A stretch of DNA of 64,000 nt from an uncultured Methanobrevibacter sp. (GTDB lineage: Archaea; Methanobacteriota; Methanobacteria; Methanobacteriales; Methanobacteriaceae). The stretch's first letter is position 1; each line of letters opens with the position of its first letter. The notes below the pieces were generated by a model. That model searched no databases. It saw only the letters and a program-made list of their open reading frames with translations, and was not told the DNA's origin. Position numbers and translations under genes: made by a program. Below are positions 1 to 64,000 of this stretch, in pieces. The DNA lies in NCBI GenBank assembly GCA_902794475.1, contig CADBHR010000003.1, forward strand, positions 1 to 64,000, read 5' to 3'.

Positions 1-1440
1 GGTTATAAGCATTATCCTGATGATATTGTAACAAAATTCGTGGAAAAATCCTATGAAAACGGAGTGGATGTTTTTAGAATTTTCGATGCTTTAAACGATA
101 TAAGAAATATGGAAAAAGCAATTAAAGTTGCAAAAGATCAAGGTGCACATGTTCAAGGAACAATTAGTTATACAATAAGTCCTGTTCATTCTTTGGATAA
201 TTTTGTAGAACTTGCAAAAAATTTAGAAGCGCTTGATTGTGATTCAGTAGCTATTAAGGATATGGCAGGTTTGATTACTCCATCAGCCGCTTTTGAATTG
301 GTCACAAAATTAAAAGAAGAAACTGATTTGCTTGTAGATTTACATTGTCATTGTACCAGTGGAATGACTCCAATTAGTTATTATGCTGCTTGTCAGGCTG
401 GCGTTGATGTTTTGGATACTGCAATTTCACCTCTTTCTTGGGGTACTTCACAGCCACCTACCGAAAGTATGGTTGCAGCACTTCAGGGAACAGAATTCGA
501 CACTGGTTTGGATTTAAAATTGTTGACATCTATCAAAGAATACTTTGATGAGATTAAGGCTAAATATGGTTACCTTCTTGATCCTATTTCAGAAAGTGTT
601 GATACTGATGTATTGTTATATCAAATACCTGGAGGAATGCTTTCAAATCTTATTTCTCAACTTAAAGAGCAAAATGCGATGGACAGGTACAATGATGTAT
701 TAGAAGAAATGCCACGGGTCAGAAAAGACATGGGATATCCTCCTCTTGTAACTCCAACAAGTCAGATTGTTGGTACTCAAGCCGTAAATAATGTGTTGGG
801 TGGGGAAAGGTATAAACAACCAACAAATGAAGTGAAAGAATACCTTAAAGGAATGTACGGTAGGCCTCCAGCACCAGTGGACCCTGAGGTATCCAAGATG
901 GTCATTGGTGATGAAGAGGTTATCACTTGCAGGCCTGCAGACTTGATTGAGGATGAATTTGACAAATTCAAGTCAGAAGGTGAAGAAGCTGGTTTTGTCA
1001 AATCTGATGAGGATGCATTGACTTATGCATTATATCCATTGATAGCTCCAAGATTCCTTAAAGGCGAATTGAAAGAAAAAACTGGTGGATCAGGAACCGG
1101 CAGCAATAAAGATAAAGTCCCAACTGAATATGATGTTGAAGTTGATGGAGACATATTCAATGTAAAAATATTACCTCATGGAACTGGCGGCGGAGGAGGC
1201 AAAAAACCTTCTAAATGTAAAGAAAGAGAAGGTGTAGTATTGTCTACAATGCAAGGTATGGTAATCAGACTCACAGTTGACGTGGGGGATGAAGTCAAAG
1301 CAGGCGACACCATTTGTGTAATTGAAGCTATGAAAATGGAAAACGATATAGAATCAGAAGTTGATGGGGTCGTTGAAGAAATTTTCGTAGAAGATGGTGA
1401 CGAGCTTAAGAAAGATGACTGCATAATGGTAATCAAATAG
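1..1440 (+). CDS. pycB: Pyruvate carboxylase subunit B (biotin carrier/carboxyltransferase), 5'-truncated by window edge
   Basis: The frame is open from base 1, so the gene begins before the window; 479 codons are visible. The protein carries the carboxyltransferase barrel of the oxaloacetate decarboxylase alpha/pyruvate carboxylase B family (FRIFDALND, metal-binding DLHCHCTSGM), then the conserved PYC/OADA linker domain, a Gly-rich hinge near base 1190, and a biotinyl domain with the biotin-lysine motif EAMKMEND near base 1325. In methanogens the two-subunit pyruvate carboxylase makes oxaloacetate from pyruvate for the incomplete reductive TCA branch, in the cytoplasm. OadA of a sodium-pump decarboxylase has the same domains, but no pump subunits follow here and methanogens use PycAB. 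The biotin carboxylase subunit pycA is not in the window. Confidence 0.93.
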   Translation, partial: GYKHYPDDIVTKFVEKSYENGVDVFRIFDALNDIRNMEKAIKVAKDQGAHVQGTISYTISPVHSLDNFVELAKNLEALDCDSVAIKDMAGLITPSAAFELVTKLKEETDLLVDLHCHCTSGMTPISYYAACQAGVDVLDTAISPLSWGTSQPPTESMVAALQGTEFDTGLDLKLLTSIKEYFDEIKAKYGYLLDPISESVDTDVLLYQIPGGMLSNLISQLKEQNAMDRYNDVLEEMPRVRKDMGYPPLVTPTSQIVGTQAVNNVLGGERYKQPTNEVKEYLKGMYGRPPAPVDPEVSKMVIGDEEVITCRPADLIEDEFDKFKSEGEEAGFVKSDEDALTYALYPLIAPRFLKGELKEKTGGSGTGSNKDKVPTEYDVEVDGDIFNVKILPHGTGGGGGKKPSKCKEREGVVLSTMQGMVIRLTVDVGDEVKAGDTICVIEAMKMENDIESEVDGVVEEIFVEDGDELKKDDCIMVIK

Positions 1441-1466
1441 ATTACCTCTATTTTTTCTTTTTTTAG
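1436..1466 (+). terminator. Hairpin plus T-run after pycB
   Basis: AATAGA and TCTATT form a 6-bp stem with a 5-base loop that overlaps the pycB stop codon, followed by TTTTTTCTTTTTTT. This fits an archaeal T-rich termination site. Confidence 0.5.
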
Positions 1467-1543
1467 TAATTTTAAACTTACCTGTTAATTTATATGTTTT
1501 TTAAATTTAACTATAGTAGTGAGTAGTTATTTTGGTGATGATT

Positions 1544-2548
1544 ATGAAGGATATTTTTGATGAATGTCAAATTGGAGATTTGAAGCTTAAAAGCAGGATT
1601 GTGAGGACAGGTACATGGGAAACCGAAACCGAAGAGGGTGGATTTTTATCTTCAGCAATCTATGACAAGTATGAAAAGATTGCAGGCAGCGGAACCGGGT
1701 TGATAATATCTGAGATGTTTGTGCTTGACCGAAAGGACCGCTTTGCACCATATTCCGCAAACCTGAATTATTTGGGTTTCGTTAAGGAATACAAGATGGT
1801 AACAGACATCTGCCATAATCATAATGTGCCTATTTTAGGTCAATTGGCATTCTTTTACTATGATGACGGTGACAATCAGAAGGCGGAACCGAATGACCTG
1901 ACAGCTGAAGGAATAAGGAAACTGCAGGCCGAGGTGATAATGGCTGCCAAAAAATTCTCATTTGCAGGTTTTGATGGAATTCAAATTGACATGGGTAATA
2001 ATTTCTATTTGGCACGTTTCATAAACCCTTACTTCAATCAAAGACAAGACAATTATGGTGGAAACACCGAAAATCGTGTAAGGATTGCATCAGAGATTAT
2101 TAAGGTAATTAAAAAGACAATGCCTAGCTTTCATGTAAGCATCAGAATCAACCCGTGGGATGTGAGAAAGGACGGCATGACTGCTGAAGAAAGTATCAGA
2201 GTTGCACAGGAATTGGAAAAAGCGGGAGCTGACAGCATACAATTGACCGCACGCACAATATCCTATCTTTATGACGGCAAGGAAAAGAATCCATTTTTGG
2301 TATATGCCGATGAACTTATTGGCTCTTTGGATATTCCGGTTATTCTGGGAGGATCTTTAAGGGACATGAAATCAATGAATGATGTTTTGAATCATAGTGA
2401 GGTCGAGTTCATGTCAATGTCCAAGCCGTTTGTGGCACAGGCTGACTTTCTGGCAGACTGGAAAGCTAATGGTGAGGGAGAATCAATCTGTCAAAGCTGC
2501 AATAACTGCTACTCTAAAAAAACAAGTACCTGTTTTAAACATGAATAG
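1544..2548 (+). CDS. Old Yellow Enzyme-family NADH:flavin oxidoreductase with C-terminal Cys cluster
   Basis: This is an FMN-binding TIM-barrel protein of the OYE/2,4-dienoyl-CoA reductase family, recognised by the N-terminal scaffold (KLKSRIVRTGTWE) and the block NPYFNQRQDNYGGNTENRVR. The start was set at ATG 1544 because GGTGAT lies just before it; a TTG at 1532 is also in frame. The usual catalytic block with two histidines (HxAHGYLL in the family) reads IDMGNNFYLARF, so the proton-transfer pair is missing. The C-terminus has a Cys cluster (CQSCNNCYSKKTSTC) like the 4Fe-4S binding motif of enoate reductases, but the FAD/NAD domains that normally follow are absent (334 residues). The substrate cannot be predicted. 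It stands alone, with an own terminator-like site downstream. Confidence 0.8.
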   Translation: MKDIFDECQIGDLKLKSRIVRTGTWETETEEGGFLSSAIYDKYEKIAGSGTGLIISEMFVLDRKDRFAPYSANLNYLGFVKEYKMVTDICHNHNVPILGQLAFFYYDDGDNQKAEPNDLTAEGIRKLQAEVIMAAKKFSFAGFDGIQIDMGNNFYLARFINPYFNQRQDNYGGNTENRVRIASEIIKVIKKTMPSFHVSIRINPWDVRKDGMTAEESIRVAQELEKAGADSIQLTARTISYLYDGKEKNPFLVYADELIGSLDIPVILGGSLRDMKSMNDVLNHSEVEFMSMSKPFVAQADFLADWKANGEGESICQSCNNCYSKKTSTCFKHE

Positions 2549-2554
2549 GTACTG

Positions 2555-2590
2555 ACCAATAAACACAATTGGTATTGGCTTTTTTATCTT
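2555..2590 (+). terminator. Hairpin plus T-run after the OYE-like gene
   Basis: ACCAAT and ATTGGT form a 6-bp stem with a 7-base loop, followed by a T-rich stretch. Confidence 0.4.
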
Positions 2591-2734
2591 ATTTTTGTCT
2601 TGTCATTAATAATGTCCTTTAAGTAAATATGTGATTGAAATATGTTCCAATAATTACTCTTTATTTAACTTGTATTTTCTAATGTAATATATTTTTAACC
2701 ATTATTTATAATTATAAATGCTTTAAAAGTCTTT

Positions 2735-2775
2735 AATTTAAATACAACCTCTTCTATATATATATATTATATCTT
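2735..2775 (+). promoter_or_regulatory. Adhesin promoter region
   Basis: CTTTAATTTAAATA followed by a TCTATATAT block is shared with the region upstream of the adhesin at 20856 (about 20588-20630). TTTAAATA is a good archaeal TATA box. The two regions are alike beyond the box, which suggests duplicated promoters. Confidence 0.5.
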
Positions 2776-2814
2776 TTGATTGAAAATACGTAATTTTAAT
2801 TTGAGGTTGTTTAA

Positions 2815-3845
2815 ATGAAATACAAAAAGATAATGCTTGTGACATTTCTGTTGCTGGCAATTTTAACAGTAAGTGCTGTTAGTGCTTCTGAAGATATGGC
2901 AATGTCTGATGATGGGGAGGAGTTACGAGAAGTATTATATGATGCATTAACAGCTGAAGATGCTCAGGAGGATTTGGCGGAAGATCCTTCAGGGGAAAGT
3001 ATTGCCGGTGGCGATGCAGATGATGTGTTGTCATATGAAGCAAATGATTCAGTTGTTGAAAGCAACGAACAGGTTACTCCGGCTGATTTTTTCATACAGT
3101 ATGACAATAATATTACCAATCTTGATGATGATTTTATTTGGATGGATGACTGTCCGGTTGATGGGGAAATTACATTTTTAGTTAATGATTCTAATTTCAA
3201 TGCACCGATTGAACGGGGAGATAGTTTTGTTCTCAGTGCCTTGGATTTGGAGATTACTAACGGGGGAACATATCACGTTACAGTGAAATTTAAACCTGTC
3301 GGTGAGAATGAATTCACTCTCAAAGAATTCGATTTCCATTATGAGACTGAATCCGATACGGATTCCTTCATTGTTATTAAGGATGTAGTTGATCTTACTG
3401 CTTATGGTTCTCTCATTGCTTATGTAAAAGATAAAAATTCATTATTTGGGGATGTTACACTTTCTATTGAGGGTACAACATTGTATAGTAAAAGATTCAA
3501 TGGTGAATCAAATATTGCATATGTCTGGAGGATGATTTAATCGGCTACATGTCACTTCATGACGATTTAAAAGGCAATCGAATTGTTAATGTTACATACA
3601 ATGATTTTAGTAAGGAATCATCAGTATCATTTGAATACGTTCCAATCCTTATTAAACCTGATGCTGTCGCTTGCGGGGAAACATCATACATTATTTTTGA
3701 AGCGGATGATGAATTTACAGGAAATGTCAGTTTGTATAATGCAGTTTACGATAACATCAATAATGTGTATATTCCTGATTTATTAATAATGAAACATATA
3801 TATAATAAGTATATGTTGCATGTTTCATTCATTGACGTGCATTAG
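2815..3845 (+). pseudogene. Adhesin-like protein, frameshifted and truncated
   Basis: The N-terminus is a clear signal peptide (MKYKKIMLVTFLLLAILTVS, cleavage near AVSAS) followed by an acidic linker and beta-sandwich sequence. Near base 3523 the frame shifts: the protein stops at 3540 as YVWRMI, while the next frame continues sensibly as LEDDLIGYMSLHDDLKG and runs to a stop at 3843-3845. One lost base explains it. The second part ends abruptly in sequence unlike an adhesin tail and lacks the Lys-rich C-terminal domain of its neighbours. It therefore looks like a decayed copy upstream of the giant adhesin. A sequencing error would explain the shift but not the missing tail. Confidence 0.75.
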
Positions 3846-3876
3846 ATCTTAATATTAAAATATGAGTTGTTGAATT

Positions 3877-6800
3877 ATGAAGTTTAAAAAGATGATGCTG
3901 GTAGCATTGATTCTACTAGCTGTTTTAACAATAGGTGCTGTCAGCGCAAGCGATGACGCTGATTTTAATGAAACGCTGACAGTTGATGATGCGGATGATG
4001 CATCTTTGGATGCTTCACTTGATAATGAAATGGTATGTGAAGACAATCTGGACAATGAAGTTTCTAGTTTTGAAGAGGAAACATTGTATGATGATTCTTC
4101 ACAGGAGGAAAATGAGTCTATTGAACTGTATGTAAGTGATGTTTCTCAAGGTAGCGATGCAAGTATTTGGGTATGGTTTACGGGAGTTGAAAACGGAACA
4201 TATTACTTGTCTTTAAATGGGTTAATGCAGGAGAGAAACTTTACTTCTTACTATGATTGGTATCAAATCCCAAATTTGGCTGTTGGGGAGTATACTGTAT
4301 TTGCATATTATAAGAATCTATCTGCTAATGCCACATTTTCGGTATATGCAGTCAATAATTATACCATGAATTTCGATAATGAAGATGACATGACAGGTTT
4401 GGTAGATAGTCGCTACATCCATTATGATGAAAATGGATATGATGGAGGATGTATTGTTATTGAGGATTACACAATTCATAAGATGCTTGTGAATTGGTCG
4501 GATATTGAAAGAATCTCTTTTTGGTATAAATGTTATTCTGGAGGCAAGGCTTATCTGAATTTGGGCAATTGGGCCATCCTCAGGGACGAAACCGGTCGGA
4601 CAACTGATTGGACATATGTTCAACGTTATATCTATCAAGACGGATTAGAATATTTGAAATTCAAGGTTGTCTCCAATTCTTTCTATATAGATTCATTGAC
4701 TTTCACTATGAAAAATGGGACAGAGGTCAACATAGGTAAATTGGTTGAAGACGATTCGGAAAGGACACCCACCCAATTTGACATTGCCCGGGGGCAAACC
4801 TATATCAACATTACATTAACTAACTCTAATGGATATCCGATTTGCCGTGAAATAACCTATACTATAAATGGCGGCGAAGAAAAAGTTATTCGCACAAATT
4901 TCGATGGCTATGCATGCATCCACTTTTTGGAAGGTGATGTTGCCTTTAATGTAATGTATGTTGGTGACAAATATGAGAAATCATGCAGTGCTCAAGCCAA
5001 TTTCACTTTTTCAAATGAATCCTCAATCGACATTTCAGTAAGTGACATGATATATCATACACATGATGCTTATCCTATTGCGAAACTGAACGTCATAGGT
5101 GATGTGACAGGAAACATTAGGGTTTTGGTGGATAATGTAACAAAATTCAACAGTCAAATCAAGGATCTTCCTTTTTCATTTGAAGATGAAACTTTCTATA
5201 TTCCGGCTTACGAAATAGATTACGAATTATATCCTGGAAATCATTCTGTTACCGTCGTATATGAAAACGGCAATCTGGATCCGATTGAATGTGAAAGGGA
5301 TGTAGAATTTAAAATACCTGACTTGGTAATCAATATAACTACAAGAGACCGTGAAATACACATGTTTTTCTCTGATGAATTCGGCAATCTGATAACACAC
5401 ACATACATGGAAATCAAATACTATCTTAACGGTGTTGAATATACCGCTTATCCTAATTACGGAGAAATCGGAATTTATGATATAGATGGTGTGCGTTTGG
5501 ATGGGGATTATGAGTTGAAAGTATTTTATGAGGGCACTGATATGTATAATTCTGCCAATGCATCAGCAAACCTCTCATTTATCTCAAAGGTGAAAATCAA
5601 TATACTGAACCAGACAATACCTGCCACATTCGATGGGCGCGTTATTGAAATAGGGGCTGTTGAAGGCCTTTCAGGCAATCTGCAGGTTGACTATAATGGT
5701 GACATCACCAGATTCTATTCAATCGATTACATGAGCTATTCCCCGGAGGATAATGTGTATTACATCCCGTTCACTGATTTTTCATCTCATTATAACTTCA
5801 ATCCGGGACATGCAGATATTACTGTTTACTATTATGGAAATGAGCTTTCAGAAATTGTCCATGGATACTTGGATGTATATAGGCTGAATACCACTTTATC
5901 ATTGACAAATAAGGAGGATACAGTCATCATTAAATTGGAGGACGGCATGGGAATGCCTATCAGGAATTCAATTCACTACACACTTAAGGGACAGGAAAAT
6001 TGGATTTCAACTAACGAAGAAGGAATCGCAATAATCAGCAATTTGCTGGAAGGATATAATGAGTTAAATGTCTTCTATGACGGTTCCCAAGTTTATAATC
6101 CTGCAAATGCTTCAGCCACTTTCAAAATCCTAAAGAATCCTAACTTGAGTCTTCAGGTTTCAAGTGTTGACGAAGGCAATCCTGTCAATGTTCACGTAAC
6201 CGGTGATGGGGCTCTTGTGGATGAGTTCACACTTCGGGTGGCAGATAGGGAATATAACGTCACACTTACAAACGGCAATTACCATCTTGCAGTGGATTTG
6301 CCTGCTGGAGATTATGTCGCTTCGGTTTCATATGGCGGAGGTGACAAGTATTATGCCGTTGAAAGATTTGCAAACTTCATGGTGAATTCCTTAAACAAGC
6401 ATTGGGTAAATTTAATAATTCATGCGGATGCAATGTGGGATGATGCTCCTGCAATCATTACAATAAGTGCTTATTACCCATCATATTCCTATTATGATGA
6501 ATCTACAGGTGAAATTATAGAAATTATCGGATCACTTGATGAAAATTTCACAAACAATGTGTCAGTTGAGGTTACAGGCTGGGATTATGAGTTAAACACA
6601 AATTATGCGGGATACAACGCAATATTGCCGATTGTTAACGGTACCGGAAGCTTCGAACTTAATTTGAGAAAGGGTTCTTACACGGTCTATGCCAGTTATG
6701 AAGAAAATTCAATGTACTGGTCAGGATATTCGCAAAGCATGTTCTTCATTTACAAGGCTAATGCAGTAATCGATACGTCATTGTCATATGTGACTTCAAC

Positions 6801-9800
6801 TGTCAGCGATGAAGTTTATGTAACTTTACAGGATTTCTATGGTGTAAACGTAGCAAATGAAACGGTTTATTATACAATCAATAATGTGACATATTCCGGT
6901 GTAACCGACCGATATGGACAGATAACAATTTCCAATTTAACCGATCCTTGCACAATATCTGTTGTTTATAACGGAAGCGACGTGTATTCAAAATCCAGTA
7001 AAGACATTAAATATAAGGTCAATCCGAAAATCACAATAAATGGCGATGCATCCGTATGGTCATATCTGAATCTTCCGACCGTAATCAACATCAATGCCGA
7101 TGAAAGAATAAATGACAATGTAACAATCACATTGAATAAAGTGACTTATAACGTTACACTGACAAACGGTAGTGGTCAGCTTAAGATTTATGGCCTGAAG
7201 GAGGGTTACCATTATGCAAAACTGACTTATAGCGGAGATGAGACATTTTCAGCAGTCACAAAGAATTTTTATGTTGATGTCAAACATCCTAATTTCGGAG
7301 AGGGAATAATCGATGATGAGATTCCTGTAGGTTTTTATGGTCATGTATTATGGGCTCATGAAATTCCTGATGAGTTCCTATATTCAACATTGAGGGTAAT
7401 CGTTATTGATGATTATAGCGGTGAAGTGATATTCAATTCAACTACAAGAATAACTGAAGAGGGCATCAAAAAGGATAAATATCATTGGCTATTGTCTGAT
7501 TTGGATATTCAATCTGGTAGTGATTATCTGATATCATTAATCTGCGAACCATATGACGGCACCACTTTCACAGTTATGGCGGAAACGGTCACAGTCAATC
7601 CATTGGTTATTAGAGATATGGACTTCAGCATGCCACAATGGTTAATCATAAACTGTGATAACTATTCAAGTTTGGTGGATGAGTATTTCTACATGTATTC
7701 ACTTCCATGGGTGGAAAACGGAGCGACAGCAAATGATGAAAATGCAACCATTCGGGTCATTGCCAAGAATGTGAATACTGGTCAGGAGTTGCGGGCTGAT
7801 TATAAATTCATTGAATCTAATGATAAGGCATTCAAACTGTCAGAACTGGGAATTGATACTCCTGGGACCTGGGAAATTTGGTTAAGATATATTCCAAGCG
7901 ACGGGTCCCCTTATGAAAATCCTGATGGAATTTTATTGGCTCACGAATATAGGGTAACTGTTGATTTCGGCGATTATCCTCTTGGTTATAATGATACAAT
8001 ATGTGCCGTTCCTATTCCGGATGTGGATTATGACTTGAATATTCGAGTAAACTATCAATACCACACTATCCATCTTTATAATGTCAGCGAATTTAATCTG
8101 ACATTGGATTCATTGGGCATTGATCTGCCAGGCAAATATGATGTATGGGTTTATCATGAATCCCAATTGCTTTTGAATGGAAAATTAAATGTTTTCGATG
8201 AAAATGACTTCAGGGCCAAATTCCCGAATCTCAATTATCATGGCCAGTGGATTTATGGAATAGGGCCTGATTTCATCAGGGTCTACTGTCCTGAAGGCAG
8301 CCGGGGAAAAATAGTCGTTGAAGTATTCGACGAATCCAGAAACATTATCCAGACATTTGAAAAGGAAATAACCGAAGATTCATATAAAAATGATATCTTA
8401 TTTGGTCAAAATGAGTTCAATTTCACCAAACTGGGCGAATTCACATTCTTCGTCAAATATGTTAATGAAACTTCCCATGAAAATTACACAATCGATTCGG
8501 CTTCAAAAGAATTGGAAAGTGTTGAAGAGGTATCAATCATCATTTACAATCATAAGTTTTATGTCAACAGTCCTGATGAGACAATCAGGATTGCGGTTCC
8601 TTATAATTCACAGGGAAATCTGACAATTTCAGTCAGAAATCTGGCCAATAACGATATTTATGTAATTGACCATGAAATAGTAATTGATGATTATTATAAC
8701 TATATTTTTTATAATCCGTTCGATTTGAATATCAAAAACACCGGAAGGTATGAAATTACAGTAAAGTATGCAAATGAAACAAAACCCTATGGTGAAATTC
8801 TTAGAAAAGATGATATCATCGTTATTGGATTCGATATGGATGGGGAGATTTGGATGAATCTTGATGATGAGTTCTCCACTTCCGATGAGAATTTGGATGC
8901 AATATTTGCTGCCGTTAAGGTTCCAGATGGCGTTGAAGGAAATATTACAATCACAGTCGATGGAAAAGTCGTGTTCAATAAGGCTTTAAGCGATTTCGAT
9001 TCAGATTATGTCGATGATGAGAATAATGTCTATGCTTTGTCAATTAGAAATGATGGAAAATTCATATTTGGCGAATTTGATGGTGGCAATGATGCGGCCA
9101 TAAAGGTCATCGATGAGGATGGAAATGAAGCCTTTTCTTATGAATTCAGAGTAAATGTAAACGGGGATACCGTTAATTTCAGAGGGGATGATGTTCAACA
9201 CACAAATGTAATCATCTGGAACGAAGATGACATGGGGCCTCTTTACACAGATTGTGATGGGGATGTCGTAAGTGTCGATGTTCCTCCGGGCTTTGAAGGC
9301 ACCATTTCCGTCTGGATAAACGGTGAGGAAAAATCTGGCTGGAATATTTCCCATGAACTTGAAGGCGATTGGGCTCACCATGATTGGGGATTAGGCGAAT
9401 TGGAAATTTCCGAGGCCCATGAATATGTCATTGAAGTCAAATATAATGGTGAAACAATCGCTGATGGCAAGATAAATGTGTTTGAAAAGGATGAAGATTC
9501 ATTCAGAGTGGAATATGATGATGAAGACGGGATAACTTTCACTCTCTTTTGCCCTGAAGGTGCTGCCGGAACAGTTATGATAGTAATCAAAGGTGAAGAT
9601 GATCAAACAGTCAGGGATGATATCACTCATGAAATTACCGCACAGGACTATAATAATCCTCTCGAATGGTCTGTCAGCGATTTCGGATTGGAGTCTGGTT
9701 GTTCATATCTTTTCAATTTAACCGTAAACGGCAGCGAAGGGATTGCATTCAGTTATGACAAATGGTTCCATTTGGATGATGAAGAGGATGATGAAGGATT

Positions 9801-12800
9801 CATGGGTTATCATGGCACTGATGTCGTAGAGGATGCGGACGGATTCTCTTGGGGATACAGTGAAATCGTAACATATGACGATGAGAAATGGAAAACAGAT
9901 AATTTCTTCTCATTCAGAGACGGTGAAAATGATGGTAAAACAATTTGGGTTTACATCAATGACAATCAGGAATGGGATTTCACTGAAGATGCCCCATATT
10001 ACTCCTGCAATTTATATGACTTGGATGGAGATGGGGAATGGTTCATTCTCCCTGTAGGCATTTTGAATCTTGCTATTGGCGAACACTACGTGCATGTTGA
10101 CTATAATGATGATTCTATAGAGTTAATCATTACATTATATGAACCTCAAAGCGGTGGAAATGAGAATATAAGCATTGAAATCAGCCCTGTCAAAACAGTA
10201 ATCAATGATGATGACTGTTTTGCAACAATTTCAGATGCTGTCGAAGGGGCTGAAAATGTTGTTGTCATACTTGATAATGAAAAATCATTTTCCATCCCGA
10301 TTTCCAGTTTGAGAAATGACGAAAGAGGTTATATTATAGGTTCCAATGACTTGCAGATTCACGAAGAGGGGGAACATGCCTTGAATATAAGCTATGCAGG
10401 TTTATCAGTTGCAGGTAGGATCAATCCTATTTCAAATGTCGAAATTGTGGTCAATATCCCACTGTTTGAGGACCAGATTGTCATAGGTTACGGTCATGAC
10501 ATGGACATCATATCAATTTTCCTTCGTGATGGCAATATAAGAGATCTTGAAGGTACTGTTGCTGTTTATCTCAACGATGATGAAAATCCTGCATTTACCG
10601 TAACAAACATTTCTGCACTGGAACTTGATGAGGAAGGCAATTCCTATTTGATTTACCATTCACAATTGGGAGTTACTCCAGAAACTACAAAAATCACTGT
10701 AAGGTATTTCGACGGTAACGAAGCCGGTGTTTCAACAGTCAGTGATGTAAATTTCACTTATATGACTCAGGAATATGTATGGAAATTCACTGAAATTGAA
10801 ATTAGGGATAATGTTTACAGTCCTGATTTGATTCCTATTGTCATACGATTTGATGGAAACCCTCAAAGTCAGGCAGGTGTCTTCAACTCCAAATATGTAT
10901 TATACGTCAATGGAGTAAAAATCGACAGGGAATATATTGTATTCTATCCTAAAGGCGAAGGTTCATGGGATGAAAATAGGAGAGTCCTTGATATCGATGA
11001 CCCTGAAGTTCAAGACCTGTTGAATGATGACAGTCTTGAATCTGATGTATTCAACTGGCTCAGCATCAAATATATTCACTGGTGCTGTGAAGGTGAGTTG
11101 GAAATTTCCCTTGATGACTTGAACATCACATCTGAAGATGAATATGAAATTACAGTCAAATTCACAGGTGCGGATGGTGCTGATGAATTGGAAATCTTGA
11201 GACAAAATCTCACATATGAAATTAATCCGGATTATGCTGCTGTCGACATTCTTGATGAAGTGAAATACAGGAATGAGATACCGTTCCTATTCACTTTCGA
11301 ATTTGCTGATAAGATTTACAGCCTCTCAAACAATGTCATAATCTATATTAATGGAGAATTGGCTTTTAACGGAACTACTCTCCACTATGAGGAAAATGAA
11401 ACAGGAGGATTGGAGATTGTTAAGTTATGGAGGGTTACAGTAGGCATGTTGAATGAAAGCCTTTTCAATGAATACGGATTCCTTGATGTTGGAGACTACG
11501 AAGCAGTTGTCTATCTGGTTAAAGGAGATGATCCAACACCAATCGAAATGGGTAGGAATAATTTCACAGTATTCAAACAAAAAGGAAATTTCACTATTGA
11601 TTTGATAACTGAAGAAGACAAACACACTTACCTTTATGTGGATGTTCCTGAAGGCAACTGGGAAGACTATTCCCTTATAATAAATATCGGGGACTCTGAA
11701 GAAATTTATCCTGAATATATTGAGGATAATGGTTGGATCAATGCACCTGAAGGATGGGTTGACAGGTATTTCCCAGATTTCGACCCTCAAGACGATTGGT
11801 GGCCTGGATGGATAACCTGGTTCAATGAATATTGCATATTCAAAGATAATCAAATCATTTTAAAAGAGCCTTTGGACAATATTATTGGTAAAGGAAGAGT
11901 GCCAATAGATTTGGGGATCTTAGATGGAAATACTCATGTCTTTGTTGCATTTAATTATGGCAGAGAACCATTTTATGGTTTGGAATATGGCTGCTATAAC
12001 AATGAATTCAGTATAAATAATGTTGTTCCTCCTATTCCTGTTGATTCTGGTTTAGTTATTGCTCCTGTTGGGGAAGTTGAGGAGGGCAGTGATGTTTTGG
12101 TTGTTGTTTCTGCTAATGATACTTTTTCTGGTGTTGTAAGTGTTTTGGTTGGTGGTAATGTTGTTGCTACTATTGATATGGTTGATGGTAGTGGTAATGT
12201 TACTGTGGCTTCTGGTAATTTCTCTGTTGGTGAAAATACTGTTAAAGTCACTTCCGAAGCTAGCGAACTCTTCAATGCTGGGGAACATTCAACTAAATTC
12301 AATGTGGTCCCTAAAGTACTTTCAAATATTATAACTCCACTTAATTTCGACGATTACTTCGATGATGATGGAGTTTATATTGTCGATTTGGAGGACATAA
12401 TCTTTGAGGGCGATTTCACAGGTGACTTTAAAATTACCATTGATAAGGATATTAATATAACCGGTATAAATGCAACATTTACAAATGTATGCTTCAATTT
12501 TACCAGTGTTAAAGTTTCTATTTCAAATTTAACATTTAATTTTGATTATTCTAGTTATTTAATAACTTTCAATAGTTCTGATTATGTATCATTGGTTAAT
12601 AATACGTTCAATGCCCAAAATGCTATTAGGATGTTAAACTGTACTGCATTCAATATTGAATCAAATACAATCACCAGTACTTCCGGTGAAGATGCATGCG
12701 GTATTTGCATATCTGAGGGTGGTAGTGGTGTTGTTAAGGATAATCAATTGGATTTGAAGTCAACCAAAACAGCTTATGCAATCAGCACTAATTCCAGTGA

Positions 12801-14199
12801 TTCATCGAATGTAATCTACATTAACAATACCATTGAAGCTGAATCATACTTCTCTGCGGGTATATATGGTGATTCGGAAGAGATTAGGGACAATAAAATA
12901 ACATTGTCAGGTAATTATGCTATTGGTATCGTTGTTTTAAGCGATGCTTTGGTCATAGATAATGAAATTACTCTGATTACATTAAACACCGGAAGTGAAG
13001 ATGTCCACGATCCAATAGGTATTGAAACTGCAGGTATTAAGGTAAACAACAATGCTACAATAACCTATAATGGCATAGACTCAACCGGCAAATCCCTTTC
13101 AGTAGTTGGAGGAAGTTCCACAATATCCGACAACATATTGAATGGTCAGGTCAGCATTAAAAGTAATGGCAACACCATTTCAAATAACAAAATTGCTGCA
13201 AAAGAGGATTATGCCATTGATTTGGGCGATTCAACAGGAAACGTAATTGATGGAAATGAAATGTACTCCTCACAGGGTAACGGTAATCAGGCCGTCAAAC
13301 CTAATGAAGGAAATGAAATCATCAACAACTTCGAAAAGTATGATCCTGAATTGGCAATCGCAGTAGATAACATTACTGAAGGGGATGTTGTTGTAATTAG
13401 AGTTGCAGCCAACGCCACATTCTCAGGAGATGTTTTAGTCTGGATTGGAGGTTTGAATTTCACTGTAAGTCTGACCAATGGTACTGGCAGTTATCAGGTT
13501 TCCGGTCTGGCCGCAGACACATATGTTGCCATAGTAATATTCAATGCCACAAATGTATTTGTTGAAAGTACTGTAAACACTACATTTGTTGTAAAAGCCA
13601 AAGAGGTTTTGCCTGTTGTTAATCCTGTTGCAACAGTCATTAAGGCAACTGAGGTAACCACAACCTACGGCACTTCCAAAAGCATCCTCATAACATTGAC
13701 TGATGCAAACGGAAATGCAGTATCAGGCAGAAAGGTCACTGTTGATTTAAACGGAGTTAAAAAGGAGCTCACCACCGACGATAAGGGTCAGGTATCCTAT
13801 GATATCGGAACCAAACTCGCTCCTCAAACATACACAGCCGCAATCACCTTCGACGGCGATGACGGCTATGCCAAATCAGCAGGATCTGCAAAGGTAGTTG
13901 TCAACAAGGCAAAATCCGTATTGACTGCCAAAAAGAAAACCTTCAAGGTTAAAAAGGCTAAAAAATACACAGTAATGTTGAAATCAGACAAGACCGCAAT
14001 CAAAAAGGCAAAGGTTACCATAACAATTAAGGCTAAAGGCAAGAAAATCAAAATCACCAAGAAAACCAACAAGAAGGGTAAGGTGACCTTTAACCTTAAG
14101 AAGTTAACCAAGAAAGGCAAATTTAGCGCTACCGTCAAGTTTGCAGGTAACCAGTACTACAAGCCGGTCACTAAAAAGGCAAAAATTACAGTAAAATAA
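3877..14199 (+). CDS. Giant adhesin-like surface protein (3,440 aa)
   Basis: An exported protein with signal peptide MKFKKMMLVALILLAVLTIG...SAS, then an acidic linker. Residues about 160-285 resemble a beta-sandwich/carbohydrate-binding module (Trp- and Tyr-rich, ISFWYKCYSGGKAYLNLGNW). A long series of Ig-like modules follows, some Big_1-like with the pattern N-G-x-P-...-T-D-x-x-G-x-...-V-x-Y-x-G-(D/S). Residues about 2820-3150 form a right-handed beta-helix rich in Asn ladders, residues 3250-3345 a Big_1-like domain, and the last 95 residues a very Lys-rich Ig-like domain ending KKAKITVK. There is no transmembrane anchor, so the basic tail may hold the protein to the wall by charge; this is inference. 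Such proteins are known from Methanobrevibacter genomes as adhesin-like proteins, thought to bind partner microbes or plant or host surfaces. Ligands are unknown. Confidence 0.85.
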   Translation: MKFKKMMLVALILLAVLTIGAVSASDDADFNETLTVDDADDASLDASLDNEMVCEDNLDNEVSSFEEETLYDDSSQEENESIELYVSDVSQGSDASIWVWFTGVENGTYYLSLNGLMQERNFTSYYDWYQIPNLAVGEYTVFAYYKNLSANATFSVYAVNNYTMNFDNEDDMTGLVDSRYIHYDENGYDGGCIVIEDYTIHKMLVNWSDIERISFWYKCYSGGKAYLNLGNWAILRDETGRTTDWTYVQRYIYQDGLEYLKFKVVSNSFYIDSLTFTMKNGTEVNIGKLVEDDSERTPTQFDIARGQTYINITLTNSNGYPICREITYTINGGEEKVIRTNFDGYACIHFLEGDVAFNVMYVGDKYEKSCSAQANFTFSNESSIDISVSDMIYHTHDAYPIAKLNVIGDVTGNIRVLVDNVTKFNSQIKDLPFSFEDETFYIPAYEIDYELYPGNHSVTVVYENGNLDPIECERDVEFKIPDLVINITTRDREIHMFFSDEFGNLITHTYMEIKYYLNGVEYTAYPNYGEIGIYDIDGVRLDGDYELKVFYEGTDMYNSANASANLSFISKVKINILNQTIPATFDGRVIEIGAVEGLSGNLQVDYNGDITRFYSIDYMSYSPEDNVYYIPFTDFSSHYNFNPGHADITVYYYGNELSEIVHGYLDVYRLNTTLSLTNKEDTVIIKLEDGMGMPIRNSIHYTLKGQENWISTNEEGIAIISNLLEGYNELNVFYDGSQVYNPANASATFKILKNPNLSLQVSSVDEGNPVNVHVTGDGALVDEFTLRVADREYNVTLTNGNYHLAVDLPAGDYVASVSYGGGDKYYAVERFANFMVNSLNKHWVNLIIHADAMWDDAPAIITISAYYPSYSYYDESTGEIIEIIGSLDENFTNNVSVEVTGWDYELNTNYAGYNAILPIVNGTGSFELNLRKGSYTVYASYEENSMYWSGYSQSMFFIYKANAVIDTSLSYVTSTVSDEVYVTLQDFYGVNVANETVYYTINNVTYSGVTDRYGQITISNLTDPCTISVVYNGSDVYSKSSKDIKYKVNPKITINGDASVWSYLNLPTVININADERINDNVTITLNKVTYNVTLTNGSGQLKIYGLKEGYHYAKLTYSGDETFSAVTKNFYVDVKHPNFGEGIIDDEIPVGFYGHVLWAHEIPDEFLYSTLRVIVIDDYSGEVIFNSTTRITEEGIKKDKYHWLLSDLDIQSGSDYLISLICEPYDGTTFTVMAETVTVNPLVIRDMDFSMPQWLIINCDNYSSLVDEYFYMYSLPWVENGATANDENATIRVIAKNVNTGQELRADYKFIESNDKAFKLSELGIDTPGTWEIWLRYIPSDGSPYENPDGILLAHEYRVTVDFGDYPLGYNDTICAVPIPDVDYDLNIRVNYQYHTIHLYNVSEFNLTLDSLGIDLPGKYDVWVYHESQLLLNGKLNVFDENDFRAKFPNLNYHGQWIYGIGPDFIRVYCPEGSRGKIVVEVFDESRNIIQTFEKEITEDSYKNDILFGQNEFNFTKLGEFTFFVKYVNETSHENYTIDSASKELESVEEVSIIIYNHKFYVNSPDETIRIAVPYNSQGNLTISVRNLANNDIYVIDHEIVIDDYYNYIFYNPFDLNIKNTGRYEITVKYANETKPYGEILRKDDIIVIGFDMDGEIWMNLDDEFSTSDENLDAIFAAVKVPDGVEGNITITVDGKVVFNKALSDFDSDYVDDENNVYALSIRNDGKFIFGEFDGGNDAAIKVIDEDGNEAFSYEFRVNVNGDTVNFRGDDVQHTNVIIWNEDDMGPLYTDCDGDVVSVDVPPGFEGTISVWINGEEKSGWNISHELEGDWAHHDWGLGELEISEAHEYVIEVKYNGETIADGKINVFEKDEDSFRVEYDDEDGITFTLFCPEGAAGTVMIVIKGEDDQTVRDDITHEITAQDYNNPLEWSVSDFGLESGCSYLFNLTVNGSEGIAFSYDKWFHLDDEEDDEGFMGYHGTDVVEDADGFSWGYSEIVTYDDEKWKTDNFFSFRDGENDGKTIWVYINDNQEWDFTEDAPYYSCNLYDLDGDGEWFILPVGILNLAIGEHYVHVDYNDDSIELIITLYEPQSGGNENISIEISPVKTVINDDDCFATISDAVEGAENVVVILDNEKSFSIPISSLRNDERGYIIGSNDLQIHEEGEHALNISYAGLSVAGRINPISNVEIVVNIPLFEDQIVIGYGHDMDIISIFLRDGNIRDLEGTVAVYLNDDENPAFTVTNISALELDEEGNSYLIYHSQLGVTPETTKITVRYFDGNEAGVSTVSDVNFTYMTQEYVWKFTEIEIRDNVYSPDLIPIVIRFDGNPQSQAGVFNSKYVLYVNGVKIDREYIVFYPKGEGSWDENRRVLDIDDPEVQDLLNDDSLESDVFNWLSIKYIHWCCEGELEISLDDLNITSEDEYEITVKFTGADGADELEILRQNLTYEINPDYAAVDILDEVKYRNEIPFLFTFEFADKIYSLSNNVIIYINGELAFNGTTLHYEENETGGLEIVKLWRVTVGMLNESLFNEYGFLDVGDYEAVVYLVKGDDPTPIEMGRNNFTVFKQKGNFTIDLITEEDKHTYLYVDVPEGNWEDYSLIINIGDSEEIYPEYIEDNGWINAPEGWVDRYFPDFDPQDDWWPGWITWFNEYCIFKDNQIILKEPLDNIIGKGRVPIDLGILDGNTHVFVAFNYGREPFYGLEYGCYNNEFSINNVVPPIPVDSGLVIAPVGEVEEGSDVLVVVSANDTFSGVVSVLVGGNVVATIDMVDGSGNVTVASGNFSVGENTVKVTSEASELFNAGEHSTKFNVVPKVLSNIITPLNFDDYFDDDGVYIVDLEDIIFEGDFTGDFKITIDKDINITGINATFTNVCFNFTSVKVSISNLTFNFDYSSYLITFNSSDYVSLVNNTFNAQNAIRMLNCTAFNIESNTITSTSGEDACGICISEGGSGVVKDNQLDLKSTKTAYAISTNSSDSSNVIYINNTIEAESYFSAGIYGDSEEIRDNKITLSGNYAIGIVVLSDALVIDNEITLITLNTGSEDVHDPIGIETAGIKVNNNATITYNGIDSTGKSLSVVGGSSTISDNILNGQVSIKSNGNTISNNKIAAKEDYAIDLGDSTGNVIDGNEMYSSQGNGNQAVKPNEGNEIINNFEKYDPELAIAVDNITEGDVVVIRVAANATFSGDVLVWIGGLNFTVSLTNGTGSYQVSGLAADTYVAIVIFNATNVFVESTVNTTFVVKAKEVLPVVNPVATVIKATEVTTTYGTSKSILITLTDANGNAVSGRKVTVDLNGVKKELTTDDKGQVSYDIGTKLAPQTYTAAITFDGDDGYAKSAGSAKVVVNKAKSVLTAKKKTFKVKKAKKYTVMLKSDKTAIKKAKVTITIKAKGKKIKITKKTNKKGKVTFNLKKLTKKGKFSATVKFAGNQYYKPVTKKAKITVK

Positions 14200-14236
14200 T
14201 AAGGGTTGCATAATCCTTATTAATTTTTCATTTTTA
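14198..14236 (+). terminator. Hairpin plus T-run after the giant adhesin gene
   Basis: AATAAGG and CCTTATT form a 7-bp stem with a 10-base loop, followed by AATTTTTCATTTTT. Confidence 0.55.
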
Positions 14237-14246
14237 AGGTGATAGT

Positions 14247-15455
14247 ATGAAATTTAAAATTTTAATGATTCTGCTGATTATTTTAACGATTGGCGCCGTC
14301 AGCGCCGCTGAAGATTTCACGCATGATAATCTGACGGTGCAGATGGAAGAAAGTGATGTTGTGGGCATGCCGGTTTCACAGGACGGGCAAGCCGGTGGAG
14401 ATGATGTTCTGGGTCGTGTGGTAACTTCAGACGATGGCAGCCAGAATGGTTCCGCTCAAAGCGGCGAGGCAGTGCTATCCTCAATGGGTGAAGACGATAT
14501 CAAAATTAAAGCAAATTCAAAAACTATTGATACAACTAACGGAAATACTGTTATAGCAACTTATAAGATTCCTAAAGGCGAAAAAGCTACTGCACTTATA
14601 GATTTTGAGGATCGTGAAAATTGCCTGATAAAATTGTCAAAATTACCTAAAAAGACAAAAAATGGTTTTACAACATATTATCTTCGTTTAAAAGATATGA
14701 AGGGTTATGATCTGTTGGAGGATTTGAAAAATAACCAGATTCTGGTTGTAGGTTTAAAATATAATCATATATATGATGGTCCGACCACTTCTACTTTAAA
14801 TTATATTGTTAAATTGAATAAAAAGGCAAAAACCCTAAAATTGAAAAAGAAGATATATACTCAAATATGGATTGGTAATTATGACAGGAAATCCGGTACA
14901 AACAAGATACTCAAAGTACATTTGGGCATTCCTACTGAAAAAAAGCCTCTTTGTGACAGTAAAAGCAAGCACATTGCCGGAAAAAAAGTCAAGATTACTA
15001 TCAATGGGGTCGCGTATAATAAGAAAACCAATTCTAAAGGGTTAGTTTATATTTATCCTCCAAAATATTTACCCCCTAAGGCATACACAAAAGTGAAAAT
15101 GGAGTTTGCAGGTGACAGCAAATATTGGGACTGCATGGGTATAAATGATATCGAGATTTACAAAAATCCAGGTTCTTCCAAATCCAAGATTAAGGCCAGT
15201 GCAAAAACATTTTCAGTTAACAAAACCAAAAAATACGCAGTCAAATTGATAAGTAAAGGCAAAGCTGTTAAAAAGGCTAAGATTAAGCTTGTAATCAATG
15301 GTAAAAAATTCTCTGCAAAAACCGATTCCAAAGGCAAAGCCACTTTCAGCCTGGCCAAATTAACTAAGCAGGGCAAGTTTAAGGCAACTGTCCTGTATAT
15401 GGGTGACAAAAAGCATTACATGGCTTATAAAAATGTTAAACTGACGGTTAAATAG
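14247..15455 (+). CDS. Adhesin-like exported protein, short form (402 aa)
   Basis: The start ATG follows a strong AAGGTGATAGT ribosome site. The N-terminus is a signal peptide (MKFKILMILLIILTIGAVSA) followed by an acidic, Gly/Ser-rich linker. The middle, residues 85-305, is beta-rich and Lys-rich with no recognised domain. Residues about 312-402 form the Lys-rich Ig-like C-terminal domain shared by the other adhesins here. The protein may be a small surface or wall-bound factor, possibly expressed from the same transcript as the giant gene only 47 bases upstream, although a terminator-like hairpin lies between. Confidence 0.8.
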   Translation: MKFKILMILLIILTIGAVSAAEDFTHDNLTVQMEESDVVGMPVSQDGQAGGDDVLGRVVTSDDGSQNGSAQSGEAVLSSMGEDDIKIKANSKTIDTTNGNTVIATYKIPKGEKATALIDFEDRENCLIKLSKLPKKTKNGFTTYYLRLKDMKGYDLLEDLKNNQILVVGLKYNHIYDGPTTSTLNYIVKLNKKAKTLKLKKKIYTQIWIGNYDRKSGTNKILKVHLGIPTEKKPLCDSKSKHIAGKKVKITINGVAYNKKTNSKGLVYIYPPKYLPPKAYTKVKMEFAGDSKYWDCMGINDIEIYKNPGSSKSKIKASAKTFSVNKTKKYAVKLISKGKAVKKAKIKLVINGKKFSAKTDSKGKATFSLAKLTKQGKFKATVLYMGDKKHYMAYKNVKLTVK

Positions 15456-15480
15456 GCATTTTTGCCTATTTTTCATTTAT
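15450..15480 (+). terminator. Strong hairpin terminator
   Basis: AAATAGGCA and TGCCTATTT form a perfect 9-bp stem with a 4-base loop that overlaps the stop codon, followed by a T-rich tract. Confidence 0.65.
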
Positions 15481-15679
15481 TTTTACTTTTTCATATACAT
15501 TTACTTTTTACAGTTACCTGTTTTTAAGACTACTTTCAATTTAAATTATTTTTCGTACCATTATCCGATAGGATTCAACTTAAGTTGTTAATTTAATTGT
15601 TCGTATAATTATTTTAAAGCGATGAAAAATCTTTGGGAATATGAAAATAATTTATATGATTTAAAATAAACTATAATTA

Positions 15680-16092
15680 ATGAAAAATCTTGAAAAAACA
15701 CTGAAGTCTGTGAGCGAAAACCCGAAGCACATTTTCAAGCTGACGGTTCAGGGAATAATGGTGGGCATATTTGCGGGACTGATGGTATGCATGTACCGTT
15801 TTCTGCTTGCAGGCTCTGAGGGCATTTTAAGAGGTTATCTCAGCATTATACATGGTAATGTACTCTACATCATACTGTTTTTCATAGCCCTGGCGATAAT
15901 GGGAATTCTCATAGAATGGCTGACAAAATGGGAAGTCGACTCTGCCGGAAGCGGAATACCTCAGGTCTATGCCGAGGTCAAGGGCCATATGGAGGCCAAC
16001 TGGGCAAAGGTGCTCTTTTCCAAAATCGCCGCTGGCGTCCTCACCGCCCTGGGCGGGCTCTCGTTAGGTCCCGAAGGTCCGTCAGTCCAGAT
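15680..16092 (+). pseudogene. ClC-family chloride channel/antiporter, N-terminal fragment
   Basis: The first 138 residues or so match the start of a ClC-type channel: hydrophobic helices, then the selectivity-filter motif GSGIPQV and GPEGPSVQM, which in ClC proteins is followed by several further helices. After GPSVQM (about base 16092) the sequence switches to another gene and a stop follows at 16118-16120. About two thirds of the channel, including the later pore helices, is missing, so the product cannot be a working channel. See the adjoining DUF2075 fragment: the two join inside both genes. Confidence 0.85.
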
Positions 16093-17673
16093 GTTATTCT
16101 ACTATCCAATGAACATGTAATAATTCTCGAATTCAAAATGAAAGGTACAATCAAAGAAGCTGATGTTGATCAAGCTAAAGCTTACGCGCGTGATTTAAAT
16201 GAATATCACTATGAGTCCCGTGATAAGCAAGTTGTTCCAATGCTTGTTTTAACCAGAACATCTAATCTAAATGAAACAAGAGGTAATGTCACCTGTGTAT
16301 CAGCTGACAACCTTCAAACTATTCTTAATGGATATTATTCAGGTAATGTTAGTCCAGCTGATTTAGATAAATGGGCCAACTCTCGATACGAGCCGCTACC
16401 TACAATTGTTGACGCTGCAAGGCGCATAATGAATGAAGAAAAGTTGCCCAACATTAGGAAGGTGAACAGCACATGTATCCCGCAGGCACTCGAAAGTTTA
16501 AATAAGCTAACAGACTATGCAAAAGAGAATAAAAAGCACGTAATTGCTTTTGTTACAGGCGTTCCAGGTGCAGGCAAAACCTATCTGGGAATACAATATG
16601 TTTATAATACTAAAGATGCTAATGCTATTTGTCTTTCAGGCAATGGGCCGTTAGTTGAAGTGTTGACTGATGCACTTGGTAGTGACGTGTTCGTTAAAGA
16701 AATACACAAGGTCGAAACAGAGTTTTTAGATTACGGCGCTCATGATTTTAATAGCAATGTCCTTGTGTTCGATGAGGGCCAACGTGCATGGAATGTTGCT
16801 CAAATGGAATTTAAAGGTCGTGGAAACAGGTCCGAAGCTGATGTGATGATACAATCATGTGAAGAACGTTTGGACTGGTGTGTATTCTTAATTCTTGTCG
16901 GCGAAGGCCAGGAAATATATTCTGGCGAGAATAAAGGCATACCTCTATGGAATGCTGCAATTAACAATGGAAACATTGCATGGGAGATTGCTTGCCCGCC
17001 GAAACTCGATCAGAACTTCACAAACCATACGCTGATTGAGAATATTAATCGAGAAGCGTTTGATCTAACAATATCATTAAGATCTCATCTATCAGGGACC
17101 GTAAGTAAGTTTATCAATCATATTATGAACGGGGAAATAAGTGATGCTGCAAAGCTTGGTAATTTAATCTATGATGAAGGATACGATATGTATTGCACTC
17201 AAGATTTGGATAAGGCTAAGGAATACTGCAAAGATCGTTATCAAGAAGAACCAGACAAGAAATACGGCATATTGGCGTCATCAGAAGGGAGAGGTTTATT
17301 CAGATTCGACGTAAATAATGATTATAAATATAGAAAAAATGTAAGTAAAGCTAAGTGGTTTAACGCGCCATCAGATAGTCCTGAATCTTGCTGTTCATTT
17401 AATGTTGTTTTTACGGAATTTGAAGTGCAAGGGCTGGAGCTGGATCTTCCGATAGTGGCGTGGGGACTTGATATGGTCTGGCAGCGTGAAAATTGGAAGA
17501 AATTTAGAATGCGAGAAGATATTAATAGTGATGCGAATACTTATAGAAGGAATAGTTACAGAGTATTGCTTACAAGGGGCCGTGATGGTTTCATTGTATT
17601 TGTGCCTAAAATGAAGCAGTTGAAGCAAGTTTATGATGTTTTACGTGAAGCTGGAATTAAAGAATTAAACTAA
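16090..17673 (+). pseudogene. DUF2075-type P-loop ATPase/helicase-like protein, N-terminally truncated
   Basis: Coding sequence of a DUF2075 protein begins inside the protein (DVILLSNEHVIILEFKM, the nuclease-like N-terminal part) right at the ClC junction. It continues with Walker A GVPGAGKTYLG near base 16560, a Walker B-like NVLVFDEGQRAWN near 16765, and later helicase-type motifs up to LLTRGRDGFIVFVP. The first stretch of the N-terminal domain is lost. The frame stays open upstream only by reading the ClC gene out of frame; an internal ATG at 16138 could restart translation. DUF2075 proteins occur in defence and mobile contexts, but their function is not established. It may be inactive, or a shortened protein. 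Confidence 0.75.
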
Positions 17674-17739
17674 TTTTAAAGACAAACGTGAACAGACACT
17701 TGAGAATCTATATGCTCAAATAACATCTGTATGATTTGT

Positions 17740-18501
17740 CTAACTTATTCCTTTCCCCCAAATATATTTAATTGGATTTGCTTCACCATATGAGAAAAAA
17801 TCCCTAACAGATTTGTCTGCATAGCGTTTTCTAATGTCATCATTTGCTATTCTACCAACAAACTCATATCTTCCATCCATATCATCTGCACTGGCGTTAC
17901 TTTGTCTGTCCATATATGTTGATAGTGCAGGAAACCAATCAGCCACTTCATAAACTTCCAATACCATTCCATCGTATATTGCCAGGACATATTCAACTTT
18001 TTTTGCATTTTCTACTTTTAGCCTCCAGTATCCTCTTGTAGCTTCATATAGTTCCATTGGAGACATGTCATTTCTGTAACGTTTGTTGATTCTTATAAAC
18101 ATGATATTGTGAATTATGTTATCAGGGTCTAACTTTTCATGACTGTATCTTGCGTCAAGCAGTGAAACTTCAATTTTTCCGAATGAGCTTGATTCGTGGC
18201 CTCTTTGGCGGTTGGTTAGGTTTTTGATTCCGATTAGGTCAATTGCTGCTGCTTCAACTTTAAGTGCTGTTTCTTCATCAAGGCCATGAGCAAGGATTTC
18301 TATGATGGGTTCTTTACCTTTGTCAAGTATTTCATTAATTTTTTGAGCCTTTTCGTTTTCTGATTTGTTGTTGAGATGGGAAAAGACTCTGTTTCCTTTA
18401 CCTTTACCTACATAGAATGGCTTTTTGGTATCAGGATCGGAATAAACATAGACATAGTATTTGAGTTCTTCTATGGTGTTATGTGAAAATCTTTGTATCA
18501 T
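17740..18501 (-). CDS. GIY-YIG nuclease-domain protein (LEM-3-like)
   Basis: A 253-residue protein with an N-terminal GIY-YIG fold: YYVYVYSDP, then FYVGKGKGNRVFSH with the conserved Arg, and the catalytic Glu in VEAAAIDLIG. This arrangement resembles the LEM-3-like GIY-YIG family. The C-terminal part (residues about 115-253) has no domain I recognise and ends with an acidic, Tyr-rich segment. It lies in opposite direction to the truncated DUF2075 gene, tail to tail, between adhesin genes. Possible roles are DNA cleavage in defence or repair. No partner methylase is nearby. Confidence 0.75.
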   Translation of the reverse strand: MIQRFSHNTIEELKYYVYVYSDPDTKKPFYVGKGKGNRVFSHLNNKSENEKAQKINEILDKGKEPIIEILAHGLDEETALKVEAAAIDLIGIKNLTNRQRGHESSSFGKIEVSLLDARYSHEKLDPDNIIHNIMFIRINKRYRNDMSPMELYEATRGYWRLKVENAKKVEYVLAIYDGMVLEVYEVADWFPALSTYMDRQSNASADDMDGRYEFVGRIANDDIRKRYADKSVRDFFSYGEANPIKYIWGKGIS

Positions 18502-19085
18502 TTTTTAACTCCTGTGTCGATATTAATGGATATGTATTATTCAATATATAACAATTCATGCTCACATCAATATTGTTTTCACTGACGAAGGTACAACTGG
18601 ATTCAATTCAATTACAACTGGACAGCCAAAAGCAGGGGTTTTGTGGCAGATAGTTTGGTAGAAATGGCTGTTTTTGCAGGGGCAGGTATGTACTGAGCGA
18701 GAGGAATAGCTAACAATTAATATCTCATGCATTTATTTTAACTAAAGGCATTATTTACTTGAAAGAAAAAGAAAAAGTATTGCAAAAATCAAACAACAAT
18801 TTAAAATATATGCTATTGAAGCTGATTTCCAATATCAAAAAAATTAATAACATCACTCAAAGAATTGGATTTTATAAAAAAGTTTTGCTAAAAAGAACTA
18901 TTGCCATTAAAATTGGAGAAAAATAAGATAAAAAGAGTTATATCCAATATAACCCTAAATTTAAATAGTTTGTAAATAACTAACTTGAATTAACGCATTA
19001 TATGAATTAATACCCATTTACATCAAAATAGTAAAATTTACATACTTCTTGTTGGGAAGAGAAAATCTATGCTAAGTTCTTTAGG
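18502..19085. other. Gene-poor gap with remnants
   Basis: No convincing gene. Near 18600-18695 a short open frame (NWTAKSRGFVADSLVEMAVF, then a stop) looks like the tail of a lost gene that I cannot identify. A 55-codon open frame at 18759-18926 (TTG start, Lys-rich) has no ribosome site and is probably a relic. The rest is AT-rich. Confidence 0.4.
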
Positions 19086-20328
19086 GTGCATGTCCGTGAA
19101 AACTCACAAAATTTCACCTCGACAATATCTTCCACTGCAATCACAGTGGGCAATTCACTAACCGTTAGAGTAACTGGTTGTGAAACAGGTGGAATAGAGT
19201 TTAAAGTTGATGGAAAGGATTATCAGGCAAAATATTTTGTCAATGGTATTGCGGAATGCACATTTTCAGGCTTAACTGTGGGCACTCATGTTATTTCACT
19301 ATCATATAACAGTGTTGGAAGCAATGACTTATTCTACTCAAAATCTTTTCTTGTTAATGTATCAGAAAAACAAAAAACCATAGTAGTTAACAATGCAGTT
19401 GATACAAGTAAGGGCATAGTTTATGCTGAATTAATATTAACGGGACATTGCCACTGGACAGATATTTAAAAGAAACATCACTGTCGACCCGGTCAATTCC
19501 ACATATACCAATCCAGTTGGTGTGGCAAAAAATACTACTGCCGATGTTATATAGCAACTTTTAACCATTGCCCAAATCCAAGCTGGAGATAAAACTGTCA
19601 CAGTCATACATTCTGTTGATTTAGATGAATTGGATAATAGTGATTTCTATAAATATATATACCGGTATGATAATAGAACATACACTTGGAAAGATTCACC
19701 ATCAGGCAGGATTTTGGAAGTTGGAGGATTTTATGGAACAGATTGGGAATTGAATCTAACAATAATTGCAGAATATGCAAGTGAAACAATAAACATATCT
19801 GATGTTAAAGTGGCATTATCCAAAAATACTTTTACTTACAATGGTAATGTTCAAAAGCCAACAGTCACTTTAACAAATGGTGCTGTTTTAAAAGAGGGTG
19901 TTGACTATACTCTCAAATGGTCCAGTGCTTCTCCTAAAAACGCAGGTACATACACCATTACGGTTACAGGAATCGGCGCCTACACCGGAACTGCAAAAGT
20001 AACCTTTAAAATCAACAAGGCTACAAACCCTTTAAAAGTCAAAGGAAAAACTGTCAAAGTCAAATTCTCAAAACTTAAAAAGAAAGCGCAGAAACTTAAG
20101 GTAACTAAAGTGGTCAAGTTCACTAAAAAAGGCCAGGGAACCTTAACCTATAAAAAAGTTAAAGGTAACAAGAAAATCACCATCAACAAAAAGACTGGCA
20201 AGGTCACAATCAAAAAAGGCCTTATGAAAGGAACCTACAACGTTAAAGTCAAAATCAAGGCAAAAGGTAATGCAAACTATATGGCATCTGCCTTTAAAAC
20301 TTTTACCTTTAAAATTAAAATCAAATAG
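19086..20328 (+). pseudogene. Adhesin-like protein remnant with YDG-like and Big_2-like repeats
   Basis: There is no signal peptide and the first frame (19086-19469) starts inside a domain. Near 19446 the frame shifts: the next frame continues ATGQIFKRNITVDPVNSTYT, meets an in-frame TAG at 19552-19554, and then runs on to 20328. The tail contains a motif SYTYNGNVQKPTVT-like block (here FTYNGNVQKPTVTLTNG...YTLKW...NAGTYTITVTG) and a Lys-rich block KKITINKKTGKVTIKKG. Such modules are common in surface proteins of Firmicutes and differ from the Lys-rich tail of the other adhesins here. It is broken in at least three places (start, shift, stop). Confidence 0.75.
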
Positions 20329-20330
20329 TG

Positions 20331-20375
20331 TCAATAGGGGATTAAATTCCTTTTTGACTATTTTCTTTTTTTTTA
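20331..20375 (+). terminator. T-rich terminator with imperfect hairpin
   Basis: GTCAATAGGGGA and TTCCTTTTTGAC can pair imperfectly across a short loop, followed by TATTTTCTTTTTTTTT. Confidence 0.45.
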
Positions 20376-20855
20376 AGCGCTAACTTCTGGATTCATTTTT
20401 TTAGCAAGAGTGTAGATATTTTACATTTTATATATATTTTAAAGGTTAGTCGGTATAGGCAAGTACCTGTTTTAAGTATTAAATAGGGTATTTGTTCGTT
20501 TTATCTTAATTAATTTCTTTTTTATTATCAAATTTTATGTAAAATATTTTTAACATTTTATTTTTAAAAATAATGCATAATAAGGCTTTAATTTAAATAA
20601 GAGTGGTTCTATATATTTATATATCTTGATTAAACAATTGATTTTAAGTAATTTGAATGTTTGAAAAAAGATGCAAATGTTGAAAAGTTATTATTTAATA
20701 GTGGCTATATCACTAAATTAATACCACTTTTACATTGTTACTGTTAAACAAACAACCGGTAGATTGGATGATTTCAAGTAACATTAGTAATTTATATATT
20801 AAATAAATCACTGTCAAGTTGATATTCTTTGTATTAATTATTAAGAGGTGAAATA
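20332..20855. other. Intergenic region between adhesin genes
   Basis: The gap holds the terminator of the upstream remnant, copy 1 of the intergenic repeat, and a promoter region near 20588-20630 (CTTTAATTTAAATA then TTCTATATAT) like that at 2735-2775. I see no gene in it. Confidence 0.5.
20381..20481. repeat. Intergenic repeat, copy 1 of about 105 bases
   Basis: TAACTTCTGGATTCATTTTT to TTTAAGTATT resembles 22498-22608, with the shared core AAGTACCTGTTTTAAG. Both copies lie downstream of an adhesin gene's terminator and in the same orientation. Confidence 0.7.
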
Positions 20856-22289
20856 ATGAATTTCAAAAAGATAGTTGCGATAACGTTTTTGTTATTGGCA
20901 ATTCTAACAATAGGTGCTGTAAGTGCAGCTGAAGATGCAGATGCACTTGCAGTTGACGATGGGGGAGATGAACAAATTATTGAAACTCCTGTGGATGATG
21001 TTGAGAGGATAGGCTCTGATGAAAGTAACGAGGTTTTACAAGATCCTGCCCCTGAAGATTTTAATGTTGTTATAAAATCAGAAGCTAACATTAAGAGTAA
21101 CGAGGCGGTTGTCAGCTTTAACTTGCCAAACTATGTAAAAGAAAAGAATAGTTCAGTTTATCCTGACTTTTATAATGATCATGTGGAAGTAAGTGTAGAG
21201 GGAGGTTCCAGCTTTAGGTTTTATAACACGGGTGGTGAAACTTCCATAAACTTAACTATTGATGATTTAAACATATTTTTTGAAGATGACTACAATATTA
21301 CAGTTTACTATAACAGTCATGATTCCAACATAGAGAATTTAAAAATTGCATCAGGCACTTTAAAAGTAACTGAGTCAGTAGATTTAAACGCTGATAATTT
21401 TATAGAAGCCTATAATTCGGCAGTTGAAGCAGATAGTGATTATCTATGCACCGTATTTGATACACAAACTGTATCAGGTCTTAATGGTCAGGTAAGCATT
21501 TCTGCAAATGGAACTCTGATATATTCTAAAACATTCACAGGTTCCGGAACTCCAAGTGTAGCGATATACGGTAGTAATTTAACAGGCAACTTGAATGGGA
21601 AGTATAATGTAAAAATCACTTATAAACGGACAGCTGATGGAAAAGAATATTCAAAAAATGTAGTAGTCACATTTAAGAATATTGGGACTGGCACTCCAAC
21701 TAATGGAACTGGAGATACAACTCCAATCGCAACAGCAATTTCAGCTTCGGCTGTTTCAATAGTTTACAATCAAAATAAAAACTTGGTGGCCACTTTAAAA
21801 GATGCTAATGGTAAAGCAATTAGTGGTGTTGATGTATTTATTAGCATCATGGGCGTTAAATATCCTTTAAAAACTGATAATAACGGTCAAATCAAACAAT
21901 CACTAAGCAGTTTACCTCCTAAAACACATACTATAACATTTGCATTTGATGGAAACAGTAACTATCTTAAATCAACCAAAACTGTTAAAGTAACTGTTAA
22001 AAAGGCAACTCCAAAAATAACTGCTAAGGCAAAAACTTTCAAAAAATCAGTTAAAACCAAAAAATATTCAATAACCTTGAAAAATAATTTAAACAAGGTC
22101 ATGAAAAACACTAAGGTTACTATTAAGGTCAACAAGAAAACCTACACTGCTAAAACCAACAGTAAAGGTGTTGCAACATTTAAAATTACTAAATTAGCCA
22201 AAAAAGGTACTTTTAAATCCGTAATAACCTACAAAGGCGATAGCTACTATAATAAGTTAACCATAAAAGTTAATATTAAAGTTAAGTAG
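20856..22289 (+). CDS. Adhesin-like exported protein (477 aa)
   Basis: The start ATG follows AAGAGGTGAAATA. Signal peptide MNFKKIVAITFLLLAILTIG with cleavage near AVSAA, then an acidic linker. Residues about 65-280 carry two beta-sandwich modules in the style of the archaeal adhesins. Residues about 292-384 form a Big_1-like domain (ATLKDANGKAISGVDVFISI ... LKTDNNGQIKQ), and residues 385-477 the Lys-rich Ig-like tail ending TIKVNIKVK. The whole is in the length range of the short adhesins and appears intact. It is exported through Sec and is probably wall-associated. Ligand unknown. Confidence 0.85.
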   Translation: MNFKKIVAITFLLLAILTIGAVSAAEDADALAVDDGGDEQIIETPVDDVERIGSDESNEVLQDPAPEDFNVVIKSEANIKSNEAVVSFNLPNYVKEKNSSVYPDFYNDHVEVSVEGGSSFRFYNTGGETSINLTIDDLNIFFEDDYNITVYYNSHDSNIENLKIASGTLKVTESVDLNADNFIEAYNSAVEADSDYLCTVFDTQTVSGLNGQVSISANGTLIYSKTFTGSGTPSVAIYGSNLTGNLNGKYNVKITYKRTADGKEYSKNVVVTFKNIGTGTPTNGTGDTTPIATAISASAVSIVYNQNKNLVATLKDANGKAISGVDVFISIMGVKYPLKTDNNGQIKQSLSSLPPKTHTITFAFDGNSNYLKSTKTVKVTVKKATPKITAKAKTFKKSVKTKKYSITLKNNLNKVMKNTKVTIKVNKKTYTAKTNSKGVATFKITKLAKKGTFKSVITYKGDSYYNKLTIKVNIKVK

Positions 22290-22320
22290 ATGATTAAGTT
22301 CATCTGCTTTTATTTTATTT
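22288..22320 (+). terminator. Hairpin plus T-rich tract
   Basis: AGATGA and TCATCT form a 6-bp stem with a 6-base loop at the stop codon, followed by GCTTTTATTTTATTT. Confidence 0.5.
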
Positions 22321-22820
22321 AAAAATTGGTGGCAAAAGCTGATTTAAATGTCATGGCAGGTAATATGTGGGTTATGCATTTTGCCGGCTGATGAAAAGAC
22401 TGCTAAAAAAACTGGGATTGTTAACTGATCTGTAAAAACAATATTTGAATTTAAGTAGATGCAACTGCATCTATTAACATTCTTTTTTTTTAATTTCTAA
22501 CTTCCGGATTCATTTTTTTAGAATGAGAGTTATTATTTCATGTAGTTTTACATTTTACAAATATTTTAAAAGTTAGTCGTATAGGTAAGTACCTGTTTTA
22601 AGCATTAATAGCTAAAGTGATGATATATTCACTGGCTTTCACCACTTATTTTTCATGTTTCTGCTTAAAAATTCAATTTTCATTTCTAAATTATTTCTTT
22701 CTTTAAAAGGATTAGATATTTATATTTTTATTTATAGAATTATTAACATAGTTTGAATATTTTAAACTGAAAATATTTGTTTTCAACAATCTATTCACAA
22801 CCACTATTGGGAGGAATAAT
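22290..22820. other. Intergenic region with duplicated terminator-like sequences
   Basis: A second hairpin AGATGCA/TGCATCT near 22456-22471, followed shortly by TTCTTTTTTTT, resembles another adhesin gene end, preceded by about 130 bases of non-coding remnant. This suggests that a gene was deleted here and left its tail. The repeat copy at 22498-22608 follows. No intact gene. Confidence 0.45.
22498..22608. repeat. Intergenic repeat, copy 2
   Basis: This copy matches 20381-20481, with the same order of blocks (CTTCCGGATTCATTTTTTTA, TTTTACATTTTA-like, AGTTAGTCG, AAGTACCTGTTTTAAG). Confidence 0.7.
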
Positions 22821-25800
22821 ATGAAGAAAGGGATATTAATTATGGCTTTGCTGATTTTGATGCTCTTCAGTGTGTCTTGCATATATGCAGCTGATGTGAA
22901 TGATACGCTGGCGGCCGGTGAGGATACAGCTGTAATTGAAGATGCTCAAAGCGAGGATATAAGTGTAAGTGATGACAGCCAAGTAATTGGACAAAGCAAT
23001 GATGATGAAACAGTAAATGATGGAACTGGTTCGGAAATATTAGGTGCAGGTGAAGGTAATTATACAGACTTAAGAACCGATATTGAAAATGGAGGAAACT
23101 TGACTAAAAGCTATTACCGTTACTGTGATGGTGATGGAGGCACCATTGAAATTACAACTCCAAACATGGTCATTAATGGTAAAGGGGCAATTATCGATAT
23201 GCTTGGATCAAATATTCAGGCTTTTAGAGTCAGCGCTTCGGGTGTAACAATCAAAAATCTAACTATTAAAAACGCTGACTACAATAGTTATGGCGGAGCA
23301 ATTTGCTTTAGTAATTTAGATAGTTCTGGTACTGTTGAAAATTGTAATTTTACAAATAACTCCGCTAAGTATGGTGGAGCTATAAGAATGTATTCTGGTA
23401 CTGTAACAAATTGTAATTTTATAAGTAACACCGCTTCCCGCAATTGTGGTGGTGGTGCACTTTACTTCTATGATAATAGTAATGTAACAAATTGTAATTT
23501 TACAAATAATGCCGCATATTTTGGTGGGGCGGTTTACTTCTGCGGTTCAGGTACTTTAACAAATTGTAATTTTACTAATAACACTGCTACTGGTAGTAGT
23601 GGTGGTGCTGTTTATTGTGATGTTGATTTTGCATTTAATCGTAATTTTAATTATACAGTTGAAAATTGTAATTTTGTTAATAACACTGCAGGTTATGATG
23701 GTGGTGCTATCAACTTTGAAGATTCTGGTACTTTAACAAATTGTAATTTTACTAATAACTCTGCAACATATCAAGGAGGAGCTATACGATTTGGTAGTAA
23801 TGGTACTTTAACAAATTGTAATTTTATTAATAATGCTGCTTCTGAGAATGGTGGAGCTATAAGAATGTATTCCGGTACTGTAACAAATTGTAATTTTACT
23901 AATAACAAAGCAACTGATGATTATAGCTTTGGTGGGGCAATCTACTTTAAGTGTGATGGTAATGTAGCAAATTGTAATTTTATTAATAACACTGCTTCCG
24001 ATGATGGGGGTGCAGTTTATGTCTATAATAATGGTGAAGTGACAAATTGTAATTTTATTAATAATGTTGCTTCTGAGAATGGTGGAGCTATAAGAATATT
24101 TTCTGGTACTGTAACAAATTGTAATTTTAGTAATAACAAAGATTCCAATGGTTATGGTGGTGCAATTTGCTTTTGGGCTAATGGTGAAGTGACAAATTGT
24201 AATTTTACAAATAACTCCGCTAAGTATGGTGGTGCTATCTGTATGTATTCTGGTAATGTAACGAATTGTAATTTTATTAATAACACTGCTTCCGATGATG
24301 GGGGTGCAATTTACTTCCATGATACTGCTGAAGTAACAAATTGTAATTTTACCAATAACGATGCAATTAAAGGTAGAGGTGGCGCAATATATGGAAATTC
24401 CAATTCTTCTGCTACTGGCTGCACTTTCGATTCCAACTCAGCAAATAAGGGTGGTGCCATGTATTATGGTTTCGCTCAAGATTGCACATTCAATAATAAT
24501 GCTGCCGGAGAGGGTAATGGCGGTGCCATGTATCAGGGTTCTGCTGTGAATTGTAATTTCACTAATAATTCGGCATGTAATGGTGGTGCCATGGCTGCTG
24601 GTTCTTCTGCTGTGAATTGTACTTTTGATTCCAACTCCGCAGAAAGAGGAGGTGCCATGTATGATGGTTCTGCTGTGAACTGTACATTTAAAAATAATGA
24701 AGTTACTGAATATGGAGGTGCCATGGATGACGGTTCTGCTGTAAATTGTACTTTCACAAATAATAAAGCCAATACTTTTGATGGAGGTGCCATATCTTAT
24801 GGTTCCGCTATAGGTTGCACATTTAATAATAACTCAGCATCTTCCGGCGGTGCTGTGTACTGGTGTTTTGCTGAGAATTGCACTTTCATAGACAATAAGG
24901 CTAGTAGTGACGGAGGGGCCATGTCCCGTGGTAACGCTGTTAATTGTACTTTCAGGGATAATAAAGCTAATGGGAATGGTGGTGCAATGTCAGGTAATGG
25001 ACAGAAGGTAACAAATTGCGATTTCATAAACAACACTGCAAAAAATGGCGGTGCAACTTACAGTATGACTGCAAACAACTGTACATTCGTGGAGAACAAT
25101 GCAACAGAGTATGGGGGAGCAATGTATGGAGGAACTAGTATTGAATGCATCTTCAAAGACAATAAAGCAGGCATAAGCGGTGATGATACCTACAACACAA
25201 TAATTGCCAAACCTAATTTGATTGCCTATAATTTCACATCAACACTTGGCTCAGGTGACAGATTGTTATTCAATTTCACCTCCGCTTCAGGCACACCAAT
25301 CAACAATGCAACTGTTACAATCAGAGTACACAAAAACAATGCTTTAATCGGTACTTATTATGCATTAAGTGGCGAAGGTTGGGTTGTTAAACTGGATGTC
25401 GGATCATACATTGCAGTCTGCAGCGTTGAAAATCAGACATTTGAAGTGGAACCCGCAAATGCAACATTAACAATTAGCAAAAAGATAACTAAAATAACTG
25501 CCGATGCGGTTACTACAACCTATAATGTTAACAAAAACTTAATTGTTACTTTAAAAGACGATAATGGCAATGCATTAAGCGGAGTTAGTGTAACTGTTAA
25601 TATAAATGGGGTTAAAACATACATTACCGATAAAAACGGACAAGCCATAATAAATGTAGCCAAAATAGTTCCAAAATCCTACAATGCAAAAATCATATTT
25701 GCTGGAAACGACAACTATGCTGCATCTTCCGCAAACGTAAAAGTAATGGTTAAAAAGGCAAAGGCGATAATAATCGCTAAAAAGAAAACCTTCAAAAAGG

Positions 25801-26039
25801 CTAAAAAAATTAAAAAATATAGCATTACTTTAAAATCCGGCAAAACATCAATCAAAAAAGCGAAAGTTACTATTAAAATTAATAAGAAAACATTTAAAGC
25901 AACAACAAATGCAAAAGGAAAAGCAACCTTCAAAATCAAAAAGTTAACTAAAAAAGGTACTTTCAAAGCAACAATCACATATAAAGGTAATGCATACTAC
26001 AATAAAGTAACTAAAACAGTTAAAATTAAAATCAAATAA
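22821..26039 (+). CDS. Adhesin-like protein with long PMP-type beta-helix (1,072 aa)
   Basis: The ATG follows GGGAGGAATAAT. Signal peptide MKKGILIMALLILMLFSVSC ends near YAA. Residues about 90-790 are a right-handed beta-helix built from roughly 25 coils with the pattern TNCNFTNN(S/T)A...GGA(I/V), like the GGAI/FxxN repeats of chlamydial polymorphic membrane proteins. Then come a linker Ig-like domain, a Big_1-like domain (residues about 887-980: TLKDDNGNALSGVSVTVNI) and the Lys-rich Ig-like tail. The protein is exported and probably wall-bound through the tail; the Asn-ladder helix would form a rod carrying a binding surface. DNA between coils is strongly repetitive (ACAAATTGTAATTTTA), so coil number can change by recombination. 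Confidence 0.88.
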   Translation: MKKGILIMALLILMLFSVSCIYAADVNDTLAAGEDTAVIEDAQSEDISVSDDSQVIGQSNDDETVNDGTGSEILGAGEGNYTDLRTDIENGGNLTKSYYRYCDGDGGTIEITTPNMVINGKGAIIDMLGSNIQAFRVSASGVTIKNLTIKNADYNSYGGAICFSNLDSSGTVENCNFTNNSAKYGGAIRMYSGTVTNCNFISNTASRNCGGGALYFYDNSNVTNCNFTNNAAYFGGAVYFCGSGTLTNCNFTNNTATGSSGGAVYCDVDFAFNRNFNYTVENCNFVNNTAGYDGGAINFEDSGTLTNCNFTNNSATYQGGAIRFGSNGTLTNCNFINNAASENGGAIRMYSGTVTNCNFTNNKATDDYSFGGAIYFKCDGNVANCNFINNTASDDGGAVYVYNNGEVTNCNFINNVASENGGAIRIFSGTVTNCNFSNNKDSNGYGGAICFWANGEVTNCNFTNNSAKYGGAICMYSGNVTNCNFINNTASDDGGAIYFHDTAEVTNCNFTNNDAIKGRGGAIYGNSNSSATGCTFDSNSANKGGAMYYGFAQDCTFNNNAAGEGNGGAMYQGSAVNCNFTNNSACNGGAMAAGSSAVNCTFDSNSAERGGAMYDGSAVNCTFKNNEVTEYGGAMDDGSAVNCTFTNNKANTFDGGAISYGSAIGCTFNNNSASSGGAVYWCFAENCTFIDNKASSDGGAMSRGNAVNCTFRDNKANGNGGAMSGNGQKVTNCDFINNTAKNGGATYSMTANNCTFVENNATEYGGAMYGGTSIECIFKDNKAGISGDDTYNTIIAKPNLIAYNFTSTLGSGDRLLFNFTSASGTPINNATVTIRVHKNNALIGTYYALSGEGWVVKLDVGSYIAVCSVENQTFEVEPANATLTISKKITKITADAVTTTYNVNKNLIVTLKDDNGNALSGVSVTVNINGVKTYITDKNGQAIINVAKIVPKSYNAKIIFAGNDNYAASSANVKVMVKKAKAIIIAKKKTFKKAKKIKKYSITLKSGKTSIKKAKVTIKINKKTFKATTNAKGKATFKIKKLTKKGTFKATITYKGNAYYNKVTKTVKIKIK

Positions 26040-26065
26040 GGATTAACTCCTTATTTTCTTTTTTT
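26034..26065 (+). terminator. Strong hairpin terminator
   Basis: AAATAAGGA and TCCTTATTT form a perfect 9-bp stem with a 5-base loop that overlaps the stop codon, followed by TCTTTTTTTT. Confidence 0.65.
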
Positions 26066-26515
26066 TATTATATATTGCTTAAAAAATTCATAGATGAAAG
26101 ATACTATTTTTAAAAAAATTACATCATTATGTTGGATGATTTTTGCTATAATTTTAAAGCCATTTTTCTAATAGAATATTGCTAATTTAATCCATATTCT
26201 TAATTTTAATCAATCATGATTCTCATTAACGAACACCTCTTCTAAAACCAAATATAATTTCAAATGTAAGTATATATCAAAGGATTTACAAACTCAATTT
26301 TTGATTGCCTAAGTTCGATGTTAATGTTAACTGAAAAATTAATGTATTTTTTTTTAAAATGTATTGAATTGCATTCACACAAGGATTGAAGGGCTAAGGC
26401 AGGACACGAAATCAATTTTTTTGAAGGTGTTGAAATGGCTAATTTTTAAATATCAATTTGTAGAATTCGTTTAATGGTGATTAAAAAATAAAAAAGGAGA
26501 ATAACTCAAAGAGAG
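26040..26515. other. Intergenic region
   Basis: The first 25 bases are the terminator of the adhesin. I see no open frame, repeat or RNA gene in the rest. AAGGAGAATAACTC near 26500 and AGAGTTATTC at 26511-26520 form an inverted repeat that may terminate the opposing acetolactate decarboxylase gene. Confidence 0.4.
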
Positions 26516-27319
26516 TTATTCCACACTGCTGATTTTATTGGTCATGTCTTCGGTGAAATTCATGTTTTTAAATGTGTCATCCGTTGGAAGTATCATGTTG
26601 AATTCATGGATTTCATCAATCTGGCCTGATCCTGTAAAGTCATTTAATCCTAGAACGTGGCCTCCGGTTTCCTTATCGTCAGAAAGGAAATGAAGATGCC
26701 AGCCGTGCATGTTCAACTCGTTCATGTACTCTGGGAAGTACACTGCTACAAGTGTTCCGGTCTGGTCAGTGTGGTTGAATACCTTTTGGTCTACTGCTGC
26801 AACATCGGTGAACTCTTTATATGGTTTTTCTTGCTTTTCAACGCTTCTAACGGTAATGTTTTTAAAATCACCTTTGATTTTGATTATGTACATGTTGTTT
26901 GTACCATATTTTTCAATTTCCTTGTCTAATTGACCGGTTAAATCGTTAAAGTCTTTGGCGGTTATCTTATCTATTTTTCCGTCTTCGTTAAATTTGGTGA
27001 TTGTGGCGAATGGTATGGTCTCATTATCTGCCATGACATTAATGCTTCCGTCAGCGGCTGCCTGATAAACAACACCGTCCAGAACTATCATCTCACCATT
27101 TACTCCTTCAAATGTTCCAAGACCAATGTCTCCAAAGTTTTTAAAATCTCCTACGCTGACCACTCCATCATATTCTCCATGCATGAAAGCTTGCATTAAA
27201 GAGACTTGATACATTGAGTCGTCATGTTTGTTTGCAAATAACGAATTTTGAGCACTGACTGCTGAAACAGCAAGCAGGCCCACTATAATTAATGCAAATA
27301 CTACTTTTTTGTTCATCAA
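26516..27319 (-). CDS. alsD: Exported alpha-acetolactate decarboxylase
   Basis: The protein converts 2-acetolactate to acetoin and CO2 in the BudA/AlsD family. The zinc site HLHFLSDDKETGGHV (two His plus one His, near residue 200) and the surrounding core fit the family. A signal peptide (KKVVFALIIVGLLAVSAVSA) precedes the catalytic domain, like that of the adhesins, so the enzyme should act outside the membrane; bacterial AldB of some Bacilli is likewise secreted. A GGAGGAATAATTT ribosome site lies just before the ATG. No acetolactate synthase is adjacent, so this is not an als operon. What the exported enzyme decarboxylates in a methanogen is unclear. Confidence 0.87.
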   Translation of the reverse strand: MMNKKVVFALIIVGLLAVSAVSAQNSLFANKHDDSMYQVSLMQAFMHGEYDGVVSVGDFKNFGDIGLGTFEGVNGEMIVLDGVVYQAAADGSINVMADNETIPFATITKFNEDGKIDKITAKDFNDLTGQLDKEIEKYGTNNMYIIKIKGDFKNITVRSVEKQEKPYKEFTDVAAVDQKVFNHTDQTGTLVAVYFPEYMNELNMHGWHLHFLSDDKETGGHVLGLNDFTGSGQIDEIHEFNMILPTDDTFKNMNFTEDMTNKISSVE

Positions 27320-27426
27320 ATTATTCCTCCTTTATTCAATAATTAATTTTATATCGGAATTATATAATAAATTTTAATGTTTAAATTACAAAATATCAGT
27401 TTTTCTAATTATTTTTTTCTTGCAAG

Positions 27427-28648
27427 TTGGGACTTTGCAGCAAATTTTCAATCAATTTTTGTTTTCTGATTTTTTATTCATCCTCATTTAATCAGATAAA
27501 TGTTAAAATAGACCAATTGGATACACTAATTGTAACCGGCAAATTATCGTTTGTGTACAATGAATCAGAAAATCTTACCGTCCGTTTAACTGACATTAAA
27601 GGAACTCCTATTCCAAATGCCAGTTTAAGAATCATTTTGGACTTCATTGATAAAAATTTAACAACAGACAGTAACGGTGAGGTACAATTGCCATTAAATA
27701 AATTGCCTTGCGGCACATTTGATGGAAATATTTCCTATGAAGGAAAAACAAGATTTGCAAGTTCCAACTCTTCAATAAAAGTGGTTATAAATAAGATTCC
27801 AACACAAATTACCGCTTTTGATATGGTTTGCAATTATGGTGACGAATCATATTTCACAGCGACCTTAAAAGACAAATATGGAAATCCGTTAAATAATACT
27901 AAAATTACATTGAAGGTTAATGGGGAATCATTAACAAACATTAGCAATGATAATGGTGAAGCTAAATTCCTAATCAGCCTTCTGGCATGGACACATGAAG
28001 CAGAAGTTATTTTTTGATGGAAATGATACATATAATGCAAGTTCCACAAGAGTTAGCATAACTGTTAACCGGACTTCTGTAAGCAATCCAAGTAAAATTA
28101 CTGTAAAAAATACAATTAGCCAATATAATGGGGGAAAATATTTAATAGTTACTTTATCCGATATTAATGGAAATATAATTTCTGGAGCTAATGTAAAAGT
28201 TAGTTTAAATGGTAAAAATAATGTTTTAACAACAGATTTAAATGGCCAAGTTAAAGTATCTCTAAATAATTTAAAGCCTAGGACTTATAATGCTAAAATC
28301 ATATATGATGGGGATAATAATCATTTAAACACTTCTTTATCTGCAAATATTGTAATTCTAAAGGCTACTCCGAAATTGGTTGCTAAAAATAAGTCTTTCA
28401 AACTTAAAACAAAAACCAAAAAATATGCTGTTACTTTTAAAACTAACACTGGAAAAAAATTTAAAAAAGCAAAACTTACCTTGAAAGTTAAAGGAAAAAT
28501 TTATCGGGCTGTAACCAATTCAAAAGGTAAGGCCACATTTAAAATAACTAAATTAACTAAAAAAGGTAAATTTAAAGCAGTAATTAAATTTTCAGGAGAT
28601 AAAAATTACAAGAAAGTTTCTAAAAAAGTAAAAATTAGAGTAAAATAA
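27427..28648 (+). pseudogene. Adhesin-like protein, frameshifted in a T6 run
   Basis: Three Big_1-like Ig domains (residues after about 40: VRLTDIKGTPIPNASLRI..., TATLKDKYGNPLNNTKI..., VTLSDINGNIISGANVKV...) and the Lys-rich tail ending VKIRVK. Near base 28010 the frame breaks in a run of six T's: the first frame stops as VIF-stop, while removing one T gives VIFDGNDTYN, the expected module end. There is no signal peptide at the start; the first 25 residues are Phe/Ser-rich and doubtful. Either the 5' part was lost or the start has decayed. A base-calling error at the T-run is possible. Confidence 0.75.
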
Positions 28649-28718
28649 CTTTCAGAAACTTTTCTCCTTTTTTTTTGTCTGATTTTAAAAATGTTGCGCA
28701 TTAGGTTAACATAGGGAA

Positions 28719-29945
28719 TTATTTTTCAAAATCTTTTGTAATTGTTTTATTTTCCCAAGTTATGAGTTTATATCCGTTTTCAACACATTCAATATTTTCC
28801 ATAGGCACTAAAGGGACTTTACCGAGACCTCCTGGTGCATTATATACGTATGTTGGTTTGCACATTCCGCTTGTTCTGCCTTCCAGATGTTTCATGATTT
28901 CCAAACCTTTGGAGATATCGACCTGGAAGTGTTTGGTGCTTTTGACGTCTTTCGGATGGAACAGGTAATATGTAATTACACGATATTTGTGCAGTTCCTC
29001 ATTGGTTTTTTGAATGCAGTATTTGTCATCATTGACATTGTGCAACAGCACCATCTGATTTCTTACTAGTATTCCATGGTCCACCAGTGTGTCGATTGCC
29101 CTTACTGCTTCGGGGGTGATTTCACATGCATGATTGAATTGTGTTGAAACCTGCACCTTATATTTTCTCAGCAGGAGAGCCAGTTCATCATCGATTCTGA
29201 ATGGAAGTGTCGCCAAGGTTCTTGTACCGATCCTTATGACTTCAACATGAGGTATATTGGATAATTTATTGAATATGTCCTCTAATCGATTGTTACTTAA
29301 CAATAATGCATCTCCTCCAGTAATAAGCACTTCCCTTATGGTTTGATGGGTTCTTATGAATTCGATTGAAGTTTCAATATCCTCTTTGGAGGTATTTTTA
29401 TCGAAGTTGCCTATTAGTCTGCGTCGCTGGCAGTGCCTGCAATACATAGGACATGCATTGGTTACATTGATGATTAGTTTATTGGGGTATCTTCGAGTGA
29501 TTCTTCCTGAAGGATTTGATTGTTCTTCGTTCATAGGGTCTAATTCGCCATCTTCATCCAATTCTCTGATATCTGGAATTGACTGTAATCTTATTGGACA
29601 GTTAGGATTGTCAAAATCAATTAATGAGAAATAATATGGGGTTATCGCAAACCTATATTTTTCGCTAACCTTTTTTATAACATTATATTCTTCATCAGTG
29701 AGACTGGTGTATTTTGAAATTTCATCGACACTGCTAATTCGATTTTTTAATTGCCATTTTGGATCATTCCAATCTTTTTCACTTGCATTCAGTTCTTTCA
29801 GGATTTTATTTTTTGTATTTGTGTATATCTTTTCAGAAAATTCACTAAATCCTATTCTAATATTGGATTTATGCTTGGTATCCTCAATAGCGATTTTATC
29901 TAGTTCTTCTGAACGAATTAATGATTTTTGTCTATTGATATCTAT
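28719..29945 (-). CDS. eam: Radical-SAM glutamate 2,3-aminomutase (lysine 2,3-aminomutase family)
   Basis: Full-length member of the KamA family (408 codons here, about 416 usual): radical-SAM cluster CPMYCRHC, PLP-lysine motif APGGLGKVPL and the N-terminal helical part ITPYYFSLIDFDNPNCPIRL. In lysine 2,3-aminomutase two Asp residues bind the side-chain amine of lysine; in glutamate 2,3-aminomutase they are Lys and Asn. Aligning by eye, the positions here are Lys (in YYLFHPKDV) and Asn (in YVYNAPGG). I therefore call it Eam, making beta-glutamate, a compatible solute of methanogens. The open frame has no ATG, GTG or TTG before 29561, which lies after about 130 conserved residues; the best start is ATA at 29943-29945 behind GGTAGGTAGT, possibly a mutated ATG. 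It has no beta-lysine acetyltransferase neighbour. Confidence 0.78.
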   Translation of the reverse strand: MDINRQKSLIRSEELDKIAIEDTKHKSNIRIGFSEFSEKIYTNTKNKILKELNASEKDWNDPKWQLKNRISSVDEISKYTSLTDEEYNVIKKVSEKYRFAITPYYFSLIDFDNPNCPIRLQSIPDIRELDEDGELDPMNEEQSNPSGRITRRYPNKLIINVTNACPMYCRHCQRRRLIGNFDKNTSKEDIETSIEFIRTHQTIREVLITGGDALLLSNNRLEDIFNKLSNIPHVEVIRIGTRTLATLPFRIDDELALLLRKYKVQVSTQFNHACEITPEAVRAIDTLVDHGILVRNQMVLLHNVNDDKYCIQKTNEELHKYRVITYYLFHPKDVKSTKHFQVDISKGLEIMKHLEGRTSGMCKPTYVYNAPGGLGKVPLVPMENIECVENGYKLITWENKTITKDFEK

Positions 29946-30095
29946 ACTACCTACCCCATGTTATACATAATTTTTTATAATTCTATATATATTATTGTTT
30001 ATTGATTATATATTATTTTTCATATTGGATGAAACTGTGGTGATGATTATAGGATTTTTCAGGTTTCGACTCTCATCATATTTGATATGTGAAGG

Positions 30096-30428
30096 TTATA
30101 CTTTTTTACGTTTTTTCCTTGGTGAGGGAAGTTCTTCATACATTGCATTTAGGAGTTCTTCAAGAAATTTTCTGTTTTCTGTATCCTCTACTAGCAACAT
30201 TTCCTTTGCACCGTCATATGGCAATTCCATTTCTGCATCAGGCATCATTTCCATTGCGGATTTTACGGGCTTAATGAGAAAACGGTCATCGTAGATGCCT
30301 CCTATAATCTTTCCTCGATAATATATTATGTATTCTCCCATCATTGCCCTATGTGATATGTCATCCAAATGGGACAGCTGTTCGAGGACATATTCCAGAT
30401 AATCTTTACTTGAAGTCATTTTTTTCAC
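30096..30428 (-). CDS. TfoX/Sxy N-terminal domain protein
   Basis: A 110-residue protein with the TfoX_N pattern (residues 6-95: YLEYVLEQLSHLDDISHRAM, then MGEYIIYYRGKIIGGIYDDRFLIKP). In bacteria TfoX regulates competence; in archaea the stand-alone domain has no established role. A basic tail (SPRKKRKKV) ends the protein. A secreted protein gene lies upstream in the same direction. Confidence 0.75.
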   Translation of the reverse strand: MKKMTSSKDYLEYVLEQLSHLDDISHRAMMGEYIIYYRGKIIGGIYDDRFLIKPVKSAMEMMPDAEMELPYDGAKEMLLVEDTENRKFLEELLNAMYEELPSPRKKRKKV

Positions 30429-30439
30429 TCTTTTTTGAA

Positions 30440-31040
30440 TTATTTGTTTACATAATATGTGAGCAATATCTCCTTAAGGCGAGTATTGCCTTGTTCCTGT
30501 TGGTCTAGTTGAGAATTGTATTTCGCTTCTAGATAATTATAATCGCTGTCTTTGTTAAGTTTGTCAATTTTTTGCTGCTTGTATATCAAGGCATAAATCC
30601 ATTCCGTCATAAAATGCATCATCATCAATTTTACTTGGAGGGGTATTTTTAATTAAGTTTTCTATGTCGCTGTCAATTTCCTTTCCTGTCCATGCAATCT
30701 CATAGATTGAATCTCCGGAAGCGAAATATGCATGTGAATGATTGCCGTGGGCATATTTGTTATATTGGCAGAAATGTCTTACTGGATGGCCGTCAATATT
30801 TAAATCTTGGCTGCTGTTGCATTCAGATGCCCAAAGCCCAATCGCTTGCGCAACATTGCTGTCGATGCAGCGAATCGAGAAAATATTGTCTAATTCATAT
30901 GAATCGTTATTCAGCTCTCCTCCGGAATATTTTGGAGGCAATTCAAATCCTGCATTGCATATTTCAATGTTTTCAGTTGCAAAAACACAGCTGGTTAATA
31001 AACATGTTAACAGTAGTGATGCGGGAAATAGCTTTTTCAT
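30440..31040 (-). pseudogene. Small secreted protein of unknown function, probable frameshift at A6 run
   Basis: The main frame (30564-31040, 158 aa) has a signal peptide (MKKLFPASLLLTCLLTSCVF) and several Cys residues. It resembles small secreted proteins of Methanobrevibacter, but I do not recognise a family. At a run of six A's (about 30570) it stops as QAAKN; with one A fewer it would continue QAAKIDKLNKDSDYNYLEAK and on to 30440 with good coding character (LKEILLTYYVNK). Thus the original gene probably spans 30440-31040. The last Cys could suggest a lipoprotein, but the lipobox is not clear. Confidence 0.55.
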
Positions 31041-31165
31041 ATTTGTAGTTAGATGTTACTCATTAAAAAAAGTTGTTATACACAATGTATTCCCAATATA
31101 AAAGTTAAAAAGAAAAAGTTCTTTAAAGAATTAATGTATAATCCTTTAAAGATTTGTTCTATCAT

Positions 31166-31888
31166 TTATTTTCCTATGCTTTCTATTCCTTTTGTAGCAA
31201 GCAGTTTTGTAAATGAACCTTCCGGTTGCATTATGATATTTCCTTTATTGTATTGATCCAATGCCGCTGTCATCATTTTAGCTTTTTTATCAGGATTTGC
31301 AGCTGCTTGTGCTAGTGCTTTCACTAATACCATAACTGCGTCTCCTCTTGACATATTTCCGGTTACATCGTCATTACCTTCGTATCCGGCATATGCATCG
31401 TTTTCACGAATGATGTCTGCCGCACTAATGTTTTTCACTTGACCGTCAACTGTTAACGGTTTAATTGTGTTGATAACATTATCCACACCTTCATCATAAA
31501 CTACAACAACTGCATCTGGGGTAAAATTGGTATTTGCTTCTACAATCTCTTTTGCATACTGCATACCATCTTCTACACCATCATAAAGGCTGTCGTGCAT
31601 GAACATCTTTCCGCCCCCTATTGCACTCGATGCGGGCTGTGAAGGGTGTGTCATTTCACCTGGATAAATTGGAGTGTAGTTTGAATAACTTCCATTTTCT
31701 AAATGAATCATGAATGCCATATCTACTCCCCCATTGGATTGCTCATATTTATCTGCAGCCAATATAAGGATATCTTTGTCTTCTTGTGTTAAATCAGGAC
31801 CTGAATTTAATGCTCCATATATTGAAGCTAATAGTCCTACAAGAACAACCAAAAGAATAGCTATTATTAATTTTTTTGTTCTGGTCAT
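31166..31888 (-). CDS. Membrane-anchored DUF4012-like protein
   Basis: One N-terminal membrane helix (KLIIAILLVVLVGLLASIYG) is followed by an extracytoplasmic domain of about 205 residues with DAVVVVYDEGVDNVINTI and MSRGDAVMVLVKAL, which resembles the DUF4012 family. Related proteins show distant likeness to LytR-CpsA-Psr domains, but the catalytic Arg pattern is not visible here. The start ATG 31888 is preferred over GTG 31900 because GGGA precedes it by 6 bases. It stands alone. Confidence 0.65.
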   Translation of the reverse strand: MTRTKKLIIAILLVVLVGLLASIYGALNSGPDLTQEDKDILILAADKYEQSNGGVDMAFMIHLENGSYSNYTPIYPGEMTHPSQPASSAIGGGKMFMHDSLYDGVEDGMQYAKEIVEANTNFTPDAVVVVYDEGVDNVINTIKPLTVDGQVKNISAADIIRENDAYAGYEGNDDVTGNMSRGDAVMVLVKALAQAAANPDKKAKMMTAALDQYNKGNIIMQPEGSFTKLLATKGIESIGK

Positions 31889-32113
31889 GATAATTCCCAC
31901 GCGCTAATTTTAAAAAATGTTTTTTAAAGATACAATTTAATTTGTACTCATTTATTATTTTTTGATATTAAATTATATAAACATTTTTGAAATTTTACTC
32001 ATTTGAACTTAATTTTTAATTTTAATTTTTTTTAAAATCGAATCATTGTTTGTTTCAATTTTTTGCAATTAATTAAAAAGTTATTTATACACAAAGTGTT
32101 AATAAAATATAGT

Positions 32114-33127
32114 ATGGCAAAGAATGATAGAAGCAGCATAAATCCATTTACCGGAAAATCACATTTCGACATTGTCAATGATGATGAGTTTCTCCAGAGT
32201 TCCTATAATGAGTATTATGCCATGATCAATAGGGCACAACTGTTGGATAATACCCCCGATGGCCAGATTGTTAGGGGAGTGGCAGTCAGGTTAATCCAGG
32301 CTGTTGAAAATTATCTGACTGAAATAGGAAGACATGATTATGTTGAAGATTACTATGATTGGGATTTTCATTTGGTTGCTGACAATACTGTAAATGCTTT
32401 TTGCATGCCTGGGGGCAAAATAGTAATGTTTTCAGGCATTTTGTCGATTGCAAATACTGAAGACAAGGTTGCATTTATTTTGGGTCACGAAATGGCTCAT
32501 GCGCTTCTTGACCATTCAAGAACAAAGGCCAGTGCACAGACTGCAAAGAGTGCAATAACTTCCGCTGCCTGGATTGGCAGCATTGCTATGGATTTGGTTG
32601 GCTTGGGTGAATTTGGCTCCATGACTAGGGCAGCCACCTATGCAGCCGATATAGGTTCTGAATTTTTGTTAATGAATCCTTGGGGAAGGGATCAGGAACT
32701 TGAAGCCGACCGTTTAGGCATGATGATAATTCATTGGGCAGGCTATGATATTTCACCAATTCCCGCCTTTTGGCAGTCAATGGCCAATCATAATTCTAAT
32801 GAGCATGACTTTTTCTCGACACATCCTGCCGATTCAAAAAGGATTGCTGTGATGAATGAATTGATTCATGAAATAGATAATGAGGTAGATTTTCGCTCTC
32901 AACCAGTTTTAGGCGATTCTCCTGTGCCGAAGGAAGAGTTTGCCAATTCCCATTTGATTGATGAAAATGTTGCTTATTGTCCAAAATGTGGAGTTCAGGT
33001 TGGAGAGGGTGATAAATTCTGCTTTAACTGTGGGGAAAAATTTGATGTTGAGCAAAGGTGCAGAAAATGCGGCAATTTGGTTGACCCCACAGATAATTTT
33101 TGCATAAACTGTGGAAATAAACTTTGA
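32114..33127 (+). CDS. M48 family metallopeptidase with two C-terminal zinc ribbons
   Basis: The metalloprotease motif HEMAH lies at residues 125-129, with the third ligand Glu in DQELEADRLG and further M48 signatures (TPDGQIVR, NAFCMPGGKI, FFSTHPADSKRI). Unlike HtpX it has no clear N-terminal membrane helices. Residues about 285-337 hold two zinc ribbons (CPKCG...CFNCG and CRKCG...CINCG), which may bind a partner protein or nucleic acid. The start at 32114 was chosen because TTATTTATAC (32081-32090) is a TATA box; the upstream TTG at 32063 would lie before the promoter. The HTH gene follows after 10 bases, so an operon is likely. Confidence 0.85.
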   Translation: MAKNDRSSINPFTGKSHFDIVNDDEFLQSSYNEYYAMINRAQLLDNTPDGQIVRGVAVRLIQAVENYLTEIGRHDYVEDYYDWDFHLVADNTVNAFCMPGGKIVMFSGILSIANTEDKVAFILGHEMAHALLDHSRTKASAQTAKSAITSAAWIGSIAMDLVGLGEFGSMTRAATYAADIGSEFLLMNPWGRDQELEADRLGMMIIHWAGYDISPIPAFWQSMANHNSNEHDFFSTHPADSKRIAVMNELIHEIDNEVDFRSQPVLGDSPVPKEEFANSHLIDENVAYCPKCGVQVGEGDKFCFNCGEKFDVEQRCRKCGNLVDPTDNFCINCGNKL

Positions 33128-33137
33128 AGGTGATATA

Positions 33138-33389
33138 ATGGATGAAACTACAATTAAATATGTTAACAGGTCAAAATATAGGGTACGTACTTTAAAAGCT
33201 ATAGGTAATGAGGTAAAAATGCCTAAAGAAATTGCTGAGGATAGCGGCATTTTACAGAATCATATTTCTAATGTATTAAGACAACTTAAGGAAAAAGATC
33301 TTGTGGAGTGTCTCAATCCAAGTGCTAGAAAAGGAAGGCTTTATAGATTATCTGAAGATGGTTTAGATATGTTGGACGAACTCAAATAA
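33138..33389 (+). CDS. Winged helix-turn-helix transcriptional regulator
   Basis: An 83-residue ArsR/MarR-like winged helix: MPKEIAEDSGILQNHISNVL is the recognition helix-turn-helix and GRLYRLSEDGLDMLDELK the wing and tail. The start ATG follows GAAGGTGATATA. It is co-directional with the M48 peptidase (10-base gap), so it may control that gene. Confidence 0.8.
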   Translation: MDETTIKYVNRSKYRVRTLKAIGNEVKMPKEIAEDSGILQNHISNVLRQLKEKDLVECLNPSARKGRLYRLSEDGLDMLDELK

Positions 33390-33505
33390 CTTTTTTTTAC
33401 TTATTTTTTTTTCACTTCATGGAAAACTTTAAATACTATGCTTGTTAATATAATGTGTGTAAGTTATACACAACTTAACAACATACAATTAACGGAAGTG
33501 AAAAT

Positions 33506-34120
33506 ATGAAAGAAACTCCATCAACTGAAAAATTGGATTTGATATTTGTAATGGACCGCAGCGGTTCAATGAGTGGCTCTGAAAGCGATACAATCGGGGG
33601 GTTCAACTCATTCATTCAAAGAGAAAAAGAAAAAAGCTTGAACACCTATGTAACCACAATCCTTTTTGATGACCAATACGAAGTGTTATACAAAAGAAAA
33701 GCAATCGGCGAAGTTGCTGAATTGACCGAAAATGAATACTGGGTAAGAGGATGCACCGCACTTCTTGATGCAATCGGAAGAACAATCAACACTCTTGACC
33801 ATGAAATAGACAACAAGGTTTTGTTTGTAATAATGACTGACGGTTTGGAAAACGCTTCCCGCGAATTTTCGAAAGAGCAAATCCGCAATTTAATCAACAA
33901 CCACAATTGGGAATTCATCTACATCGGTGCAAACATAGATTCATACACCGAAGCGGGAAGCATTGGAATCAAAAGATCTCATACTGCAAATTATAGGAAA
34001 TCAAGAAAAGGCTTCGATGATGTTTACCTCTCTGTAAATGATGCTGCAGACCATATGAGACATAATCGGAAACTGTATAAAGCCGACTGGAACAAGAGAC
34101 TTAAAAAATATGATGGCTAA
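33506..34120 (+). CDS. von Willebrand factor A domain protein
   Basis: A single VWA domain of 204 residues with the metal-ion-dependent adhesion site DRSGS (residues 11-15), the Thr of GCTALLDAIG, and MTDGLENASRE. No signal or membrane segment, so it is cytoplasmic. The TATA box TTTAAATA lies at 33428-33435 and GGAAGTGAAAAT precedes the ATG. In tellurite or stress-type VWA proteins this fold assembles complexes through Mg2+; the partner here is unknown. Its stop overlaps the end of queC, which runs in the opposite direction. Confidence 0.8.
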   Translation: MKETPSTEKLDLIFVMDRSGSMSGSESDTIGGFNSFIQREKEKSLNTYVTTILFDDQYEVLYKRKAIGEVAELTENEYWVRGCTALLDAIGRTINTLDHEIDNKVLFVIMTDGLENASREFSKEQIRNLINNHNWEFIYIGANIDSYTEAGSIGIKRSHTANYRKSRKGFDDVYLSVNDAADHMRHNRKLYKADWNKRLKKYDG

Positions 34121-34779
34121 TCATATTTTATATTTAATTTTTTAAATGCTCTTTTCCGCCTCACACAACTTTCACAAACTCCACATGGTTTGTCATCTCC
34201 TTTATAACAGGAATAACTCAACTCCATTGGAGCACCGACCTCAAGGCCAAGTTCAACAATTTCCTCCTTATTCATATCAATGGCTGGTGCTTCAATTCTT
34301 ATTTTATCAGGTGACCCAACATCGATTAGTTTGTTGAATTTTTCTAGATATTCTTTGGAATTGTCTGGAAAAGTGGCCCCTTCCTCGCCATTCCATCCTA
34401 CGATAATTATTTCAGCGCCAATGCTTTCGGCATAAGATAGTGCAATTGATGTGAAAACTGTATTTCTTGCAGGAACCCAAACGTTTTCTGCAGTTTCGCT
34501 GCTCTTGTCCAGATTATCCAAGTCATTTTCATCAATTTCTGGAATGTCTTCATCTGTATTTAAGCTTGAAGTGCTGATTTTCGAAAGCCATGGCAAATCA
34601 ATCACCTCGTGGGTCCAGCCCATCTTTTCACAAATCCTTTTTGAAGCATTGATTTCTTGCCTGACTGCTTTTTGACCATAATCAAATGTTATTGCATGAA
34701 TTTCGTACTCATCGTCAAAAACGCTTGTTGCCACAGCACAGTCAAGGCCTCCTGAAAAGACTGAAATGGCCTTTTTCAT
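34117..34779 (-). CDS. queC: 7-cyano-7-deazaguanine synthase
   Basis: QueC makes preQ0 from 7-carboxy-7-deazaguanine with ATP and ammonia, the route to archaeosine in tRNA. The PP-loop SGGLDCAVA lies near residue 9, and the zinc-binding CYKGDDKPCGVCESC near residue 190, as in the family; 220 residues is normal. A GGAGATGATT ribosome site precedes the ATG, which overlaps the end of larC by 4 bases, so the two genes are probably cotranscribed. Confidence 0.93.
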   Translation of the reverse strand: MKKAISVFSGGLDCAVATSVFDDEYEIHAITFDYGQKAVRQEINASKRICEKMGWTHEVIDLPWLSKISTSSLNTDEDIPEIDENDLDNLDKSSETAENVWVPARNTVFTSIALSYAESIGAEIIIVGWNGEEGATFPDNSKEYLEKFNKLIDVGSPDKIRIEAPAIDMNKEEIVELGLEVGAPMELSYSCYKGDDKPCGVCESCVRRKRAFKKLNIKYD

Positions 34780-35945
34780 TGAATCATCTCCCTGATGTCT
34801 TTTAGGGCAAGTCCGCTGTCTTTTGCAATTCGTTTCAGGTCTTCGTATTCGGGTCTTCTGGAAATGACTTTGCCTGCGACATAACCTGTCTTGAATGTCA
34901 CATCGTAATCTTTGCCGCCAATATTGAATGTTTCAACTTCAAATTCTCTTTTTGCAACTCCTCTGTGAATATTTGGAGTAATCCTGATGCCCAAACTGCC
35001 TGTTTCTTTGAAAATTATGTTTAAAATGTTTTCCCTATTTTCTTTTCGGGAAATGACCTTCAGAAGGTTTCCGGGCCTGTTTTTCTTCATGATGATTGGA
35101 GTAATTGACACGTCACTGGCTCCGGCATCCAAAATCACATCAAACAGATACCCGATTTCCTCGCCGGTCAAATGGTCTATGTTTGTTTCGATGACATCTA
35201 TCTCATTGCTTTTGCAGATGTCGGAACTTTCAATTATTCTTAAAACGTTAGGATGATCAAAATCTTTCCTTCCAGCACCATAACCGGTTCTTTCAGGCCT
35301 TGTCATTGGGATGAACTCTTTTATCTCATCACACAGTTCCATATAGATTGCACAGCCTGTCGGTGTTGCAAGTTCACTTTTGACAGGTCCTCCAACAAGA
35401 TTTGCATCTTTAAGGATTTCAACAACGGCAGGGGCAGGGACTGGTATTGTTCCATGGGCAGTCTTTACTCTTCCTCCTCCAACAGCTATTGGAAGTCCTA
35501 TTATCTTTTGTGAATCAAAACCCAATTGGTAATATGCATAAACGGAACCTATCACATCAGCAACGGCATCGCTGGCTCCAACCTCGTGGAAATGAACTTC
35601 GTCCAATGTTTTTCCATGGACCTTGCTTTCTGCTTCAGCTATTCTTTTGAATATATTGATTGAGGTTAGCTTCACCTTTTCATCCAAATCCAGATTTTCA
35701 ATTCCAGAAATGAAATCAGGATAATTGAGAGGATGTTTGTTTTCAAGCATTTCAACGTGACAGAATGTTGAGTCGATTCCATGCTTTTGAATCTTTTGGA
35801 AGGTCACGTCAATCTTTCCAAATTCGAGTGCTGATTTTTCCATTATCTCTTTTAATTCATTGGCATCTGCTCCCAAATCAACAAATGCTCCAATTATCAT
35901 ATTTCCTGCTATTCCACTGGATTGTGGGTCAATAATTACTGTCAT
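34776..35945 (-). CDS. larC: LarC-family nickel insertion protein (DUF111)
   Basis: A 389-residue protein of the LarC/TIGR00299 family (AGNMIIGAFVDLGA, DEVHFHEVGASDAVADVIG, VPVPAPAVVEIL, TPTGCAIY). LarC inserts nickel into the pincer cofactor (with LarB and LarE) used by lactate racemase in bacteria. Methanogens carry LarC homologues widely, often without LarA; LarB and LarE are not seen nearby. The gene is followed by queC with a 4-base overlap. Confidence 0.9.
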   Translation of the reverse strand: MTVIIDPQSSGIAGNMIIGAFVDLGADANELKEIMEKSALEFGKIDVTFQKIQKHGIDSTFCHVEMLENKHPLNYPDFISGIENLDLDEKVKLTSINIFKRIAEAESKVHGKTLDEVHFHEVGASDAVADVIGSVYAYYQLGFDSQKIIGLPIAVGGGRVKTAHGTIPVPAPAVVEILKDANLVGGPVKSELATPTGCAIYMELCDEIKEFIPMTRPERTGYGAGRKDFDHPNVLRIIESSDICKSNEIDVIETNIDHLTGEEIGYLFDVILDAGASDVSITPIIMKKNRPGNLLKVISRKENRENILNIIFKETGSLGIRITPNIHRGVAKREFEVETFNIGGKDYDVTFKTGYVAGKVISRRPEYEDLKRIAKDSGLALKDIREMIQ

Positions 35946-36057
35946 AATGATAAGTCCTTTTAAGTGGTATAATATAACTTTAAATTAAATAATTAATATA
36001 TATAATCACTTTTAATTTCACATAGTTACTTATTTTGTAAAAATTTTATTACTTTGC

Positions 36058-36077
36058 ATTACTTCTCAAATGCTCTC
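36058..36077 (-). repeat. 20-bp recombination-site-like repeat, copy A
   Basis: Reads GAGAGCATTTGAGAAGTAAT on the minus strand, 70 bases before a tyrosine recombinase gene. Related copies lie at 42160 (plus), 61271 (plus) and 61538 (minus). Confidence 0.75.
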
Positions 36078-36146
36078 TCACTTAATATATAATATGATTG
36101 ATTATAAAAATTTAATCAATATTAAATTTTTAAAGAGCTGATTTAT

Positions 36147-37102
36147 ATGGGTACAAATGAAGAACTGATAGAAGAGTTTGTTGCAACTAGAGGACTCTCT
36201 AAGGCCAGTTATAAGAGTTTTAAATATACTTTAAAACATTATTGTAATTTTCAGGGTTGTTCATTGCAAGAACTTTTGGATGAAGCAGATTATGAAGAAG
36301 AACAGGGCATACGTTGGAAAAAAAGAAAACTTAAAAAAAGATTAACTGATTATATGAATTTCTGTAAAGATACTTTAACTATTAATACAGCAAAACATTA
36401 TATTAAAGTGGTTAAAATATTTTATCATCACCATGATATAGAAATTCATAAATTGCCACCATTCAACGAAAGAAATGCTAAAGTAAGAAATCCTATCACT
36501 CCTAAAGATCTTCCCACAAGAGAAATATTGAGGAGGCGGTAGAAATTGCTGAACCTTTGATGAAAGCTTTGATTTTATTTTTGGTTAGCAGCAGTATGAG
36601 TAAAGTTGATGCAAGAAATTTAACAATACAAAATTTTTTAGACGCTACAAGTAAATATCACAATGATAGTAAAGACCTGAAGACTGCAATAAAATTAATG
36701 AAGGAATATGACGGGGAAATAATTCCTATTTGGAATAGTAGGCGACAAAAAACAAATAAATTCTTTGTAACTTTTAACACTGATGAAGCCACAAGACATA
36801 TTATTAGTTACTTGGAACTACTGGATGAAAGACTAAAAAAGAATTTCTACAATCCTCGAAAAGAATTAGGGCCTTCAGACAAACTATTTAAAATTGGAAT
36901 TGACTACTTCTCAGTTAAATTTAAAGAATTAAATGATACATTAGAGTTGGGGACTGCTGGAGGAAATCCTGAGGAAGATATTAAAGGATTTATTCGTCTA
37001 AGGGCTCACATGCTGCGTAAATATCATGCGACTAATCTTAAAAAGTTTGGTATGGACACATACACTATCAACGTTCTCCAGGGTAAAACAAAGTATAGTT
37101 AG
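36147..37102 (+). pseudogene. Tyrosine recombinase/integrase, frameshifted and truncated
   Basis: The N-terminal part (36147-36542) matches the intact recombinase at 61597 (QELLDEADYEEEQGIRWKKR against SELLDEAEAEEDKGIRWKRR). Near 36530 one base is missing: the first frame ends LPTREILRRR, the next frame continues EEAVEIAEPLMKALILFLVS to 37102. Arg (about residue 155 in KVDARNL) and the HxxR motif RAHMLRKYHA are present, but the protein ends GKTKYS, before the region that holds the active-site Tyr (SAYF in the intact copy). It should therefore not catalyse strand exchange. Confidence 0.8.
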
Positions 37103-37113
37103 GACGTGATACA

Positions 37114-37362
37114 TTGGTTAGTGTGACTAGCATATATGACAAATTTCAAACTGTCATTCCTGCGGAGATACGCAATGAATTCAATTTAGACAAATCCTAC
37201 AAAATTGAATGGTGAATTAACGATGATGGAAAAGTTGAATTGGAATTTATTAAAGAATTAAGCTTAGATGAAATGGTTGGACGTTATACCGCTTCACAAC
37301 TAATCGATTCAGTGCAGTTAAAAAAGGATATCAAAAAATGGAAAAACTATAAATATCAGTAG
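37114..37362 (+). pseudogene. AbrB/MazE-like swapped-hairpin DNA-binding protein with internal stop
   Basis: An 82-codon frame begins at TTG 37114 (or GTG 37123) behind GGACGTGAT. It starts SIYDKFQTVIPAEIRNEFNL, the AbrB/SpoVT fold signature, typical of antitoxins or transcription regulators. An in-frame TGA at 37213-37215 interrupts KIEW-stop-INDDGKVELEF, after which reading continues to 37362. The 3' end overlaps the beta-helix gene on the other strand. No toxin partner is seen. Confidence 0.6.
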
Positions 37363-40300
37363 GATTATTGTCTTTAAAATTACAGCCCTTTAATTTTACC
37401 GCATCCTTATCCACAGTAGCTATCGCACCGCCGTGATTTTGTGCGGAATTATTAGTGAAATCAGTATTTTTACAACTAAGTTTACCATGATTATATATAG
37501 CACCACCAACACTAAACGCATGGTTTCCATTAAAAATACAATCATGCAACTTAAATTCATCTCCATCACTATATATTGCTCCGCCTTTGAGATTTGAGTT
37601 ATTGTTTACAAATCTAGAATCCTTAATCTCAAAAATCGTACCTTCCCGACAGATTATTGCTCCACCATTTTTTGTAGAGGAATTATTTGTAAAATTAGAG
37701 TTTTTAACTAAAACCTGCTTCTCATTACCTGCCATGTTGTTTATTATTGTTCCTTCTGATTGGCTATTATTGTTTGTGAAATTTGTATTGATGATTATTA
37801 ATTCACCATTATTGTTTATTAATGATTTATTTTTGCTTGAATTATTATAAAACCCCGAATCAACAATCTCCACAAGACCCCAAATATTATTAGCGTTTAT
37901 ATCATTGATTTTAGTATTGAGCTTATTATTGATTTTAGTATTGAGCTTATTATTGATTTTAGTATTGAGATTAATGACTTTTGATTTTGTATCATAATTA
38001 AAAAACTTATTGTTTTCATTAATATTATTGATTAAATAGCAGCCCGTTGCAAACTTATTGTTTATGAATTTGACATCCTCAAAAATAACATTATTTATCA
38101 CTTCAAATAATGACTTCTTATGAACATAAGCATTTTTAAAAATAAGATTCTTAAAAGTAACCTTACTTTTAACAATGAAATTTAAGTTTAAATAGTTTAA
38201 GTCGATTACATGATTATTTCCATCAATAACTATATCATCAGATATGCTGATTTCATCCCATTTCATATCTTTATATTCTATTTTTATGTCATTTTGCAGT
38301 ATTATATGGTTGGATTTTTTTAATTCATCTGTTAAGTATTTGAATGATTTCCAGTCTGTTGTTTCTGCTTTATTTATATCTCCAGTGTTGTAGATTATTT
38401 TTTCTGGATTAATTTCTGTATTTTCCATGTTTATGGTGCAGGTGTTGTATATTGCTTGTTTGAAATCTGATTCATTATTTTGAAGGTTTATCTTTTTCTG
38501 TATTGTTATTTTTTTGTTGTTATAGATTGCACCTGCGATTTTTGCTTGGTTTTGCTGGTAGGTGTCATTTGTGGTTTCTAGCGTGTTATTGTTGTGTATT
38601 GCTCCGCCATAGTATTTTGATTGGTTGTTTGCGTATTTGTTATTTTTTGAGTGTATTGTTCCGTTGTTTTGTATTGCTCCGCCATCATTGTCTGATGTGT
38701 TTTCGATGAATTGGCAGTCTTCGAGTGTTAATGTGCTGTTTTTTATTGTTTTTATTGCTCCTCCGCCGTTTATGTGTTCTCCATATTTATTGGATGCATA
38801 TCCGTTTTTGAATATTATTTTTTTTATTGTGATGTTTTTTCCAAGTATTTGAAATATTCGTGTTCTGTTTTTTGCATCGATTATATGGTTATTTCCTTCT
38901 ATTGTTATGTTGTCTTCAGTGATGTCTATTCCGCCTTCAAAGAAGTCCAATTCATAATTTTCCAAGACAATATCATTTTCCAGACTAACTATTCCATCAG
39001 TACTTTCCTGTATTAAACTGTTTAGGTATGAAAAATCGTGTTTGTATTCATCGGGTATATCGAATTCGTCGACAATTCCTGTGCTGGTATTTTCTATTAT
39101 TCTCATTGTTTCTGAATGGGATAATTTTTTAACATCAATATGGTTTTTATTTAACACTGAATATGTGTCTGTTTTGAATTTAGGTGAATGTAGTATTAGA
39201 TTTCCTTCATTTAAAATATCCTGTGAGTATTGTGTGGATTTTGAAGTGTTGTCTTTAAATGTTATTTTGCTTATGGTGAGATTTTCTGCTTTGTTGTGAA
39301 TCGCATACTCTTCAATGACATTGTCTGTGATTTTACCGCCCAATAACTCCAACGCAGAACCATCATCACTAAAAACAATACAACCAATATCCCAATTATC
39401 CTTAAAAATACAATCCATAAAAGTCAAATCCTTCTTATTATTGATAACGTTACTACTTTTTTCATGTTTTATGAATTTACAGTTAACAAATCTAGCATTA
39501 TCACTTTCATTACTAATACCCGATCCATATGGACTTACATTACCTTCAAAATCACAATCCCTACAAGTTAAAAAAGAACCTAAGATATTAAGTATGGCTC
39601 CACCATTCTGTTTTGAGGAGTTATTGGTGAAATTAACTTCTTTACAAGTGATTTTGCCCCAATTAATTATAGCACCACCCGTCCTTCGTGCGGCATTACC
39701 ACTGAAAACACAATCCTCAAAAACCAAATCACCAGAAGATTGGTTATCTATAGCCCCACCAGCATTTTCTTTTGCAACATTATCAGTAAAATCAACATCC
39801 CTACAACTAATTTTACCATGATTATGTATAGCACCACCACTATACATTTGTGTGACATTACCGCTAAAAACACAATCCTCCAAAACCAAATCCCCGCCAG
39901 GGTTATTTATAGCCCCACCAGCACCTTCTTTTGCAACATTATCAGTAAAATCAACATCCCTACAACTAATTTTACCATGATTATGTATAGCACCACTATA
40001 CCTTCGTGCGACATTACCACTAAAAACACAATCCTCCAAAACCAAATCCCCGCCAGGGTTATTTATAGCCCCACCATCTTCTGATTTTGCAAGATTATCA
40101 GTAAAATCAACATCCCTACAACTAATTTTACCAAAATTAACTATAGCACCACCATTCAAAGCAGTATTATTGCTAAAAACACAAGCCTCCAAAACCAAAT
40201 CACCAGAATCTTGGTTATATATGGCCCCACCCCCAACTGATAATCCATTTTTAAAGGTGGTATTTTTAATTGTAATATTCTTTCCACTGCATCTGAATAT

Positions 40301-40546
40301 CCCTACTTTACCACATGCATCAATTGAATGACCATTTCCATCAATAACCAAACGATCAACATCTAATATAATGCCTTCCGCATATTTTGGTCTTTCCCAC
40401 TTGTCTAAAACAATATCTGCATCCAATACAATCTCATTAACTCCACTGTGGATTAAATCATCGAAATATCTAAAGTTTTTAGATTTATCATCTGCATTCT
40501 CTTCTTCCTTTTTGTGAGACCCGAATAATTTTTTAAGAAACGCCAT
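37331..40546 (-). CDS. Signal-less beta-helix (PMP-repeat) protein, 1,071 aa
   Basis: Has no signal peptide; it starts MAFLKKLFGSHKKEEE, a short basic amphipathic segment seen in its paralogues. Three modules each begin with a cap (FRYFDDLIHSG...DGNGHSID near residue 27; FSYLNSLIQES near 506; FKYLTDELKKS near 745) followed by beta-helix coils with GGAI(Y/N)N and FxxN motifs. The Lys-rich tail of the exported adhesins is missing. Near-identical coils of about 117-120 bases (39680-40250) and a 24-base tandem repeat (37904-37975) point to recent expansion. AAGGTGTT lies just before the ATG. The location (cytoplasm or unconventional export) and function are unknown. The gene lies between the site-like repeats at 36058 and 42160. 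Confidence 0.8.
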   Translation of the reverse strand: MAFLKKLFGSHKKEEENADDKSKNFRYFDDLIHSGVNEIVLDADIVLDKWERPKYAEGIILDVDRLVIDGNGHSIDACGKVGIFRCSGKNITIKNTTFKNGLSVGGGAIYNQDSGDLVLEACVFSNNTALNGGAIVNFGKISCRDVDFTDNLAKSEDGGAINNPGGDLVLEDCVFSGNVARRYSGAIHNHGKISCRDVDFTDNVAKEGAGGAINNPGGDLVLEDCVFSGNVTQMYSGGAIHNHGKISCRDVDFTDNVAKENAGGAIDNQSSGDLVFEDCVFSGNAARRTGGAIINWGKITCKEVNFTNNSSKQNGGAILNILGSFLTCRDCDFEGNVSPYGSGISNESDNARFVNCKFIKHEKSSNVINNKKDLTFMDCIFKDNWDIGCIVFSDDGSALELLGGKITDNVIEEYAIHNKAENLTISKITFKDNTSKSTQYSQDILNEGNLILHSPKFKTDTYSVLNKNHIDVKKLSHSETMRIIENTSTGIVDEFDIPDEYKHDFSYLNSLIQESTDGIVSLENDIVLENYELDFFEGGIDITEDNITIEGNNHIIDAKNRTRIFQILGKNITIKKIIFKNGYASNKYGEHINGGGAIKTIKNSTLTLEDCQFIENTSDNDGGAIQNNGTIHSKNNKYANNQSKYYGGAIHNNNTLETTNDTYQQNQAKIAGAIYNNKKITIQKKINLQNNESDFKQAIYNTCTINMENTEINPEKIIYNTGDINKAETTDWKSFKYLTDELKKSNHIILQNDIKIEYKDMKWDEISISDDIVIDGNNHVIDLNYLNLNFIVKSKVTFKNLIFKNAYVHKKSLFEVINNVIFEDVKFINNKFATGCYLINNINENNKFFNYDTKSKVINLNTKINNKLNTKINNKLNTKINDINANNIWGLVEIVDSGFYNNSSKNKSLINNNGELIIINTNFTNNNSQSEGTIINNMAGNEKQVLVKNSNFTNNSSTKNGGAIICREGTIFEIKDSRFVNNNSNLKGGAIYSDGDEFKLHDCIFNGNHAFSVGGAIYNHGKLSCKNTDFTNNSAQNHGGAIATVDKDAVKLKGCNFKDNNPTDIYSFSIF
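37904..37975 (-). repeat. Three 24-bp tandem repeats within the beta-helix gene
   Basis: The unit ATTGATTTTAGTATTGAGCT plus TATT occurs at 37904, 37928 and 37952 (last with two changes) and encodes NTKINNKL repeats. It keeps the frame, so copy number can change without breaking the gene. Confidence 0.85.
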
Positions 40547-40770
40547 AATGACAACACCTTCTAGTTAATATTAACTATGAAAATAACTAAATTATTAAAT
40601 TTACTATTATTACTTTGCTGATGAAAAAAGATATGCATTTCCAATTGTTAAAAAACAATTAGTGAACTTTACACAATAGAATGTCTTCCAGAAGTTAAAA
40701 TTGGAAACAAAAGCCATTTAAACCGACCAATATCTTAAACATGAACAACATCCAACAATACCCTAATTAA

Positions 40771-40900
40771 TTGAACCTCCCTGCCTTTTGAGAAGGCGGG
40801 GATTCGCAAACCTAAAAAAACATATGTGTTTTTTTAGGAGATTTTTACTGCACCGTCGTCCCGACGATTATTTTCTAATCCTCTTTGGAGGATGTTTTTA
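40771..40900 (-). ncRNA. Putative omega-RNA-like 3' end of a decayed IS605-type element
   Basis: On the minus strand, the end of the TnpB gene runs into two stable hairpins: a perfect 12-bp stem (40811-40838, loop TATG) and a 9-bp stem (40779-40801, CCCTGCCTT/AAGGCGGGG with one G-U pair). IS605-type tnpB transcripts fold like this and act as guide RNA. The guide would lie beyond about 40770. The element is decayed, so activity is doubtful. Confidence 0.4.
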
Positions 40901-42048
40901 CTGGCATTGACGTCCCTGTCATGATGTTTGCCACACTTGGGGCAGTCCCAGTCTCTTATTCCTAGGTTTCCCAGTCCTTTGTGTGGATGGGAAATCCAGG
41001 GGAACCTTGATGAAGTCTACATCATTCCAGAGGCATTTGTATTCCAGTTTATCCATGAAGATACGTGGAGCGTTCAATTGAAGATTGTAGCTTAAGTGTT
41101 TATTTGTTTTTCAAGCTTTTATGTTTTCATTTTGAACAGCGACAAAACTGCTGTTTTTAGCAATATAGGACGTTTTGCTTGTCGTAATAGTCGTTCTTTT
41201 TGTTGATAAGTTTGTTCAGCCATTTGTGGTATAGTCTTTTTGCTTGTTGGTATCTTATGGAGTGTGGTTGGTGTTGTGTCATTTTTCTTTGATATTGGAT
41301 TATTTTGTCTGTTTCTTTTGTTAGATCAAGATTGGTTATCTCTTGGGTGTTTGAAAGAACAGCTAGTTTGCTGCATCCGATATCAATTCCCACTTGCATG
41401 AGTGGACCGTATTCTCTTTCGGGAATGTGTATGGTTTCGATGTTGAAAACCGCATAATATTTGTCGTTGATTTTTTTTAATGGTTACATGCTTTATAGTT
41501 GCTGTTGGGTCATTCGGGTCACTTGCCTGAAGCAGGATTTGTCGGTATTTTTTGCTGGTTTTGAATTTTACGAGTCCAAATTTTGGAATAAATATTTTAT
41601 AGAAACCATTTTTGTCTTTCTGTATTCTTAAATTGTTGCCGTTGTTCATTATACGGAATGCGTCATTTTTATTTTTCTTAGATTTAAAAACAGGATAATT
41701 GGACTTTAAATTGGGATTTTTATATCGTTTAAAAGCAGTTTTCAAATCCCGGAATGATTGTTGGCGGCTGCTAGATTCTGCTTTTTTTAAGAAAGGATGT
41801 TCCTGCATCAGCATGTTCAATACTATGTTGCAGGAGGTATCATTTACTATGAACTTGTCCTTGTAGCCGTTTTGGATTAATAGATGTCTGAAATGATTAA
41901 TGAATTCTAATTCCTTGTTGTAGATGAATCTGTAAATGCCTATGTTGGATTCTATTTCGTCAATAGTGACGATTTTTTCTTCATTATCATTTTTATTCAC
42001 TTTAGCCGGATAAATCCTAACATTAAGATATTTATTAACAACTTTCAT
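40834..42048 (-). pseudogene. tnpB: TnpB (IS200/IS605 or IS1341 type) RNA-guided nuclease gene, decayed
   Basis: Typical TnpB pieces are in order but in different frames. The N-terminal half (MKVVNKYLNVRIYPAKVNKN) is open from 42048 to about 41470. Then RuvC-I QVGIDIGCSKLAVLS follows near 41395, a stop at 41157-41159, and the zinc finger plus RuvC-III DWDCPKCGKHHDRDVNASKN near 40950-40890, ending at 40834. At least one frameshift and one internal stop occur. No tnpA is present, so at best it was an IS1341-type element. It may move a neighbouring recombination site, since copy B of the 20-bp repeat lies 110 bases upstream. Confidence 0.8.
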
Positions 42049-42093
42049 CTCCAAAAAACCCCTATGATTAATGAGTTTTATACAACATATCAT

Positions 42094-42524
42094 TTCTTTT
42101 AATACATTTTACAAATGATATACTACTATATCATATGTAATAGTATATAAATCTTCACCAAGAGCATTTGAAAACTAATCCCATCCAAAAAAAAGTATAC
42201 TGAATACAAACACCAAATAAAAAGCAGCCAAAAATCAAATACTTAACGAAATAAAACCCAAAGAATGCCTAAATACAAAAGTACACCCCAATCTGAAATT
42301 CATCCCCAACCTTAAAGAGGTCGAGGTATTCTTTCACCATTAGATAAAATATTGTTGGTTGTGTTCTTGGATTTAGAATATCCATTCTTGTAAGAGTTTG
42401 CCTGGTATAAAATTAAAGAAAATAATCGAAAAATATTAAAAATTGGTGGGGAAGTGTCTCATATCCTTTCCTAAAAAAGGAATGGAGTTTCAGAAACTTC
42501 CAAATGTGATATGCTTTGAATACA
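42094..42524. other. Intergenic region between TnpB relic and membrane protein
   Basis: Apart from repeat copy B I see no gene. There is a short run-on of IS-end-like sequence near 42440-42500 that could be a terminator for the opposing gene (CCTTTCCTAAAAAAGGAAT forms a hairpin TTCC/GGAA). Confidence 0.35.
42160..42179 (+). repeat. 20-bp recombination-site-like repeat, copy B
   Basis: Reads AAGAGCATTTGAAAACTAAT, 18 of 20 identical to copy C at 61271 (GAGAGCATTTGAAAAGTAAT). Orientation is opposite to copy A at 36058. Confidence 0.7.
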
Positions 42525-42935
42525 TTACCTCATTAAAATACCTGGAATTGTAAGTAGTAATCCTAAAAAAATTGTTAGCAAATAACCAGTAATTGTTGGA
42601 CTCAAACCTAGTATAGAAGTTGTGAATGTGAATGCAGGGCCAAATGCCATTACTAAAATCCTACTAATCAAGAAGAATACAATAATCGAAGATATTATTG
42701 ATGAGACAAAAAGCAATTTTGCTGATTTAATCTCAATAAATACAAAAAGCCGTCCGCTTGTAAGGTAGCCTACTAAAAGATAAACTATTAAAATAGCCCA
42801 TCCCCAATCGCGCAGCAAATAATGAGCAATCGCTCCAAAGATTAATCCTACAATTATTGACGAAATTATTGTATTTACAACTCTAACAGAAGCTTTAAAT
42901 GAATCTCCCATATCTTCCATGTCTGGGTCTATCAT
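42525..42935 (-). CDS. Four-helix membrane protein of unknown function
   Basis: A 136-residue protein with four hydrophobic segments (VNTIISSIIVGLIFGAIAHY, WAILIVYLLVGYLTSG, LLFVSSIISSIIVFFLISRI, TGYLLTIFLGLLLTIPGILM). AGGGGGAAAAT precedes the ATG. I recognise no family; many Methanobrevibacter genomes carry small integral membrane proteins of this size. It stands alone between an insertion-sequence relic and an adhesin fragment. Confidence 0.7.
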   Translation of the reverse strand: MIDPDMEDMGDSFKASVRVVNTIISSIIVGLIFGAIAHYLLRDWGWAILIVYLLVGYLTSGRLFVFIEIKSAKLLFVSSIISSIIVFFLISRILVMAFGPAFTFTTSILGLSPTITGYLLTIFLGLLLTIPGILMR

Positions 42936-43228
42936 ATTTTCCCCCTAACTGTTTATTGTTTAATATTATAAATCTAACATATTTAAATATATTGAATGCA
43001 CTTTCAAAAATTTCGGGAGTGTCCGATAATTGAGTGATACTTTTTATCTCAAAGACACAGTGTATTAAACATCACCAGCATTAGATGTGTTAATAGTTCA
43101 TCATTAAGATAGACTGTACTCCATATCCTAAACAACCATTTTTGAGAAGAAACACCATAAATTCAAAAATGGAAGTTCAAATTTAATTTTTGAAACTCAA
43201 AAAAAGAAAAAAATGGGGAGGATTTCCC
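42936..43228. other. Intergenic region
   Basis: I see no gene. GGGAGTGTCCGATAATTGAG near 43015 looks like the end of an insertion sequence, but I cannot pair it with another end. Confidence 0.3.
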
Positions 43229-44833
43229 CTATTCTAAAACCTTTACTGTTCTTTTGACCGTATCTTGCTTATAGGATGCGGTATAGGTCACCTTTTTGCC
43301 CTTCTTGAGCTTTTTCAACACGTTTTTCTTGATGGTGAACTTGGCAACGCCCTTCTTGACTTTAGCAGTGTATTTCTTGTTCTTGAACTTGAGAACGACC
43401 TTGCCCGTGACGTACTTGCCGTTGACCTTTGCCACCTTGACCTTGATGATGAGCTTTTTGGCGGACCTTTTCACCTTGACCTTAGGAAGGGTTACGATAT
43501 GTTTGACCTTCAGGGTCTTGGTTACTTCCTTGCCCAGGGCTTTGGAGGTTATCTTATAGGTTCCAGGCTTCTGTGTGATTGCAACGCTTGCAACACCCTT
43601 GGAATCTGTGGTTGCTGTCTTATAGGCCTTGCCGTTTACAAGGAAAGTGACCTTGGTGTTTGATGCCACCTTGCCGTCGGTTCCATATACCGTAACGGAG
43701 TACTTGGTGCTCGCAGTGTAGAGGATGCTCAAGTCAGATGCGGTTATCCTAGGCTCCACAGCCTTTTTGACGGTTATGTTGGCGGACTTTTCGAATCCTG
43801 TGTAGTTGTCGCCATCCGGATATTTTACGGTGACGGTGTGGGTGCCGTCGGCCAATCCGGACAGGTCGATTTTTGCCTTGCCGTCTTTGATAGGCACCAT
43901 TTGAGGCACTCCGTCAACTGTCACAAGAAGGCTTCCTGTGGCATCCTTAGGCAGATTGATTTCAAAGCTGTCGCCGGAAATCTTATCCGGAATCACAACA
44001 TCCTTGCCCGCATCAGGCTTTGGAACGTTGATGGTGGCCTGCATTACAATATCACCATTTTCATCATCGCTGTAGACCACCTTGAGCTTGTGAGATCCTG
44101 TTTCCAGACTTGATACTGCAACGGATTTGTTTTCGCTTGTGTAGGTTGCGTTTTCAATAATCGACCTTAATATGTCCTGGCCGGTGGTTTCATTATATCC
44201 TACAACCTCATATACGGATATGTTACCTTTTGAGCCTTCAGGCAGTTCTAGGGCTATTTCACCGGATCCGTCGCTGTTGAACGTTTTCGGAATCTCGGCC
44301 TCCTTAGGCTTGACTGAAATGGAATATGTGTGATGAGGATTGAACATGTTGTCCATGTCGTCGCCGACATATTCCAGGTAGAATTCGTATTCTCCCAGTT
44401 TCAGTCCGGAAATTTCCTTTGTGAATGTTCCGTTGTCGGAGGATATCTCCACAAACCAATCAAAGATAGGTTCATCCTCCACATCATCGTAGCCGACCTG
44501 CATATATACATTTATGACACCTGTTGCATTCTCGATTACAACAGCAATCGTTGCATTTTCGCCAACGACTATTCTTTCGGTTATGTTGACTTCAGGAACA
44601 ATGTCAAAGTGGAAATCTATGTCCTCCACCTCATAGTCAGAATTTTCAGATATGTATCTTGCAAAGAGGTCATGGCTGCCATAGGAAAACTCGGATGCGG
44701 AGATTTTTGCAAATCCGTCAACCAGCTTCACTGACATAACCTGAGAGTCCTCATCGATTTGCCAGTGTTCCGGAACAAAGATATAATCTTCGCCATCAAA
44801 GTACTCATCCTCATCAATCCAGATTACCGTCAA
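43229..44833 (-). pseudogene. Adhesin-like protein, N-terminal part missing
   Basis: A continuous 534-codon frame encodes Ig-like modules (residues about 50-270), a Big_1-like domain (KVASNTKVTFLVNGKAYKTA, residues about 370-430) and a Lys-rich tail (FKNKKYTAKVKKGVAKFTIK). It has no signal peptide: the frame begins inside a module at the junction with a phosphatase-like gene (about 44835), starting from a TTG that is not a natural start. Codon use is richer in G+C (CTT/GTC/GGC) than in the adhesins at 3-28 kb, hinting at a different origin. It would be expressed only if a new start or promoter exists. Confidence 0.7.
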
Positions 44834-45476
44834 GGCCAGATACTACAATGAGCCTGCCATCAGACAGGACATCCGCCCCCTGAACGCTTTCATCATCAAT
44901 AGCTGCGGGTCTTTCGACAATCTCTTCAGCTCCGGCACCCATATCTTTGCGGATGATTTTTATGACCGCCTCATTGATTTTCATGAAACATGCCTCATAG
45001 CCAGCCAATCCTTCATTGAAAGAGCAAAGAATATCCAAATCAGAGTAACCTCCGGCATATTCCCTTATTGTGAAGATATTGGCATACGGAAATTTAATTT
45101 TCAGGGCGTCCCGGACATGGGCAGTGGATGTGAGTATCAATCCGGCATCGTCAAGGAAAAAGTCATTGATGTTTGCGGTTAGGTGGCCTGAAAGCTCAAT
45201 TCCATATTCCTGACAAACTTTTATTGCATCTTTTGGAGCCCTATTGCCTTTTCAGGCTTTTAAGCCTGCAGAAAATGCCTTCCGATCTCCTGAAAACTGG
45301 TTAAAAATAGCTTCAACCATTGGGCTGATAACAGTGTTTGAATTGCATACAAAAAGGACATCTTCACAGGACAATCTAATTTTATCCGAATCTGCCCCAT
45401 CCATTTGAATTTCATCTGTTGAATTTTCATATTTACTTAATCCGAATGTATTTTTAATCCTGTCCCTGAAACCCAT
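44814..45476 (-). pseudogene. Degenerate low-molecular-weight protein tyrosine phosphatase relative
   Basis: The start is ATG 45476 behind AAGGTGTTGGCA. After an amphipathic N-terminus (MGFRDRIKNTFGLSK) comes a LMW-PTP core VLFVCNSNTVISPMVEAIFN; the active-site loop C-x5-R should end with Arg, but Ile (CNSNTVIS) is there. A frameshift near 45255 (AGLKA-stop, then next frame GNRAPKDAIKVCQEYGIELS) follows, and the rest (GHLTANINDFFLDDAGLILT, DALKIKFPYANIF) continues in the other frame to 44814. The loss of the catalytic Arg makes a pseudo-enzyme even if the shift is an error. The 3' end joins directly to the adhesin fragment. Confidence 0.7.
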
Positions 45477-45581
45477 TGCCAACACCTTATTGATATTAAC
45501 TTTAGAGATACTATTAATTAAAGTTACTTTTAAAGGAATTTCTTTACATTAATCATATCCTGTGAACAGACATCTAAAATA

Positions 45582-45612
45582 TTGTGTACAAACAGGATAA
45601 AGTTGTGTTAAA
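45582..45612. repeat. 31-base repeat, copy 1
   Basis: TTGTGTACAAACAGGATAAA then GTTGTGTTAAA. The same pattern occurs at 45749-45779 and 48819-48849. Confidence 0.75.
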
Positions 45613-45748
45613 GAAGGAACACATGACAAATCAGCCCCATTACAAAGCCCAGAACCCGCTCCAAGAAACATTGTTAACAAACGCAACAAAGTCAAAGCGA
45701 ACTTGTGTGTAAAAGTAACGAACAAAGTGAACATAAATGCCTAAAATC

Positions 45749-45779
45749 TTGTGTGCAAACTAGACTAACTTGTGTTAAA
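45749..45779. repeat. 31-base repeat, copy 2
   Basis: TTGTGTGCAAACTAGACTAA then CTTGTGTTAAA, similar to copies 1 and 3. Confidence 0.75.
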
Positions 45780-45795
45780 AGACACCGAAATCCGC

Positions 45796-46819
45796 TCATC
45801 TGCTCAAGAGCCTTACCAACTTGACAAGGCACCATCCGACAATACCCTTCTTTTCATAAATCCCGTCGATTGCGGAAATCTCATCATAGAGTGCCCTTTT
45901 CTCGGCTTTGGAAAAATCGCCCTGGTGAAGCAGGTTTATGTAATTGACAAAGAAAGGGTTGATCATTGTCGATACGTCCTCAAGGCCCTGGCGGTTGCAG
46001 GTCTCGATTGCCTGGCGGTAGGAGCGAATCGTGTCGAGCACCAGGCGGAACTTGACGTTTTTGGTGATGGACAGGTCGCCGTCAAAGCGCATGGAATAGT
46101 TTACGATTACCTCCTCGTTCAGAAGGACTATCTTGGAGTCAAAGAACACGTCGAGAACGAAGTTCAAATCATCCCCGGCGGTGAAGTGCGAAACTCGGCG
46201 AACTTCTCACGCTTGACAATTTTCGTCCAGATTGCCGGAAGCATCTTCAGGATGGCAGGGTCCTTTCGCACATCATCAATCACCACCTTCCGGCTGTACT
46301 CAAGCGCCCTGCCGTAAAGGATGGGATAGAGAATCTTTGTCCAGATAAATGACACCACAGGCGGAAACTTCGGATATGTCCTGATGTCGTTGTCCTGAGG
46401 GTCGTATGGAGAATAGGATATGAACCGGCAGTCGTCATAGACCCTCCAGTACCTTCCCACAACCACATCGGCTCCGGAGGATGAAATCTCACTGTAAAGT
46501 GCCTCGCAGGCCGTTGGAGTGTATGTGTCGTCGGCGTCAAGAAACATTATGTAGTCCGCTGTGGAGTGGGCAAAGGCGATGTTTCTAGGTCCGTGGGGCG
46601 CTCCGCAGTTCTCCTTTAGATGTATACTCTTGAAGTTGGGATATCTCTCGCAGTATTCGTCGATTATCTCACCTGAGGAATCCGTCGATGCGTCATCGAC
46701 TATTATGACCTCAAGGTTCTCGGATCCGATGCTTGGGATACTATGGAGTCCAGAGAATCCCTTAAATATTTCTCGGCATTGTAAACCGGCATTATGACTG
46801 ACACTTTATACTCGCTCAT
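45796..46819 (-). pseudogene. Family 2 glycosyltransferase, twice frameshifted
   Basis: Starts as a normal GT2 enzyme (VSVIMPVYNAEKYLRDSLDS, then in the next frame VIIVDDASTDSSGEIIDEYC and the nucleotide-sugar DXD-type motif MFLDADDTYTPT). The frame shifts near 46730 and again near 46175 (TSPPGMI-stop against DDLNFVLDVFFDSK), so no intact product is made. The frame in the last third (45796-46167) has good coding character and ends with LVKLVRLLSR. GT2 enzymes add sugars to surface glycans. With two shifts in about 1 kb it is probably a true pseudogene. Confidence 0.75.
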
Positions 46820-46939
46820 CACTTTGAATTTTTATCGCATATACTATTTAAAAATTTCAAATGGAAAAATCGTGACTCTTTCAAAAAGAAGAGAATGGAT
46901 AATTATTTTAGGGAAAGCCGTCAGCCAAAGGTGTTTTTC

Positions 46940-47632
46940 ATGGGACTCTTCAACAAATTCAAAAAGTCATTAAATAAACAGGAAAAATCCAATTTTGAAT
47001 ATCTCCACAATCTTTTAAGCAGCAAAAAACTAATGATTGAACTCAAATCGGACATAACGCTGGAGGACGGTGAAGAGCTCAAATACCCCGAAGGCATCGA
47101 GCTGAATGACTTTATTGTCATTGACAGTGAAAACCATTCAATCGATGTGGAGGCAAAACACGAATCTAGAGTAAAAGGCAAAAACATCACCCTCAAAAAC
47201 GGGCATTCAAAGGGCAAATACGGCGGAGCAATAGAAGTTACATCCGATTCCAGAATGACCATTGAAAATGCTACAATCAAAAGCAATGCTGCAGAGGTTG
47301 AAGGCGGGGCGATAGTGAATTTCGGAGACGTAGAACTTAGCAACTGCGAGTTCGAAGAAAACACCGCATCGGACCGTGGAGGAGCCATATTCAGCAATTC
47401 CCAAGCATCACTGTTAATTATCAAAACCGACTTCCTTAAAAACACCTCAAAAGATACCGGAGGATCCATCATCAATCAGCCCGGAGGAAAAGTTGCCGCC
47501 GACAATTGTTCATTCAGGCAAAACCGTGCTGAAGAGGGTGGAGCGGTATATGCCGTGGCGAAAGATGACGTGGATATGGAAAGCAGCACCTTCAGGGACA
47601 ATGTGCCCGACGACAAGGGCTTCATGATATGA
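46940..47632 (+). CDS. Signal-less beta-helix protein, short form (230 aa)
   Basis: The start at 46940 follows AAAGGTGTTTTTC. The N-terminus MGLFNKFKKSLNKQEKS is the shared amphipathic tag; then comes the cap FEYLHNLLSSKKLMIELKSD, NSHSIDVE-like segment and beta-helix coils (GGAIEVTSD, GGAIVNF, GGAIFSN, GGAVYAVAK) ending RDNVPDDKGFMI. It lacks a signal peptide and a Lys-rich tail. Unlike its paralogues it has one cap and about five coils. Confidence 0.75.
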   Translation: MGLFNKFKKSLNKQEKSNFEYLHNLLSSKKLMIELKSDITLEDGEELKYPEGIELNDFIVIDSENHSIDVEAKHESRVKGKNITLKNGHSKGKYGGAIEVTSDSRMTIENATIKSNAAEVEGGAIVNFGDVELSNCEFEENTASDRGGAIFSNSQASLLIIKTDFLKNTSKDTGGSIINQPGGKVAADNCSFRQNRAEEGGAVYAVAKDDVDMESSTFRDNVPDDKGFMI

Positions 47633-47693
47633 GGCGACATCTAAACTTAAATTTAATTAGCAGTAAATTCATAATTAATATCAGGTGTTAACA

Positions 47694-48626
47694 ATGGGAT
47701 TATTCGACAGATTCAAAAAGGAACCAGATTCAGAAAACAGAAACAACTCCGAAACTCCGGACGGCACCGGAAATTATAGGCATTTTGTGAGACTATTGAT
47801 AAGCGCAAAATATGTGGATTTGGATTGCGACATCGCTATAGGCGGTGGTATGGAAAAGAGGTTATACAAGCATGGACTGCCCGTGTTTGAAAATACGATT
47901 GTCGACGGCAACGGACATACCGTTGATGCCCGTGGCATTGGACGGATATTCTTCATAAGGGAACGAAACATTGTCATCAAGAACATGACTTTCATAAACG
48001 GATCTGATATAGTCGGTGGCGCAATAGTCATTGATGAAAATGCCAGCGTGGAAATCAGAGACTGCACCTTCAAAGGCAATCGTGCAAAGCATGGCGGAGC
48101 AATCATCAATTCCGGCAGCCTTTCACTTGAAAATGTCAAGTTCATAGACAACTCTTCAGAAAAGAGCGGAGGCGTCATAAACAATCAGTCAAACGCTGAA
48201 TTATCTGTAATCAACTGTTCATTTAGACAGAACAGCGCAAACAAGCATGGCGGGGCATTGATGAACAAGAGCGAGAGACCCCTGAGGATTTCCAATACGG
48301 AGTTCATAAGAAATTCCTCTTCAGCAGAGGGAGGGGCCATAAACAATAACGGAAACTCCGCAAACATGATTATCGATGATTCAAGATTCGCCGAAAACAG
48401 ATCAGGCGTCTGCGGAGGAGCAATCATCAACTGGGGAGATTTCACAATCAGAAATTCGCAATTCCAAGGCAATTTCTCCAAAAGCGGCAATCACATCTAC
48501 TGCGAAAATGGAAGCATGCATCTTTCGAATTCAAGATTCGATTATCCGAAGGAAAGTTCGATATTTTTGGCCAATGAGGATTTGGTGAATATCGAGGACT
48601 GCGAATTTGCACCTGATGAGGAATAG
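47694..48626 (+). CDS. Signal-less beta-helix protein (310 aa)
   Basis: The start at 47694 follows TATCAGGTGTTAACA; an upstream ATTTAATTAG box lies near 47650. N-terminus MGLFDRFKKEPDSENR, cap NYRHFVRLLISAKYVDLDCD, then VDGNGHTVDARG and coils with GGAI/GGVI and FxxN (FKGNRAKHGGAIINSG, FRQNSANKHGGALMN, FAENRSGVCGGAIIN). It is intact, acidic-tailed and signal-less. It follows the 46940 gene by 61 bases and could be cotranscribed, but has its own leader. Confidence 0.78.
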   Translation: MGLFDRFKKEPDSENRNNSETPDGTGNYRHFVRLLISAKYVDLDCDIAIGGGMEKRLYKHGLPVFENTIVDGNGHTVDARGIGRIFFIRERNIVIKNMTFINGSDIVGGAIVIDENASVEIRDCTFKGNRAKHGGAIINSGSLSLENVKFIDNSSEKSGGVINNQSNAELSVINCSFRQNSANKHGGALMNKSERPLRISNTEFIRNSSSAEGGAINNNGNSANMIIDDSRFAENRSGVCGGAIINWGDFTIRNSQFQGNFSKSGNHIYCENGSMHLSNSRFDYPKESSIFLANEDLVNIEDCEFAPDEE

Positions 48627-48818
48627 ATTCGCATCATGGACCACATGATCCGAATTCTATTTTCACTGCAAATCAGGTACCGGTCATGGGATTGAAGGCG
48701 AAATTACAGAAGAGGCAATTGACGATGCTGCAGAACAGATTGCAGCAATTGCAAGAAACATCATCCTCGCAACCGACAGGCTTTCATGATGTGCAGGACT
48801 TTTGGATATATGCAAATG

Positions 48819-48849
48819 TTGTGTGCAAACAGGACTAAATCGTGTTGAA
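48819..48849. repeat. 31-base repeat, copy 3
   Basis: TTGTGTGCAAACAGGACTAA then ATCGTGTTGAA, matching copies 1 and 2. Confidence 0.7.
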
Positions 48850-48990
48850 TATGGGAATATCCTGACAGACCCTCAAATAGCCCAGGTTAAGGATAAAACA
48901 TGTGGCAGAAATATGCTACAGGCATCTTTCAGTTAGAAAATCGCATTTATGGTTGACTTCCATCCCGTTGAATGTTTTAGAGCCACTTTC

Positions 48991-49047
48991 CAAAATAAGT
49001 TTAATTAATAGTAATCATATAACTGATATTAATTGCGGGTGTTCTAA
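48991..49047 (+). promoter_or_regulatory. Leader shared by the signal-less beta-helix family
   Basis: AAAATAAGTTTAATTAATAG (a BRE plus TATA-like box) lies about 47 bases before the ATG; TGATATTAATTGCGGGTGTT follows with the GGGTGTT ribosome site. Similar boxes precede the genes at 47694 (plus), 45476 (minus, box 45514-45527) and 54337 (minus, box 54371-54392). Confidence 0.6.
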
Positions 49048-52000
49048 ATGAGTTTCATTGATAAGGTTAAAAAGGCTTTCGGGTCCAAAAAGGAAGATGT
49101 CGAATCTCAAAATAATGTGAATGATGAAATAATTGATAAGCCATCGCCAAATGAAAAGGCCAGAACCTTCAGATATCTGGATGATTTGATACATAGCGGT
49201 GCAAAAGAGATTGCATTGCATTCAGATATTGTTTTAGGATATCTCGAGAAGTCAGAATATAATGACGGCATTAGATTAGATGTCGATAATATGGTTATAG
49301 ACGGAAACGGCCACACAATCGATGCAAAAGGAAAGGCACGAATATTTCTCTCCACAGGCAAAGGCATTGAAATCCAAAACGTCACATTGAAAAATGGGCA
49401 TTCAGATGAGGGCGGCGGAGCAATTTTCAACAGGGGCGAGTTGACAGTTACCGGATCCACACTCACAGAAAACACAGCAAAACGTGATGGCGGAGCAATA
49501 GACACCTTTGAGGGCATGCTGACGGTATCTGATTGCACACTAACCAAAAACGCGTCAGAAAAGTCCGGCGGAGCAATACACAGCTGGAGAAATACTGTAA
49601 CCATAATGAAATCCGCATTCACAGGAAACACAGCAGAAAATGATGGCGGAGCAATATTACACAGTGTCGGCATGTTGACTGTATCCGATTCCACACTACA
49701 GGAAAACACCACAGAAAAGGATGGCGGAGCAATGCGCATCTGGAGTGAGTCAAATATTACAGGCTGCGCACTCATAAAAAACACGGCAAAATGTGGCGGT
49801 GGAGCGATATACAACAGCGGGGAGCTGACCATAACCGGTTCTGCACTCAACGAAAACACAGCAGGAAATGATGGCGCAGCAATAATGCATGACAGGGAGC
49901 GCCTTAAAGCTTTCAATTGCCATTTTGAACACAACAAATCCAAAGCAGGCATCATGTCCAATCAGGATGCACTGCAGGTGCATGATTGTGTTTTCATAAG
50001 CAATGAGGCTGAAAATGTTATTGTCAATGAGGAAAATAAGGCAAATGCCGGCATCTTCAATGGCGAATTTAAAGACAACAATGTCGGCGAATCCGTTATC
50101 TTCAATAACGCCAAACTATGCACCATCGCAAAAAGCGCATTTAAGAACAATCGCTCCAATGCGATAATCAACAAAAGCGATTTGACTTTAATTAGCCCTG
50201 AAATAAAAGATAAGGGAAAAACAATATTGAACGAAAAACACCTCCTGATAAGAAACTCCACCGATGAGCTTGAAGAGCGAGTTTACGGTGACGGCATGAT
50301 CGAAAATGAGATAATTCCTTCGGATGAAAAGTTCGGCTTCGCATACCTGGACGAAAAGATACACGAAAGCCCGACAGGGGAAATAATGCTGGAAGAAGAC
50401 ATAACATTTCAAGATTACGAAACGGATTATTATGAAGAGGGAATAGAACTGGACATTGATAATCTGATTATAGATGGAAACGGACACACAATCGATGCAA
50501 AAGGAAAAACGCGAATCTTTTACTGCACCGGCAAAAACATCACATTAAAAAACATCACATTAAAAAACGGAGATTCCCTTAATGGCGGAGCAATATACAA
50601 GAAGGGAGGCGATTTAACCATAAATGATTCCACATTTAATGAGAACTCAGGTTTGAGTGGCGGAGCAATATACAACGAAAAGGGTGAGTTAACCATAAAT
50701 GATTCCACATTTAACCAGAACACCGTAACTTTGAGTGGTGGAGCAATATCCAATGAGTACAGTGATTTAACTGTTACAGGCTCCACATTCAATGGGAACA
50801 ACGCATATAGTGATGGCGGAGCAATATACAGCTGGGAAAGAAATTTTAAAATTTTTGATTGTGTTTTTTCAAATAATGAATCTGCAAAAAATATCATTTT
50901 CAGTTTTGATTCGCTGCAGATTTACAATAGCGATTTCATTGCCAATCATGCCCCCAGGGGCATTGTCAATTATGGGGATCTCTCCACCCTCAGCATTTCA
51001 AACGGGAAATTTAAGGACAATGATATGGACAAATCCGTTATTTCCAATGACGGCAAGTTATGCACGATTGAAAAAAGCATCTTTGAAAACAATGCCTCCC
51101 CTGCCATAGCCAATAAAGGGGAATTGACATTGATAAGGCCTAAGATAAAGGATGGGGGAAAGGCAATACTGAACGAAAACTATATCCTTATAAAAAAGGC
51201 GGCTGAGGAACTTGAAAATAAGATTTCGGGTGACGGAAAAGTTGAATATGCGGACAGATTCGAGTTCAAAAAATTTGACTTCACCTGTCTGGACAAAAAA
51301 ATACACGAAAGTGCCTCAAAAGAAATAATGCTGGAAAATGACTTCTCCTTTGAAAATTACGAAATAGATTTTTATGAAGGGGGAATAGAGCTGGACATTG
51401 ACGATTTGACCATAGATGGAAACGGGCACACAATCGATGCGCAGGACAAAGCAAGAATATTCCACTGCACAGGTAAAAACATTACACTAAAAAACATCAC
51501 ATTAAAAAACGGACACTCACACAAGAACCATGACAATCCGTTTAACAGCAATGGCGGAGCGATAAGAATCAACTGCAATGTGAACTTAACCATCGAAAAT
51601 TGCAATTTCATAGACAACACATCGGAAGACAAAAGCGGTGCAATACACTACAGGGACGAATTGTCCATAACGGATTGCACATTCTATGGAAACGCTGCAA
51701 TATTGGGCGGAGCAATATACAGCAGCGGGAAGTTAACCATAAATGACTCTACACTACATGAGAACACAGCAGAAAAGGATGGCGGAGCAATACACAACTT
51801 CAATGGCATATTGACCGTGTCCGATTCCACACTCACTGCCAACAGCGCAAAACATGACGGCGGAGCAATAAGAAACAGCGGCGAGGTGAATATTACGGAC
51901 TCCACACTCACAGAAAACAGCGCAAACAACGGCGGAGCAATATGTAACTACGGCGAGTTGAATATTACTGGCTGCACAATCACGAAAAACAGTGCAGATG

Positions 52001-52188
52001 GCGGTGGAGGAGCCATAGATAACAGCACTAATGGCGATTTAACCATAACGGAATCCACGCTCGCAGAAAATACAGCGTGGCAGGGCGGGGCAATATATCT
52101 ATATGTACGCTCAAAAAAATATGAAACGGATAATTGTACTTTCAAAGATAACCGCCCTGGCGATATCTTTCGCGATTTAGGCGTCTAA
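49048..52188 (+). CDS. Signal-less beta-helix (PMP-repeat) protein, 1,046 aa
   Basis: N-terminus MSFIDKVKKAFGSKKEDVES is the amphipathic tag, with no signal peptide. Three modules start with a cap (FRYLDDLIHSGAKEIALHSD near residue 50; FAYLDEKIHESPTGEIMLEE near 430; FTCLDKKIHESASKEIMLEN near 750) and a conserved IDGNGHTIDAKGKARIF stretch, each followed by coils of the GGAIYNSGELTITGS/FxxN type. Between the modules are short non-helix segments (IIPSDEKFGF). The last coil ends DNCTFKDNRPGDIFRDLGV, much like the end of the 53123 paralogue (CTFKDNSPDDVH). The start lies behind GCGGGTGTTCTAA. It is intact. Function and location are unknown. Confidence 0.82.
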   Translation: MSFIDKVKKAFGSKKEDVESQNNVNDEIIDKPSPNEKARTFRYLDDLIHSGAKEIALHSDIVLGYLEKSEYNDGIRLDVDNMVIDGNGHTIDAKGKARIFLSTGKGIEIQNVTLKNGHSDEGGGAIFNRGELTVTGSTLTENTAKRDGGAIDTFEGMLTVSDCTLTKNASEKSGGAIHSWRNTVTIMKSAFTGNTAENDGGAILHSVGMLTVSDSTLQENTTEKDGGAMRIWSESNITGCALIKNTAKCGGGAIYNSGELTITGSALNENTAGNDGAAIMHDRERLKAFNCHFEHNKSKAGIMSNQDALQVHDCVFISNEAENVIVNEENKANAGIFNGEFKDNNVGESVIFNNAKLCTIAKSAFKNNRSNAIINKSDLTLISPEIKDKGKTILNEKHLLIRNSTDELEERVYGDGMIENEIIPSDEKFGFAYLDEKIHESPTGEIMLEEDITFQDYETDYYEEGIELDIDNLIIDGNGHTIDAKGKTRIFYCTGKNITLKNITLKNGDSLNGGAIYKKGGDLTINDSTFNENSGLSGGAIYNEKGELTINDSTFNQNTVTLSGGAISNEYSDLTVTGSTFNGNNAYSDGGAIYSWERNFKIFDCVFSNNESAKNIIFSFDSLQIYNSDFIANHAPRGIVNYGDLSTLSISNGKFKDNDMDKSVISNDGKLCTIEKSIFENNASPAIANKGELTLIRPKIKDGGKAILNENYILIKKAAEELENKISGDGKVEYADRFEFKKFDFTCLDKKIHESASKEIMLENDFSFENYEIDFYEGGIELDIDDLTIDGNGHTIDAQDKARIFHCTGKNITLKNITLKNGHSHKNHDNPFNSNGGAIRINCNVNLTIENCNFIDNTSEDKSGAIHYRDELSITDCTFYGNAAILGGAIYSSGKLTINDSTLHENTAEKDGGAIHNFNGILTVSDSTLTANSAKHDGGAIRNSGEVNITDSTLTENSANNGGAICNYGELNITGCTITKNSADGGGGAIDNSTNGDLTITESTLAENTAWQGGAIYLYVRSKKYETDNCTFKDNRPGDIFRDLGV

Positions 52189-52246
52189 ACATCAATTATT
52201 CTTAAAAATCAGATTATATGAATGCTTTGAGGTCAATTATAATCGG

Positions 52247-52525
52247 GTGTTTATTTTAGGGTCTCTTGATTATTTAAGAATTGTTTTGAGAGAAGAAAAT
52301 CTGAATAAAAATCTTAAAAACGATTTATTCAAGGCAATTTCCAAATATGTCAATGATATTGAAAAAATCTATTCCTTATGCAACAAAGACAATGACGTTT
52401 TTGAAAATATGAGTTTAACTGACCTCATGAATCATTTTGACAGGTTGCAAAATTATATCAGTCATAATTTGGATGTTCTTCCAAGATTGGACGATGATGA
52501 TTTTGATGAATCCCTATTCTATTGA
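52247..52525 (+). CDS. Small hypothetical acidic protein
   Basis: A 92-residue frame (GTG start 52247; the GTGTTTATTTTAGGG segment leaves the start doubtful, TTG 52286 is an alternative) with helical, acidic sequence (VNDIEKIYSLCNKDNDVFEN, LPRLDDDDFDESLFY). I recognise no family. The upstream ATAATCGGGTGTTTATTTT resembles the leader of the beta-helix genes, so it may belong to the same regulon. It follows the 49048 gene by 58 bases. Confidence 0.5.
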   Translation: MFILGSLDYLRIVLREENLNKNLKNDLFKAISKYVNDIEKIYSLCNKDNDVFENMSLTDLMNHFDRLQNYISHNLDVLPRLDDDDFDESLFY

Positions 52526-52569
52526 GGAACATCTCTGTGGAATATCCAAACCCTCCACCACCTCAAACC

Positions 52570-52863
52570 CTACAGCTCGAAGTTGAAGCTGACTGCAGTG
52601 AACTTCATCCCGCTGTCCCTGATTTTCTTGGACTTTATCTCGACATCCCCGTACTCTTTCAAGAATGAATTGATTTCTCGGGAAGCCGGGCCGTAGTTTT
52701 TCCGGTCATAGATCCTGTAGTTTCCCATGAACTTGACCGTTTCCTTGGTGTTTAGGACATTGACCCTGTCCATCCTGAAGGACTCTCCGTTTTTCTCAAG
52801 AACCGAATTTACCTTTTCCACTATATCCCTTTTGATTTTTTCCTTTTCTTCAACGCTGATCAT
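52570..52863 (-). CDS. Small hypothetical protein
   Basis: The start ATG 52863 follows GCGGAGACGATATC. The 97-residue protein is charged and mixed alpha/beta (MISVEEKEKIKRDIVEKVNS ... FLKEYGDVEIKSKKIRDSGM). It could be a small regulator; I recognise no domain. Confidence 0.5.
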   Translation of the reverse strand: MISVEEKEKIKRDIVEKVNSVLEKNGESFRMDRVNVLNTKETVKFMGNYRIYDRKNYGPASREINSFLKEYGDVEIKSKKIRDSGMKFTAVSFNFEL

Positions 52864-53034
52864 GATATCGTCTCCGCTTATGGTTGCGGGCATCCCAGGC
52901 TTTTGCAATGAACCTTAAGCCTGCTTATATAACATGTTATATTTCATGATTGTTATAAATTATGAAAAATTACCAGAAATGATATAATGCCGACAGCCCA
53001 TTTATTAAATTTATTTAAAAGCAACGCTTTTGAA

Positions 53035-53122
53035 CATGATGGAGCTCCACCATCACGGCTTGTGGTGTTGCCTGTTAATGCGGATTCTGTTAGTGTTATC
53101 TTGCCCGAAAAGGCATACCCCT
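53035..53122 (-). pseudogene. Orphan beta-helix coil downstream of the 53123 gene
   Basis: On the minus strand the frame reads GKITLTESALTGNTTSRDGG and then loses the pattern. It looks like one extra coil from a longer ancestor or a duplicated tail. Confidence 0.5.
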
Positions 53123-54337
53123 CTAATGAACATCATCAGGACTATTGTCTTTGAAAGTACAATCATTTAAATTTAAACCGTCTAAACTGGTGTATACTGC
53201 TCCACCCTCCTCCAGCGCCGCATTTTCCGTGAATGTGGAATCGGCTATTGTCAAATCTGCCTCATTGTACACAGCACCGCCGTCGGCTTCTGCAATGTTG
53301 CTGTTGAATACTGTTCCGGATATTGTCAGGTCAGCCTCATTGTACACGGCACCGCCGTCGGCTTCTGCATTGTTACTGTTGAATACTGTTCCGGATATTG
53401 TCAGGTCAGCCTCATTGTACACAGCACCGCCGGACATTTCTGCAATGTTGCTGTTGAATACTGTTCCGGATATTGTTATCTCACCGCTCAAATTGTATAT
53501 TGCACCGCCGTCATCCTGTGCCGTATTTCCCGTAAATGCGGATTCAGAGATTGTTAACTCGCCATCCAAATTGTTTATTGCACCGCCGTAACACTCCTTG
53601 TTCCGGGAGTAGTCCTCCTGTGCAGAGTTATATGCGAATGTGGATCCGGTTACTGATAACTTGCCCATGTTCTGTATTGCTCCGCCACAACTGTTTGCAA
53701 TGTTTTCCTGCAGTGTGCAACCGGTTATTGTCAGCTCGCCCTTGTTGAATACCGCCCCTCCTTTACCGTACTCTCCCCGTGCAGCATTATCCATGAATGT
53801 GGAATCGGCTATTGACAGCTTGCCTGTGTTTTCTATTGCTCCACCGGCCTGCCGTGTACTGTTGTCCTTGAATTCAGATTCTGTGACTGTTAAGTTGCCT
53901 GCGTTTCGTATTGCTCCACCATTACCATAATCTATTGCTTCATTATCTGTGAATGTTGATTTGGCTATTGTTAATGTACCATTATTGAATATTGCTCCGC
54001 CGCCATATTCCACTGCTGCGTTTCCCGTGAATGTCAATCCGGTTACTGTTAACTTGCCTTCGTTTTCTATTGCTCCACCGCTTCCGCCTGAAAATCCATT
54101 TTTTAATTTGACGTTTTTAACACACAGATTCTTTGCGATGCAATGAAATATTCGTGCCCTTCCTTTTGTATCTATCGTGTGACCGTTTCCGTCAATGATC
54201 AAACCGTCAACATCCAGCTTGATTCCATCTTCATATTTCGACCATTCATCAGCACCCAAAACAATATTTGAGTCCAGAACAATCTCCTTTATGCCACTGT
54301 GAATCAAATCATCCAAATATTTAAACTTTTTTGCCAT
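53123..54337 (-). CDS. Signal-less beta-helix protein, 404 aa
   Basis: The start follows GTAAGGTGTTGGC, and the box TTAATTAAAGTTATTT lies upstream near 54373-54390. It starts directly with the cap (MAKKFKYLDDLIHSGIKEIV), without the amphipathic tag, then LIIDGNGHTIDTKGRARIFH and about 12 coils (LTFTGNAAVEYGGGAIFNNG, FKDNSTRQAGGAIEN...). A 75-base unit encoding ADLTISGTVFNSNNAEADGG occurs about three times (53246-53480). The end CTFKDNSPDDVH matches the 49048 paralogue. Confidence 0.8.
   Translation of the reverse strand: MAKKFKYLDDLIHSGIKEIVLDSNIVLGADEWSKYEDGIKLDVDGLIIDGNGHTIDTKGRARIFHCIAKNLCVKNVKLKNGFSGGSGGAIENEGKLTVTGLTFTGNAAVEYGGGAIFNNGTLTIAKSTFTDNEAIDYGNGGAIRNAGNLTVTESEFKDNSTRQAGGAIENTGKLSIADSTFMDNAARGEYGKGGAVFNKGELTITGCTLQENIANSCGGAIQNMGKLSVTGSTFAYNSAQEDYSRNKECYGGAINNLDGELTISESAFTGNTAQDDGGAIYNLSGEITISGTVFNSNIAEMSGGAVYNEADLTISGTVFNSNNAEADGGAVYNEADLTISGTVFNSNIAEADGGAVYNEADLTIADSTFTENAALEEGGAVYTSLDGLNLNDCTFKDNSPDDVH
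53246..53480 (-). repeat. About three 75-base tandem repeats in the beta-helix gene
   Basis: The unit encodes one helix coil (25 residues, ADLTISGTVFNSNIAEADGG plus AVYNE) and is nearly identical between copies, as expected for recent duplication. Confidence 0.7.
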
Positions 54338-54496
54338 GCCAACACCTTACTGTTATTGATTTTGGAGATGATGTTAATTAAAGTTATTTTTAACGGCATA
54401 TTCGCAGTCCAAATCAGATGTGAAAGCCGAATGGCCGCAACCCAAGTCACCGAAAACCTTTTCAATGCTCCAAAACATCACCAGCCACGGCCATTT

Positions 54497-55303
54497 TCAG
54501 TCACCATTAATAGTTTCTGTGAGAACAATCTTTCCCCCGCATTTCGGGCAGGGGTGCAGCGTATTGATTTCCCTTGGGATTTCATTTCTGCATTCCGGAC
54601 AGTCGATTAGAGACATTTGCCGTCCATACTTGCAGTCCCAGAAGTCAACCCTGTGGATTGTATTGTCATAGTCAATGCAGGCCACGCCCCGCCGTACGAT
54701 TTCCTCATCGATTAAGGAGTCAAATACGCCGAATGCATATTCAGTCAAGTCTTCAATGGCGTCCCCTTTGCTGTCATATGACTGGACATCCACACTTAAA
54801 TGGGCAGGACAGTATCTTTCAAGCTCCGTGAAGGTTAGATACATCCTGGATTCATCTTCAGGATTGTTTTCATCCACTGCATCAGGAAACAGCATCCCCA
54901 AAAGACCCCCTGATGAGGGTTCATATTTCCTGCCTTCAACTTCACATGGCCCGCCGAATGTTATCTCATATTCCCTGCGCCCCTTGATTTCCTTAAGCTC
55001 GGCGATTTCGTTTTCATATCTTATCCTTCTTGCACTTATGCCCGATTTCACAAGATCATAGGTTTCCGGATGGGAATCCATAGGCACTTTAAGATAATAT
55101 GTCTTGACAATCTTGTCGCAGTGCGGACAGCAGCTTTCATCGATATGGCCCACAAAGCCATGTTTTTGCTCGAAATCTGTAGTCGAAGAGGTCCTGATGA
55201 ATTCCTCAACTTCTCCCGTATCGCTGTTGTAGAAATAGCATAATTCTGTTCTGTCGAATTCGAATCCACAGTCTTCACATTCGTATTCATAATAGATTGC
55301 CAT
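54497..55303 (-). CDS. Zinc-ribbon protein of unknown function
   Basis: The start ATG 55303 follows GAGTGATTTTC. The N-terminus has a zinc-binding pattern (YECEDCGFEF and further on CCPHCDKIVK), the middle (residues about 90-200) is unknown, and the C-terminus carries a second zinc ribbon (CPECRNEIPREI ... CPKCGGKIVL). There is no membrane segment, so it is cytoplasmic, possibly a nucleic-acid or protein-binding factor. I do not recognise the family. Confidence 0.6.
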   Translation of the reverse strand: MAIYYEYECEDCGFEFDRTELCYFYNSDTGEVEEFIRTSSTTDFEQKHGFVGHIDESCCPHCDKIVKTYYLKVPMDSHPETYDLVKSGISARRIRYENEIAELKEIKGRREYEITFGGPCEVEGRKYEPSSGGLLGMLFPDAVDENNPEDESRMYLTFTELERYCPAHLSVDVQSYDSKGDAIEDLTEYAFGVFDSLIDEEIVRRGVACIDYDNTIHRVDFWDCKYGRQMSLIDCPECRNEIPREINTLHPCPKCGGKIVLTETINGD

Positions 55304-55483
55304 GAAAATCACTCGCCTGATGCCTTGAAAAGGCCTTGAAGTTGCTTGAGATAGAATCTGTATTTCCTATTAAAAAAATCTTGTCAAATCGAGCCTGCAT
55401 TATTTAAAGATTGTTGCCCGCTATCGATGTTACTGCAGCCCTTGGAGAAAATGAAGTAAATTAATTCCAAAAATTAATTTACT

Positions 55484-56109
55484 TTATCGAATCTCTTTTA
55501 GAATGATTTCCTCTAAGTCCCCAGGCACTCTCCTGAATCCTACAATCTTGTCGGGATATGCTCCCAGACGGCTTTCACCAGCCGAATTTATGTCCTCAAG
55601 AATTCCGAACATTTCCGATGCCGGAACTTCAGTTTCGATTTTGCAGAAATCGCCGAAAAATTCCTCCCGGACAATGGTGCCATGAACATCCTCGATTTTT
55701 TGAATGCATTTGTCAACACAATCCTTCGGAGTGGAAATGAAAACTTTCTGAATCGGTTCAAGCAGACATGGTTTTGCAAGCATTATTGCATCATTTATGG
55801 CCTTTTTGACTGCAGGCATGACCTGTGCGGGACCCCTGTGAATCAGGTCTTCATGAAGTTTGGCATCGACCAGCTTGACTTTCAATCCGCAGGCCTCCAC
55901 AGAAGCCAAAGGCCCCTCCTTAACTATCTCTTCAAACCCGTCAAGCAACATCATCTTTGATTCATCCATGAATTTGACATCACTGGCCATGTTTAAGAAC
56001 ATGTTTCTGTTTTTAATGTCCCATATGCAATTTGCTTCAGCTTCATCCATGCCCAGTTCAGCGAATTTTTCAGTGTCGACTTCAATCTCATCTGCATTTG
56101 CCCTATTAT
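55484..56109 (-). pseudogene. Elongation factor 2 paralogue, C-terminal domains only, joined to adhesin
   Basis: About 200 residues correspond to the end of archaeal EF-2 (ADEIEVDTEKFAELG..., DGFEEIVKEGPLASV, the diphthamide loop LHEDLIHRGPAQVMPAVKK with its His kept, and LLEPIQKVFISTPKD). Domains I-III, including the GTPase, are missing, and many residues differ from ordinary EF-2, so this is a diverged paralogue and not the housekeeping gene. The N-terminal end is joined in frame at about 56105 to a beta-helix adhesin fragment (FLNNRANADEIEVDT). The first Met (56050) is not a natural EF-2 start. Confidence 0.8.
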
Positions 56110-56972
56110 TTAAGAAAGTGGAATTGGAAATAGTGAGAGTATCTAGAAGATAATCGTGGGCGAAGTAAATTGCAGAACCATTAACAGCAATATTGCCCGT
56201 GAAATTACAATTTGTTACAGTACCTAGGTTTTCAAAGTGAACTGCACCGCCCCTGTATGTTGCTTGGTTATTAGTAAAATTACAATTTGTTACAGTAGAT
56301 GTAGAACCTGAACCAGCAAAGTAAATTGCTCCACCCCTATTGGAAGCAGAGTTATTAGTAAAATTACAATTTGTTACAGTACTTTCACCAGTAAATCGTA
56401 TAGCTCCTCCTAAATATGCATTATTATTAATAAAACTACATTTGTTACAGTACCTTCACTATCTTTGTAGAAGTAAACTGCACCACCACAACTCTCATCA
56501 CCAGTTGCTTTATTAGCAGTGAAATTACAATTTGACACAGTACCAGAATATATCCAGACAGCACCACCATCATAGGTTGCGGAGTTGTTAGTAAAATTAC
56601 AATTTGACACAGTACCAGAATATATCCAGACAGCACCACCATCATAGGTTGCGGAGTTGTTAGTAAAATTACAATTTGTCACCTCACCAGTACCACTGAA
56701 GTAAACTGCACCACCATATCTATTTGCAATGTTATCAGTAAAATTACAATTTAACACGGTACCAGTACTATCAAAGTAAATTGCTCCTCCATTACCATTA
56801 TAATTAGCATTTTTAATGGTTAGGTTTTTAATTGTTACACCGGAAGCACTAACACGAAATGCCCTGATTGTTGATCAGTTCATGTCAATGAATGCACCGT
56901 TACCATCAATGACTTTATTGTCCTCACCGATAGTAATGGTTTCACCCCCATCGTAAGTATAGTTTTTATGGA
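56110..56972 (-). pseudogene. Adhesin beta-helix fragment, frameshifted and with in-frame stop
   Basis: From about 56972 to 56110 the minus strand matches the exported adhesin at 22821: TYDGGETITIGEDN, VIDGNGAFIDMN, then an in-frame TGA (56875-56877), AFRVSASGVTIKNLTIKNAN, and PMP coils (CNFTNNSATYDGGAVWIYSG). The frame shifts near 56440 where an A is missing. There is no signal peptide and no tail. It contains an exact 72-base tandem duplication (56522-56593, 56594-56665). It ends in the EF-2 fragment at 56105. Confidence 0.8.
56522..56665 (-). repeat. Exact 72-base tandem duplication
   Basis: Two identical copies (56522-56593, 56594-56665) encode one coil TNNSATYDGGAVWIYSGTVS each. Exact identity points to a recent duplication. 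Confidence 0.85.
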
Positions 56973-56991
56973 TTAAATTATAATATTAGAT

Positions 56992-57146
56992 ATGGATATT
57001 TTAGATATTGCAACTTTAAAAGAAATTATTGAAAAAGTACCTGAAGATTTTGATGTAGAATTTAATGATCGTAATACCACCTACCAGCTTCAGATAAAGT
57101 TGAGATTGATGTGAGTGGTAAAAAATTAATTCTTAAAAAGTATTGA
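56992..57146 (+). pseudogene. Small conserved-type protein, frameshifted
   Basis: The frame MDILDIATLKEIIEKVPEDF (then DVEFNDRNTTYQ) shifts near 57080, after which the other frame reads PASDKVEIDVSGKKLILKKY-stop. One missing base explains it. The sequence is typical of small conserved Methanobrevibacter proteins (about 50 aa) of unknown function. Confidence 0.5.
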
Positions 57147-57467
57147 TTTATGTAATTTGGTTCTTAATTTCAATTATATATAATATTACAGTACATACTA
57201 TTAATTGGCACAAAAAGGAAAAAGGTTCAATGAGTGGAGGTTAATTACCTCCACATATTCATGATTTTTATTCTTGTTTTTGTGATGGTTGTTTGTATTT
57301 CATGATTTTTGAATTTTTATTTTATTTGCATTGTTCTTTTTTGCGCCTTCTTGTTCTTTTTTGTACTATTTTTGTTTGGTTCGTAACTATACGAACTAAA
57401 AAAAATTTATTAATCAAGATTTTTAAATATTATCTTGTATTAGGTAGTTGAGCGTTAGAGTAACTAT
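57147..57467. other. AT-rich intergenic region
   Basis: No gene seen. TTTAAATATT near 57422 is a TATA candidate for cbiS. Confidence 0.4.
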
Positions 57468-57500
57468 GTGTTTTATAGTATAATTAATATATATTATCTT

Positions 57501-58568
57501 ATGAAATTTGATGTCATCGAAAAGGATTATGGAATTTGCATTACCAATCCGAATCATTTTTTAGCATTCAGCGATTTCACCGTAAGCGATGGGATTGACA
57601 TTATTGAAAATGTAAATATTCTAAAGGCAAAGGATGAATTCAAATCTATCGCAAAAAGGGCACAGGCATTTAATCAATCACGGTCATCATACATTGCTCA
57701 GGCAACGGATTCCCTTGATTACTTTACAAATGATTATGGTGATTTGGCCGTATTCACATTCACGGCAAATGATGTTGTCATTGAAGATTTCACTGATGAG
57801 CTTAAGGTTGCCAACTCTCCTAAGGGTTTTGCCGATGCAAGAATCAATTTCAGCCATGTCATATATTTGGATAAGACGATTTCACCAAAGGACTTGCTTA
57901 AGATATTCAAGCTTATAACTGCCGTTAAAGCTAAGGTGCTGGCGGATATGGCGTTGCCCTTCCATATTCAAAATATTCTGAACACGAATGATTTTTTAGC
58001 CGTTTTGGGAAATCTCCCTGAAAATGACGGAAAATCCTTGGACATCAACAATGCTGAATATGATGATATTGATTTTGATGATTTAAATGTCAGAATCTCT
58101 GAAGCTATTGAAATCAGCCTGGAAGATGCTTTTAGATATTACGGTTTGACATTTGGCATTCTGGATTATTTGGTTTCACAGGGCATACAGATTGGTGATC
58201 TGGTCGATGCTGGATTGGATATTGTCGAGGGTGTTGAAATAACTCAGGGCCTGAAAGACCGATTGAAGAAACAAATTCTCAAATCATTGGCCGATGAAGA
58301 TGTTGTTGCATTGATTGTAAGTGCAATGAGAACCGAACAGGACATTAATGCCGATAGGATACGTGAAGTTAATTTGAAAACAAGCATATGCACAGGTAAG
58401 GTATTGGGCCTTGCGATTTCAAATCAGATTGCCGGAACAAAAGCGGCATTTAATTTTAATTTATATGATGAAGCAAAACCTGGAATTATTTGGGGTCTGC
58501 CTGATATGCTTGATGATATTTTTGCAGGATTGATTGCAGGTTGTGTGACAAAAATTTTTGAGGAATGA
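57501..58568 (+). CDS. cbiS: Bifunctional adenosylcobinamide hydrolase / alpha-ribazole phosphatase
   Basis: Fits the archaeal CbiS fusion of a CbiZ-type amidohydrolase (residues about 1-200, [38 protein letters not shown]) and a CobZ/PgpA-like phosphatase (residues about 215-355, [36 protein letters not shown]). CbiZ removes the aminopropanol side chain from adenosylcobinamide during salvage, CobZ makes alpha-ribazole from its phosphate. The start at 57501 is chosen over an earlier in-frame ATG at 57468 because TTTAAATATT lies near 57422 and family homology begins at MKFDV. cobS follows with overlap, so both make cobamide. Confidence 0.78.
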
Positions 58569-59353
58569 TTATGGAAGATGACAGCTACTTTGAAAATGAG
58601 GAATTCTCACCAGTCAAATCGATATTGGGGCTTTTGACATTCTCAACAATACTGCCCGTCAATGTTTACACATCAATCGAATGCATGACCAAATTGACAT
58701 GGTTCTGGCCGTTCATACATTTGTTCATTGGAATTTTGGCTGCAATCTGCGGATATGTGTCATTGGAAATACTGCATTTGAACTCATTCTTTACAGCTGC
58801 AATCGTTTATGCATTTCTGATGATTATAACAGGATATAATCATCTTGACGGCGTGATGGATATGGCCGATGGAGTCATGGTTCACGGCGAACCTGAAAAG
58901 AAGATAATGGTGATGAAGGATTCGTCAGTCGGTGCCGGTGCAATGGCCACACTTTTTATAGTTGCAAGCCTTACGGTTGCCGGACTCTATAACATATTGG
59001 ATTATCATTTTATACTCGGAATCATAATATGTGAAATGACTGCCAAGACATCTCTTCTGACCACTGCATTGCTGTCAAAGCCATTGGTTCCTGGAATTGG
59101 AAGTTATTTTATAAATGAAACAAACCCTGCCAATTATTTTGCTTCAACAGTAATCGTATCTCTTATTGCATACCTGCTGGGAGGATTTGTCGGTATTTTG
59201 GGAGTGATTGGTGCAATTGTATCTGGAATTATCATAGCCACTGTTGCAAGAAGGAATTTTGTCTTGGCGAATGGTGATGTTTTGGGAATGAGCAATGAAG
59301 TGGGACGATTGTTTTCATTATTGTTTATGGCAGTTGCTTTATTTTTCCTGTAA
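58565..59353 (+). CDS. cobS: Adenosylcobinamide-GDP ribazoletransferase
   Basis: CobS joins adenosylcobinamide-GDP and alpha-ribazole to make coenzyme B12, the step after CbiS and CobZ. The membrane protein (262 aa) has the family's helices and the motif [11 protein letters not shown] (near residue 95), KDSSVGAGA, and a Gly/Ile/Val-rich C-terminus. ATG 58565 overlaps the cbiS stop; an ATG at 58571 behind GAGG is an alternative start. Confidence 0.9.
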
Positions 59354-59600
59354 ATAAATTTTACAAGTTCAAATCAATATTGAAGTCTTATTATACATTA
59401 TTTTATATACTATGAGATTTAATGTATATTTGATGAGATTTACCACTGTTTAAGCATGTTTTGTTAAAATTTCCCTGTTCATATAAACATTAATAAATTC
59501 ATTGAAGCATACATGTATCACCTCCGCAATTAATTTTTAAAAAAGTGGTTTTTCTCATCAGATTTATATATTCTAACGAGTAATAATTAAACTGATTACT

Positions 59601-60140
59601 ATGAATGTTAATGTTTTAAGATTGGACCACAGATTAAAAAGAGACACCCGTATAACAACTCACGTATGCTTGACCGCACGTGCATTTGGAGCAAGCAAAA
59701 TATATCTTGCCGGTGAACGTGATAACCGCCTGATGGAAAATGTAAGGGATACCGCTTCAAGATTTGGCGGAAATTTTGAAATAGAATACACCGAAAGCGC
59801 AATGGGAGTCATTAACAGATGGAAAAGGGATGGTGGAAAGGTAGTGCACCTTACAATGTATGGGACACAGGCACATGAAACCGCTCCTGAAGTAAGGGAA
59901 GACGGATCAGATATATTAATCGTTGTAGGTGGGGCTAAAGTTCCTGGAAAAGTCTATAAAGCTGCGGACTGGAATGTGTCCGTGACAACACAGCCGCACT
60001 CAGAGGTGTCTTCTCTGGCAGTATTCCAGCATCTGCTGATGGATGGTAAGGAATTCGATTTGGAATTTGAAAATCCGGTTCTTGAGGTCATTCCAACAGC
60101 TCATGGTAAAAACGTTAACATTCATGATGAAAATCGTTAG
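59601..60140 (+). CDS. trm56: tRNA (cytidine(56)-2'-O)-methyltransferase
   Basis: The SPOUT-type aTrm56 methylates C56 in the T-loop of tRNA. The protein (179 aa) matches the family start (VLRLDHRLKRDTRITTHVCL) and the SAM pocket motif (DILIVVGGAKVPGKVY, and VTTQPHSEVSSLAVF). The TATA box TTTATATA lies at 59562-59569, only about 31 bases before the ATG, so the mRNA is nearly leaderless. Confidence 0.92.
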   Translation: MNVNVLRLDHRLKRDTRITTHVCLTARAFGASKIYLAGERDNRLMENVRDTASRFGGNFEIEYTESAMGVINRWKRDGGKVVHLTMYGTQAHETAPEVREDGSDILIVVGGAKVPGKVYKAADWNVSVTTQPHSEVSSLAVFQHLLMDGKEFDLEFENPVLEVIPTAHGKNVNIHDENR

Positions 60141-61231
60141 GATATGAAGTCATCCAGCCTTTTGATGGCTTTCAGCTTTTCATCTTTTTTTATACGTGCC
60201 TGATCGATTGCATCCCGCATGGTCTGAATTGAATTGTCATATACTTCACGGTCAACGGGATAAGGAAAACCGTCCTTTCCTCCGTGAGTGAAACTGTATT
60301 TTACAGGGTCCTTCCAGCTTGCAGGCTCGCCATAAACTAAATCGGATATCAATGCAAGTGCCCTTATTTTTTTAGGTCCGATTCCCTTAAGCAAAATCAG
60401 TTCCTCATAGTTTTCAGGCTGGATTTCCCATGCTTTAGTCAATACCTCAAATTCAGCATCGGAAATGTCCATGTCCAGGACCGGGTGATGGGCAGGCATA
60501 CTGAAATCCTCCAAAAGCATCTGATTGTCTTTTCTTTTGAAGTATTGCCTTAAATGGTTAGGGTTGTCGTTGATTAAATCAACGCTGACTTTTTGAGCTT
60601 CCTCACTGTCCTTTGATGACATGTTCAGGGTGTTTGGAGTTTTTGCATCGCAGGATATTCCGCTGTGAGGGTCATTCAATAACTTGTCAACCTCACTGCC
60701 GAGCCAGTGGTAGCGGCGGGCATATTTATTGGCAGTGTTCAGACCTTGCTGGACAACTGCCCAGTCTCCCTTTTCGGTTATGAAGAAATTGTGCTGGTAC
60801 AATGTGTATCCGTCCTGAATGCAGGAGTTGTCGATTTTGGCAGAGAGTTTGCTTGTCTCGACCAGTTTTTCGGTTGTTTTTGTCTTTAGGTTGAATACTT
60901 CTCCGGCATGCTCTATTCCTTGTGGGGTCTTTCTGGATTTGGCGCCCTTGCCTCCAGTCAAATAGATTCCGTGCTCTTCAGGGTCTAGGGAAGCTTTAAG
61001 TGCACCCAATGTTGTTGTAGTGGTTCCGGAAGAGTGCCAGTCAAAACCTAAAACGCAGGAGAATGCCTGAAACCAGTAGGGATTTGATATGCGGTTTAAA
61101 AACTCCTCTAAACTGTATTCATCAATGATTACGCTGGATAGTGCTCCTGATAACTTGACCATTCTTGAAAATAACCAGCTTGGAGGATGACCTCCATGAA
61201 GCGGTAAGTTGACTGCCCCTCTTCTTTGCAT
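60137..61231 (-). CDS. DUF763 family protein
   Basis: A 364-residue DUF763 protein (MQRRGAVNLPLHGGHPPSWL, TTTTLGALKASLDPEEHGIY, LTGGKGAKSRKTPQGIEHAG). The family is conserved in archaea, with a C-terminal helix-hairpin-helix-like segment (LILLKGIGPKKIRALALISD) that suggests DNA binding. No biochemical role is established. It overlaps the end of trm56 by 4 bases on the opposite strand. Confidence 0.88.
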   Translation of the reverse strand: MQRRGAVNLPLHGGHPPSWLFSRMVKLSGALSSVIIDEYSLEEFLNRISNPYWFQAFSCVLGFDWHSSGTTTTTLGALKASLDPEEHGIYLTGGKGAKSRKTPQGIEHAGEVFNLKTKTTEKLVETSKLSAKIDNSCIQDGYTLYQHNFFITEKGDWAVVQQGLNTANKYARRYHWLGSEVDKLLNDPHSGISCDAKTPNTLNMSSKDSEEAQKVSVDLINDNPNHLRQYFKRKDNQMLLEDFSMPAHHPVLDMDISDAEFEVLTKAWEIQPENYEELILLKGIGPKKIRALALISDLVYGEPASWKDPVKYSFTHGGKDGFPYPVDREVYDNSIQTMRDAIDQARIKKDEKLKAIKRLDDFIS

Positions 61232-61270
61232 GGATAATGTTATGTTTATTATAAATATTATCTTTTTTCC

Positions 61271-61290
61271 GAGAGCATTTGAAAAGTAAT
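61271..61290 (+). repeat. 20-bp recombination-site-like repeat, copy C
   Basis: Reads GAGAGCATTTGAAAAGTAAT. It is the partner, in inverted orientation, of copy D at 61538-61557. Confidence 0.8.
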
Positions 61291-61365
61291 TTTTTTTAAA
61301 AATTTTTTACATTCATGTAAATATTGCTTTTTAAACAAAACTTTATTAATGAATAATTGACATAC

Positions 61366-61400
61366 TTATTAATGTTATAGTGCCCGAATTATCACTAACT
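61366..61400 (+). repeat. 35-base imperfect direct repeat, left copy
   Basis: TTATTAATGTTATAGTGCCC then GAATTATCACTAACT matches 61490-61524 at 26 of 35 positions by eye. It lies inside the segment between copies C and D. Confidence 0.6.
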
Positions 61401-61414
61401 AATGGGTCTTTATC

Positions 61415-61466
61415 GGCTCTCATCAAAAATCAGCCATCGAAACGGCCGGAGAGGCGTTTTAGAGCC
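61415..61466 (+). other. Structured element between the direct repeats
   Basis: GGCTCT (61415-61420) pairs with AGAGCC (61461-61466), with inner AAAA/TTTT and GCC/GGC pairs. It is more GC-rich than its surroundings. No gene is evident. It could be a recombination core, an RNA or a terminator. Confidence 0.45.
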
Positions 61467-61489
61467 AAAAGTTCGTGATATTCGAAAAA

Positions 61490-61524
61490 CTATTAGTGTT
61501 ATAATACTCATAATATCACCAACT
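61490..61524 (+). repeat. 35-base imperfect direct repeat, right copy
   Basis: CTATTAGTGTTATAATACTC then ATAATATCACCAACT; see the left copy at 61366-61400. Confidence 0.6.
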
Positions 61525-61537
61525 TTTTTGATAAAAT

Positions 61538-61557
61538 ATTACTAATCAAATGCTCTC
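61538..61557 (-). repeat. 20-bp recombination-site-like repeat, copy D
   Basis: The minus strand reads GAGAGCATTTGATTAGTAAT, 18 of 20 identical to copy C. It lies 40 bases before the recombinase ATG, as copy A lies 70 bases before the broken one. Confidence 0.8.
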
Positions 61558-61596
61558 ACACAAATTAATAAATATCGATTGAATAAATGTGATATT

Positions 61597-62727
61597 ATGA
61601 ATAGTGAGCAAATTTTAGATGAAGTGCACATGTCGTATAACCATGGCATAAGCACTCGGAAAATATACAAACTGGCCGTAAAAAAATACACCACATTTTG
61701 CAATATGGATTTATCCGAATTGCTTGATGAGGCAGAAGCTGAAGAAGATAAGGGTATTCGATGGAAACGCAGAAGCTTGAAAAGAAGGCTGATAAGTTAC
61801 AGACAATATCTTGTTGAAAATTATTCTTTAAACACTGTCAAAACAATGTTTCAGCCAATTCTTGCAATATACAAATATTATGAGATTGAAATCCTTGAAT
61901 TGCCAAAACTCAATCCGAAACAGGTTAAAAAATCAGAACCAGTACAGTTTAAAGATTTGCCTGACAAGGAAGTACTACGTGAAGTAATAAGTGTTGCCAA
62001 TGTTCGTATGGTTGCAATTATATTATTCATGTGTTCCAGCGGATGTGCAAGAAGGGAAACTCTTAATCTCAAAATAAAGGATTATATTGCTGCTTTGGGA
62101 GAATACACTGACAAAACAGATATTTATGAAATACTGTATAATCTCGGTGATGATGATGAAATTGTTCCTACCTGGAGCATATGGAGACAGAAAACCGACA
62201 AGTATTATACAACTTACTGCAGCCCTGAAGCAGTCCTTGCAATCAACAAATATTTGTTGACACGTGAGGATGATCTAACCCCTGAATCTGCACTGTTCCA
62301 GATAGACCCAGCATATCTCAACCATTCATTCAAAGATCTCAATAACTTGTTAGGTTTGGGAAAGGTAGGATGTTTTGTCCGTTTCAGACCACACATGCTT
62401 AGAAAATTCCATGCATCAGCATTATACAATAATGGAATGAGCATGGACAATGTCAATGACCTGCAGGGAAAAGCCAAAAACAAAACCGATTCAGCATATT
62501 TCATGACCAATCCTGAAGATTTGAAATATGAATACATCAAACATCTTCCTGCCGTTACAATCGGTAAGGAGATTGAAAAGCTGTCCGTCAAATCTCCTGA
62601 GTTCAAGAAAATGGAAGTCGAGAATGAAACATTGAAGACTGAACTTGGAGATATGAAAAGAGAGCTTGGAGATATTGAAAGAATCAAGCAGGAACTTGCA
62701 GGCATTAAGGAAAAGGTCGGCGATTAG
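61597..62727 (+). CDS. Tyrosine-type site-specific recombinase
   Basis: The 376-residue enzyme has an N-terminal SAM-like core-binding domain, then the catalytic Arg in CARRETLNL (near residue 150), HMLRKFH (HxxR) and SAYFMTNPED with the likely active-site Tyr. A coiled-coil tail (residues about 330-376, EIEKLSVKSPEFKKMEVENE then LKTELGDMKREL) follows, which may help form the synapse. The start ATG 61597 follows TGTGATATT; an in-frame TTG at 61579 is not needed. The broken copy at 36147 matches along its length. It is the only intact recombinase in the window and is the candidate to act on the 20-bp repeats. Confidence 0.9.
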   Translation: MNSEQILDEVHMSYNHGISTRKIYKLAVKKYTTFCNMDLSELLDEAEAEEDKGIRWKRRSLKRRLISYRQYLVENYSLNTVKTMFQPILAIYKYYEIEILELPKLNPKQVKKSEPVQFKDLPDKEVLREVISVANVRMVAIILFMCSSGCARRETLNLKIKDYIAALGEYTDKTDIYEILYNLGDDDEIVPTWSIWRQKTDKYYTTYCSPEAVLAINKYLLTREDDLTPESALFQIDPAYLNHSFKDLNNLLGLGKVGCFVRFRPHMLRKFHASALYNNGMSMDNVNDLQGKAKNKTDSAYFMTNPEDLKYEYIKHLPAVTIGKEIEKLSVKSPEFKKMEVENETLKTELGDMKRELGDIERIKQELAGIKEKVGD

Positions 62728-63521
62728 CTGATATCATATAATGTTAATGCGGACATCCTTCATGTTTAATTGGATATGTGGGATGTTTTTCAAACTTTTC
62801 TTTTTTAATTTTTACTATTTTTTTCACAGTTATTTCAGGTCATAGTGTTTAGTCATTTTATACAGATACATGTTTTTTACTTTTCCGGTTAAACACCGAT
62901 TGTAGAAAATACGGTGTTTTATTTTTATGGATATACAAACTAATAGGTGAATAGTTTAATTTCTGTACAGTATTCAATAAAATATAAATCGTAATGTTTA
63001 TATATTCATTTTGATAAACTATCAATTAGCCATCACAGGATGACATCAATTTTACGAAGTGAAAACAATTTTTCACTCTTGTACAACTTTTTCTTGTGAG
63101 GCTTAAAAAATCAGTATGGGGAGGTAAAATATCAAAAAGAGCAATAAAAAAGAAGATCGAAAAACCACATTAAAAGGATTATAAATTAAAAAAATATTTT
63201 TTTGCATGAATAGTGAGCTAAAAAATTTTTTTAATATAATCCCTATAATGGGTCAGTAATGAAGAATAAAAATAGTGAACAAGGCCGCAAAACTTTGTTA
63301 AAAATTTATATTTTTCAAAACTTAACCCAATATCTAGTATATTTTAAGGAATATATAAAGATTTTCACATAAAAAAAGAGAAACTTATTTTATTCTAAAT
63401 ATTCGGTAAGTAATGGAAGATTAATTTCACAAAAAACTATTTTTATCTCTTCATAGTGTATGGCCAATAATCTCTGAGATTTCTCATTAACACTTGGCCT
63501 TGAGAATGCAATCACTAACAA
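62728..63521. other. AT-rich gap between recombinase and small genes
   Basis: Apart from the hairpin at 62891 I see no gene. Short frames in it are not convincing. The gap is unusually long and AT-rich, perhaps a control region of an integrated element. Confidence 0.4.
62885..62930 (+). terminator. Hairpin with T-rich tail downstream of the recombinase
   Basis: AAACACCG (62891-62898) and CGGTGTTT (62912-62919) form an 8-bp stem with a 13-base loop, followed by TATTTTTATGG. It lies about 165 bases after the recombinase stop. Confidence 0.4.
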
Positions 63522-63548
63522 GTGAAAAAAAACAGGAGACAAAACACT

Positions 63549-63707
63549 ATGTGTGAAATGATGCAATCCTTGCCGGGAAACGTAATTGTTTTCAATAACT
63601 TCCAGGCACTTGAAGAAGCTATTGCTGAGATAACCGAAACAGAAAACATCAGCAATGAAAAGGAATTCTTTGATTCATATCAAATCAGGATACTGAAACT
63701 GGATTAA
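63549..63707 (+). CDS. Small protein (52 aa)
   Basis: ATG 63549 follows GGAGACAAAACACT. The protein (MCEMMQSLPGNVIVFNNFQA, then LEEAIAEITETENIS) is acidic and helical; a longer frame from 63522 is possible but lacks a ribosome site. I recognise no family. Small proteins next to integrases are typical of integrated elements. Confidence 0.5.
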   Translation: MCEMMQSLPGNVIVFNNFQALEEAIAEITETENISNEKEFFDSYQIRILKLD

Positions 63708-63770
63708 ATAGCTTTGATCCATTAGATTGATGAAATGTGATTTATTAACATATAAAGGAGTCTGTAAGTT

Positions 63771-63875
63771 ATGATGGAAATGGAAGTAAACGGAAAAACC
63801 CATATTTTAGTACCTAAAGACGTATGGGATGAAATATGGGATGTATTTAATCGAATTGAACAGATAGGTGAATAA
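63771..63875 (+). CDS. Very small protein (34 aa)
   Basis: ATG 63771 follows AAAGGAGTCTGTAAGTT. The product MMEMEVNGKTHILVPKDVWD then EIWDVFNRIEQIGE has an AbrB- or phage-like look but no recognised domain. It ends 2 bases before the next gene's start, so they are probably cotranscribed. Confidence 0.55.
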   Translation: MMEMEVNGKTHILVPKDVWDEIWDVFNRIEQIGE

Positions 63876-63877
63876 AA

Positions 63878-64000
63878 ATGGAATTTTATTCAGCATCCAG
63901 AAACTATGAGGCTGATGATGAGGCCTTGCCAAATCAATTCGAAGATAACTACCACGGCATATTAACTCACAAAGGTGAGATTAAAGTTGCCAAAGGTGAC
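63878..64000 (+). CDS. Small gene, cut by the window end
   Basis: ATG 63878 follows ATAGGTGAATAAAA (the GGTGA ribosome site lies within the upstream gene's end). Visible part: MEFYSASRNYEADDEALPNQ, then FEDNYHGILTHKGEIKVAKG. It is truncated by the window edge and I do not recognise it. Confidence 0.5.
   Translation, partial: MEFYSASRNYEADDEALPNQFEDNYHGILTHKGEIKVAKGD

Follow-up and report, generated by a model that had tools for sequence, protein, structure and literature searches.

A 287-bp segment (61271-61557) with inverted ends lies directly upstream of an intact recombinase gene in an uncultured Methanobrevibacter sp., and the question raised by this locus is what its inverted ends and internal repeats do. 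The initial annotation had proposed an invertible promoter or self-regulatory switch, as in fim-type systems, or alternatively an integration site array. We analysed the segment in its window, a stretch of 64,000 nucleotides of contig CADBHR010000003.1, and compared it with the rest of its genome (G000), with the sister species G023 and with other relatives. The layout described in the annotation was recovered: two inverted copies, C and D, bound the segment, which ends just before the recombinase gene (ATG at 61597, 39 bases past 61557); two imperfect direct repeats of 35 bases, one at 61366-61400 and the other at 61490-61524, are identical at 26 positions; a GC-richer stem, starting GGCTCT and ending AGAGCC, is present; and TATA-like boxes, which had been suggested as something to look for on both strands, occur on each (Table 1). 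We regard it as highly likely that the segment consists of two divergent promoters with a common regulatory element and a provirus attachment site between them, a judgement made jointly with those of an order-wide repair and replication regulon and of two attP cores.

Two divergent promoters and a dispersed element

Within the window, the 12-mer GAGAGCATTTGA occurs exactly at 61271-61282 (+), 61546-61557 (-) and 36066-36077, and the 39-nt arms around copies C and D (61264-61302 and 61526-61564) are 79% complementary. When up to 2 mismatches were allowed, the number of 12-mers counted in the window alone was at chance level (11 for 7.9 expected). Comparison of the segment with its own genome gave dozens of short matches to the segment ends, and the 20-mer GAGAGCATTTGAAAAGTAAT, with up to 3 mismatches, was found 48 times versus 0 for the reversed control in this fragmented assembly (210 contigs, 84.8% complete). 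In gene orientation the element reads ATTACTTTTCAAATGCTCTC and is located shortly upstream of start codons; over 87 sites, the TATA-box signal peaks 30-36 bases past the element start, about 10 bases past its end. A scan for bacterial sigma-70 promoters gave chance-level results, as expected for an archaeon. Five identical variant copies with the sequence GGGAGCATTTGAAAAGTATT (G000:C1:8, C10:20211, C19:5508, C38:47 and C50:14025, three of them at contig ends) probably belong to a longer repeat family.

Copy C stands before the host gene DUF763, which is found in 57 of 60 genomes of the genus. All 30 genomes of the Methanobrevibacter group that were examined have this copy, always between -58 and -61 relative to the DUF763 start; those without a recombinase at that place keep it too. 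Copy D precedes the recombinase gene, and since the two genes diverge, the copies are inverted. By sequence, copies C and D are two separate occurrences of a promoter element that is scattered through the genome, and each stands before its own divergent gene. Elsewhere in the window, large repeat-rich proteins are encoded at 49048-52188, 53123-54337 and 56150-56800; they look like adhesin-like surface proteins, and one of those in the 49048-56800 region is apparently fragmentary.

Table 1. Predicted features of the segment and of other element sites in the window
Feature	Position	Strand	Sequence or remark
Element before broken recombinase paralogue (36148 onwards)	36058..36077	+	from the 20-mer search
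Element upstream of TnpB-like gene	42160..42179	-	TnpB by likeness to other element-linked TnpB proteins
Host gene DUF763 (PF05559)	60137..61231	-	Pfam E 1e-130; divergent from integrase
TATA-like box, DUF763 promoter	61248..61258	-	ATATTTATAAT in gene orientation; spacing as over 87 element sites
Copy C, DUF763 promoter element	61271..61290	-	ATTACTTTTCAAATGCTCTC in gene orientation
Core 1, attL crossover core	61367..61379	+	host left, virus right; compared with G023 attL/attR, G000 attR and G121 empty site
Left end of tailed provirus	61380..64000	+	continues outside the window up to 70055, where the contig ends
Virus attP unit between cores	61380..61490	+	at attL here, at attR in G023
Right arm, attP site 1	61388..61399	+	ATTATCACTAAC; from junction comparison
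GC-richer inverted repeat in attP unit	61415..61466		52 nt; z -1.6 as RNA alone
Left arm, attP site 2	61471..61482	+	GTTCGTGATATT; from junction comparison
Core 2, second attP core	61491..61503	+	used by G023 virus
Right arm, attP site 2	61512..61523	+	AATATCACCAAC; opposite in orientation to left arm 61471-61482
Copy D, same promoter element, virus-borne, before integrase	61538..61557	+	ATTACTAATCAAATGCTCTC
TATA-like box, integrase promoter	61566..61575	+	TTAATAAATA; +28 from element start, spacing as over 87 sites
Tyrosine integrase of provirus	61597..62727	+	PF00589 E 1.5e-7; PHROG integrase E 7e-16

The provirus and its attachment sites

The recombinase is, by its predicted gene neighbourhood, the integrase of a tailed provirus. 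From 61488 rightwards, an 8.6-kb stretch shares 98.4% identity with G023 contig C55, as compared with 84.8% identity across the DUF763 region. Alongside the integrase, the provirus carries a helicase and the terminase large subunit (E 3e-84), which are the virion and packaging genes looked for in a tailed provirus. The element is a recurrent part of such integrase promoters: of 29 integrase relatives from other genomes, 18 have it between -55 and -65 (2 of 2900 shuffles were as similar), and the remaining 11 lack it or are truncated. Among virus contigs, 18 hold the element, and in 10 of these it is located 34-58 bases before a tyrosine integrase. In two virus contigs a second copy was seen just past the integrase (L257:3570-3589 and L259:1556-1575); no clear gene was seen within 400 bp of it.

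The junctions between host and virus could be compared in the two species. In virus-free relatives, DUF763 faces a gene with an FKBP-type isomerase-like product, and the empty site, attB, reads TTATTAATGTTATA|TTTATTAACAAATT in G121. In G000, the order at the left junction is host, core 1, a 124-bp unit, core 2 and virus; at the right junction (contig C69) it is virus, core 1 and host. In G023, the left junction consists of host, core 2 and virus; that on the right (contig C48) consists of virus, core 1, the identical unit, core 2 and host. The four junctions agree at TAYTARTGTTATA. The attP unit and G023:C48:101-229 share 100% identity across 129 bases, and core 2 is located between 12-bp inverted arms. 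The two 35-bp direct repeats would therefore be two working attP cores, 124 bp apart, the first of which was used here. The virus here probably integrated via core 1, and therefore the intervening unit stayed at attL; its counterpart in the sister species, 98% identical, used core 2 and left the unit at the other provirus end. All four junctions are accounted for by a single putative virus with two cores that entered one and the same attB by core 1 in one species and by core 2 in the other. Because each genome's two junctions sit on separate MAG contigs, we infer rather than observe that its attL and attR are the two ends of the same provirus. The two-core attP would be a small, clean case of one virus with two crossover points for the same host site.

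An exact search for the attP unit and the core-2 sequence in virus contigs gave no match, and no Rfam family matched in 61000-61800. The GC-richer stem alone folds slightly better than shuffles (z -1.6); the att arms probably account for the score of -3.6 obtained with a wider region.

These junctions bear on each of the other ways in which the repeats could be read. Inverted ends adjoining a tyrosine recombinase are what led to the proposal of a fim-type promoter that is delimited by C and D and that the neighbouring enzyme would flip, and short inverted repeats beside such a recombinase are indeed the likeness to fim. Here, however, the inverted repeats are promoter elements, with the C/D sequence present at about 48 places in the genome and before DUF763 in genomes lacking a recombinase there, and no inverted recombination sites bound the promoter, as the mapped cores are direct repeats (61367 and 61491). 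Orientation, which the annotation had proposed to compare among relatives, is the same in the assembled G000 and G023 sequences; the attP unit has changed provirus end in G023 without being flipped. An inverting switch is hardly credible on these grounds. The same inverted layout occurs without a recombinase between two divergent helicase genes of this genome (G000:C8:22728-22952, L072; two inverted copies about 200 bp apart). The annotation's alternative of an integration site array proved right in substance, as the direct repeats correspond to the two attP cores and the segment holds attL. That the 20-bp repeats are themselves dispersed recombination sites or targets of tyrosine recombinases could be suspected from copies that are near-identical and, in several cases, close to contig ends; the fixed distance to TATA box and start codons, the single orientation relative to the gene, the presence of the element before the same orthologous gene across genomes and the mapping of the junctions to another sequence make this very improbable. 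Finally, the 124-bp unit could be the remnant of another element that had earlier integrated at the same attB. Its base composition differs from the surroundings, and remnants of tandem integration with att cores on either side are frequent, but the closely related G023 provirus has an identical unit at its opposite end, with junctions exactly as a second attP core predicts, and we consider a remnant unlikely.

Among tailed proviruses of Methanobrevibacter, MSTV1 is an example with a tyrosine integrase (discussed in PMC12134362). The provirus studied here resembles this type in being an integrated tailed virus of the same genus with a site-specific tyrosine integrase; it differs in that its integrase promoter bears the host element and its attP has two cores 124 bp apart, each used in nature.

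Genes and genomes carrying the element

In this genome, the genes behind the element encode RPA, a UvrD-type helicase, UvrA, Hef (ERCC4), a MutS-domain protein, Mre11, NurA and Hel308, with Mre11, Hel308 and Hef assigned from sequence and domain content. Further targets are the RFC small subunit, the PolD small subunit, MCM, DUF763, TnpB-like genes and three tyrosine recombinases, one of which is broken. Exact 20-mers were also searched in a genome collection, where the matches listed comprise Methanobrevibacter records and one assembly labelled Ureaplasma. On the contigs among these matches, 53 of 75 proteins encoded downstream fall into DNA-metabolism clusters, some of whose families were assigned from sequence alone: 10 TnpB-like, 7 Hjc, 7 RPA, 6 TopoVI-B, 4 MutS-type, 4 Hef, 3 UvrD, 3 ribonucleotide reductase, 2 Mre11, 2 integrase, 2 DNA methylase, 1 XPD-type helicase, 1 NurA and 1 other helicase. 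About a quarter of the element-linked genes have no clear DNA role, and the genes on the other side of the element form a mixed set. By sequence comparison, one operator is therefore common to many DNA repair gene promoters, as in an SOS-like regulon. Membrane proteins of the YdjM family (PF04307) were observed downstream of the element at five loci (L153, L164, L194, L125 and L126).

With up to 2 mismatches, the element was found in 91 of 120 genomes and in 17 of the 19 genera of the order (control, 0). Before RPA, it is located at about -70 in family f3, persists as a diverged copy in f2 and is lost in genus g17. This genus (G063, G066, G087 and others) has almost no copies of the element while related families keep it, an apparent loss of the regulon.

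Function of the element and its candidate regulator

The best reading of the element is an order-wide, SOS-like regulon for DNA repair and replication that virus integrases exploit. The element would mark genes of DNA repair, replication and recombination throughout the order; with copy D carried by the virus before its integrase, the integrase would be made within the host DNA-stress programme. The provirus may thus be mobilised as part of this programme, analogous to SOS-triggered prophage induction. The position of the element upstream of the TATA box suggests activation rather than repression, and damage is the presumed signal. In its full form, the proposal is a Methanobacteriales equivalent of SOS in which one 20-bp operator and a single regulator, possibly an Orc1/Cdc6 paralogue, co-induce repair and replication genes on damage, and in which many temperate viruses have acquired the operator and so control when their integrase is expressed; we give this full form about an even chance.

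The main rival for function is a replication or cell-cycle regulon similar to E2F/MBF, in which integrases would act when DNA replicates. Because core replication genes (MCM, RFC, the PolD small subunit and RPA) are among the targets, as are TopoVI-B and ribonucleotide reductase, a replication-cycle signal is possible. However, the targets also include UvrA, Hef, UvrD, Mre11, NurA, Hjc, MutS-type proteins, TnpB and virus integrases, of which the integrases are more in keeping with a stress response. The YdjM family is represented among the targets as well, and E. coli ydjM is LexA-controlled. We hold a purely replicative regulon to be possible but rather doubtful.

The SOS-like reading invites comparison with known systems. 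The bacterial SOS regulon, built on the LexA box, also controls integrases, including those of integrons (PMC3323433 for integrons), and shares with the present case one operator for repair genes and for mobile-element integrases, phage integrases included; it differs in that the element is not a LexA-type palindrome and the promoters are archaeal. In Sulfolobales, the DNA-damage response involves an A(N)TTTC element (DDRE) and the regulator Orc1-2 (PMC5817253, PMC9738581). This system is likewise archaeal, with a non-palindromic element upstream of BRE/TATA that is common to DNA-damage genes. In contrast, the element described here is 20 bp long, stands before core repair and replication genes and belongs to a different phylum, and the A(N)TTTC hexanucleotide (PMC5817253) is absent from the consensus ATTACTTTTCAAATGCTCTC. 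In the literature searched, which had most subscription papers outside it, we found no common cis-element for DNA-repair control in Methanobacteriales and no description of the putative repair and replication regulon shared by host and virus. The element makes it testable whether methanogens have an SOS response and whether their viruses listen to it; it should also help to predict which gut and rumen methanogen proviruses respond to host DNA stress, and it provides a sequence handle for finding the regulator.

By analogy with Orc1-2 of Sulfolobales (PMC9738581), an Orc1/Cdc6 paralogue is a candidate regulator. In Sulfolobales, the gene for the regulator itself also carries the DDRE. Here, an Orc1/Cdc6 gene is directly downstream of the 20-bp element in two other genomes (L118:1501-1600 and L139:1501-1640). 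In this genome, the element precedes a small membrane-protein gene adjoining the second Orc1/Cdc6 (G000:C181:195-1652, L098). Against this candidate, genus g17 keeps its second Cdc6 with almost no element, and the presence of a second Orc1/Cdc6 does not discriminate genomes with the element. CA(C/T)TTGAAA is common to the element core and to the ORB repeats at origins, but the origins examined contain no sequence resembling the element when up to 5 mismatches are allowed, and the ORB link is therefore only a lead. The small membrane-protein gene (about 60-80 aa, with the motif QSCMV) was seen behind the element and beside the second Orc1/Cdc6 in several genera (also L167, L193 and L134), and its product is possibly a stress-induced membrane peptide.
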